In this document: one piece after another, positions 1 to 39,625 of the stretch
Numbering within the stretch: the stretch's first letter is position 1
How the letters are laid out: each line of letters opens with the position of its first letter
NCBI GenBank assembly: GCA_018820315.1
Contig: JAHJOQ010000117.1
Span: forward strand, 1-39,625
DNA length: 39,625 bases
Reading direction: 5' to 3'
Source: Candidatus Zixiibacteriota bacterium
Lineage (GTDB): Bacteria > Zixibacteria > MSB-5A5 > JAABVY01 > JAHJOQ01
The notes under the pieces: generated by a model
Seen by the model: the letters and a program-made list of their open reading frames with translations, nothing else
The model's database searches: none
Told to the model about the DNA's origin: nothing
Program-made: the position numbers and the translations under genes

Positions 1-967
1 CCTGGCAAACACAGCGAAATGAAATAGAGGCAAAGGTAGATTGGCGCTTCACCAATGAAGATGCCAGGATTAAACTAAAGAGATTGTATCCTACATTATG
101 TGGTTGACGGGACACTAGCTTCGGGACGAAGTCGATGCTCCTGGGGACAAACCTTATGAACACCTTGCTGCAGTCGTCCAGTTCAAGTTCGCTGTCTGCT
201 TCGATTATGTCTACCAGGCAGTTCTTTACAGCCAGCAATTCATCCTCTCTATTATTGAATAGGACATCGAGAGCTTGTCGGTGGCCTCTGTATATCTTCC
301 TACAAATTTCTTGAATTTCACTATCGTCCATTATCTCCCTCCGTAACATACTTGCATAGTGTTCGATAAACGTAGAAACATCGTTGGCCATTGAAGCTTT
401 CTTCCTCTTGAGTAGAGCCTCTACCAGGTACGTCACATCACGATAGCTAACTACTCGATAATCAGACTCTGTTGGCTCTTCGCCCTCAATTGTGAGATAA
501 ATGTAGAGCCGCTTATAGTCATTGTAGCTACGTTCAACAATACTCTTGTATCTCGACAGTTGGTGATGGTGCTCTCCGGAATAGACTTTATTTTCGATGA
601 CACAGACGAATTTATTTGACTCGCTCAGAACGAGAATATCAATACGGTTCCATTCACGTCGAATCTCGGCATCGCGTAGATCCCAGCAGTCGATGTCGAA
701 GAGAGAGAGACCGTCGGTCAGTATACTATCTTGATCTGACAGTGCGTTCTTCAGCAAGTTCTTTATGAAATAGTCACCCAAGCCATGGGTCTCAAATGGG
801 TCCATAAGCCAGGCGAGAAAGTTTGAGTGTCGGATTTCATTGCCCGCGAGTTTCAACGACGTGAAGATATTGAATTTGCCAATGGAATCTTCCAACTCCT
901 CCAACTCCGGATTGTTGTAAGCAAAGTTGCTGAGAGCCTTCAGATCGTCAGTTTCGGGTTGTTCCAT
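1..967 (-). CDS. PD-(D/E)XK nuclease family protein, 3' end cut by window edge
   Basis: An open frame of 322 codons runs on the minus strand from ATG at 967 to the window edge with no stop, so the C-terminus is missing. Near the N-terminus an E-x-RHSNFLAWLMDP stretch (residues 44-57) followed by HGLG matches the PDDEXK_4-type nuclease family. The catalytic core is visible as RID (D110), then IENK (E125, K127), followed by a basic/His-rich helix with HHHQLSRY, which is the D-ExK signature. A GAGG ribosome-binding site lies just upstream of the start. The family are predicted DNA-cleaving enzymes, often found in accessory or defence regions; the substrate here is unknown. The gene looks more A/T-rich than the housekeeping genes downstream, which hints at transfer. 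I am confident in the fold, not in the biological role. Confidence 0.85.
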   Translation of the reverse strand, partial: MEQPETDDLKALSNFAYNNPELEELEDSIGKFNIFTSLKLAGNEIRHSNFLAWLMDPFETHGLGDYFIKNLLKNALSDQDSILTDGLSLFDIDCWDLRDAEIRREWNRIDILVLSESNKFVCVIENKVYSGEHHHQLSRYKSIVERSYNDYKRLYIYLTIEGEEPTESDYRVVSYRDVTYLVEALLKRKKASMANDVSTFIEHYASMLRREIMDDSEIQEICRKIYRGHRQALDVLFNNREDELLAVKNCLVDIIEADSELELDDCSKVFIRFVPRSIDFVPKLVSRQPHNVGYNLFSLILASSLVKRQSTFASISFRCVCQ

Positions 968-1116
968 ATTGTAACCTCGGATTTAGGATCTGTGATGCCC
1001 CGAATTAGTATCTATCTGTGAATGCACCAGAACGATAATGAAATCTCTCTGATGCGTCAATTCAAAAATGCTTCAACAGTGCTTTCGTGTTGTCGCGTCG
1101 CGGGATATCATTTCAG

Positions 1117-1824
1117 CTACACACCCTCAAAACGCTTAAGCAACTCAACCGTGAATATTGGCGTGAAATCCTGCAAAAAGTGCGCTACAATGCCGGGCCA
1201 GATCGAACCTGTCTTGAAGAACACGAACGCAAACATAAGGCCGTAGACAAAGATCACAATCACGCCACCAAGACCCTGGTACATATGCCCCACCGCAAAT
1301 CCAATTGAGACAATTAACACCGAGGTCAATCTGTTCTTCGAAATCGCCTCAAGTCGTGTCAGCGCGAATCCTCTGAAAGCCGCTTCCTCCGCAAACGCGA
1401 CAACGAGCGAAAGGACTGTCCACACTACCTTGTGGAATGTAGTTGTCGGGAGAAGCGGAGTAGGGTCGTGAAACTCACCGAGGCCGATGTAATCTACCGC
1501 CAGAGCGACGAGACTCAGAATCATACTGGCCGCCACGAAAAATGCTAAGCCGATGAAGAGTTTGTCGAGTGAGAACTTGCCAAATCCGAGCGATTGGAAT
1601 CCCCCTCCGTCATGCCTGGTTGTGACAATAATCAGCAGAAACATGAACAACTGCAGCGCGATAGTGGGGAGATACATTTGCACAACCGGATCGGTCAATT
1701 CATCGGCAATATTCTCGGGAACTCCCGACATCATCAGTGCAGACCCAATCGGCCAAAGAACCAGGAGCACGATCAGCAAAAGCTTGCTCAGACGCCCGGG
1801 TTCGTTATTTGCCAGGGACTCCAT
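1117..1824 (-). CDS. CPBP family intramembrane glutamic endopeptidase
   Basis: A 235-residue polytopic membrane protein. The CPBP/Abi (CAAX-protease-like) signature is complete: EE-x3-R at E146/E147/R151, a second-motif histidine at H180, and AHFLQD with H215 and D219 in the last core helix. Hydrophobic segments lie at about 13-33, 52-68, 89-110, 133-150, 167-180 and 187-203. The family are intramembrane glutamic proteases related to Rce1; bacterial members cleave membrane-linked peptides or act in self-immunity, but most are uncharacterised. The gene is divergent from the radical SAM gene at 1933. No partner peptide gene is visible nearby. Confidence 0.88.
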   Translation of the reverse strand: MESLANNEPGRLSKLLLIVLLVLWPIGSALMMSGVPENIADELTDPVVQMYLPTIALQLFMFLLIIVTTRHDGGGFQSLGFGKFSLDKLFIGLAFFVAASMILSLVALAVDYIGLGEFHDPTPLLPTTTFHKVVWTVLSLVVAFAEEAAFRGFALTRLEAISKNRLTSVLIVSIGFAVGHMYQGLGGVIVIFVYGLMFAFVFFKTGSIWPGIVAHFLQDFTPIFTVELLKRFEGV

Positions 1825-1884
1825 GCTCGGACGATAGCCTTTGCGGCCGATTAACTCAAGATTTATGTTGTAAACTCTGTGATA

Positions 1885-1914
1885 TTCTGGTTAATTTAAT
1901 TCAAGAAATATAAT
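1885..1914 (+). promoter_or_regulatory. possible sigma-70 promoter for the radical SAM gene
   Basis: A perfect TATAAT (1909-1914) lies in an A/T-rich tract 18 bp downstream of a poor -35 candidate, TTCTGG (1885-1890), and about 19 bp before the ATG at 1933. The -10 box is convincing; the -35 is weak. Confidence 0.35.
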
Positions 1915-1932
1915 CGGATCGAGGGACAGACA

Positions 1933-2718
1933 ATGAATATCGATCGCGACTATCTTCCCCTGCAGAGCGGCATCATATATGGTCCTGTGGCATCACGCAG
2001 ACTCGGACCTTCGCTTGGAATAAATCTTCTGCCTTTTGACTACAAGCTCTGCACATACAATTGTGTCTACTGCCAATACGGCCCGACAAAACTCTGCGGC
2101 TACACCAGCGTACCGCGCAACAGCGAGCGACTTCCGTCACCAACTGATGTGGAGGAGTCTCTCCGCTCCGTTCTTGAGCTTTACCCCGATGTCAACTACA
2201 TCACATTCTCAGGGAATGGTGAAGCGACGCTACATCCTAAGTTTGCCAACATCGTTGACCGTGTGATGATGGTGCGTGACAAACTTTCTCCTCGTGCAAA
2301 AGTCGCGATTCTCTCCAACTCCGGCAGCATCGCTGACCCGGGGATTCGTCAGGCTCTGATGCAACTCGATCGCCCAATCATGAAGCTTGATGCAGGCACC
2401 AGCAGGATATTCCAACATGTCAATCAACCGCATCCGGAGATCAGGTTCGATGATGTCACAAAGGCACTGATTGATTTTGAGCACCCGAACTTGACTATCC
2501 AGTCGATATTCTTTTCTGGCAAACCAGACAACATCTCTGATGAAAGCATGAAGGCCTGGGCCGAAATGATCGGGAAAATCAGGCCGCACGAGGTTCAGAT
2601 GTACACTGTGCAGCGGCCACCGGCAGAATCGGGCGTTTATACTGTCGCGGAATCAATCCTGAGCAAGATGGCCGAGAAAGCTGAGATGATTTCCGGAGTT
2701 CCGATAAGAGTCTACTGA
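1933..2718 (+). CDS. radical SAM protein, COG0731 family
   Basis: A 261-residue radical SAM enzyme. C40-x3-C44-x2-C47 in the segment CTYNCVYCQYG binds the 4Fe-4S cluster that cleaves S-adenosylmethionine. The N-terminal YGPVASRRLGPSLGIN segment and the SGNGEATLHP motif (the GGE-like SAM-contacting strand) are typical of the COG0731 group annotated as TYW1-like or MoaA/NifB-like radical SAM proteins. The bacterial members are of unknown substrate. A GAGGG ribosome-binding site at 1921 precedes the ATG by 7 nt. It is a single gene; the next gene has its own strong ribosome-binding site after about 100 nt. Confidence 0.88.
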   Translation: MNIDRDYLPLQSGIIYGPVASRRLGPSLGINLLPFDYKLCTYNCVYCQYGPTKLCGYTSVPRNSERLPSPTDVEESLRSVLELYPDVNYITFSGNGEATLHPKFANIVDRVMMVRDKLSPRAKVAILSNSGSIADPGIRQALMQLDRPIMKLDAGTSRIFQHVNQPHPEIRFDDVTKALIDFEHPNLTIQSIFFSGKPDNISDESMKAWAEMIGKIRPHEVQMYTVQRPPAESGVYTVAESILSKMAEKAEMISGVPIRVY

Positions 2719-2824
2719 TTCTCCAACAATCGTATCATATTCGTGTCATTTCCCTAAGTCAACCGCGCGTGATTCCCTTCTGATCGCTCATGTGGCATGT
2801 TGCCCCTGAAAAAGGAGGATATAC

Positions 2825-3322
2825 ATGCCGGAAAAACTCGTATTTCTTAATTGGATCTATGACGTAGGGCGGATCAGTCTGTTCTCGCCCAAGAAACAAT
2901 CGCGACTGCAGAAAGAAATCATCGAAAAAGTGAGAGATGCTGTCGACAATCTCCCATCCATGGAAAAGGAGTTTGTGCAATTGTACTGGTTTGAAGGGAA
3001 GTCGATGGCTGAACTCTCTGAGCTCTTTGGAAAGAAGCCATACAAACTGGAGAGTCTGAATAAACGGATACTTCAAAAACTGAAACGAAGGCTCTCCGAA
3101 TATGTAACACGCCAGTTCGATCTGACAAATGACACAATACCGGCATGCATCATATGCGATCATCCTCGCAGAATTGAAATCGACAATCTGCTTCTTTCCA
3201 AGGGTCAGGAAGAGACATTCAGACCGATTTACAGGAAACTGAAAGACGAGTTCGGCCTGACAATCTCCACACCCCAGATATTGATCGGTCACATCAGATA
3301 TCATCTTCAAAAGGAGGATTAG
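2825..3322 (+). CDS. sigma-70 region-4-like DNA-binding protein with C-terminal CxxC segment
   Basis: A 165-residue protein with two parts. Residues about 20-95 resemble sigma-70 region 4: a helical lead-in with DNLPSMEKEFVQLYW, then a helix-turn-helix with GKSMAELSELFGKK and a recognition-type helix ending in RILQKLKRRL. Residues about 105-165 contain CIICDH (C-x2-C) and end in GHIRYHL, suggesting a small metal-binding or HTH unit like those in phage-type regulators. There is no sigma region 2, so it is not a complete sigma factor. A perfect AAAGGAGG ribosome-binding site sits at 2811-2818. Its stop lies 1 nt before the next ATG, so it is translationally coupled to the RHH protein. I do not recognise a named family. 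Confidence 0.6.
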   Translation: MPEKLVFLNWIYDVGRISLFSPKKQSRLQKEIIEKVRDAVDNLPSMEKEFVQLYWFEGKSMAELSELFGKKPYKLESLNKRILQKLKRRLSEYVTRQFDLTNDTIPACIICDHPRRIEIDNLLLSKGQEETFRPIYRKLKDEFGLTISTPQILIGHIRYHLQKED

Positions 3323-3323
3323 G

Positions 3324-3572
3324 ATGCCGGATGAACTGAAAAAACTCCGGGGCGACCATTGCCTCAACATCTTCGTCTCGTACGAATTGAAAAAGCGAAT
3401 TATCGATCTTGCAGATCGCTACGACAGGACCATGGCCGATATGGTCAGGGCGCTGATCAAAGTCGGCCTGCCGGTCATGGAGGGAATCTCGAAGGCTGAA
3501 GAGGAGATGCTGAGCGAATATGTACGATTGTTCAGAAAGATGCGAAAAATGCGTGAGTTGAAAGACGTGTGA
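3324..3572 (+). CDS. ribbon-helix-helix-like small protein
   Basis: An 82-residue protein. A short strand-like segment (CLNIFVSYELKKRIIDLA) is followed by two helices including RTMADMVRALIKVGL, the pattern of ribbon-helix-helix (MetJ/Arc/CopG) DNA-binding proteins. The C-terminal 30 residues form a charged helix. The ribosome-binding site AAAAGGAGG lies inside the end of the preceding gene, so the two are made together. RHH proteins usually act as dimeric repressors; the target is unknown. No toxin gene is adjacent, so an antitoxin role is not supported. Confidence 0.55.
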   Translation: MPDELKKLRGDHCLNIFVSYELKKRIIDLADRYDRTMADMVRALIKVGLPVMEGISKAEEEMLSEYVRLFRKMRKMRELKDV

Positions 3573-3624
3573 TGTGTCCCAATTTTAGCTTGCGTTGCGC
3601 GGCTCACTCGGCTATCCTGTTGCT

Positions 3625-5001
3625 ATGCAAAAACTGAGATTACTCATCGTCGATGATGAAGAGAAGCAACGAAGCATGCTATCCGGCTTCCTCACTAAAA
3701 AGGGATATGTCTGCTCTACAGCCGGGTCCGCCGAGGATGCGCTCAAGATGTACGAAAAGGGTGGATTCGAAATCGCGCTTCTCGACATGAAGATGCCGGG
3801 CGAGGACGGGCTCTCGCTCATGAAGAAATTGAAGAGTCTCGACCCGCAGCTTCAACCGATCATGGTGACCGCCTATGGAACCGTGGAGACGGCAGTCGAT
3901 GCCATGCAGTCAGGAGCATTTCACTACATCTCGAAACCTATTGATCTCGATGAACTCCTCGTGTTGATACAGAAAGCGGGGGAGAGGCACCATCTTCTCA
4001 GAGAGAACCTCTATCTCCAGTCTGAACTGGAACGAGTCAGCCCCGACGCTCGAATAATCGGCGAGAGCAGGGCGATTCAGGAAGTGATATCGACCATCAG
4101 CCGGGTAGCGCCGTCTGACGCAACCGTACTGGTAACGGGGGATTCGGGCACCGGCAAGGAACTGGCTGCACGAGCATTGCACAATTTGTCTTCACGAAAA
4201 TCGAACCGGTTTGTTGCAGTGTCATGTGCAGCGCTTCCCGAGACGTTACTCGAATCGGAGCTGTTCGGTCATGTCAAAGGTGCATTCACCGGCGCAACGA
4301 TGTCGAAGATCGGTCGTTTCGAATTGGCTGACGGTGGCACTCTGTTTCTCGATGAGATCGGCGATCTGTCGCCCGACATTCAGGTGAAGCTACTGCGTGT
4401 CCTCGAAACGATGGAGTTCGAGAAACTCGGATCGTCGAAATCGATCAAAGTCGATGTCAGAATTATTGCAGCGACCAATCGAGACCTCGAGCAGAGAATC
4501 GCGCAGGGCGCGTTCCGCGATGACCTTTTCTATCGCCTGAACGTGATAAACATACACATGCCGCTATTGCGAGATCGTCGGGAGGATATTCTTATTCTGG
4601 TTGACCATCTGATCGCGAGAAACGGCAAGAAGCTTAACAAGCGAATCGAAGGACTCACGCCGGAAGCGAAGGACATACTGATGTCTTATTCGTGGCCCGG
4701 AAATGTTCGAGAACTAATCAACGTAATCGAGCGGGCATCCGTACTCTGCAGGGGCAATGTACTCGACACGGTTGATTTCAGCGCTATCTCTTCATCTGAA
4801 CAAAGTCCGATCAGCACGGATCAGTTCTTCACAGACTCCGACGTTCCGCCGCTCAAGGACATCGAGAAGAAGCACATACTTCACGTGCTGGAATACACTG
4901 ACTGGAATTTCGCCAGAACCGCGGATCTTCTGGGCATACACAGGAACACGTTGCGACTTAAGATAAAGGAGTACGGGATACTTAAGAACGACGATGAATA
5001 A
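3625..5001 (+). CDS. NtrC-family sigma-54-dependent response regulator
   Basis: A 458-residue protein with the full NtrC layout. The receiver domain (about 1-120) has acidic pocket D10/D11, phosphoacceptor D54 in [11 protein letters not shown], and the usual T and K (VTAYGT, SKP). The AAA+ domain (about 138-370) has Walker A GDSGTGKE, the sigma-54 contact loop GAFTGA, Walker B LFLDEIGD and the arginine-finger region [10 protein letters not shown]. The C-terminal Fis-type helix-turn-helix ends in [16 protein letters not shown]. It should bind an enhancer and drive open-complex formation by RpoN holoenzyme when phosphorylated. I chose ATG 3625 over an in-frame TTG at 3595 because the receiver starts immediately after it. 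No adjacent kinase gene is present; the nearest histidine kinase is at 24262. A sigma-54 promoter lies at 9461. Confidence 0.95.
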
Positions 5002-5080
5002 GTCATCCAACTGCCCGTACTCTGGAGAGTTGTTTCTTAGCATAAAGAAGGGTCAATTCGGATAAACGGGAGACTGACTT

Positions 5081-5446
5081 ATGAGCGAAGGGAATCGCTG
5101 CCAGTTCACCGACACTATGATTCATGTGGCCGAACTCGATAGTGCCGCGAGATTCTGGACGAGTGCAATGGGCATGATCGAGGTCGAGCGAAGCGACACC
5201 GGGATCATTCTCGAAGATCCCGACTCGAAGCAGCGCATTACGCTTGTTAGTTCCGAGTTTGAGACGAACTATGCTCTCGCTTTGGCAACATCGAATATGA
5301 AAGCCACGCTCGATTTGCTCAGAGCTAGAGGTGCTAACGTACCCGAACCGGTGAAGGCAGATTCAGGCCTTGAGTATGCACTCTGCAAGGACCCATTCGG
5401 AATACCGATCATGGTGTATGTCACCGAATCGGCAACAGAAGACTAG
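5081..5446 (+). CDS. VOC (glyoxalase/bleomycin-resistance) family protein
   Basis: A 121-residue single-repeat VOC protein. Features are TMIHVAELDSAARFWTSAMGM near the N-terminus (beta strand with His, then the helix typical of the first beta-alpha-beta-beta-beta unit) and the C-terminal KDPFGIPIMVYV, which matches the conserved DPxGNxxE-like ending but lacks the usual terminal Glu ligand. Members include metal-dependent isomerases and dioxygenases as well as non-catalytic binders; function cannot be assigned. GGGAG at about 5066 is the ribosome-binding site. Confidence 0.8.
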   Translation: MSEGNRCQFTDTMIHVAELDSAARFWTSAMGMIEVERSDTGIILEDPDSKQRITLVSSEFETNYALALATSNMKATLDLLRARGANVPEPVKADSGLEYALCKDPFGIPIMVYVTESATED

Positions 5447-5509
5447 CCGATCCGAGAAGATTCGTTGATTAGCTATGAGCTTACGAAGAAGGAAGGAGGA
5501 ATGGCCGGC

Positions 5510-5962
5510 ATGAGAACTGTACAGAGAACCGCTTTCCTGATAGTATGCATCTTTGCATGCCTCTGGCAAACAAGTTGCGACGACTACAACATTGTCGAGC
5601 CACGATTCTATGAGGGGGACGATGTAGCGAGTCTTCCCAATTGCGAAGTGACAGAGATCGATGAGAGTCCCTTACTGTTAGGGATCGTACCGCACACGTT
5701 TGCAGCGGGAGCATGCTGGGTCGAGACTCCGGAAATCGGGAAGGTAATAATCGTACGGTTCGATCTTCCGATCCAGGCTGAGGTTAATATCGGCCTGTTC
5801 AACAGCGCCGGCATTCTAGTTACGGCTATAGCTAAAGGCACCTACGAAGGTGGCACTCATTATGACTACATTGAGAATGCAGACACGCTGGAGAGGGGCG
5901 TATATGCGATTTCATTTTCTGCAAATGATTTCAAAGATGCCATCTGGTTTGAGATAGATTGA
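5510..5962 (+). CDS. putative secreted lipoprotein of unknown function
   Basis: A 150-residue protein starting with a hydrophobic signal (MRTVQRTAFLIVCIFACLWQTSC). The cysteine after QTS is a possible lipidation site, but the residue at -3 is Gln rather than Leu/Val/Ile, so the lipobox is imperfect. The mature part is acidic and beta-rich, with a pattern like a small jelly-roll or FlgD-type module (strands around VIIVRFDLP, EVNIGLFNSAGILV and GVYAISFSA). ATG 5510 is chosen because AGGAGG at 5494-5499 is correctly spaced for it; an upstream ATG at 5501 is too close. It is probably co-transcribed with the barrel protein that follows after 13 nt. Confidence 0.6.
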   Translation: MRTVQRTAFLIVCIFACLWQTSCDDYNIVEPRFYEGDDVASLPNCEVTEIDESPLLLGIVPHTFAAGACWVETPEIGKVIIVRFDLPIQAEVNIGLFNSAGILVTAIAKGTYEGGTHYDYIENADTLERGVYAISFSANDFKDAIWFEID

Positions 5963-5975
5963 GGAGGATCAGAAA

Positions 5976-6515
5976 ATGAGAATGTTCTGCATATTAACCA
6001 TAGCATGCTCGCTTCTGATGGCCGCCTCATCCGATGCTGAGGCAGTGCTCAGGAATTCGGTGGTATCTTCGCTCGGTATCCCGCGAGGAGCGATGGATTA
6101 TAGCATAAACGCAGCTTGGAGACTCACTATTGATCTTCCTTCAACTGTGAAACCTGAAGCGAGATTGGGAGGGTCGTTCTCAACGAAGAGCAGCAGTGGA
6201 TCGAGCGCCGGTATGATAGTGACATCGGTATATGTTCTCGGCAGAATATCGTTTCTCGACCAGAATCCGAAGATTTCACCTTACATCGCAGCAGGCCCGG
6301 GGCTTCATTTCATGTATTCGTTTTCGTCTGCAAGCGGAGACGCGGTGGAGCTCTTCGATTCCGGCAACTCGATGACTCTGCTCAAAGCCCATGCGTTTTT
6401 CGGAATCGATTTTGCATTGACGGAGGAGCTTTTCCTCACCGCAGAGGGACGACTGACTTTGCCCAGTGATATCGTAATCGACAGCGGATATCTTGGGCTA
6501 GGGCTAAGACTGTAA
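5976..6515 (+). CDS. small outer-membrane beta-barrel-like protein
   Basis: A 179-residue protein with a cleavable signal peptide (about residues 1-23, ending SSDAEA). It then has alternating hydrophobic/polar strands: GGSFSTKSS, SVYVLGRISF, PYIAAGPGLHFMY, FFGIDFALTEELFLTAEGRL and the C-terminal YLGLGLRL. The internal phrase of the form PYIAAGPGLHF is common in OmpA/OmpX-like eight-stranded barrels; the C-terminus lacks the terminal Phe but ends in Leu. GAGGAGG precedes the ATG by 8 nt. It is likely an envelope partner of the preceding lipoprotein. Specific function is unknown. Confidence 0.65.
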   Translation: MRMFCILTIACSLLMAASSDAEAVLRNSVVSSLGIPRGAMDYSINAAWRLTIDLPSTVKPEARLGGSFSTKSSSGSSAGMIVTSVYVLGRISFLDQNPKISPYIAAGPGLHFMYSFSSASGDAVELFDSGNSMTLLKAHAFFGIDFALTEELFLTAEGRLTLPSDIVIDSGYLGLGLRL

Positions 6516-6526
6516 GGGTTTGCTCC

Positions 6527-7324
6527 ATGGATACCAACGGTGGCTATACAGAATTCCCCTTTGTCTCTGAATTCTATGACAGTGTATACGACCAGCTCAA
6601 CAGGGGAGACATTGAGTTTTTCGTTGATATGGCGAAGGAGGTCGGCGGCCCGGTGCTCGAAGTCGCTTGCGGAACAGGCAGAGTGCTCATTCCGACAGCA
6701 AAGGCTGGTATCGATATTGTCGGAACGGATCTCTCGGAGAAAATGCTTGACAGATGTCGCGAGAAGCTCTCAGCGGAGTCTGCGGAAGTGCAGGGCAGAG
6801 TCGAACTGATCCACGCCGACATGCGCGATTTTAACCTTTGCCGCAAATTCAAGCTTGTCACAATTCCGTTCAGACCATTTCAACACCTGACTACAGTGGA
6901 GGATCAGTTCTCCTGCCTCAAAGCCATACATCGCCATCTTGATGATGACGGGAAATTCACCCTCGATGTATTCAATCCGAGCATACTAATGTTAGCGAGG
7001 GAAAATCGCACCGAAGAGCTTGGAGATGAACCGGAGTTCGAAATGCCTGACGGGCGCAAGGTGGTCAGGAGATATCGCAATCCAGAGATCGACTTCGCAA
7101 ATCAAATCGCGCACGGTGAGTTGATCTACTACGTCACTCATCCCGACGGCAGAACTGAACGTCTCGTCCACAGCTTCCCGATGCGCTACCTATTCCGCTA
7201 TGAAGCGGAGCATCTGCTGGTGCGCTGCGGTTACGAGGTTGAAGATGTATTCTCCGATTTCAAGAAATCTCCTTATGGAGAGAATTATCCCCGCGAGATA
7301 ATTATGGTCGCAAGAAAGAGTTAG
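6527..7324 (+). CDS. class I SAM-dependent methyltransferase
   Basis: A 265-residue Rossmann-fold methyltransferase. Motif I is VLEVACGTGRVLI (43-55), motif II is IVGTDLSEKML with the acidic residue binding the SAM ribose, and a motif III-like IHADMRDF is followed by a long C-terminal substrate region with a DVFNPS strand. The substrate is not identifiable; similar proteins are annotated as generic methyltransferase-domain proteins. It starts 11 nt after the barrel gene, with AAGGGT as a modest ribosome-binding site, so it is likely the last gene of that run. A 5S rRNA fragment and terminator follow. Confidence 0.85.
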   Translation: MDTNGGYTEFPFVSEFYDSVYDQLNRGDIEFFVDMAKEVGGPVLEVACGTGRVLIPTAKAGIDIVGTDLSEKMLDRCREKLSAESAEVQGRVELIHADMRDFNLCRKFKLVTIPFRPFQHLTTVEDQFSCLKAIHRHLDDDGKFTLDVFNPSILMLARENRTEELGDEPEFEMPDGRKVVRRYRNPEIDFANQIAHGELIYYVTHPDGRTERLVHSFPMRYLFRYEAEHLLVRCGYEVEDVFSDFKKSPYGENYPREIIMVARKS

Positions 7325-7345
7325 AGCAGTCTGGTAGATCGAAAC

Positions 7346-7412
7346 TCTTGTGGTTTCGACGTCGATGGTACTGCATCTTAGCAGATGTGGGAGAGTAGAA
7401 CGCAGCCGGGTC
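7346..7412 (+). pseudogene. 5S rRNA 3'-half fragment
   Basis: The stretch from about 7361 reads like the 3' part of bacterial 5S rRNA: CGATGGTACTGC, a short hairpin, then TGTGGGAGAGTAGAACGC and a closing GCCGGG at about 7412. The weaker match extends back to about 7346. The 5' half is absent: there is no CCGAACACGGAAG-like loop and no strand to pair with the terminal GCCGGGT. The upstream sequence is the end of the methyltransferase gene. It is therefore a truncated 5S gene with its terminator retained. No 16S, 23S or tRNA sequence is adjacent. Confidence 0.72.
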
Positions 7413-7422
7413 AAATTAGAAA

Positions 7423-7448
7423 GCCCACTTCAAATGGAGCGGGCTTTT
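7423..7448 (+). terminator. intrinsic terminator behind the 5S fragment
   Basis: GCCCACTTC / GGAGCGGGC form a 9-bp stem with one mismatch, an AAAT loop and a TTTT tail (7445-7448). This is the typical end of an rRNA operon and probably still terminates the methyltransferase transcript. Confidence 0.75.
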
Positions 7449-7466
7449 GCTTTGTTGGACGATCTT

Positions 7467-7523
7467 GTAGGGCAGCGATCCGGAGTCACGCATCGCGTGA
7501 CGGAGTGATCCTGCCTACTTCCT
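7467..7523. repeat. hairpin repeat copy R1 (inverted partner of 9223-9280)
   Basis: This 57-bp element has arms of about 24 nt beginning GTAGGGCAGCGATCC and ending GGATCA-like/CTGCCTAC, closing on GTCACGC-ATC-GCGTGAC. Its reverse complement matches 9223-9280 at all but a handful of positions (differences in the hairpin loop and two C/T changes). It resembles REP- or MITE-like palindromic intergenic repeats. Together the two copies bracket the thsAB genes in inverted orientation. Confidence 0.85.
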
Positions 7524-7527
7524 AAAT

Positions 7528-7550
7528 GGCAGGTCTCCGGAAGACTTGCC
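7528..7550. other. hairpin downstream of thsA
   Basis: GGCAGGTCT-CCGGA-AGACTTGCC forms a 9-bp stem (one G-T wobble) just past the thsA stop at 7559. On the minus strand it could end the thsBA transcript, but there is no U-tract, so it is called only as a hairpin. Confidence 0.45.
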
Positions 7551-7558
7551 CTGCTTGG

Positions 7559-8455
7559 CTAGTTGTCCAAGTGTGCAACAGATGACCCTGATACTTCCTC
7601 GCCTTCGGGTTTGGTGGCCAATGTAACCTTTCGATAATGTTTACAGGAATACTCCAGATACTCATCAATCTCATCAAGATCAATGTTGCCTTTCTTCAGA
7701 TCACTTGGGAGTATGCTGATTATTAGTTTGTCGCATATACTTAGCCTCTTTGATGCTTCAATGTAGCTGTGAATTATCTCTTTCACGATAGTCGATCTGG
7801 TTAGATCATGAATCCGCCCGTGGTTTGTGCCGATAAGAGGAATAGTAACCGCGGCATCACGGCCTGATTCCAAAGCTATGTACTCCCACAACTTTGATAT
7901 GCTTAGCAAGACATCATCAACTGTTGACTCAACTCGATTGTTTGTTTTCTTTTTTGAACTTGCAAGCAAGTAGAACTTCTTGTTTCTTTGTTCGACCTCA
8001 ATCGTCGTGCCAATATCGTGGGCTCTTGTGCAATCAGTCTTCTTGCTTATGTCATTAGCCAGATGAGCCTCTTTGTCAGAGTAATACACCGCTATCATCT
8101 TGCTTAGCAAGCTACGTGCCTTCATAACGTTCCCACCCATACAGACATCAAAGCAGTTGTTGACGGGAATGACAAGTGTACCGGCGTTATCAAAGGCATC
8201 GCCAACCCTAACCTCTACAATATTATCCTTATCTCTAAGTTGATATGTGAAAGAGGTCTTGGGTCTGTTTTTCGCTAGTGCTATTATTACTATGACTACA
8301 GACGCGATCAGGAAGAACGCGACACTCTTAGCGAGAGAATCCGTCTTGCCATCGGTAGAATAACTGGCTATTTCGACAACCAACCAGAATAGACCAACGC
8401 CGGTGACGAAGTCACTCAGAATCGATTTGCGATTACGAAACCACCTGCGCATCAT
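7559..8455 (-). CDS. thsA: ThsA-like Thoeris effector: two TM helices plus macro domain
   Basis: A 298-residue protein. Basic N-terminus, then two membrane helices (about 15-32 and 42-61), then a cytosolic macro domain (about 78-280) with the ADP-ribose-pocket landmarks VGDAF (84-88), VIPVNNCFD (95-103), CMGGN and later IPLIGTNHGRI. This is the architecture of type II Thoeris ThsA (macro domain formerly DUF6430). In characterised systems the macro domain senses an ADP-ribose-type signal made by the TIR partner and the membrane part damages the cell to stop phage. The start overlaps the thsB stop by 4 bp (ATGA), so the two are translationally coupled. The C-terminal 25 residues are polar and probably disordered. 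The region is A/T-richer than its neighbours, consistent with horizontal gain. Confidence 0.85.
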   Translation of the reverse strand: MMRRWFRNRKSILSDFVTGVGLFWLVVEIASYSTDGKTDSLAKSVAFFLIASVVIVIIALAKNRPKTSFTYQLRDKDNIVEVRVGDAFDNAGTLVIPVNNCFDVCMGGNVMKARSLLSKMIAVYYSDKEAHLANDISKKTDCTRAHDIGTTIEVEQRNKKFYLLASSKKKTNNRVESTVDDVLLSISKLWEYIALESGRDAAVTIPLIGTNHGRIHDLTRSTIVKEIIHSYIEASKRLSICDKLIISILPSDLKKGNIDLDEIDEYLEYSCKHYRKVTLATKPEGEEVSGSSVAHLDN

Positions 8456-8955
8456 AGCCCCAGACTCTGATAGACTGAGTCATTATAATAATATGGCCCA
8501 GATTTGTTGCTACTTCTGTATTTCGCATCCCAAGACGGCCAGTTGTTCAACGCATGTTCCACGATCTTCTGATTGAAGCTGACGTGCACAGCAAGTTCGC
8601 CTTTTACAACCGGTGGACACAACGTTGAGTCCATACTTCTACTGCCATTTAGATTCACAACTATAATTGGTATTTGCTTCATGATGGCTTGTTCGATCTC
8701 CCAACGCACGAATTTGTATAGATACTTCGTGTTACTTCCGACAAGCAAGATAAAGACCTTTGTATTATGAAGCCTTTCAGATAACTTCGCTTTTATCGTC
8801 GCTTCCGATGACCAAGGCATTAGGTTGTTCAAATCATGCGCGTCATAGAAGTTGAATGTTGTGTTATCGTTTTTCTTCCATGCTTGCATTAGCCGATAAT
8901 AGTGGATGTCATTATCAGCGTCAAAAGCTACATAGGTTTTATTTGCATAAGTCAT
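8452..8955 (-). CDS. thsB: ThsB-like TIR-domain protein (DUF1863), Thoeris sensor
   Basis: A 167-residue TIR-like protein. It opens with the TYVAFDADNDIHYYRLMQAW strand-helix, has YDAHDLNN as the BB-loop region, then KVFILLVGSNTKYLYKFVRWEIEQAI. E86 in RWEIEQ is in the place of the catalytic NADase glutamate of TIR enzymes. This arrangement is the ThsB/DUF1863 type. In Thoeris the TIR protein recognises phage and converts NAD+ into a signal molecule for ThsA. I place the start at ATG 8955, preceded by GAGG with 5-nt spacing, rather than at a TTG six codons upstream. It is the first gene of the thsB-thsA operon and has its own strong promoter at 9091-9119. Confidence 0.85.
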   Translation of the reverse strand: MTYANKTYVAFDADNDIHYYRLMQAWKKNDNTTFNFYDAHDLNNLMPWSSEATIKAKLSERLHNTKVFILLVGSNTKYLYKFVRWEIEQAIMKQIPIIVVNLNGSRSMDSTLCPPVVKGELAVHVSFNQKIVEHALNNWPSWDAKYRSSNKSGPYYYNDSVYQSLGL

Positions 8956-9018
8956 TATGACCTCGCTTTGCAACCCTTCGCTGTTCTACTCTCGGGTTCC
9001 CGCCTGTCAGCCTCGTAA

Positions 9019-9036
9019 GGTGGAACGTTTTCCACC
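9019..9036. other. perfect 7-bp palindromic hairpin in the thsB leader
   Basis: GGTGGAA-CGTT-TTCCACC lies between the thsB promoter and its start codon. It may be an operator or an RNA hairpin in the roughly 130-nt leader; it has no T-tract. Confidence 0.4.
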
Positions 9037-9090
9037 ATCTTAGTTCCTATATTGCCCCCAACATCAGTCACGTATATTAATATCAAACCA

Positions 9091-9119
9091 ATCATACCAC
9101 GTTCGCTGCGCTGTGTCAA
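9091..9119 (-). promoter_or_regulatory. sigma-70 promoter for thsBA
   Basis: On the minus strand TTGACA (9119-9114) and TATGAT (9096-9091) are separated by exactly 17 bp. It is the best housekeeping promoter in this region and would start a transcript near 9084, leaving a leader of about 130 nt before thsB. Confidence 0.75.
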
Positions 9120-9222
9120 GGCAAATGCCGAATCTGTTGGCGGATTGGGACGTATGCCAACCGCGAATGTCCCAAAGGTCAGAATCCTAGTGATCCTGAC
9201 TATTCTCTTGTTCTGCGCGCCG

Positions 9223-9280
9223 AGGAAGTAGGCAGGATCACTCCGTCACGCCCTGGCGTGACTTCGGATCGCTGCTCTAC
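9223..9280. repeat. hairpin repeat copy R2 (inverted partner of 7467-7523)
   Basis: This 58-bp copy reads AGGAAGTAGGCAGGATCACT at its left end and CGGATCGCTGCTCTAC at its right end, with a GTCACGCC-CT-GGCGTGAC core hairpin. It is the near-identical reverse complement of R1. The remaining intergenic DNA from 8956 to 9518 holds the thsB promoter, hairpins, this repeat, a candidate enhancer and a sigma-54 promoter; no convincing gene is present. Confidence 0.85.
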
Positions 9281-9335
9281 CACTATTACGTGCGCGATTC
9301 GACAATCATCATATTTATGCAGCCCCAGATCAGAC

Positions 9336-9350
9336 GCACAAATATTGTGC
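9336..9350. promoter_or_regulatory. candidate activator-binding palindrome (UAS)
   Basis: GCACAA-ATA-TTGTGC is a perfect 6+6 dyad, centred about 120 bp upstream of the sigma-54 -24 element at 9461. That distance and the GCAC/GTGC ends are reminiscent of NtrC-type enhancer sites. Binding by the regulator encoded at 3625 is only a hypothesis. Confidence 0.4.
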
Positions 9351-9460
9351 TCCAAGCTCCGCCGATCATCTAATTTCGAGCGCCGATACTTCGCCTGAGA
9401 ACATCGTAATACTCTGTACAGCAACATATTGCGGACGCCTCCTGCCTGCAGGGCTGATTA

Positions 9461-9476
9461 TGGCACACTGCTTGCT
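9461..9476 (+). promoter_or_regulatory. sigma-54 (RpoN) -24/-12 promoter
   Basis: TGGCAC-N5-TTGCT matches the RpoN consensus at every key base, with the invariant GG (9462-9463) and GC (9474-9475) exactly 10 bp apart. Transcription would start near 9488, ahead of the ribosome-binding site at 9509 and the ATG at 9519, so it is correctly placed to drive the lipoprotein/DUF4384 genes. Confidence 0.72.
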
Positions 9477-9518
9477 TTATCAGACATCGGAATGAGCAAA
9501 ATAGTAGCGGAGGACAAT

Positions 9519-10436
9519 ATGAAAAACTCTAAAGATATTAAGAAAATTCTCGTAAGGATCGTTTCTGGGCTGATCCTAATGTTTTGGGGAGCGTTTTTTA
9601 TTGGTTGTGAAGATTGTAATGACTGCCGGGTCGTTGCGGTCGATGATACTCCTCCAGACGCTCCCCAGGGCGTATACTCGGTGACCGGAGACAGAGCTGT
9701 TTTTCTGTATTGGCTCAGAAGCCCTGAGAGTGATGTAGATTGCTACTGGGTCTGGCGCAGCGAAGAAGCAATTGAAGGGCCGTACGAACGGCGCCAAAAA
9801 GTCAACCACCCTTCAGATCAGAATATCGGCACGATCTCTTTTGTAGACGCGCCGCTGGTCAATGGAGAGACTTATTTCTACGCTGTGACGGCGGTAGACA
9901 AGCATGGCAACGAGAGCTACGAATTATCTCGCGAAGATGTGTACGATACCCCTCGACCCGAAGGTTCCGGGGTTGTTGTGTATGACATCGGCACACAGCC
10001 GGTATTAGCGGGATTTGATTTTCGCAATGGGCAGCCAAGAGCCTGGGATGATGATCGTGCGGATATATATTTCGAGTATGATGCCGATTGGAATGCTTTT
10101 TTCGTCTGGGCAAAGACATTCGATGTGGGTTGGACCGACATCCAGGATTTTGGATTCACAGAGAGCCTCGACGAACTCGGCTGGGCACCTACTGAAGGTT
10201 GGTCGAAAGTTGGATGGCTCGAAGCGATAGATGGTCATTCATATTATATCTGGACAGCAGAAGAGAATTTCGCCAAGTTTCGCATAGATGCTTCCGATTC
10301 CCGCACCAAGAGCCTGACAATCTCGTGGGCATATCAAACAGAAGTGGGGAATCCTGAATTAGTGCCATCGAGACCGGAGCACGATCCGGCATTTGGCACC
10401 AAAGCGGCTTTTGTAAGTCTCAGTGACTCTAAGTAG
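9519..10436 (+). CDS. fibronectin type III domain lipoprotein-like protein
   Basis: A 305-residue exported protein. A basic N-terminus and hydrophobic segment end in FFIGC, a near-lipobox suggesting lipid anchoring, followed by CEDCNDC with extra cysteines. Residues about 48-145 form a fibronectin type III domain: PPDAPQGVYSV opening, the YWLRSPESDVDCYWVWRS strands, NGETYFYAVTAVDKHGNES closing. The C-terminal half (about 150-305) is Trp/Asp-rich and unassigned. I start at ATG 9519, which has GGAGG at 9509-9513, rather than at an upstream TTG. It probably forms an operon with the DUF4384 gene 18 nt downstream and is the first gene after the sigma-54 promoter. Role: cell-envelope or surface binding, not further known. 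Confidence 0.75.
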   Translation: MKNSKDIKKILVRIVSGLILMFWGAFFIGCEDCNDCRVVAVDDTPPDAPQGVYSVTGDRAVFLYWLRSPESDVDCYWVWRSEEAIEGPYERRQKVNHPSDQNIGTISFVDAPLVNGETYFYAVTAVDKHGNESYELSREDVYDTPRPEGSGVVVYDIGTQPVLAGFDFRNGQPRAWDDDRADIYFEYDADWNAFFVWAKTFDVGWTDIQDFGFTESLDELGWAPTEGWSKVGWLEAIDGHSYYIWTAEENFAKFRIDASDSRTKSLTISWAYQTEVGNPELVPSRPEHDPAFGTKAAFVSLSDSK

Positions 10437-10454
10437 AGAGGGTAGGTGTTTAGA

Positions 10455-12008
10455 ATGAAAAAGATTACTGCGATGATGGTTGTAGCGATGATGCTCCTCG
10501 CGGCTCAGATGTTCGCGCAGGACAAGATCGCTCCCATGCCGAGACCGACCGACGATCTTGAGGTTCGAGTCTGGACTAACAAGGCCGAGGGAAAATCATT
10601 CGGGCAGGGGGAGCACATAATTGTCTATTTCCAGACGAATCGCGACAGCTATGTGACGATTTACGATCTGGATACTCGAGGCGACATAAACCTGCTCTTC
10701 CCGTTAGAGTACGATGACCCATCCTATGTCGAGGGTGGAAGAGTCTACTCTATACCCGATTACTATGATGATTATGAGCTAGTCGTCGAAGGGCCTCTCG
10801 GGCATGAGTATATACAGGCTGTGGCTTCGCTTGATCCATTCGATGTCCCGGCGTGGCCGTCGAAGTTCTTCAAGTACGATGAGTATTATCCGCTTCACGC
10901 GGACAGGGATGCTGTGGACTTTCTGAATTATGTCAATCACCGCTATTTCCCCTTCGACAACTGCGGGGCTCGGTGTGCGGTAGATTACACGCATTTCGAA
11001 GTGCGCCGCGACTGGAGTTATGACTGGGATGATTACTATGACCAGCGCGACTACTATCGCAACGATCGCTACTATTACGATCCCTGGGGATGGTGCGGCA
11101 CTATCTACATCGGCTATCCGTATGGTGGCGCAGTCTATATCAACGGGATATTCTACGGTTACGCGCCACTGTTCGTCCCTCGAATTGTCGTGGGCTGGCA
11201 TCACTTCCAGATATGGTATGATGGATTCTATTGGTACGACCAGCGCTTCCGTGTCTACGCTGGCGGGTGGTATGACTACGACTGTGATGATGTCAGGTAT
11301 AAAGGTGATCACAATCACTACGGATTCAAACCGAAGCGGAGAGGTTCGCCGGAAGAGGTAGCTGGCCGGTTTGAGCCTGACAGACGCAAGACCGTGTTCA
11401 CTAAGAAAGAAGGATACATCACGAAAGACAAGTATCTTGCTGAGCGGACAAAGACCCCTGTTCGCAGCACCGACAACAAGTATTTCAAGGGCGTCAACAA
11501 GGACATGCGCGGTACCAAAACTTACGGTTCGGATGGCAAGAAGGTGAACGTGACAAATGACGCAAAGAACAGCAAGTCATATAAGAAGAATGCTGCCTGG
11601 AATGACTACAACTCGCCCAAGGTTTCGACCGAGAAGAAGAAGTCTGACAATTCCGGAAAGGAAATCAAGTCAACCGGAGTAAACAGCAAGAAGACGAAAA
11701 AGAGCACATCTTCGTCGGACTATTCCAAGGGTAAGTCATCCGGGTCGTCCGATAAACAGCCGATCTTCAAGCCGAAGTCCTCGAATGACAAGAAGTCCTC
11801 CGGATCATCGAAGGGCAATAAGGGATCGGATAAGACGAACATTTCGACCGGGAGCTCGAAGAAGCCATCGGGAAGCTCAACATCTCCGAAATCTTCGGGT
11901 GGCTCTTCCGGATATTCGAAGCCGAGCGGCGGATCGGCACCGTCGGGTGGATCGAAGAGTTCCGGTGGAAGCCGGTCCGGTGGCGGCAAGAAGGACGGTA
12001 GACGATAA
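10455..12008 (+). CDS. exported DUF4384 protein with Tyr/Asp-rich middle and Ser/Lys/Gly-rich tail
   Basis: A 517-residue secreted protein: signal peptide about 1-22 (ending MFAQ), then a DUF4384-type domain about 30-130 (EVRVWTN, GEHIIVYFQTNRDSYVTIYD, INLLFPLE). The middle (about 150-290) is extremely rich in Tyr, Asp and Trp with repeated DYYD/RYYYDP runs. The last 200 residues are low-complexity Ser/Lys/Gly (SSGSSKG, KSSGGS, SGGSKSSGG). DUF4384 domains occur in envelope and stress-linked proteins; the rest looks disordered and cell-wall or matrix-like. An in-frame GTG lies three codons upstream, but ATG 10455 fits the AGG ribosome-binding site and the signal peptide. A strong hairpin follows the stop. 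Confidence 0.75.
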   Translation: MKKITAMMVVAMMLLAAQMFAQDKIAPMPRPTDDLEVRVWTNKAEGKSFGQGEHIIVYFQTNRDSYVTIYDLDTRGDINLLFPLEYDDPSYVEGGRVYSIPDYYDDYELVVEGPLGHEYIQAVASLDPFDVPAWPSKFFKYDEYYPLHADRDAVDFLNYVNHRYFPFDNCGARCAVDYTHFEVRRDWSYDWDDYYDQRDYYRNDRYYYDPWGWCGTIYIGYPYGGAVYINGIFYGYAPLFVPRIVVGWHHFQIWYDGFYWYDQRFRVYAGGWYDYDCDDVRYKGDHNHYGFKPKRRGSPEEVAGRFEPDRRKTVFTKKEGYITKDKYLAERTKTPVRSTDNKYFKGVNKDMRGTKTYGSDGKKVNVTNDAKNSKSYKKNAAWNDYNSPKVSTEKKKSDNSGKEIKSTGVNSKKTKKSTSSSDYSKGKSSGSSDKQPIFKPKSSNDKKSSGSSKGNKGSDKTNISTGSSKKPSGSSTSPKSSGGSSGYSKPSGGSAPSGGSKSSGGSRSGGGKKDGRR

Positions 12009-12014
12009 CACAGG

Positions 12015-12044
12015 TTGCGCCCTTCGGAATGCCAAAGGGCGCAA
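12015..12044 (+). terminator. hairpin terminator after the DUF4384 gene
   Basis: TTGCGCCCTT / AAGGGCGCAA form a perfect 10-bp stem with a 10-nt loop, followed by ACCGATTTTA. The T-run is short and displaced by about 6 nt, so termination may be partial. Confidence 0.6.
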
Positions 12045-12116
12045 ACCGATTTTAGCTTGACGCAAGGAGTGTCGAAACCATATACTGAAAGTGTCAGCCG
12101 ACAGGAGTCATGAGAA

Positions 12117-12494
12117 ATGATCAGCATTGCTATCAAGACAGCGGCATTGGTGCTGCTAGTGTTGCTTCTGGCAGTTCCGGTATTCGCCACTCAGAAGGAG
12201 CCTTCCAAAGAGGTTCCGGTAGTGGCTCAGCCGGTAATTACGCCTAAGACTGCCGCTCCTGAGAAGCAGCAGGAAGAGCCGGAGCAGGCGGAGATCAAGC
12301 AGGAGGAGCCCGCCCAGGAAGAGTATGATGATTTCACCGACGATGACAAGAATGGCATAGACGACAAGTTTGAAGAGGCGGATAGAAAGAGAGTCAAGGT
12401 ACAGGAAGTCATTGGACGGTCGAAGCCCACGGAACCTGAGCAGAAAACTGAAGTGAAAACCGAGGTGAAGAAGGCGATACCTGAGAAGAAGTAA
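12117..12494 (+). CDS. small exported charged protein of unknown function
   Basis: A 125-residue protein with a clear signal peptide (about 1-25, ending VFATQ). The mature part is almost all Glu, Lys, Pro and Gln, with one ordered-looking stretch, YDDFTDDDKNGIDDKFEEAD, whose DxDxNG-like DDDKNGIDD is reminiscent of calcium-binding acidic loops. AGGAG at 12103 is well placed for ATG 12117. It lies after a partial terminator, so it may be expressed with the upstream surface genes. I do not recognise a family. Confidence 0.6.
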   Translation: MISIAIKTAALVLLVLLLAVPVFATQKEPSKEVPVVAQPVITPKTAAPEKQQEEPEQAEIKQEEPAQEEYDDFTDDDKNGIDDKFEEADRKRVKVQEVIGRSKPTEPEQKTEVKTEVKKAIPEKK

Positions 12495-12560
12495 TCTCGG
12501 AAGATCATTGAGAGCCGGGTTCAACCTAAAGAGATTCAGCCTGTTAAGGTGAAATTATCC

Positions 12561-12588
12561 TTGACAGGTTCTTTTTTTGAGTTAATCT
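12561..12588 (+). promoter_or_regulatory. sigma-70 promoter of the hrcA-dnaK operon
   Basis: TTGACA (12561-12566) is followed after 16 bp by TAATCT (12583-12588), a fair -10 that abuts the CIRCE element. Repressor at CIRCE would cover the start site. Confidence 0.6.
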
Positions 12589-12614
12589 TAGCACTCTGTC
12601 GGCACAAGTGCTAA
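12588..12614 (+). promoter_or_regulatory. CIRCE operator (HrcA-binding inverted repeat)
   Basis: TTAGCACTC-N9-AAGTGCTAA matches the CIRCE consensus (TTAGCACTC-N9-GAGTGCTAA) with a single mismatch. It lies 31 nt before hrcA, so the whole hrcA-grpE-dnaK-dnaJ operon should be repressed by HrcA at normal temperature and released on heat shock. Confidence 0.95.
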
Positions 12615-12644
12615 TAACTTGTGTATATTATAGCTGAGTAGGAT

Positions 12645-13682
12645 ATGAAGAAACTGTACAGTGACATGAATGATCGTGAGAAGCAGATTCTGGCTGCTTT
12701 GATCGACCAATATGTAAAGACTGCTCAGCCGGTCGGATCACGGGTCCTTGCGAACAAGTATGGCTTGGGAATCTCTCCCGCCACGATTCGCAACACTTTG
12801 CAGGACCTTGAAGAGATCGGTTTGGTAGCACAACCACATACATCGGCCGGGCGAATTCCGACCGATCTCGGTTATCGCGTCTATGTCGACTTGCTGCTCA
12901 AACCTGTTGAGCTGACATTCAATGAACAGCAGCTGATAAAACAGAAGATCAAATCGCAGTACACGCCAATCGAGCAGATCCTTGAGCAGACATCAAGGAT
13001 ACTTGCGGAAATTACCGACCAGCTCGGAGTGTCGATATCGCCACAGCTCGACAAAGCGGTACTGACCCGTATGGAGATGATTCCGGTTGCCGAAAGAAAG
13101 CTGCTGATAGTCATAGCTGTCAGGTCTGGCCTGGTGAAGACAATCCTCATGGAAGTCGATTCCGATCTATCGCCGGTCATGGTGACAGAGACATCACGCC
13201 TTCTTAATGAGAAATTGACGGGGCTGACACTCGGCGAAATCAGGACCACCGTCGCCGAGCGATTCAAGGACGTGAAGCTGGGTGATCCGAAATTGATCAA
13301 GGTTTTCACGGAATCTGTGAGTGTGATGTCTGCCGGTATCGACAGAGAAAGCGTCCATGTCGATGGAGCATCAAACATAATACGACAGCCGGAGTTCAGG
13401 GATCAGAAAAATCTGGATCAGCTGTTGGGAGTAATTGAGAAGAGACAGCCGATCGCCGATGCGGTATCATCCGTCTCTCTCCAGGACGGAATCGTCGTTA
13501 CCATAGGCAAGGAAGCCAATCTGGGGAACTTCGAGATGTGCAGCATGGTCACCTCGACCTACTGGGCGGGACGATCCAAAGGTACTATAGGGGTCATCGG
13601 TCCGACTCGCATGAAATACTCCAAGCTGGTTTCGATAGTTGACTATACTGCCAAATTCCTTTCGCGGCTATTGTCCGATTAG
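12645..13682 (+). CDS. hrcA: heat-shock transcriptional repressor HrcA
   Basis: A 345-residue protein of normal HrcA length. The N-terminal winged helix has AALIDQYVKTAQPVGSR, ISPATIRNTLQDLEEIGL and HTSAGRIPTDLGYRVYVD, all diagnostic. The central and C-terminal dimerisation/GAF-like regions follow, with MCSMVTSTYWAGRSKGTIGVIGPTRM near the end. HrcA binds CIRCE and is kept active by GroEL in studied species; here its operator is directly upstream. An alternative ATG lies 21 nt downstream; the ribosome-binding site (AGG just before 12645) is poorly spaced, so the exact start is uncertain. Confidence 0.96.
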   Translation: MKKLYSDMNDREKQILAALIDQYVKTAQPVGSRVLANKYGLGISPATIRNTLQDLEEIGLVAQPHTSAGRIPTDLGYRVYVDLLLKPVELTFNEQQLIKQKIKSQYTPIEQILEQTSRILAEITDQLGVSISPQLDKAVLTRMEMIPVAERKLLIVIAVRSGLVKTILMEVDSDLSPVMVTETSRLLNEKLTGLTLGEIRTTVAERFKDVKLGDPKLIKVFTESVSVMSAGIDRESVHVDGASNIIRQPEFRDQKNLDQLLGVIEKRQPIADAVSSVSLQDGIVVTIGKEANLGNFEMCSMVTSTYWAGRSKGTIGVIGPTRMKYSKLVSIVDYTAKFLSRLLSD

Positions 13683-13692
13683 AGGGTAGACT

Positions 13693-14310
13693 ATGAGCAA
13701 GAAACATCCTGACAAAAACACCGACTTCGATAAGGCTGATGGTGAAGAAATTGAAGTCGAGATAAAGATGCCCGAATCTGACGCTGACGGCGAGGAAGTC
13801 GACGGCGATTCGACGGCAGAGATCGAAGGGGAACAACTGACTGAGGAAGCTCCAAAGTCCCTTGAAGAACAACTGCGGCTTAAAGAAGATCAATATTTGC
13901 GACTGGCTGCCGAGTTTGACAATTTCAGAAAACGCAACGCACGACAGTTCGCACAGATTATTGAATCGTCACAGGCTGACATATACACCGAACTCCTGAC
14001 CGTCCTTGACAATTTCCGCCGCGCACTCGAAGCAGACAACGGCGCTGCAGATTTTGAATCGTTCAGAAAGGGAGTCGAACTGATCTATTCCCAATTGAAC
14101 GATTTCCTCAAGAAGAACAATGTCGAGCCTTTTGATTCGGTAGGCAAGAAATTCGATCCGAATGTTCATGAGGCAATGATGACAGTGCAGACGGATGATC
14201 ACAAAGAGGACACAGTCGTCAAAGAGTTTGAGAAAGGGTATAAGCTCAGAGACAGGATTCTGAGGCATGCACGAGTCTCTGTAGCGAAACCTTCAGACGA
14301 AAATCAATAA
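13693..14310 (+). CDS. grpE: nucleotide exchange factor GrpE
   Basis: A 205-residue GrpE. About 60 acidic, probably disordered residues are followed by the long coiled-coil helix ([21 protein letters not shown], diagnostic) and the C-terminal beta domain with [39 protein letters not shown]. It releases ADP from DnaK. It starts 10 nt after hrcA with AGAGGGT as ribosome-binding site. Confidence 0.97.
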
Positions 14311-14356
14311 TAGTGAATACCCTCAATTTCAAATAGAAATCAAGGAGGATCACGTA

Positions 14357-16279
14357 ATGGGAAAAGTGATCGGCATAGACCTCGGAACCACGAATTCATG
14401 CGTGGCCGTGATGGAAGGCGGCGATGCGGTTGTCATCCCAAACGCCGAAGGTGGACGCACGACTCCATCGGTAGTTGCATTCACAAAAGATGGGAACAGA
14501 CTCGTCGGCCAGGTTGCCAAGCGTCAGGCAATCACCAACCCGGAGAATACCATATTTTCCATTAAGAGATTCATGGGACGCAAATATAGTGAGGTCGGAT
14601 CGGAAGAGAAGATCGTACCCTATACGGTAGTCGCGGAGGCGAACGGTGATTGTAGAGTGAGGATCGGCGAAGATGAGTACGCTCCACCGCAGATATCTGC
14701 CATGATCTTGCAGAATCTCAAATCGACCGCTGAGGAATATCTCGGTGAGAGCGTGACCGAGGCTGTAATTACTGTCCCCGCATACTTCAACGATTCGCAG
14801 CGTCAGGCCACGAAAGACGCCGGCAAGATCGCAGGTCTCGAAGTGAAACGAATCATAAACGAGCCTACAGCGGCATCTCTCGCGTACGGTCTCGATAAGA
14901 AGAGGGATATCAAGGTAGCGGTCTTCGATCTTGGAGGCGGTACTTTTGACGTGTCGATCCTCGAACTGGGAGATGGTGTGTTTCAAGTGAAGTCGACCAA
15001 CGGCGACACGCATCTCGGCGGTGACGATTTCGATCAGAAAGTCATTGACTGGCTGGCAGATGAATTCAAGCGTGATCAAGGTATCGATCTAAGGAATGAC
15101 AAGATGGCCCTGCAGCGCCTGAAAGAGGCGGCAGAGAAAGCCAAGTGCGAACTCTCGACAACCATGCAGACATCGATCAACCTGCCATTTGTGACTGCCG
15201 ATCAGAGCGGTCCGAAGCATCTCGATATATCCCTGACCCGCGCCAAGCTGGAACAACTCTGCGACGACCTGATCGAGCGCACTAAGCAACCCTGCTTGAA
15301 CGCTCTGAAGGATGCGGGAATGACGCCGTCCGATATCCAGGAAGTGATTCTAGTCGGTGGCATGACAAGAATGCCCAAAGTCCAGGAATTGGTCAAGGAG
15401 ATATTCGCACGCGATCCGCACAAGGGCGTGAATCCCGATGAAGTTGTTGCCCTCGGTGCGGCAATACAGGCGGGTGTGCTGACAGGTGACGTCAAAGATG
15501 TTTTGCTGCTGGATGTAACGCCTCTTTCACTCGGAATCGAAACACTCGGTGGAGTGATGACCCGATTGATCGAACGCAACACAACGATACCGACGAAGAA
15601 GAGCCAAATATTCTCGACAGCCGCGGACAATCAACCTGCAGTGTCGATTCACGTATTGCAGGGCGAGCGTGAAATGTCGATCGACAATCGCACGCTCGGT
15701 CGTTTTGATCTTGTGGGAATTCCACCCGCGCCGCGCGGAATGCCTCAGATCGAAGTTGCATTCGATATCGACGCGAACGGCATAGTCCATGTGTCGGCCA
15801 AGGACCTCGGCACCGGCAAGGAGCAGAAGATCAAGATCGAGTCATCTTCCGGCCTGTCAGACACGGAAGTTGATAAGATGGTCAAGGACGCTGACGCTCA
15901 TTCCGAGGAGGACAAGAATAAGAAAGCTCTTGTGGAGGCGAGGAACAAGGCTGATCAGTTGATCTACACTACTGAGAAGAGTCTCAAAGAGCATGGCGAC
16001 AAGTTAGGCGAAGAAGACAAAGCCAAGATCACAGAGGCAATAGAGAAACTGCAGGCTGCTCTGAAAACCGAGCAGACAGAGATTATCAATCAGAAGGCCG
16101 ATGACCTCATGCAGGCGTCTCACAAGCTCGCTGAAGAGCTCTACAAACAAGCTTCAGCCGAGCAGCAGGCAGGGGCCGGTCCGGAGGATGCCGCGCAAGG
16201 TGCTCCAAAGCAGGACGAATCGGCCGGCGACGGCGCTGTTGACGCAGATTTTGAAGTAGTTGACGAAGATAAGAAGTAA
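14357..16279 (+). CDS. dnaK: Hsp70 chaperone DnaK
   Basis: A 640-residue DnaK of full length. The ATPase domain opens [20 protein letters not shown]; it has phosphate-2 [14 protein letters not shown] and the adenosine loop [13 protein letters not shown]. The linker [16 protein letters not shown] precedes the substrate-binding domain, and the helical lid ends in an acidic tail close to [12 protein letters not shown]. It refolds and protects proteins together with DnaJ and GrpE. The ribosome-binding site AAGGAGGA is close to perfect, fitting very high expression. Confidence 0.99.
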
Positions 16280-16309
16280 TAGAATGCTACGAAGGGCACA
16301 AACGAACGC

Positions 16310-17479
16310 ATGACAACTGACCGTGATTACTACGAAATTCTTGGCATTGGGCGGGCTGCTACCGACGACGATATCAAGAGAGCCTATCGTCAGATGGCGA
16401 TGAAGTATCATCCCGATCGCAACCCGGACGACGATACAGCTGAGGAGAAATTTAAGGAAGCAACCGAGGCGTACGAGGTCCTTAAAGACTCGCAGACACG
16501 TCAGGTGTATGACACCTACGGTCACGCTGGGTTGAAAGGCTCGCAGGGTGGACGGGGATTCGGTTTCGACTCATTCGGAATGGCGGACGCTTTGCGGGCA
16601 TTCATGCGGGATTTCGGCAACTTCGGTAGTTTCGGAGGGCTTGATGACCTTTTCGGCTTCGGTCAGGGAGGATCGCGGGGTCCGCGCGTCTTCAAAGGCG
16701 AAGACCTGAGGCTGACGCTGAAGGTGACTCTCGAGGAAATCGCTGAGGGGGTCGAAAAGTCTCTCAAAGTGAAGGTGCATGGCAGCTGCTCCGAGTGCGG
16801 AGGCTCAGGCTCTGCCAAGGGCTCCAGCAAGTCCGTTTGTCCGCAATGCAGCGGTAGAGGAGAGGTACGCAAGGTTAGTCGTTCCATGTTCGGTCAGTTT
16901 GTACGGGTGCAGCCATGCGACTATTGCAATGGTATGGGACAGGTGATAACCACTCCCTGCAGCAAGTGCGCCGGTGATGGACGTGAAAGCGTGGACAAGA
17001 ACATCAGTGTCAAGATTCCGGCGGGAGTCGCTGAAGGTAACTACATTACTCTCAGGGGATCAGGCAATGCGGGTCCTCAGGGAGGTCCCCACGGCGACCT
17101 GATTGTTTTTATCAAAGAGATCGATCACGACAAGTTCGAACGCCACGGAGATGATATAGTATTGGATGTTCCGATCAGCTTCGCGCAAGCGGCTCTCGGT
17201 TCCAAAATCGAGATTCCTACGCTGAACGGAAATACGACACTCGACATACCTTCAGGCACTCAGTCAGGAAGACTGTTCAGACTTCGAAACAAGGGTATCC
17301 GTCATTTGAGAACCGCCGGACGAGGGGACCAACTCGTTCAGGTACTTGTCTGGACCCCAACGAAGTTGGACAAGACTGCGACTCAGCTCTTCGAGAGACT
17401 CTCCTCATTGGAGGGAATTGCTCCGCCGAAATCGTCAAAGTCCTTCTTCAAACGACTCAAAGATTCACTTGGAGTTTGA
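16310..17479 (+). CDS. dnaJ: Hsp40 co-chaperone DnaJ
   Basis: A 389-residue type I DnaJ. J domain about 4-70 with the HPD motif in YHPDRNPDD; a Gly/Phe-rich linker (GSFGGLDDLFGFGQGG); four zinc-finger motifs (CSECGGSG, CPQCSGRG, CDYCNGMG, CSKCAGDG); then the C-terminal substrate-binding beta domains. It stimulates DnaK ATPase and hands over substrates. It ends immediately before the GTG start proposed for prmA. Confidence 0.98.
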   Translation: MTTDRDYYEILGIGRAATDDDIKRAYRQMAMKYHPDRNPDDDTAEEKFKEATEAYEVLKDSQTRQVYDTYGHAGLKGSQGGRGFGFDSFGMADALRAFMRDFGNFGSFGGLDDLFGFGQGGSRGPRVFKGEDLRLTLKVTLEEIAEGVEKSLKVKVHGSCSECGGSGSAKGSSKSVCPQCSGRGEVRKVSRSMFGQFVRVQPCDYCNGMGQVITTPCSKCAGDGRESVDKNISVKIPAGVAEGNYITLRGSGNAGPQGGPHGDLIVFIKEIDHDKFERHGDDIVLDVPISFAQAALGSKIEIPTLNGNTTLDIPSGTQSGRLFRLRNKGIRHLRTAGRGDQLVQVLVWTPTKLDKTATQLFERLSSLEGIAPPKSSKSFFKRLKDSLGV

Positions 17480-18385
17480 GTGCTTGAAGCAAACGACATG
17501 GAACAGACTGAGGGGCACGTTGAGGTGACTCTGTGCGTTCCGAAGGACACTGAGGAGGTTGTAGCTAATTTCCTGATTGACCATATCACAGGCGGCAATG
17601 GCCTCGTACTCGAGGATGACGAAGATGATGAGGACAACGTAATAATCCGGCTGTATGTGAAATCGCATCTCACTGCAGATTCCGAAATTTCCAGGATCAA
17701 GACTTTTCTCACGAACGAGCAAATCGCAACCGCACAATCTGTAGATGGCATAATCAAATCAAAGCACATCAAAGAAATAGACTGGGTTGCGGAGTATCAG
17801 AGAAAATTCGAATCGGTCGAGATCGACGATGTCGTCATAAAATCTCATTGGTGTGAGAAAGACTATCCCGGCAAACTCGTAATTACTCTCGATCCAAAGA
17901 TGGCATTCGGAACCGGACGTCATGAGACTACCAAGCTTTGTGTCAGAGCGATTGTGAAGACGGTCCGGCAGGGGAATCGCATTCTCGATCTCGGCACTGG
18001 ATCAGCTATACTTGCGATACTGGCGGCAAAGCTGGGCGCTTCGGAGATTCTCGGCCTCGATATCGATCCGGGCTCTATAGAGAATGCCCTGGAGAATATT
18101 CTTCTCAACAAGGTAGCCGATCGCGTAACGGTTGTCCACGGCTCGATGGATCTTGTAGTAGAATCCAATTACTATGATATCGTCGTTTCAAACCTAATCA
18201 AAGATGGCATCATTCAACTCTTCGATGATTACATCAAGGCAGTGAAACCGGGCGGGTTGCTCATCTTGTCAGGTATACTGACCGATCAGGTCGAATCGAT
18301 GTGCGACTTCTTCAGCGGTAAGGGATGTCCGGATGCTGATATTACCACCATGGGAGAATGGGCCTGTTTTGTGATAAGGGTATGA
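17480..18385 (+). CDS. prmA: ribosomal protein L11 methyltransferase PrmA
   Basis: A 301-residue protein. The N-terminal L11-binding domain is followed by the linker WVAEYQRKF, the diagnostic MAFGTGRHETT (142-151), motif I ILDLGTGSAILAI (168-180), the acidic DIDP ribose contact and VVSNLI (the AN[IL]-like catalytic strand). It trimethylates L11. The GTG start at 17480 has GGAG 5 nt upstream and begins directly after the dnaJ stop; an in-frame ATG at 17498 is an alternative. The dnaJ-prmA-rsmE order is conserved in many bacteria. Confidence 0.93.
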   Translation: MLEANDMEQTEGHVEVTLCVPKDTEEVVANFLIDHITGGNGLVLEDDEDDEDNVIIRLYVKSHLTADSEISRIKTFLTNEQIATAQSVDGIIKSKHIKEIDWVAEYQRKFESVEIDDVVIKSHWCEKDYPGKLVITLDPKMAFGTGRHETTKLCVRAIVKTVRQGNRILDLGTGSAILAILAAKLGASEILGLDIDPGSIENALENILLNKVADRVTVVHGSMDLVVESNYYDIVVSNLIKDGIIQLFDDYIKAVKPGGLLILSGILTDQVESMCDFFSGKGCPDADITTMGEWACFVIRV

Positions 18386-19122
18386 CTATCAGAAAAGCTG
18401 ACTTCACATACTTCCTCGTTAGCGAAGCCGATATTCATGGCGATGAGGTGACGTTTTCTGCCGATGAATCACGCCATATAACAAAGGTGTGCCGCATGAA
18501 GGCCGGTGACACTCTCTCTGCTACAGATGGCGAGGGGCGACTCCTTGAAGTGAGAATCGAATCCATAACTAAGACGGGAGTCATTGGACAAATCGTCAGG
18601 GCGACCACTCAGGAATTACCGACAAAACTATGCCATCTCGCGATGCCAATAGCTGTGAGCCAGAAAACCGACTGGGTGATCGAGAAGTGTACCGAACTCG
18701 GCGTAGACAGATTTCACATCTTCTCTTCAGAGCATTCCACAAGCAAGTCATCCGGTTCAAAGCGACTCGATAGATGCAGGAGGGTTGCGCTATCTGCCAT
18801 AAAGCAGTCGATGCGAAGACATGCCCCAAACTTCGAACAGCATGAGAGCGTGGCTTCGCTGACTCGGGTATTTGCCGATTACAGTTTGGTCGCTTACGGA
18901 CATTTTGACGAGGACACGGACACGCTCAGCCAGCTTCTGGCCTCGGACAAATTCGACCGCATTCTGGTGCTTGTCGGACCCGAGGCGGGCTTCACGGATG
19001 AAGAAATCCAGATTCTGAAATCTGCTGGAGCCGTGGCGGTTAGATACGGCAACCACCGTCTCAGGATGGAGACAGCCGCCATCGTCCTGCCGACCCTCGT
19101 TATCGAGTCTTTTCAGAAGTAA
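18382..19122 (+). CDS. rsmE: 16S rRNA (uracil-1498-N3)-methyltransferase RsmE
   Basis: A 246-residue SPOUT methyltransferase. A PUA-like N-terminus contains ADESRHITKVCRMKAGD; the knotted domain has QKTDWVIEKCTELGV, VLVGPEAGFTDEE (SAM pocket) and GNHRLRMETAAI (knot), all RsmE signatures. I start at ATG 18382, which overlaps the prmA stop as ATGA, instead of ATG 18358 inside prmA. It is the last gene of the hrcA cluster. Confidence 0.95.
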   Translation: MTIRKADFTYFLVSEADIHGDEVTFSADESRHITKVCRMKAGDTLSATDGEGRLLEVRIESITKTGVIGQIVRATTQELPTKLCHLAMPIAVSQKTDWVIEKCTELGVDRFHIFSSEHSTSKSSGSKRLDRCRRVALSAIKQSMRRHAPNFEQHESVASLTRVFADYSLVAYGHFDEDTDTLSQLLASDKFDRILVLVGPEAGFTDEEIQILKSAGAVAVRYGNHRLRMETAAIVLPTLVIESFQK

Positions 19123-19170
19123 TTGCACTCAGAAGCTTAAAAAGGATCGGAGTGTGCCGATTTTACTACT

Positions 19171-19971
19171 ATGGATATGACTCTTTCTACCGAGTTCATT
19201 TTCGCATATGCGGTGCTGTTTCTGGCAGGCCTCGCGATCGGGAGTTTTCTGAATGTTGTGATCTACCGCCTCCCGAGAAGCAAATCGCTTCTATGGCCTC
19301 GATCTGCCTGCCCGACGTGTGGCAAGACAATTCCATTCTACCTGAATATCCCAATATTCAGTTATCTTATGCTACTTGGAAAATGCAGGTACTGCAAGAC
19401 GCGCATTTCACCGCGATACTTGATTATAGAATTCATTTCCGGCGTAGTCGTTGTCGGCTACTTCGCGCACTTCGGCTTGAACTGGCAGGGATTGGCTGCA
19501 ATGATTCTGACGCTGACATTGATCCCGGTATTCTTCATCGACTTTGAGCACAGAATCATTCCCGATTCGATATCGATTCCCGGCATCGTTGTTGGCTTCG
19601 GGCTTTCCCTCTTGACCGCCGAACCGGGTTGGCTCGGATCACTCATCGGAATTCTTATCGGCGGCGGTGGCCTGCTCCTGATCGGATTGCTCGGAGATTT
19701 CATCTTCAAGAAAGAGAGCCTCGGTGGGGGAGATGTGAAGCTCGCTGCGATGCTTGGGGCGTTCCTTGGCTGGGAGAAAGTGCTCTTCGTGTTTATCGGC
19801 TCAGCCGTGCTCGGGCTCATAGGTGCCGTAATTCTACTGGCAGTCTCCAAGAACGTGCGGGAGAACCACCAAATACCATTCGGACCCTTCCTGGCGGCGG
19901 CCGCGGTGATAGCCCTTCTTTTCGGCGACAAACTAATCGGTCTCTACATCAGTCATTTCCTGACTGTCTGA
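19171..19971 (+). CDS. prepilin peptidase / type IV leader peptidase (PilD/GspO family)
   Basis: A 266-residue polytopic membrane enzyme. N-terminal GSFLNVVIYRLPR, a zinc-binding pair CPTC (C47, C50) and CRYC (C72, C75), and the two catalytic aspartates in IDFEHRIIPD (D124) and SLGGGDVKL (D188) are all present. It cuts and N-methylates type IV pilin-like precursors at the inner membrane, so pili, a type II secretion system or competence pseudopili are expected elsewhere in the genome. No pilin gene is in this window. Confidence 0.95.
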   Translation: MDMTLSTEFIFAYAVLFLAGLAIGSFLNVVIYRLPRSKSLLWPRSACPTCGKTIPFYLNIPIFSYLMLLGKCRYCKTRISPRYLIIEFISGVVVVGYFAHFGLNWQGLAAMILTLTLIPVFFIDFEHRIIPDSISIPGIVVGFGLSLLTAEPGWLGSLIGILIGGGGLLLIGLLGDFIFKKESLGGGDVKLAAMLGAFLGWEKVLFVFIGSAVLGLIGAVILLAVSKNVRENHQIPFGPFLAAAAVIALLFGDKLIGLYISHFLTV

Positions 19972-19991
19972 TCGCGATCATCCTGGTAGAG

Positions 19992-20789
19992 TCAGGGAGT
20001 GTCATTACTCAGCTCGTCGCACACTCTGAGAAACGAATCTCTGAGAGATGGCGCATTTCTGATTAGCTGCACAAAATTGCTCTGCACCGACAACATTATC
20101 TGCTCGACGGTTGTCTCTTTCAATTCCGCGAGCTTTCCGACGACATCGAGGATCAGATGGGGCATGCCTGCAACGCCCTCAAGGGAATCGTATCCGCCCG
20201 GGTTGTCTGTTTCTGTCAGGATTTGTCCCATCGGCAGTTCGCGCACAATGGCTTGTATATGACGTGATCTCAGAAGCTCCACACCTATCGAGAAATAGAC
20301 ACCGAAAGACAGCATTGATCGCAACACATCGAAAGGTCCGGAATACCAGTGGACTATCACATGCCTGACTTTGTACTGCTGCAGCATATGTAGTACATCC
20401 GCCTCCGCACCTTTGGTATGAATATTGACAATCTTATTATGCTTCGCGGCAGCCCTCAAAAAGAACTCGAAAACTTCACGCTGCGCCGGATACGCTGAAA
20501 CGTCACCAACGAAGAAGTAGTCGAGCCCGATTTCACCATACATTGCGCTTCGCTCAAGATAGGCCTTCAGATCATTGAGTCGGTGGGTGTACTGCGGGGC
20601 ATTCCAGGGATGAACTCCGAAGGTCGGCAAGATCAATCTGCATTTCTGCGCAATTTTGAGATTGCGCTCATATGACGGGATGTCCATGGAGTTGCTGATG
20701 GTGAAGATGCGGTTAGAATTGATCTGCTCGATCGCTTCGTCCAGCGTATCATCGTATCTGTCCAGATGCGCATGTGCGTCGATCAGCAT
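19992..20789 (-). CDS. TatD family metal-dependent hydrolase
   Basis: A 265-residue TIM-barrel hydrolase. Metal ligands are complete: DAHAHLD (H6, H8), GEIGLDY (E86), NIHTKG (H124), VHWYSG (H147) and TETDNP (D195). TatD proteins are Mg-dependent 3'-5' nucleases on DNA and RNA in the species tested; more divergent members are of unknown use. It is convergent with the prepilin peptidase, 20 bp apart. GAGG precedes the ATG. Confidence 0.9.
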   Translation of the reverse strand: MLIDAHAHLDRYDDTLDEAIEQINSNRIFTISNSMDIPSYERNLKIAQKCRLILPTFGVHPWNAPQYTHRLNDLKAYLERSAMYGEIGLDYFFVGDVSAYPAQREVFEFFLRAAAKHNKIVNIHTKGAEADVLHMLQQYKVRHVIVHWYSGPFDVLRSMLSFGVYFSIGVELLRSRHIQAIVRELPMGQILTETDNPGGYDSLEGVAGMPHLILDVVGKLAELKETTVEQIMLSVQSNFVQLIRNAPSLRDSFLRVCDELSNDTP

Positions 20790-20898
20790 TCTGCCGCCTC
20801 ATGTGTGTTGGTGGGCTCATACTCTCCTTGAATGTTAAGCTCCTTGGAACCAGAAAGCAACCAGAATGTTCAAAATATGAGCAAGCACAATCTAACGC

Positions 20899-20926
20899 TT
20901 GACTTCCGGAAAAGGAGATGTATATT
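20899..20926 (+). promoter_or_regulatory. sigma-70 promoter for the SdrD-B protein
   Basis: TTGACT and TATATT are separated by 16 bp. Transcription would start near 20933, leaving a leader of about 140 nt before ATG 21076 in which no smaller gene is evident. Confidence 0.55.
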
Positions 20927-21075
20927 CCCCACAATTACACGCCATGTACATTCAGTCGAGGCCTGGTTCGAAAATACAGCTCTGCATGTAGCTATGTACC
21001 ATCACACAGTAGCAAATCATTTGAAGGGAAGTTCGTTTTAAGTATCAACTCAAAACTCATCAGAAGGAGTACACT

Positions 21076-22026
21076 ATGGCAAGGTATTTCAGTCTTGCAG
21101 TGATGATTGCTCTCATCAGCATCATCTCCATCGGCTGCGGTGGATCTGATCCGGTAGGATCGAATTCGCAATCTGCCGATTTGGTTCTTTCCCCGGCGAC
21201 CTACGCGTCGATAGGCGATTATGTGTGGCATGATGTCAACATGAACGGCATCCAGGATCCCGGTGAACCGGGTATTCCCGGTGTAACCGTCCACCTCTTC
21301 GATTGCGACAACAACCATCTCGCCGTGATGATAACAGATGCCGACGGATTCTACCTGTTCGGCGGCCTCTGGCCGGGAGACTTCTATGTCAAATTCGACC
21401 GGCCTGCCGGTTATGTGTTCAGCCCACAGGATCAGGGAGCTGACGACGCTGTGGACAGCGACGCCGACCCGATGACCGGCAAGACTGTCTGTACGAATCT
21501 TGATGCCTATGAAGAAGATCTCACCTGGGACGCTGGCTTGTATGTGGATGAGCCTCCTCAGGATGGCTGCACACGCACCATCGGCTACTGGAAGACGCAT
21601 GCTGGCTTTGGCCCGCAGGACGACGTCGTGACGGCTCTGCTGCCGATCACTCTCGGCTCCGGTGGTGGCAAGAGTCTTGTGGTTTCGACAGCTCAGATTA
21701 CCGTTGATGTGCTTGTGATGAAGACATATGGAAAGAACAACAACGGTATCACCAAACTTTACGCCCAGTTGCTCGGCGCGAAGTTGAGCATTGCCTCCGG
21801 TGCTGACGATTCTGATGTCGCAGCAGCAATAGCTGACGCCGATGCATTCCTGTATGATTACGACTGGAATGACTGGACCAGCCTGAGTGAAGCTGATGAG
21901 GACATGGTCATGGACTGGCAGGGCATGTTTGATGACTACAATAACGGCGATATCGGCCCGGGCCATTGCGTTGATATCGATGATGGAGATGACGACGGCG
22001 GCATCGGAGGACTTGGCGTTAAGTAA
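21076..22026 (+). CDS. SdrD-B-domain surface protein with TIGYWKTH module
   Basis: A 316-residue exported protein. The signal ends SIGCGG, a possible but non-canonical lipobox. Residues about 45-150 are a B-repeat-like SdrD domain: SIGDYVWHDVNMNGIQDPGE opening, GIPGVTVHLFD and TDADGFYLFGGLWPGDFYV. It is followed by CTRTIGYWKTHAG (about 178-190), a module recurring in bacterial and archaeal surface proteins, then an Asp-rich C-terminus ending DDGDDDGGIGG. AAGGAG lies before the ATG. It is probably an extracellular calcium-stabilised adhesin or sheath component; the role is inferred. A strong terminator follows. Confidence 0.78.
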   Translation: MARYFSLAVMIALISIISIGCGGSDPVGSNSQSADLVLSPATYASIGDYVWHDVNMNGIQDPGEPGIPGVTVHLFDCDNNHLAVMITDADGFYLFGGLWPGDFYVKFDRPAGYVFSPQDQGADDAVDSDADPMTGKTVCTNLDAYEEDLTWDAGLYVDEPPQDGCTRTIGYWKTHAGFGPQDDVVTALLPITLGSGGGKSLVVSTAQITVDVLVMKTYGKNNNGITKLYAQLLGAKLSIASGADDSDVAAAIADADAFLYDYDWNDWTSLSEADEDMVMDWQGMFDDYNNGDIGPGHCVDIDDGDDDGGIGGLGVK

Positions 22027-22057
22027 TCCCTCACGCACACGATGCTAAGTGATTGTG

Positions 22058-22091
22058 ATATGCCCACTTGCGTGATAGCGAGTGGGCATAT
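22058..22091 (+). terminator. intrinsic terminator after the SdrD-B gene
   Basis: ATATGCCCACT / AGTGGGCATAT form a perfect 11-bp stem with a 12-nt loop, followed by TTCTTGTCT. It isolates this gene from the next lipoprotein. Confidence 0.8.
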
Positions 22092-22154
22092 TTCTTGTCT
22101 CGCCACCCGCTCCTCAATATTATCAAGAATTATCAAGAAAATCGAAATTTCGCC

Positions 22155-22183
22155 TTGCCTGATGCCGATAATTGAAGTATATG
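22155..22183 (+). promoter_or_regulatory. possible sigma-70 promoter for the DUF4382 lipoprotein
   Basis: TTGCCT and TATATG are 17 bp apart, 75 nt before ATG 22258. Each box matches four of six consensus bases. Confidence 0.4.
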
Positions 22184-22257
22184 GGGCATAAGATCAACTA
22201 CGGTCCCACGTGACTGATCTGGACACAATAATGAATTATCGAGAAAGGAACCTGACG

Positions 22258-23037
22258 ATGAAGCTATTTCTGATTGCACTTCTGGCCGTGGCTATAATAG
22301 CTGGATGTGGCGGTAACTCAACGGATCAGAACAGTACTGGCAGGTTGGTGATCGAGGCGTTCGATGCCCCGTTGCCGGGCGATGTCGACAGTATTAATCT
22401 CACGATTGAGGAAGTCACGGTCCATCACACTGAAGATGGCTGGCTGACCGTTGCCGAGCCGGATACTACCTACGATTTCCTGCAGCTGGTCAATGGCGCG
22501 ACGGTGGTGCTGGCAGATGTTTCTCTCGCATCGGGTAGATACAACCAGATGCGTCTGATTCTGGCCGACTCCAACACAATCGTGATCGACGGTGTATCGT
22601 ATCCGCTGACTGTCCCGAGCGGAACGCAATCGGGTGTCAAGCTGCACGGCGATTTCGATATTGTCGAAAATCAGGTTTATGAGCTTTACATCGATTTCGA
22701 TGCATCACACTCAATCACTCATGCAAACGACAAGTACATTCTGAAACCGTCATTCAAGGCATTTAAGAAGAGTCTATCTGCAATGCTGTCTGGCACCGTG
22801 AAAGACATCATCGGTCTTCCTATCGAGAATGCCACAGTCGCGGCAATCACCGACAGCGACACAAGTGCAACTGTTACCGGCGCAGACGGCTCTTACGCTC
22901 TCATTCTTCTGGAGGGCATCTATGACATCAGTGCCTCGGCGGACGGTTATTCGACGTCAGACACAACTTACATTGGTGTGCACGTCGATCCCGACAGTGC
23001 CGATGTAATGACCGGATACGATTTCAGACTGCAGTAG
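22258..23037 (+). CDS. DUF4382 lipoprotein with carboxypeptidase-regulatory-like domain
   Basis: A 259-residue lipoprotein with a canonical lipobox (IIAGC). Residues about 28-175 form a DUF4382 domain: GRLVIEAFDAPLPGDVDSINLTI, QLVNGATVVLADVSLASGRYNQMRL, then the strand with KYILKPSFKA. The C-terminal part (about 180-258) is a carboxypeptidase regulatory-like Greek-key domain: LSGTVKDIIGLPIENATVA, GADGSYALILLEGIYDISASADGY. I use ATG 22258 with its AAAGGAA ribosome-binding site; an upstream in-frame start would bury the signal peptide. It is an envelope protein of unknown ligand. Confidence 0.88.
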   Translation: MKLFLIALLAVAIIAGCGGNSTDQNSTGRLVIEAFDAPLPGDVDSINLTIEEVTVHHTEDGWLTVAEPDTTYDFLQLVNGATVVLADVSLASGRYNQMRLILADSNTIVIDGVSYPLTVPSGTQSGVKLHGDFDIVENQVYELYIDFDASHSITHANDKYILKPSFKAFKKSLSAMLSGTVKDIIGLPIENATVAAITDSDTSATVTGADGSYALILLEGIYDISASADGYSTSDTTYIGVHVDPDSADVMTGYDFRLQ

Positions 23038-23054
23038 CGGTTCTGATTGATGCG

Positions 23055-23078
23055 CCGTTAGGAATCCCTTCCTGACGG
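23055..23078. other. hairpin after the DUF4382 gene
   Basis: CCGTTAGGAA-TCCC-TTCCTGACGG forms a 10-bp stem with one wobble pair, 17 nt after the stop. No T-tract follows, so it is a hairpin of uncertain role between convergent genes. Confidence 0.4.
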
Positions 23079-23178
23079 CTAAGAACAGATGGCGCGTTCA
23101 ACATTCAATACGCCATCACGCCGGAAGTAGTAGCTGACGCAGTGAAAAGCCATGACGTCCTCTACTCAGCCAGCGCAG

Positions 23179-23655
23179 TCAGGATTGCGAGGACCGAGGC
23201 CCGCGCACTCCCACCACCACCCTCTTCAAATACCCCGCCGAGATGATTGCCCAGAGGATGAATGGCAGGCTGTCGTTAAACAAGAAAGCGGGGAAGAGGG
23301 TGTTAAATGCCTCCTGAGATTCGCCATACTTCGAACTGGCTACAAACGCAACCGATGCCAGCAGAATATGACCGAGAAATATGATCACAAAGCCAATTGC
23401 AGTGCCTACTGCTCTGCGTCTGACTGTCAAAGTCGGAGTGATTACCATCAGCACAAGAAATGGCACATAGTTTATGAAGTGATCGATTACAAGCTGTGCC
23501 TTGAGTTCTGTGACTCCGAGCACTATGAAGATCGGTGTCGCGAGCTCGACGAAAACTTTGAGATAGAAGGTGCGCCCCCATTCGATCCAGACCCAGCCAA
23601 GCGGGACCGTGATCGCGAGAAACTCAAGCGTCAGGAGCAGGAACCGCTTCTTCAC
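23179..23655 (-). CDS. four-TM membrane protein paired with the exosortase
   Basis: A 158-residue membrane protein with hydrophobic segments at about 5-22, 35-50, 60-78, 85-110 and 128-145. Its start overlaps the end of the exosortase gene by 32 bp, which indicates coupled expression and probably a joint role. Some exosortases (for example the XrtH type) are accompanied by an uncharacterised associated membrane protein; this is a plausible counterpart but I cannot confirm family membership from motifs. Confidence 0.65.
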   Translation of the reverse strand: MKKRFLLLTLEFLAITVPLGWVWIEWGRTFYLKVFVELATPIFIVLGVTELKAQLVIDHFINYVPFLVLMVITPTLTVRRRAVGTAIGFVIIFLGHILLASVAFVASSKYGESQEAFNTLFPAFLFNDSLPFILWAIISAGYLKRVVVGVRGPRSSQS

Positions 23656-24235
23656 GATTGACCACCTTTAGTATCCAGAGCACCCAGACAGATGTGATCA
23701 TCAGGATCAATGTCACCTGCCAGAAATAGAGGTGCATGAAATCGAATATGCTGTAATGATACCGCCCTACAATTATCAAGACAAGAATTCGGACGATGTT
23801 GAAGAGATACATCAACGGTACGCCAAGCGCCAGCCCAACCCCCTTCTTCTTCAACGTCGTAGGGAAAGCCATAACTGCAGCAATGAAGATCAGTATCTCA
23901 TAGATGCCGGTGCATTCTTCGATAATGCGCACGGGAAAACCCAAAAATGTGACCGACTGGCCCGACACGCTTACATTGGATGAGAGCAGTCCGAGAATGA
24001 AGCCTTCAATCTGAGCTGTAACGGTCATCATCGCCTCAACCACACCAAAAAACCTGCCGGTCAGAATCGAATATGCGACCGCGGTCATTCCGAGATAGAC
24101 GAGAAAAAAGAAGACGAATCTGTAAGCAGCATTTGCCCAGGCTCGCTTAACCCACGCTATTAAACTGAGCGATTTGTCCTCGGCTGATTTGCGATCAGGA
24201 CCTTTCCGTCGGCCAACGCGCTGTTTTCTTGCCAT
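23624..24235 (-). CDS. exosortase/archaeosortase family transpeptidase
   Basis: A 203-residue polytopic membrane protein with the three catalytic residues of the family: Cys108 in RIIEECTGIYE, Arg149 in FNIVRILVL and His168 in FDFMHLYFWQ. A basic N-terminal tail of about 30 residues precedes the first helix. Exosortases cut C-terminal PEP-CTERM-like signals and attach surface proteins to the envelope. It lies upstream of its membrane partner in an operon and is divergent from the histidine kinase with only 26 bp between the proposed starts. No protein with a recognisable C-terminal sorting signal is encoded in this window. Confidence 0.88.
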   Translation of the reverse strand: MARKQRVGRRKGPDRKSAEDKSLSLIAWVKRAWANAAYRFVFFFLVYLGMTAVAYSILTGRFFGVVEAMMTVTAQIEGFILGLLSSNVSVSGQSVTFLGFPVRIIEECTGIYEILIFIAAVMAFPTTLKKKGVGLALGVPLMYLFNIVRILVLIIVGRYHYSIFDFMHLYFWQVTLILMITSVWVLWILKVVNREEAVPAPDA

Positions 24236-24261
24236 AACTCAATTTAGCTCGGCACAACTCC

Positions 24262-26214
24262 ATGTCAAAGAGCTTTTTGGCTGGGCGCGGAGTCCAATTT
24301 GACGATAATATACATATGCAACAATCTGGCGGAAGCTGGCCGGGACGCGTTATCAGAGCGATTTCACAACCCGGAATGAAATACGAAACAGAGCTATACA
24401 GTGTTCTGCTGCTTATTGTTTTGTTTCTTGTTCTGGTCAATTTTGGATCGATCAGAATTGTGACGCAGTTGCGCGGGGTATTCGAGAATCAAATCTACGC
24501 TGATCTCGCAGAGACTGCAAATCACGCATCGCAGTACCTGGGCGATCAGCCGCAATTGCTTTCGTCGACCGCTGACTGGAGCAGGTTTGTTCTGAACACC
24601 TACGCCGATAGTATCGAACTGCTCGAAACTTCAGGGATTGGCATTACAGCTATCCCCCGATCAGCGGGGAGACTGTCGGAGAGCGATATGCAGAGCCTGG
24701 CGGATGGCGATCCACTCTCGGTGGCCCCGGATTCGAAGAGCCTTGCTCCGGGCTATGTGGTTCTGTTCCCGTTTGAAACGACCGATCGCAGGACATTCAT
24801 CCTAAGAGTTTACAAAAGAGCGGACCGGTTTGGCGTAATTGCCAATGTCGTGCAATTCAACATGATTTTCCAGATCGCCGGCATTCTGGCTGTGGTCATT
24901 CTCGGCTATCTCTATCTACGAGTGACATTGCGCCCGTATCTGAAGATGAAAAAGGCTGCGGAAAGCGCGGCTGCTGAGAAGACCAAAGATGAAGTCTCTG
25001 TCGAGCAGATTGTAGCGTCATTTCAGAGCATGATCGATGAGTTGAAAGAGAAGGAGAAAATCCTTCAGGACCTGTACCAGAAAACTCAGAAACGTGCTGC
25101 CCGGCTTGAGCAGTTCAATGAGTACATACTCGCCGGTATGGCATCCGGCCTGATCAACTGCGATCGGGACGGCATGGTAACTCACTTCAACAGATCGGCT
25201 CAAAGGCTTCTCGGCATAGGAGAACGTCAGGCATTGGGGCACCCTATCTCGGATGTTCTGTCATCGAAACCTGAATTGAGTAAATTGATCACTGATACAC
25301 TCGCCGCAGAAGGCAACGCCTCTCGCTGTGAAATGCAAATCGAAGGGATTGAAGGGGGGATGATCTCTCTGGGAGTGTCCACCACCCTGATTACTGATGA
25401 GCTGAATCGCAAAATAGGTGTGACCGCGATCATGACCGATTTGACCGAGATCAAGAGACTTCAGAAAGACATTGCCTACAAAGAGAAGATGGCAGCGCTG
25501 GGAGAGACCGCCGCTGGTCTTGCTCATGAACTGCGAAATTCTATGACCGCGGTTGTAGGTTTCGGCAAGCTTATGACACGCTTGGCAGGAGATAATCCAC
25601 AGATCAGCGATGCGGCCGAAGCGATTGCTCGCGAAAGCTCTGCATCGGAAGAGATGCTGACTCGTTTTCTCGAATTTGCACAACCGACGAATCTGAACCT
25701 GGACAGCGTGGATGTGCGCGCAATCATCGATGACCTCATGGCCGGAATGACCGGGCATGCATCGAGGAAAAACCTGACACTTCGCTGCGACAACGACCAG
25801 AATACGGTCTCAGTCTGGGGTGACAAACTCGCTATACGACAAGCTCTGTCAAACCTTCTGGTCAACGCTATCGATGCAGCCCAACCGGAAGGGGAAGTCG
25901 TCGTCAGCATCAGCGACCAGATCGATTCGTCGCACGTGGGCATCTCCATCTCGGACGACGGACCTGGAATTCCGTTCTCGATAAGAGAGAGAATTTTCAC
26001 CCCATTCTTCACAACGAAGGAAGATGGTACCGGTCTCGGTCTCTGCATGGTTCGCAAGCTCATCAACGGTATGAACGGCCGGATCAATTTGAGCCCTCCG
26101 TCTGACGATGGACTGACTGTGACGATAATTCTGCCTCGGACTGACAGCACCATTGCAGCCATAGATCGCCCGCATCGACTTGAAGTCGAACTCCCGCATT
26201 CTTTCACATCCTAA
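24262..26214 (+). CDS. membrane PAS-domain sensor histidine kinase
   Basis: A 650-residue kinase. TM1 about 46-68, a periplasmic sensing region about 70-190, TM2 about 203-222, a helical linker with a coiled coil, then a PAS domain (about 288-400) with NCDRDGMVTHFNRSAQRLLG. The HisKA H-box is GLAHELRNSM with phosphoacceptor His422. The ATPase domain has LLVNAIDA (N box), DDGPGI (G1), FTPFFTTKEDGTGLGL (F and G2 boxes). This NtrB-like layout usually pairs with NtrC-type regulators; an orphan one is encoded at 3625, but pairing is inferred. Start choice is uncertain (ATG 24262 or 24316; neither has a clear ribosome-binding site). No receiver gene is adjacent. Confidence 0.92.
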   Translation: MSKSFLAGRGVQFDDNIHMQQSGGSWPGRVIRAISQPGMKYETELYSVLLLIVLFLVLVNFGSIRIVTQLRGVFENQIYADLAETANHASQYLGDQPQLLSSTADWSRFVLNTYADSIELLETSGIGITAIPRSAGRLSESDMQSLADGDPLSVAPDSKSLAPGYVVLFPFETTDRRTFILRVYKRADRFGVIANVVQFNMIFQIAGILAVVILGYLYLRVTLRPYLKMKKAAESAAAEKTKDEVSVEQIVASFQSMIDELKEKEKILQDLYQKTQKRAARLEQFNEYILAGMASGLINCDRDGMVTHFNRSAQRLLGIGERQALGHPISDVLSSKPELSKLITDTLAAEGNASRCEMQIEGIEGGMISLGVSTTLITDELNRKIGVTAIMTDLTEIKRLQKDIAYKEKMAALGETAAGLAHELRNSMTAVVGFGKLMTRLAGDNPQISDAAEAIARESSASEEMLTRFLEFAQPTNLNLDSVDVRAIIDDLMAGMTGHASRKNLTLRCDNDQNTVSVWGDKLAIRQALSNLLVNAIDAAQPEGEVVVSISDQIDSSHVGISISDDGPGIPFSIRERIFTPFFTTKEDGTGLGLCMVRKLINGMNGRINLSPPSDDGLTVTIILPRTDSTIAAIDRPHRLEVELPHSFTS

Positions 26215-26309
26215 TTTCCGCTTGCATTTGATGCAAATGAACGTACCATACATACATGTTTAGGGAGAAAGACGAACTGAGGACAAAACGTTTTGAGTGG
26301 GATCATATC

Positions 26310-26885
26310 ATGAATAAGATTACGCCGCTGACAATTTGCATTGTTGTTTTGCTATTATCCGGTTGCGCTGAGCCGCCAGATAAGGCAAGCACTGATCTCA
26401 GTGCCCGGTTTGATAACGTAGTCAAACAAAGGCTCGACAGATATCTGCCGGAAATCTACGCCGAAGCAAAGGACTCGTTCGATGCTGCTACGGCCGAGAT
26501 ATCTGCTCAGTCAGAGAAGTTTGCTCTCACGCGATCATATGGTCGTGCTGAAATGCTCCTCGCGTTCAGCGATTCTCTACTCTCTGCAGCAGATGACAGC
26601 CTCGACGCGCTTCGCGTAATCTATGCAGCGAAGCTCGAGGAGCTCAAGCTCGCTGCGGAAGAGGCTTCGAAGAATGTATTCGCATCTGCGAAGAAATTCG
26701 AGAACATTGATGCGGTGGAAGAGAGGATGGTGGTAATTCGCGGCAACCTGGTTTCGCTGCATGTGCAGATGGCAAAGGCGAACACTGAGGCTATATCTGG
26801 ACTTCCGCTCAATGCCTGCTTCGACTACGAAAACGTGATACACGGGGCAGCAGCCATCGAAGCCGAACTGAAAACGCTAGAATAG
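26310..26885 (+). CDS. helical lipoprotein of unknown function
   Basis: A 191-residue lipoprotein with a perfect lipobox (LLLSGC). The mature part is almost entirely alpha-helical and Ala/Glu/Leu-rich (AAKLEELKLAAEEASKNVFASAKKFENID), resembling DUF4398-like or TPR-like envelope lipoproteins but without a firm match. ATG 26310 is preferred to an upstream start at 26256 because the signal peptide begins there. A palindromic CATTTG-ATG-CAAATG lies about 75 bp upstream and could be an operator. Confidence 0.65.
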   Translation: MNKITPLTICIVVLLLSGCAEPPDKASTDLSARFDNVVKQRLDRYLPEIYAEAKDSFDAATAEISAQSEKFALTRSYGRAEMLLAFSDSLLSAADDSLDALRVIYAAKLEELKLAAEEASKNVFASAKKFENIDAVEERMVVIRGNLVSLHVQMAKANTEAISGLPLNACFDYENVIHGAAAIEAELKTLE

Positions 26886-26985
26886 ATCGGACGCTCAGAC
26901 TCGGCGTTTGCCGTTAAGATATTCAGAGCCTGATCGATAACGTGAATATGCGTGTGAGTATCGAAAATGCGGCGGCAAAAATATA

Positions 26986-27013
26986 TTGACAACCGCAGCA
27001 AAGTTTCTATACT
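26986..27013 (+). promoter_or_regulatory. sigma-70 promoter of the tRNA-Ile gene
   Basis: TTGACA and TATACT are 16 bp apart, 20 nt before the tRNA 5' end. Confidence 0.75.
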
Positions 27014-27033
27014 ACCACGTTGTATTGCTTGAT

Positions 27034-27107
27034 GGGCCTATAGCTCAGTCGGTTAGAGCGCGCGCCTGATAAGCGCGAGGTCACTGGTTCAACTCCAGTT
27101 AGGCCCA
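27034..27107 (+). tRNA. tRNA-Ile (anticodon GAT)
   Basis: A complete 74-nt cloverleaf: acceptor GGGCCTA pairs with TAGGCCC, discriminator A at 27107; D arm AGCTCAGTCGGTTAGAGC; anticodon stem CGCGC/GCGCG with loop CTGATAA giving GAT at 27068-27070; T arm with GGTTCAACTCC. CCA is not encoded. It stands alone, outside any rRNA operon, with its own promoter and terminator. Confidence 0.97.
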
Positions 27108-27116
27108 TATGTTACT

Positions 27117-27135
27117 GCCCCGCAAGGGGCTTTTT
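27117..27135 (+). terminator. intrinsic terminator of tRNA-Ile
   Basis: GCCCC-GCAA-GGGGC followed directly by TTTTT, 10 nt after the tRNA. Confidence 0.9.
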
Positions 27136-27150
27136 CGTATCCGCCTAGTC

Positions 27151-28719
27151 TCAGCAACCGGCTCCCGGAAGCGTACCACCCCTGAAAATGTAATTGACCA
27201 GCACGATGATATCGAGAAGATTACGCTTACCATCGCAGTTGAGATCGCTCACCGGAATATATGCGGGTTCATCTCCACCAAGAAACACGTAGTTGATCAT
27301 CGCAATCACATCTTCGATATCAACATCGCCATCCCAGTTGATGTCGCCCGTGTGGATACCGTCGTACATGAGGCGAGCCGCAGTCAGGTTCTGCTCAAGA
27401 CTGGAAAAATCAAGTGTGGCCTGGAAAGCAGACGGACTATACGGGTCGAACAGATTGCCGAAGTCATTGGGGCCGACATGAAAATCATGGCCTCCGGCAA
27501 ACACGACCGCGAATCTGACAGGTTCGCCAGGACTTATATCCACAGGACCGAATGAGAGCAGGAACCTCGTGTCACAGCCGGATGCGGCTGGCAAGCTGAC
27601 TGGAGCTGGGGGCAACCAACCGTCAGCGGTATGATCCAAAGCCGATTCGAGTTGATCATAGTCAGTTTCGCCATTAGAAAGCACGAAGAATTTGCTGCGA
27701 TCACCTTCAGGCGCACCCATTCCGCCGGTGAGGAAGTCGAAATAGCTATTCGCTTGCGTCCACGGTGCCCAATCAAAGGAGTGGTTGCCATTTGGATGCC
27801 ACCAGTTAAATGAGTGAACATCAGAAGACGTGATTGGACCCAGAAATGCAAAACCAATTACTCCGGTTGCACTCGTAAAATCGAACCCCCCTTCATTAGG
27901 ATCACCATCGTTGTCAGCTGTCCATGCGTATTCGATCGCTCCGCCGTTCAGCGCCTCCGGAAAAATCACTCGATATCCGCTCACATCATCAAGATAGCCT
28001 TCAGGCTGGGCCGCGTGAAATACATCCCCATCGGCATGCATTCCGATGTACGCACTTTGAATCGGATCAACGCCGAGAGCCTTGATCTCGTACTCTACCA
28101 GAACATATTCGTTATCACCAGGCTCGCTCCAACTGTGACTCTGTTGCTTCATTTCGATATTGAGCGGAATGTGCGGACGTCCATCCCAATCCATTCCGAC
28201 GAAAGCCGGGTCGGTCAGAGTATCCGTGTATTCGGCGATCATGTCGAGGTCAGAGATCGCATCCGGGTGATAATACGGGCTGGCCGGATTCGTGGAACGC
28301 TTATCGATACCGCAGCTTGGGGCTTCGCACGGCCAGAGCTCGTTGAGAATTTGCCAGCCATCCACACCGACGGAGACCAGGGTGTCACTTCCGACAATCG
28401 CCCCTACCCAGAGGCCTCCCGTGTATAAATATCCGACTTCGGATCCAGCTGGGAATTCGAAGGATTTGGCAGGAAGACCGGTTTCGCAGTCATGCGCACT
28501 TCCCGCAGCACTTCCTACCTGGCCATAGTTGGTGACACAGAACAGCACATTTCCGACATTATGAACACATGCCATAGCATTGGGGGTAACCGTAAGGGAT
28601 AAACTCTGCGGCGTGACATCGCGGCCGCTCTCTTCCGGCATAGCCGACAACAGGATCGCTGCACTGATCAATGTGATGGCAATGACCGCTACCGTCATCT
28701 CAGCAATTCGTCCTAACAT
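27151..28719 (-). CDS. exported protein with C-terminal type I dockerin domain
   Basis: A 522-residue secreted protein. ATG 28719 has a strong GAGGAGGAGCGGAGC purine tract before it and opens a signal/TM segment (MLGRIAEMTVAVIAITLISAAILLS). The large central region (about 50-450) is Trp/Gly/Asp-rich and beta-like, of no recognised family. The last 65 residues hold two F-hand dockerin repeats: DINWDGDVDIED and DLNCDGKRNLLD, each followed by a helix ending in YVFLGG or YIFRGG. Dockerins bind cohesins in cellulosomes; in many non-cellulolytic bacteria they occur on secreted proteins with unknown partners. It ends 15 bp from the convergent tRNA terminator. Confidence 0.9.
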   Translation of the reverse strand: MLGRIAEMTVAVIAITLISAAILLSAMPEESGRDVTPQSLSLTVTPNAMACVHNVGNVLFCVTNYGQVGSAAGSAHDCETGLPAKSFEFPAGSEVGYLYTGGLWVGAIVGSDTLVSVGVDGWQILNELWPCEAPSCGIDKRSTNPASPYYHPDAISDLDMIAEYTDTLTDPAFVGMDWDGRPHIPLNIEMKQQSHSWSEPGDNEYVLVEYEIKALGVDPIQSAYIGMHADGDVFHAAQPEGYLDDVSGYRVIFPEALNGGAIEYAWTADNDGDPNEGGFDFTSATGVIGFAFLGPITSSDVHSFNWWHPNGNHSFDWAPWTQANSYFDFLTGGMGAPEGDRSKFFVLSNGETDYDQLESALDHTADGWLPPAPVSLPAASGCDTRFLLSFGPVDISPGEPVRFAVVFAGGHDFHVGPNDFGNLFDPYSPSAFQATLDFSSLEQNLTAARLMYDGIHTGDINWDGDVDIEDVIAMINYVFLGGDEPAYIPVSDLNCDGKRNLLDIIVLVNYIFRGGTLPGAGC

Positions 28720-28836
28720 GCTCCGCTCCTCCTCTGAAATTCGAGACATCGCATTCATCAAGAATGCAGTTAATCAAGTCAAACGAGTTGCAACATTTCG
28801 GGATGCTCTAACATCCGCCCTGCCGGTAAATCTAAG

Positions 28837-28866
28837 TTGTTGGATGTATGATCTGCTGCTTATAAT
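28837..28866 (+). promoter_or_regulatory. possible sigma-70 promoter for the PfkB kinase
   Basis: TTGTTG and a perfect TATAAT (28861-28866) are 18 bp apart, about 120 nt before ATG 28985. The 265-bp stretch between the divergent dockerin and kinase genes shows nothing else I can name. Confidence 0.45.
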
Positions 28867-28984
28867 GACGCAAGGAACTGGAATATGTCAACTCCTTTTC
28901 TGTGGTCTTTGATATCGTGTGCCATTCTTGTTGACTGAATCAATCGTTCGACTATCTTCATCGAAGCTAGAGCTGAGGTAGCAA

Positions 28985-29932
28985 ATGAAGAAGTATGATG
29001 TCTATGGAATAGGGAATGCGCTGGTCGATTACCTCGCGCTTGTCGACGACGAATTTCTTGCAAAGAATGGGATTCAGAAAGGGCTGATGACTCTCGTCGA
29101 TACGCCCGGAACTGAAAAGCGCCTTGTGGACATCCCATCCGGGTTCGAGCGGCAGAGCGGCGGCTCCGCTGCTAACACAGTCGTTGGCATTGCCAAGCTC
29201 GGGGGGAGGAGCTGTTTCACTGGGAAAGTTGCTCGCGATTCCAACGGGCAGTTCTACGGAGATGATCTCGCTTCTGCCGGAGTTGATTTCAGTTCGAATC
29301 CTAAAGAGGGCATAACCGGAACATGCGTCTCATTTGTAACCCCGGACGGTGAGCGGTCCATGCTCACACACCTCGGAGTATCAAGTGAACTGACGAACGC
29401 GGATATCAATGAAGATTTTGTTGCAAATTCGGCATACGTTTACATCGAAGGATATCAGTGGTCCGCCGAGCTCGCCAGGAATGCATCAATTCATGCAATG
29501 GAATTGGCAAAGAAGCATGGCACCAAGATAGCTTTCACGTACAGCGATCCTTTCATGGCAAAACAGTATCGGGACGATTTCAATCGTTTGACGACAGAAT
29601 TCGTTGATTTGCTTTTCTGCAATTCGGACGAGGCAATGGCGATCACCAACGTGGATTCGATCGACAGAGCGATCCAGGTCCTCAAATCACAGACGGCGAT
29701 GGTATGCGTGACTGTCGGATCCAGGGGGGCCATAGTCTCGGAAGATGGCATTATCACGGCAACACCGGCACTCGCAGTCAACAAGTTGATCGACACCACC
29801 GGCGCGGGGGATATGTATGCAGCCGGTGTTCTGCGTGGGCTGACCGCAGGTTTTGATCTGGTCGCGTCATCGATGATTGGATCGCGAATGGCATCCGCAA
29901 TTGTCTCTCAAGTTGGTGCCAGACTGCCTTAA
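28985..29932 (+). CDS. PfkB-family sugar/nucleoside kinase
   Basis: A 315-residue ribokinase-fold kinase. PfkB signature 1 is visible as RQSGGSAANTVVGIAKLGG (substrate-binding), and signature 2 as DTTGAGDMYAAG (270-281) with catalytic base D276 and the anion hole. The N-terminal GIGNALVDYLALV fits adenosine-kinase-like members. The exact sugar or nucleoside is unknown. GAGGT precedes the ATG. An LRR-protein remnant follows the stop. Confidence 0.93.
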   Translation: MKKYDVYGIGNALVDYLALVDDEFLAKNGIQKGLMTLVDTPGTEKRLVDIPSGFERQSGGSAANTVVGIAKLGGRSCFTGKVARDSNGQFYGDDLASAGVDFSSNPKEGITGTCVSFVTPDGERSMLTHLGVSSELTNADINEDFVANSAYVYIEGYQWSAELARNASIHAMELAKKHGTKIAFTYSDPFMAKQYRDDFNRLTTEFVDLLFCNSDEAMAITNVDSIDRAIQVLKSQTAMVCVTVGSRGAIVSEDGIITATPALAVNKLIDTTGAGDMYAAGVLRGLTAGFDLVASSMIGSRMASAIVSQVGARLP

Positions 29933-29940
29933 GAACTGCA

Positions 29941-30153
29941 GGAATCGTCTTTGAGGCCGAAGGAATTCAGCGGATAAGTCTCCAAGTGCTCTGGCTGCAT
30001 TTCAACCAGATTAGCGACATAGCTCCATTGGTCAATAACACTGGACTCGGAGATGGTGACGAGGTCAAACTCGAAAGTAACTCACTCTCACAGCAGTCGA
30101 TCGATGAACATATTCCGGCACTTATCACCAGAGGGGTGAATATCACATATTGA
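29941..30153 (+). pseudogene. leucine-rich-repeat protein C-terminal remnant
   Basis: In frame with 29941 the sequence reads without a stop to TGA at 30151-30153 and spells the end of a bacterial LRR protein: LWLHFNQISDIAPLVNNTGL, then GDGDEVKLESNSLSQQSID, then IPALITRGVNITY. This is the usual NxIxDIxPL repeat and its conserved cap (xGxGDxVxLxxNxLS). No start codon, signal peptide or upstream repeats remain; the fragment begins right after the kinase stop at 29932. It is therefore the 3' scrap of a deleted or transferred gene. Confidence 0.78.
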
Positions 30154-30219
30154 TGATCTGGAAGTCTGAATTCATCATTTCGATAGGTCTGAGTCGCACG
30201 CCCGGACTGTCCACGCGGA

Positions 30220-30852
30220 TTAGGCGGTGTACTTCTGGCTGACCGCCTCACTGAGGGCTGCAGCAAGCTGGAGTTTCTGATCGCGCGATTCGTGCTGAGA
30301 GCCATGTTCGATGATATCCAGGAGCTCCGGCCCGACTCTTTCGACTTCGTCGTTGACGACAATGAAGTCATACAACTGCGCTGACTCAAGCTGCTCGTGA
30401 GCCGCCTGAAGCCGTTGCTTGAAGTTCGCCTCCGGATGTCGGGTCTTTATACGGCGGACAAGCTCATCGATGCTGGGGGGAAGGATAAATATCGTAACGA
30501 TATCAGAATAGAATCTTCTATAATTCTCTGTCCCCTTGGTGTCGAGTTCCATGATGACATCTGAGGATGCCCCGGAGAATATGTCTTTCGGAGAGCCATA
30601 GAAGAAATCTCCATACACTTGCTCCGCTTCGATTAGTTCACCATCACGGTACATGCGGTCGAATCCAGCCTTACTCACAAAGTGATAATCTCGACCATCG
30701 ACTTCGCCCGGCCTCGGCTTACGGGTAGTGTATGTGATCACTCGTTTGATATCTGTGTGATCGGTAACGTATTTCAGCAGTGTGGCCTTGCCGCATCCGG
30801 AAGGACCAGACAATACTATCAGACGCTGCTGTTTTCTGTCATTGTCACTCAA
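30220..30852 (-). CDS. gmk: guanylate kinase
   Basis: A 210-residue guanylate kinase: P-loop GPSGCGKATLLKY near residue 16, GMP-binding TTRKPRPGEVDGRDYHFV (the TTR-x-PR-x-GE-x-G-x-DY motif), and the lid and C-terminal helices with EANFKQRLQAAHEQL. It makes GDP from GMP. The P-loop residue after the catalytic Lys is Ala instead of the usual Ser/Thr (see findings). No rpoZ or YicC partner is adjacent. Confidence 0.93.
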   Translation of the reverse strand: MSDNDRKQQRLIVLSGPSGCGKATLLKYVTDHTDIKRVITYTTRKPRPGEVDGRDYHFVSKAGFDRMYRDGELIEAEQVYGDFFYGSPKDIFSGASSDVIMELDTKGTENYRRFYSDIVTIFILPPSIDELVRRIKTRHPEANFKQRLQAAHEQLESAQLYDFIVVNDEVERVGPELLDIIEHGSQHESRDQKLQLAAALSEAVSQKYTA

Positions 30853-31001
30853 ATCACAATCCCTTCATGGTTCAGAGGCAAGTATATTGGTGAGGGCGGA
30901 CCAAGTCAAGAAGTAAGAAAGTTTCACAAGTCACATTGCATCTCGTTCAAAAAACGATTAATATTCTCTCGGAGGGTTGTAATCCATTTGAGGGAGGCGC
31001 T

Positions 31002-31343
31002 GTGATAGCAGACTGCAGAAACGAGAACGACTTCGCGACTATGCTCAATAAGAGCAGGGATAGACTTCAATTGCTTCTGAAGCATTCTACACACTGTCCC
31101 ACTTCACGTACAGCCATGGCTGAATTCCGGCGCCTGGCGACTACCAATGGTGACGCTGACTTGTCGGTCGTGCTGGTAATCGAAACGCGCCCGCTATCGA
31201 CATGGATAGCTGAACGGATTGGCGTAGATCATCAATCACCGCAGGTGATTCTCCTGCGAGACGGGGAGGCGGTGTGGAATGCGTCGCACCACGAGATCGA
31301 TCTCGACAGCATGAAGGTGGCGATCTCAGAAGCTTCTAAATAA
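31002..31343 (+). CDS. YtxJ-family monothiol bacilliredoxin-like protein
   Basis: A 113-residue thioredoxin-fold protein. LLLKHSTHCPTS (Cys32, the single-cysteine active site, equivalent to TCPIS), ETRPLSTWIAERIGVDHQSPQVILLRDGEAVWNASH are diagnostic for YtxJ (DUF2847). The family is linked to bacillithiol-dependent redox control. I start at GTG 31002 because AGGGAGG sits 4 nt before it and the preceding frame has no YtxJ-like residues. The GNAT gene follows after 6 nt, so the two are co-transcribed. Confidence 0.88.
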   Translation: MIADCRNENDFATMLNKSRDRLQLLLKHSTHCPTSRTAMAEFRRLATTNGDADLSVVLVIETRPLSTWIAERIGVDHQSPQVILLRDGEAVWNASHHEIDLDSMKVAISEASK

Positions 31344-31349
31344 AAGAAG

Positions 31350-31838
31350 ATGCCGAATGTTCCACTCATAGTGCGCGCAAAACTGCCCACAGACTCCAAT
31401 TGGATCGTCGATCTGCTGACCAACCGATGGGGATCGACGAAGATTGTCACGCGCAGTGTGCTCCACGATGCGGATCGGTTACCCGCTTTCGTGGCCGTCT
31501 CGGATGATGAACGAATCGGCCTTGCCACTTATCGGATCGAAGGTGATCAATGTGAGATGATCTCGCTGGATAGTATGCAGGAGTCGATCGGTGTCGGCTC
31601 GGCGCTGATCGAAGCTGTCAAAGATGTTGCCCACAATGCTGGATGCTCCAAGCTTTGGCTAATTACGACAAATGACAACGCGCATGCGATTCGGTTCTAC
31701 CAGAGACGGGGATTCGCGCTCGTCGCTGTTCACGCAAACGCCATAGAAGAATCTCGCAAACTTAAGCCGAGCATACCGTTGTTTGGCGTCGGTGGTGCCC
31801 CGATCTGCGACGAAATAGAGTTTGAGATAAAGTTCTGA
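31350..31838 (+). CDS. GNAT family N-acetyltransferase
   Basis: A 162-residue acetyltransferase. The acetyl-CoA-binding loop is SMQESIGVGSALIEAV, an R/Q-x-x-G-x-G/A-like motif A with Gln for the usual Arg, then LWLITTNDNAHAIRFYQRRGFALV, the classical motif B. The substrate is unknown. It is second in a two-gene unit with ytxJ. Confidence 0.86.
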   Translation: MPNVPLIVRAKLPTDSNWIVDLLTNRWGSTKIVTRSVLHDADRLPAFVAVSDDERIGLATYRIEGDQCEMISLDSMQESIGVGSALIEAVKDVAHNAGCSKLWLITTNDNAHAIRFYQRRGFALVAVHANAIEESRKLKPSIPLFGVGGAPICDEIEFEIKF

Positions 31839-31883
31839 AGCTACTGTCCAACGCTCCCCTCCCACGCTCCCCTCACTTTAATC

Positions 31884-31913
31884 TTGACAATTATGGTCGT
31901 CTGGCTCTATACT
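31884..31913 (+). promoter_or_regulatory. sigma-70 promoter of proS
   Basis: TTGACA and TATACT are 18 bp apart, 44 nt before ATG 31958. The same two hexamers are used by the tRNA-Ile promoter. Confidence 0.72.
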
Positions 31914-31957
31914 AAACGTTTGATTCAACTTAGGGTATTGATACACAGGATTTTACA

Positions 31958-33682
31958 ATGAGATGGACAAAGACTTATATACCGACTCTTAGAGAGGACC
32001 CGGCTGAAGCCGAGCTTGTCAGCCACAAACTGCTTGTCCGAGCCGGATACATACGCAAGCTATCTGCCGGTGTTTATTCATACTTGCCGCTCATGCAAAA
32101 TGTGCTCACCAAGGTCAGCCAAATCTGCCGTGAGGAGATGAATCGGTACGGGGGGATCGAGATTCTGATGCCGGTTCTTCACCCGGCCGAAATCTGGCAG
32201 GAAAGTGGCAGATGGGAAACGATGGGCGCCGAGAAGATTCAGCTTAGACTCAAGGATCGCAACAATCATGATTTTTGCCTCGGCGGCACACACGAGGAAG
32301 TCGTCACGGACATCGTCAGGGGAGAGGTTCGCAGCTACAAACAGCTCCCGCTCCTGCTCTACCAGATACAGACAAAGTTTCGCGATGAAATTCGTCCCAG
32401 ATTTGGTCTTCTGAGGGGAAAAGAATTTATCATGAAAGATGCCTACTCTTTCGATCGCGACGAAGCGGGCCGGAAGATCAGCTACAAGAAGATGGCCGAT
32501 GCATATACTGCCTTCTTCAACCGTTGCGGACTCGAAACCGTGATGGTCGAATCGGACACCGGCGCTATGGGTGGCAGCGGGGCACATGAATTCATGGTCG
32601 TAGTCGAAACCGATAGCGGCGAAAATGTATTAGCTCTATGTGACAACTGCAATTATGCGGCCAATATTGAGAAGGCACCCGTTACCGACAATTCGCAGCC
32701 ATCCAACGAGGAGGAGCGTGAGCTTCAGTTGGTCGACACCCCCAATGCCGGAACAGTCGAAGAAGTGACAGCATTTCTTAATGTTCCTCCCGAACGACTC
32801 GTGAAAACTATTCTCTATAAAGGCAATAATGGCCAAGTGATAGCGGCATTGATAAGAGGCGATCGAGCTGTCAATGAGGTGAAGCTGAGAAATGTCCTCA
32901 AAGGCGAGTATCTTGAAATTGCGGACGCCGAGACCGTCATGGCTGCTACTAATGCGCCGGTCGGCTACGCTGGCCCGGTTGGACTGAAAGGCGTCCAGAT
33001 CATCGCCGATCATGAAGTGCGCAAGCTCAGGAATGTCGTCACAGGGGCCAATCAGTCCGAGAAGCACTATCTCAATACCAATGCCGGCCGCGATTTCCAC
33101 ATAGATATTGTGGCAGATATCCGAAACGCGGAAGAGGGAGAGCCATGTCAGGCGTGTGGCAAGGGGAAGCTGTACACACGCAAAGGTATCGAAGTGGGCA
33201 ATATCTTCAATCTCGGCACCAAGTATTCATCGTCGATGAATGCTACTTACATGGATGAGAAGGGCAATGAACTTCCGATGATTATGGGTTCGTATGGAAT
33301 CGGAATCACCCGCACCGCGCAATCGGCGATCGAGAAATTCTCGGATGATAAAGGGATGATCTGGCCTCGCGCCATCGCTCCATATGAGATGATTATCACA
33401 CCTCTCAACTATGATGACCGCGAGCAGAAATCGGCAGCCGATGAGATCTACGAGAAGTGCCTGAAGGCGAGACTCAATGTGATCCTGGACGACAGGCTTG
33501 AGAGACCCGGCATAAAGCTAAACGACGCCGATCTGATCGGAATTCCGCTCAGAATGACCATTGGAAAGAAGTCTCTTAAGGCTGGGAAAGTCGAACTTAA
33601 GCCTCGCAAGCAGAAAGATCACGAGGAGGTAGACCTTTCCGCGGCGATCTGGAGGGCAGAGGAGATACTGAGCGAGCTCTGA
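31958..33682 (+). CDS. proS: prolyl-tRNA synthetase (bacterial ProS with editing domain)
   Basis: A 574-residue class II synthetase, normal for the bacterial type. Motif 1 region with GVYSYLPLMQNV; motif 2 FRDEIRPRFGLLRGKEFIMKDAYSFD; an inserted YbaK-like Ala-editing domain (about 240-390); motif 3 GSYGIGITRTAQSAIE; and a C-terminal anticodon domain. It charges tRNA-Pro and clears Ala-tRNA-Pro. A hairpin with T-tail separates it from rimP. Confidence 0.97.
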   Translation: MRWTKTYIPTLREDPAEAELVSHKLLVRAGYIRKLSAGVYSYLPLMQNVLTKVSQICREEMNRYGGIEILMPVLHPAEIWQESGRWETMGAEKIQLRLKDRNNHDFCLGGTHEEVVTDIVRGEVRSYKQLPLLLYQIQTKFRDEIRPRFGLLRGKEFIMKDAYSFDRDEAGRKISYKKMADAYTAFFNRCGLETVMVESDTGAMGGSGAHEFMVVVETDSGENVLALCDNCNYAANIEKAPVTDNSQPSNEEERELQLVDTPNAGTVEEVTAFLNVPPERLVKTILYKGNNGQVIAALIRGDRAVNEVKLRNVLKGEYLEIADAETVMAATNAPVGYAGPVGLKGVQIIADHEVRKLRNVVTGANQSEKHYLNTNAGRDFHIDIVADIRNAEEGEPCQACGKGKLYTRKGIEVGNIFNLGTKYSSSMNATYMDEKGNELPMIMGSYGIGITRTAQSAIEKFSDDKGMIWPRAIAPYEMIITPLNYDDREQKSAADEIYEKCLKARLNVILDDRLERPGIKLNDADLIGIPLRMTIGKKSLKAGKVELKPRKQKDHEEVDLSAAIWRAEEILSEL

Positions 33683-33730
33683 TATTTCACTTGCATGACA
33701 CATCCCGAATCCGTATATTATTCGGTTACG

Positions 33731-33753
33731 GAGTGGGTGTGACCCACTCTTTT
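33731..33753 (+). terminator. perfect 8-bp hairpin plus T-run upstream of rimP
   Basis: GAGTGGGT-GTG-ACCCACTC-TTTT lies 48 nt after the proS stop and ends only 10 nt before the rimP start. It is either the proS terminator or an attenuator in the rimP-nusA leader, where NusA could regulate its own operon. Confidence 0.78.
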
Positions 33754-33763
33754 GAGTATAGAT

Positions 33764-34228
33764 ATGGGCGTCTCAGATATGAGCATATCAAAGGAAGACC
33801 TTGAGAGAATGATTGCGGAAGTCATAGAGAGTGAAGGCTTTGAACTTGTCGAGATGAAGCTCGCGCACCACGGTAAGCATCATGTGCTACGGATATTTGC
33901 CGACAGGGTCGGCGGTATAACTCTCGACCAGTGTGGCAGCCTTTCTCGGACTCTGGAACGCAAGCTCGATGAGGTCGATCCGTTTGATGCAGCCTATACG
34001 CTTGAGGTGTCGTCGCCGGGACTGGACCGCCCCCTGACAACCACAGCTGACTTCAGGCGAAAGGCGGGAAAAAACATGCGACTGCTGCTTGAAACACCGG
34101 TTAACGGCAATGATCATGCCGAGGGATGCCTCAAAGCGGTCGAACATGATAAACTGGTCCTCGAAACCGACCATGGTGTGGTCGAATTGACTATTGACCA
34201 GGTCAAGCATGGAAAAATCCTGTATTAA
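33764..34228 (+). CDS. rimP: ribosome maturation factor RimP
   Basis: A 154-residue RimP. N-terminal alpha/beta domain with IAEVIESEGFELVEMKL; then SLSRTLERKLDEVDPFDAAYTLEVSSPGLDRPL (family signature); and a small C-terminal SH3-like domain. It is needed for 30S assembly. Three in-frame starts exist (TTG 33752, ATG 33764, ATG 33779); ATG 33764 is chosen on weak spacing evidence. It is the first gene of the nusA-infB operon. Confidence 0.93.
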   Translation: MGVSDMSISKEDLERMIAEVIESEGFELVEMKLAHHGKHHVLRIFADRVGGITLDQCGSLSRTLERKLDEVDPFDAAYTLEVSSPGLDRPLTTTADFRRKAGKNMRLLLETPVNGNDHAEGCLKAVEHDKLVLETDHGVVELTIDQVKHGKILY

Positions 34229-34239
34229 GGAGTGGCCTG

Positions 34240-35712
34240 ATGAGCTATGATATTCTGGAGGCAATGACTCAGATCGCACGAGAAAAGAATCTCGATCTTC
34301 AATACGTTATCGAAACACTGGAGTCATCGCTTCTGTCGGCGGCTAAGAAGAAGTTCGCTAACGCTGACAATATCTTCGTCAAAGTCGACCCGTCGAGCGG
34401 CGAGATCAATATTCATGCACTCAAAACCGTTGTGAGCAATGTCACTGATCCCAACCTCGAAATTAGTCTCGAAGAGGCCACCGAAATTGACGACTCAGCC
34501 GAAGAAGGAGATGAGGTCGAGGTCTATATCGGCTTTGAAGAATTCGGAAGAAACGCCATCGCAACTGCCAAGCAACTCATGATCCAGAAGGTTCGCGAGG
34601 CGGAGCGTGAAATGGTCTTCGAGGAATACAGCAAGAAGATCGGCGAACTTGTCACCGGTTCTGTCCAACAGATCGATAAGGGTGACCTGATAATTAATCT
34701 TGGACGCGCGGAGGCAATACTTCCGTCCGACCAGCAAATTCCACGAGAGAAGTACCGCCAGGGCGACAGGGTTCGCGCGTTTATCGCTGATGTCAAGCGC
34801 AACCAGAGGGGACCTCAGGTTGTTCTCTCCAGAACGCATGACGGCCTTATTCGCAAGCTCTTCGAACTCGAAGTGCCGGAGATTTTCGAGCGAATCATCG
34901 AGATCAAAGAGATTGCACGTGAACCGGGTGAAAGAGCCAAAATCGCCGTCGCCTCTGCTGATGAGAGGATCGATCCGGTGGGCGCATGTGTCGGCATCAA
35001 AGGCGTCAGAGTCCAGAGCATTGTAAGAGAGCTTTCGAACGAGAGGATCGACATTATTCAGTACCACCCCGATCCCGTAATTTTCGTGACCCGCGCTCTC
35101 TCACCGGCGACAGTTGTGAAGATCGACACCTACCCTGAAGACGGCTCGATGACGGTCGTAGTCGAGGATGACAAGCTGTCACTTGCGATCGGTCGTCAGG
35201 GACAGAATGCAAGATTGGCGGCAAGACTCTCCGGGTGGAGGATCAACATACTCAGCGAATCCGAATACTCCGAGATCAAGCGCCGGGAAGTTGAATCGAA
35301 GGTGCCTATTTCAGCCCTGCCCGGAATAACCGATCATATGACGAATAAACTATTGGAAGAAGATATTCTCTACGTACAGGATCTTGCAGCCACATCAGTT
35401 GATGAATTGCTGGATATACCCGGCATCGGTCCGAAGAAGGCCGAAGCACTGATCGAGTTGGCAAGACAAACACTCGGGGATGTGCAAGCGAAGAAGGAAC
35501 TCGAATTCGACGAGGATGTTGAAGAATGGGAAGAAGATGACGATGTCGACGATTCAGAGGACTTGAGCGCTATCGGCAAGGAAGCTGACGCTTCGGCGGA
35601 TGAGTCGAGCGACAATGATGACGATGACGGCGATGATGAGTCATCAAAAGAGGATACCGAGTTGAATGACTCTGAAGACGAGACCGAGGAGAAGGATCAG
35701 CCTTCGACGTAA
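34240..35712 (+). CDS. nusA: transcription elongation/termination factor NusA
   Basis: A 490-residue NusA. N-terminal RNAP-binding domain (1-125), S1 domain (about 130-200; GELVTGSVQQIDKGDLIINLG), tandem KH domains (about 200-345; ACVGIKGVRVQSIV, LSLAIGRQGQNARLAARL) and a helix-hairpin-helix region (LLDIPGIGPKKAEALI). It ends with about 65 residues that are mostly Asp, Glu and Ser. AAGGAG is the ribosome-binding site. The acidic tail replaces the usual alpha-proteobacterial/E. coli AR repeats. Confidence 0.97.
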   Translation: MSYDILEAMTQIAREKNLDLQYVIETLESSLLSAAKKKFANADNIFVKVDPSSGEINIHALKTVVSNVTDPNLEISLEEATEIDDSAEEGDEVEVYIGFEEFGRNAIATAKQLMIQKVREAEREMVFEEYSKKIGELVTGSVQQIDKGDLIINLGRAEAILPSDQQIPREKYRQGDRVRAFIADVKRNQRGPQVVLSRTHDGLIRKLFELEVPEIFERIIEIKEIAREPGERAKIAVASADERIDPVGACVGIKGVRVQSIVRELSNERIDIIQYHPDPVIFVTRALSPATVVKIDTYPEDGSMTVVVEDDKLSLAIGRQGQNARLAARLSGWRINILSESEYSEIKRREVESKVPISALPGITDHMTNKLLEEDILYVQDLAATSVDELLDIPGIGPKKAEALIELARQTLGDVQAKKELEFDEDVEEWEEDDDVDDSEDLSAIGKEADASADESSDNDDDDGDDESSKEDTELNDSEDETEEKDQPST

Positions 35713-35775
35713 TGCACAGGTGCTATTGAACTTATCTGACAGAGTCGCAGCAGACGGTCCTGGGAGGAAGAGATA

Positions 35776-38079
35776 ATGGCTAAAAAAAGATTGTATCAAG
35801 TAGCTCGCGAATTTAACATCACGTCCGATGCAATTGTGAAGATGTGCCGTGATCTCGGTTTCCCGGTCAAGAACCACATGAGCACTGCCGACGACCCGAT
35901 GATAGCAGCAATTGATAAGAAATTCAAAGATGAACGCGACTCGATCAAGCGCGATATCGAAATCAAGAAGCAAAAGGCTAAGTCGCGCGGGAAGGTCGAG
36001 ATATCTCCAGCTCCTTTGCCAGAGCCGCCAAGCGTGAAGGATGAACCTGTGACCGAAGCCGAGCACTGGGATGAAGTCGCACCGAAGACTGGTTTGGAGC
36101 GGATTAAGCCGAAGGATGTTCGGGCGAGCAAGGGTGGACCCGTAGATCGGAAGAAGCGGCGGAAAAAGGATAAGAGGCGGCAGCGTCCAAGACGCAGGCC
36201 TGTTGACCAGAAAGCCGTAGCCGTCAGCGTCAGAAAGACGCTTGCCACTATGGATGGAAGCAAGCGCTCGAAGAAATATAAGAGGCGCACAAAGACAACC
36301 GGTGGTGGTGAAGAGACTGTAAACGTTCTGCAAGTGAATGAATACATGTCAGTGGCAGAGTTGGCAGCCGAAATAGGCATCAAACCGACTGAACTGATCG
36401 CGAAGTGCATATCACTGGGCATGATGGCTACGATTAATCAAAGACTTGATCTCGACACGATCGAAATGTTGGCCCTTGAGTACGGCATGGAGGTTGAAGA
36501 GATCAAAGAAATCGGCATCGACGAACTCGACGATGAAGAAGAGCAGCAAGACGAATCGCCGACCGAGCATAGGCCTCCAGTGATCACAATCATGGGACAT
36601 GTTGACCATGGGAAGACATCTCTACTCGATTTCATAAGACACTCCAACGTGGTAGCCGGCGAGTCAGGTGCTATCACGCAGCACATTGGTGCATACCAGG
36701 TAAAACTGCCCGGCGGAAATCTGACATTCCTGGATACTCCCGGACATGCCGCATTCACTGCGATGAGAGCGCGCGGAGCACAGGCGACAGATCTGGTTGT
36801 CCTTGTCGTGGCGGCCAACGACGCTGTCCAGCAACAGACTGTTGAGGCAATCGACCATGCTCGCGCGGCGGGTGTGCCGATTATTGTCGCCATCAACAAG
36901 ATGGATCTTCCGGATGCCAATTCTGAGACAGTGAAACAGCAGCTTGCGCAGCTAAATCTGCTCCCGGAAGACTGGGGCGGCAAGACTATCACTGTCGAGA
37001 TATCCGCCAAGACTGGCATGAATGTCGACAAGCTTCTTGAGATGATTCTGCTTCAGTCGGAAGTGATGGAGTTGACAGCAAGCCCGGAACTGCGTGCAAC
37101 CGGTGTGGTTATTGAGGCAAGAGTGGAGAAGGGCAGAGGTATAGTCTGCAACGTGCTTGTTCAGAACGGAACGATGTATCTCGGCAGTCCTTCTGTTGTC
37201 GGAAATTACTACGCGAAGATCAGGACTATGGTGGACGATCGCGGTGTCCCGTTGACCGAGATAGGGCCTGGCACTCCGGCACAGATAACCGGGCTTTCCG
37301 GGATTCCCCAGGCCGGGGATCGTTTCTTCGTGGCTGAGGATGATGCGCAGGCAAGGAGTATTGCGAATCAGAGACAGAGAATCAAGCGCGAGCAGGATTT
37401 CCGCCACATCAAGCGCGTAGCTTTGACAAACATCTACGACCAGATTCGCGAGGGACAGGTGTCCGATCTGAATCTCGTCATCAAGGGCGACGTAGACGGC
37501 TCCGTTGAGGTTCTCAGCGACACTCTGGAAAAGTTATCGAATGAAGAGGTGCGCGTAGTCATAATTCACCGAGGCGTCGGTGCAATAAACGAGAACGACG
37601 TGCTTCTTGCAGCCGCTTCACAAGCCATCATAATAGGGTTCCATGTACGGCCGGATGTGCGTGCAAGAGAGATTGCCGCACGGGAGAAAGTCGATATCCG
37701 CCAGTACACTGTCATCTACGAGGTGGAATCGGATGTCCGGAACGCCCTTGAAGGATTGCTGGCTCCGGAGGAATCCGAAGAGATCAGGGGAACTGCCGAG
37801 ATTCGGGATCTGTTCAGGATTCCCAAACAGGGCGTTGTGGCCGGTTGTTATATTACATCGGGGACTATATTGAGAACCGATCGAATGCGTGTGGTCAGGG
37901 ATGGCGTCGAAATCTATGACGGCATGATCAACTCACTTCGCAGATTCAAAGATGATGTTCGGGAAGTTGCGAGCGGATTCGAGTGTGGAATTAAGGTTGA
38001 GAATTTCGATGACCTCAAGGTTGGCGATATTCTTGAGGCATATAAAGTGATTCAAACCGCACGCAAATTGCAGCAATGA
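35776..38079 (+). CDS. infB: translation initiation factor IF-2
   Basis: A 767-residue IF-2, with two IF2_N-type modules (about 3-53 and about 190-240) separated by a very basic linker ([16 protein letters not shown]). The GTPase domain has G1 [10 protein letters not shown] (from about residue 273), G3 DTPGHAAF, G4 NKMD and G5 SAKTGMN; the C-terminal domains that place fMet-tRNA follow. Its stop overlaps the DUF503 start as ATGA. Confidence 0.98.
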
Positions 38080-38360
38080 CTCTGGGTCTTCTTAGCATCG
38101 AGACATATCTCCCATCCGCTCATTCTCTTAAGGACAAGAGAAGCATCCTGCGGAAAGTAATAGACCGTATCAGGCATCGCCATAATGTATGTATAGCCGA
38201 AGTCGGCAACAATGATCTGTGGCAAAGGGCATCGTTGGCTGTCTGTATGGTGGCTAACGACTCAGAATTTGTTGATTCAGTTTTGTCAAAGATTTTGAGA
38301 GAAATTGAGAACAATCTCGATGGAGAAATCGTGGATTACACAATCGATCTGAGCAGATGA
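38076..38360 (+). CDS. DUF503 (YlxP-like) protein
   Basis: A 94-residue protein with the DUF503 features SAHSLKDKRSILRKVIDRIRHRHNVCIAEV and NNDLWQRASLAVCMVAND. It commonly sits between infB and rbfA; its exact role is not established. It overlaps both neighbours by 4 bp. Confidence 0.92.
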   Translation: MTLGLLSIETYLPSAHSLKDKRSILRKVIDRIRHRHNVCIAEVGNNDLWQRASLAVCMVANDSEFVDSVLSKILREIENNLDGEIVDYTIDLSR

Positions 38361-38731
38361 GAGAATTCAAAAGACAGGACAGATTAAGGCAACAAATAAA
38401 GACCGAGGTTGCCGACATCCTGATGCGCACAATCAAGAACACGCGTATCGGCTTCATCACAATTACTGATGTCGAACTGAGCAAAGACCTGAAATATGCG
38501 AAGGTATTCTACTCGACGCTCGGCACAGCGGTTCAAAAAGCTGACTCTGCTCGCGCGCTCGAACGGACAAAGATGGTGGTGCAATCCGAGCTTGGCAAGA
38601 GAATCAGAATCAGACAGACACCCCAGATATCATATCATGTAGACAAATCACTCGAATATGGTGACAAAATCGAATCCCTGCTCGAGCAAATAAATGAGAA
38701 AAAGGCCGAGGATGAACAAGAAGACAATTGA
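38357..38731 (+). CDS. rbfA: 30S ribosome-binding factor RbfA
   Basis: A 124-residue KH-fold protein. MREFKRQDRLRQQIKTEVADIL at the start, FITITDVELSKDLKYAKVFYST in the middle and RIRIRQTPQISYHVDKSLEYG near the end are typical. It works in cold-sensitive 16S 5'-end maturation. Start overlaps the DUF503 stop (ATGA); its end overlaps nrnA by 20 bp. Confidence 0.96.
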   Translation: MREFKRQDRLRQQIKTEVADILMRTIKNTRIGFITITDVELSKDLKYAKVFYSTLGTAVQKADSARALERTKMVVQSELGKRIRIRQTPQISYHVDKSLEYGDKIESLLEQINEKKAEDEQEDN

Positions 38732-39625
38732 CTCTGTGATTGAAGCACTGCGCAACTCCAAGAAGGTGCTGATCACAGCTCACATCGATCCGGATGGGGA
38801 TTCGCTCGGCAGCCAACTGGCCATGAACGACTATCTGGAGTCTCTCGGGAAGGAAACCAGGATTTACGATGACGGTGCCATCCCGTCAAGGTATCTCTTC
38901 CTCGAAGGAATAGAGAAAGTGTTCACTGATCCGGCAGGCTATGACTTCGATCCGGATCTGGTTGTTGTCCTCGAGACGACTCAAATCGAGAGAACCGGCT
39001 ATGTAGCCGGACTGATCAAGCCAGGCACGAAAATCATGAATATTGATCACCATCCCGGCAACACTCTGTACGGCGACATTCCTCTTATTGACGAACAAGC
39101 ATCCTCGGTCGGTGAAATTGTCTACAAGATTCTGAAGCAAGCTGGATACACACTCAGCAAGGCGACTGCCGAGAAGATATTTACTGCAATATTGACCGAT
39201 ACGGGGCGTTTTCATTTCTCGTCGACGACTCCCGACTCGCTTCGAATCGCGGCTGAACTCCTCGAGGCAGGTGTCGAGCCGAGAGAAATAACCGACAATA
39301 TCTATTTCTCAATGAATCAAAGACAGCTCCTGGTGATCGGAGGGCTAATCAGCACATCTGAGATGGCCGTTGACGGCAAGGTCTGTGCGCTCACTCTCAC
39401 AAGGAAGATGCTGCATGAGCAGAATCTCGAGTTCTCGGATTTCGAAGGCGTGGTCGAATTTGCTATGCGCCTGCGAGATGTCTCAATCGGCGTATTGTTC
39501 AAAGACACTGCGGACGATCGAACGAAGATATCTCTCAGATCGCGGTCGACTGTCGATGTTTCGCAGTTGGCGAAGAGATTCGGCGGGGGAGGACATTTCA
39601 ACGCCGCAGGTGCGACTATAAATGA
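38712..39625 (+). CDS. nrnA: NrnA-like DHH/DHHA1 phosphoesterase, 3' end cut by window edge
   Basis: 304 residues are visible with no stop. DHH domain: AHIDPDGDSLGS (residues 23-34), the second acidic motif VVVLETTQIER (E88 where most relatives have Asp), NIDHHPGN (D112, H113, H114) and ILTDTGRF. The DHHA1 part ends in RFGGGGHFNAAGA, the substrate-binding GGGH motif. NrnA degrades nanoRNA and converts pAp to AMP. It overlaps rbfA; truB usually follows. The start ATG 38712 has AAAGG 6 nt upstream. Confidence 0.93.
   Translation, partial: MNKKTIDSVIEALRNSKKVLITAHIDPDGDSLGSQLAMNDYLESLGKETRIYDDGAIPSRYLFLEGIEKVFTDPAGYDFDPDLVVVLETTQIERTGYVAGLIKPGTKIMNIDHHPGNTLYGDIPLIDEQASSVGEIVYKILKQAGYTLSKATAEKIFTAILTDTGRFHFSSTTPDSLRIAAELLEAGVEPREITDNIYFSMNQRQLLVIGGLISTSEMAVDGKVCALTLTRKMLHEQNLEFSDFEGVVEFAMRLRDVSIGVLFKDTADDRTKISLRSRSTVDVSQLAKRFGGGGHFNAAGATIN

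Follow-up and report, generated by a model that had tools for sequence, protein, structure and literature searches.

The window, by which we mean the whole 39,625-base stretch of DNA analysed, very probably carries the control region of a two-gene envelope operon governed by a two-component sigma-54 circuit with a small envelope regulon. In the circuit that we propose, sigma-54 RNA polymerase would wait at the promoter at 9461-9476, and an orphan membrane histidine kinase (gene on contig C46) would sense a signal and phosphorylate the response regulator, the product of 3595-5001. This protein would bind the palindrome at 9336-9350, perhaps also a weak second copy 30 bp upstream of it, and loop to the polymerase, where its GAFTGA AAA+ domain would open the promoter for transcription. 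The regulon would be very small, with the lipoprotein/DUF4384 operon and, on another contig (C50), at least one operon for a predicted outer-membrane protein. Any proposal for the signal, be it an envelope cue, haem or another ligand, is speculative. The features concerned are as follows.

3595..5001, plus strand: response-regulator sigma-54 activator (receiver, AAA+ with GAFTGA, Fis-type HTH with HRNTL)
9306..9320, no strand: degenerate second palindrome copy, 8/12 positions, 30 bp further upstream
9336..9350, no strand: predicted UAS/enhancer palindrome GCACAA-N3-TTGTGC, exact; predicted site of the 3595 activator
9461..9476, plus strand: sigma-54 -24/-12 promoter TGGCAC-N5-TTGCT, exact consensus, kept upstream of orthologues
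9519..10436, plus strand: predicted lipoprotein (N-terminal helix, Cys30, FN3, C-terminal HmuY-fold domain)
10458..12008, plus strand: DUF4384 protein, second operon gene (listed as an ORF from GTG 10446)
12015..12044, no strand: 13-pair stem behind the DUF4384 gene, where the operon may end
12588..12614, no strand: CIRCE-like element TTAGCACTC-N9-AAGTGCTAA before hrcA

The preliminary description had reported an exact RpoN promoter with GG-N10-GC spacing, and this was borne out at 9461-9476. The letters TGGCAC-ACTGC-TTGCT match TGGCAC-N5-TTGCW exactly, with GG at 9462-9463 and, after N10, GC at 9474-9475, and TGGCAC-N5-TTGCT has a single exact match in the window. The last base of the promoter is separated by 42 nt from the ATG at 9519, which has GGAGG just 5′ of it. 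A transcription start had been placed at 9488; by the usual -24/-12 rule, the predicted start would be at about 9487. In 8900-9519, no sigma-70-type promoter was listed for the plus strand. The source genome (G000; 3.78 Mb, 173 contigs, a Zixibacteria-type MAG) contains one match to rpoN (Sigma54_DBD, E 2.5e-54), the gene whose absence had been named as fatal to sigma-54 control. The genome scan for further -24/-12 sites that had been proposed returned 21 matches to TGGCAYN5TTGCW, compared to 5 for a reversed control pattern. Sixteen of the 21 were situated inside naive ORFs of at least 60 aa, one of them being the 9461 promoter itself, which falls in an over-long ORF from TTG 9429. Because of these ORF-internal sites, the consensus by itself is insufficient, and the scan of the own genome was rejected as a regulon list for being too noisy. 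We accepted the promoter because it is conserved ahead of orthologues.

The palindrome at 9336-9350 (GCACAAATATTGTGC) reads GCACAA-ATA-TTGTGC, has a single exact match in the window and lies 125 nt from the promoter, start to start. Its placement at enhancer distance had been noticed before, and both the order and the distance relative to the promoter proved to be conserved across orthologues. Palindromes with up to three mismatches occurred at chance level in the window (17 found, 14.5 expected); within the window by itself, the two motifs constitute modest evidence. The palindrome scan suggested earlier found the consensus GCACWANNNWTGTGC at one place in the 3.78-Mb genome and its reversed control at none. 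Near-palindromes with at most two mismatches were frequent there (113 per strand versus 73 for the control), and on this account weaker targets may exist in the same genome. Across the 39-genome set, GCACWANNNWTGTGC matched in 24 genomes, with 47 strand hits versus 14 for the reversed control; by our own reading of the list, the distinct places number 35, with 14 at the lipoprotein promoter, 4 at the second operon described below and 17 elsewhere.

Conservation was analyzed upstream of orthologues of the 9519 protein, which is present in 38 of the 39 genomes of the relatives set, the own genome included; among these 38 class genomes, the context set omits G007, G020 and G026. The window, 34 class loci and the 80 best named loci out of at least 279 confirmed relatives of the 9519 protein made up a pool of 115 loci; four upstream duplicates and two loci with too little upstream DNA (L085 and L155) were left out, giving a final n of 109. 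The elements were scored in the 250 nt before the start, and upstream regions of other ORFs in the same loci were scored alike as controls. Among these relatives, which are not independent and include many MAGs, some of them incomplete, a -24/-12 element of at least 9/11 was present in 96 of 109 upstream regions, compared to 4.5% of 1,106 controls and 6.2% of 2,180 first-order Markov shuffles. The palindrome was found at 10/12 or better in 70 of 109 (0.7% of the same controls, 1.0% of the shuffles) and at 11/12 or better in 58 of 109, a level that none of the 1,106 controls reached. Grouped by record title, a label that may be in error, the loci were distributed as follows.

Window and class set (n = 34): sigma-54 site 32, palindrome 27
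Other named Zixibacteria (n = 17): sigma-54 site 15, palindrome 14
WOR-3/Stahlbacteria/TA06/Hydrothermota (n = 21): sigma-54 site 20, palindrome 21
Cloacimonadota (n = 3): sigma-54 site 3, palindrome 3
Ignavibacteria, Chlorobi, Bacteroidota, Calditrichota or KSB1 labels (n = 17): sigma-54 site 15, palindrome 1
Poribacteria (n = 5): sigma-54 site 1, palindrome 0
Other labels (n = 12): sigma-54 site 10, palindrome 4

These counts confirm that the predicted promoter and palindrome are conserved before the same gene. Sigma-54 control of the FN3 and DUF4384 genes, the central suggestion of the preliminary description, is supported by the presence of rpoN and by the conservation of both elements across much of the FCB group. 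The palindrome was absent at the 10/12 level in 7 of the 34 class-set loci (window included), among them G017, even though the activator is adjacent there. Several lineages keep the sigma-54 site without the palindrome, and neither k-mer nor gapped-palindrome counts found a replacement enhancer shared by the 31 sigma-54-site loci that lack it. It is an evenly balanced proposition that this represents an ancient FCB-group kinase/sigma-54 circuit, which in each genome serves just one or two strong promoters and controls the FN3-HmuY lipoprotein. The sigma-54 promoter of the lipoprotein gene would then have persisted in Zixibacteria, WOR-3, Cloacimonadota, Ignavibacteria, Calditrichota and Bacteroidota, including lineages where enhancer and helix were lost or replaced. 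L086-L088, close named relatives of the 9519 protein, bear the label Candidatus Zixiibacteriota, an FCB-group phylum. One locus from a record titled Ignavibacterium (L089) has an adjacent activator and a palindrome of 10/12; its hrcA-grpE-dnaK order is as in Zixibacteria, and the record may be mislabelled.

The arrangement of the two elements was examined in the 71 loci in which both were present, with the sigma-54 site there at 8/11 or better. The spacing from the palindrome to the -24 element was 65-134 nt in 68 of them. A second palindrome copy of at least 8/12 was seen in 46 of the 71, a raw count without a control set; its commonest offsets were 31 bp upstream (14 loci) and 20 bp downstream (9 loci), about three and two helical turns. 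For the copy at 9306..9320, just this clustering of offsets in other loci hints weakly at a function. Helical phasing of the palindrome-promoter spacing was not clear (vector length of 0.12-0.30 for periods of 10-11 and 0.27 for a period of 12). Sequence logos were not taken as evidence because the sites had been selected by score and GG was required.

The gene at 3595-5001, for which ATG 3625 is the more likely start, encodes a protein with the NtrC-type domain set, since Pfam Response_reg, Sigma54_activat and HTH_8 all matched above cut-off. It contains the GAFTGA loop and, as phospho-acceptor position, D53, which was invariant in 18 aligned sequences. Another reading is that the promoter is real and the palindrome serves a different regulator, a repressor or an activator, with the 3595 activator being a mere neighbour. 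The distance of 4.3 kb from the end of the activator gene to the palindrome speaks for this reading, as do the about 30 sigma-54 activators of the genome (33 Pfam matches, three of them weak) and the FCB lineages that have a sigma-54 site without this palindrome. We nevertheless consider it unlikely, because 25 loci (11 of the 34 class loci and 14 of the 80 named ones, of which several are short contigs) have an activator orthologue next to the promoter, with about 155-325 bp from its end to the start of the lipoprotein match, and 24 of the 25 also show the palindrome. In 7 further class loci, the orthologue was located 1.5-10.7 kb upstream, and in G001 (L086) a short activator match at the end of the contig is separated from the lipoprotein gene by a glyoxalase match. 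In the window, the interval contains genes for a glyoxalase and a methyltransferase, for two small exported-looking proteins and for a Thoeris pair.

The recognition helix points in the same direction. HRNTL was found in 1 of 24 own-genome activators, that of the window alone, and four more that were examined lacked it, which makes 1 of 28; this census covered 28 of 30 fetched activator loci, with L192 and L197 left out. We then turned to non-Zixibacteria named-locus genomes, which were sorted by palindrome before the helix search. G-x-HRNTL was encoded in 19 of 24 genomes with the palindrome and in 2 of 26 without it, an association (Fisher P 3e-7, uncorrected for kinship) that follows phylum boundaries in part. 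In all 21 HRNTL genomes, at least one match lies in a sigma-54 activator. The activators of the two exceptions without the palindrome showed about 41-42% identity, whereas those in palindrome genomes showed 46-57%, apart from a distant one of 38% in G060; HRNTL was not found in 5 of the 24 palindrome genomes. This co-occurrence is the strongest support for the predicted regulator-operator pairing. Together with the synteny, it favors the earlier proposal that the 3595/3625 regulator is the binder of the palindrome. With about 30 sigma-54 activators and a single rpoN match, G000 is an activator-rich genome.

The first target gene, described earlier as encoding an FN3 lipoprotein, retains that assignment, with the refinement that an HmuY-fold domain is also present. 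The 9519 protein begins with an N-terminal helix, and Cys30 is invariant in 30 aligned members. The window protein itself matched no Pfam family; the FN3 assignment comes from Pfam matches in 6 of 30 relatives and from a profile search that hit an Fn3-like structure at E 4.9e-11, and the fold agrees with it. The model of the C-terminal domain had a mean pLDDT of 86.5. Fold comparison assigned it to the HmuY fold, with nine entries at Z 7.7-11.2 and the next row at 4.9. The nine are HmuY (Z 10.3 and 9.8), HmuY-like proteins and one DUF4466 protein; we take some of them to be HmuY homologues. Foldseek alone gave no match for this domain at E 0.001 or better, and a profile search against sequences of solved structures gave nothing significant (best E 0.53). 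Pfam HmuY (PF14064) matched 10 of 30 members weakly (best E 0.003) and the window protein not at all; in L089, it reached 17.7 bits, below the gathering cut-off of 27.

Downstream of the DUF4384 gene, the window contains hrcA-grpE-dnaK-dnaJ, and it is conceivable that the promoter also drives these genes, forming a sigma-54 heat-shock/envelope-stress operon. HrcA or DnaK matches were indeed found downstream in the fetched flank of 11 of 34 class and 15 of 80 named loci. We regard such read-through as quite improbable, as the DUF4384 gene is followed by the stem at 12015..12044 and hrcA is preceded by the element at 12588..12614, which resembles the CIRCE consensus. Furthermore, no chaperone match was found in the WOR-3-type and Cloacimonadota flanks, some of which are short, although the promoter is conserved there. 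The stem is terminator-like on the minus strand only, its plus-strand T-run being short. On the basis of stem and CIRCE-like element, the chaperone operon is probably separate, under its own control and outside the lipoprotein transcript. That both motifs are chance matches to short consensuses is hardly credible: noisy as consensus scans are (16 of 21 genome sites in naive ORFs), the upstream counts of 96 and 70 exceed the control rates by far, and when seven sequences from the family and order of the window were aligned, 18 of the 27 invariant columns fell in the two elements (10 in the palindrome and 8 in the -24/-12 element).

The gap between activator and target operon also harbors a Thoeris defence pair (7559-8973, minus strand). 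ThsA, a Macro-domain protein, shows hydrophobic stretches at its N-terminus when read by eye, and ThsB is TIR-like; neither had a match among the loci as fetched, 34 of the class set and 80 named, some of which are short. Control of this pair by the same circuit was rejected, since the minus strand of 8973-9461 contained no TGGCACN5TTGCW within two mismatches. The two small exported-looking proteins between the glyoxalase and methyltransferase genes (5465-6515) had no Pfam or NCBIfam match.

For the sensor in the proposed two-component circuit, we looked next to activator genes. An ORF of 669-706 aa directly precedes the activator in 5 of 18 loci (L061, L071, L077, L078 and L079), and histidine-kinase motifs were recognized by eye in two of the five. 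In G022, a kinase adjoins the activator, and this kinase has one full-length relative in the own genome, on contig C46 (446 bits versus 157 for the next best). The C46 kinase (L207:1474-3546) is 690 aa long and contains PAS, HisKA and HATPase domains; Cache was matched weakly, below cut-off. The kinase gene is an orphan, located on another contig and unlinked to the activator. The C46 orphan membrane kinase is the probable partner of the 3595 activator. A small lipoprotein-like ORF follows the kinase gene.

Among known systems, NtrC enhancers have the consensus GCAC-N7-GTGC and occur as paired sites. The 3595 protein has the same domain order as NtrC, and the palindrome fits this consensus; however, the protein scored 448.1 bits, below the TIGR01818 cut-off of 558.6, the palindrome has A/T in its inner half-sites, and the locus is without a nitrogen gene. 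The proposed circuit works like PrsK/PrsR, yet it is outside the PrsR, NtrC, AtoC and ZraR families by the cut-offs tested. According to Haft et al. 2006 (PMC1569441), PEP-CTERM genes are controlled by a transmembrane kinase and an NtrC-like response regulator, with an upstream activator motif and a -24/-12 motif before exported proteins, as deduced by comparison, and the associated motif was found in Proteobacteria. The likeness covers kinase and NtrC-like regulator, activator motif, -24/-12 site and the same comparative evidence. In contrast to PrsR, the 3595 protein scored 393.5 bits against the TIGR02915 cut-off of 502.6, the best-conserved target is one lipoprotein operon instead of the PEP-CTERM family, and the host belongs to the FCB group, not to the Proteobacteria of that paper. 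Francke et al. 2011 (PMC3162934) place AtoC, ZraR and Rrp2-type response-regulator activators in one large group and list Rrp2 in connection with lipoprotein synthesis in Borrelia. The 3595 protein resembles these as a response-regulator sigma-54 activator, but did not reach the NCBIfam cut-offs for AtoC (465.9 of 714 bits) and ZraR (417.7 of 760 bits). The idea that sigma-54 often governs the cell exterior had been invoked from the start, and the circuit fits this theme as it appears in the same paper. Like HmuY lipoproteins of Bacteroidota, the 9519 protein is a predicted lipoprotein with a C-terminal HmuY fold; unlike HmuY, it has this domain fused to FN3, and Pfam HmuY stays below cut-off. 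Literature searches found nothing joining DUF4384 or Zixibacteria to sigma-54, and titles and abstract openings on HmuY/FN3 lipoproteins, sigma-54 and Ignavibacteria contained nothing on this operon.

For several phyla known chiefly through metagenomes, the proposed circuit predicts a regulator, an operator, a probable sensor and targets. It would also be a case of a sigma-54 promoter kept on one gene over very long evolution while the enhancer changed or went missing, and it offers a handle on an FN3-HmuY lipoprotein that is widespread in the FCB group.

A second operon emerged from a scan for sigma-54 sites downstream of near-palindromes, which covered 14 loci (L217-L230); C50 was the one locus with such a site.

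L218 / G000 C50 1134-1940: predicted exported protein and lipoprotein-like ORF, with palindrome and sigma-54 site

Here, GCCCAATAATTGTGC and TGGCAGACGAATTGCT are 142 nt apart. The exported protein had no Pfam match, and its outer-membrane location is predicted by eye. The gene is present in 36 of 39 class genomes. Over 30 loci, one of which had just 116 nt of upstream DNA, a sigma-54 site of at least 9/11 was found in 15 (9.3% of shuffles) and absent from 15, a palindrome of at least 10/12 was found in 14 (1.5% of shuffles) and absent from 16, and both elements were present in 13. Nine loci with other palindrome places in relatives were looked at. The palindromes of G011 C48 and G038 C14 were set aside as targets because they lie at or inside ORFs. 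In G032 C156, a sigma-54 site (10/11) is located 110 nt downstream of the palindrome. At L205 / G006 C17, a sigma-54 site (10/11) lies 81 nt downstream of the palindrome GCACTATTTTTGTGC and precedes a 247-aa ORF, which in this one genome may be a third target.
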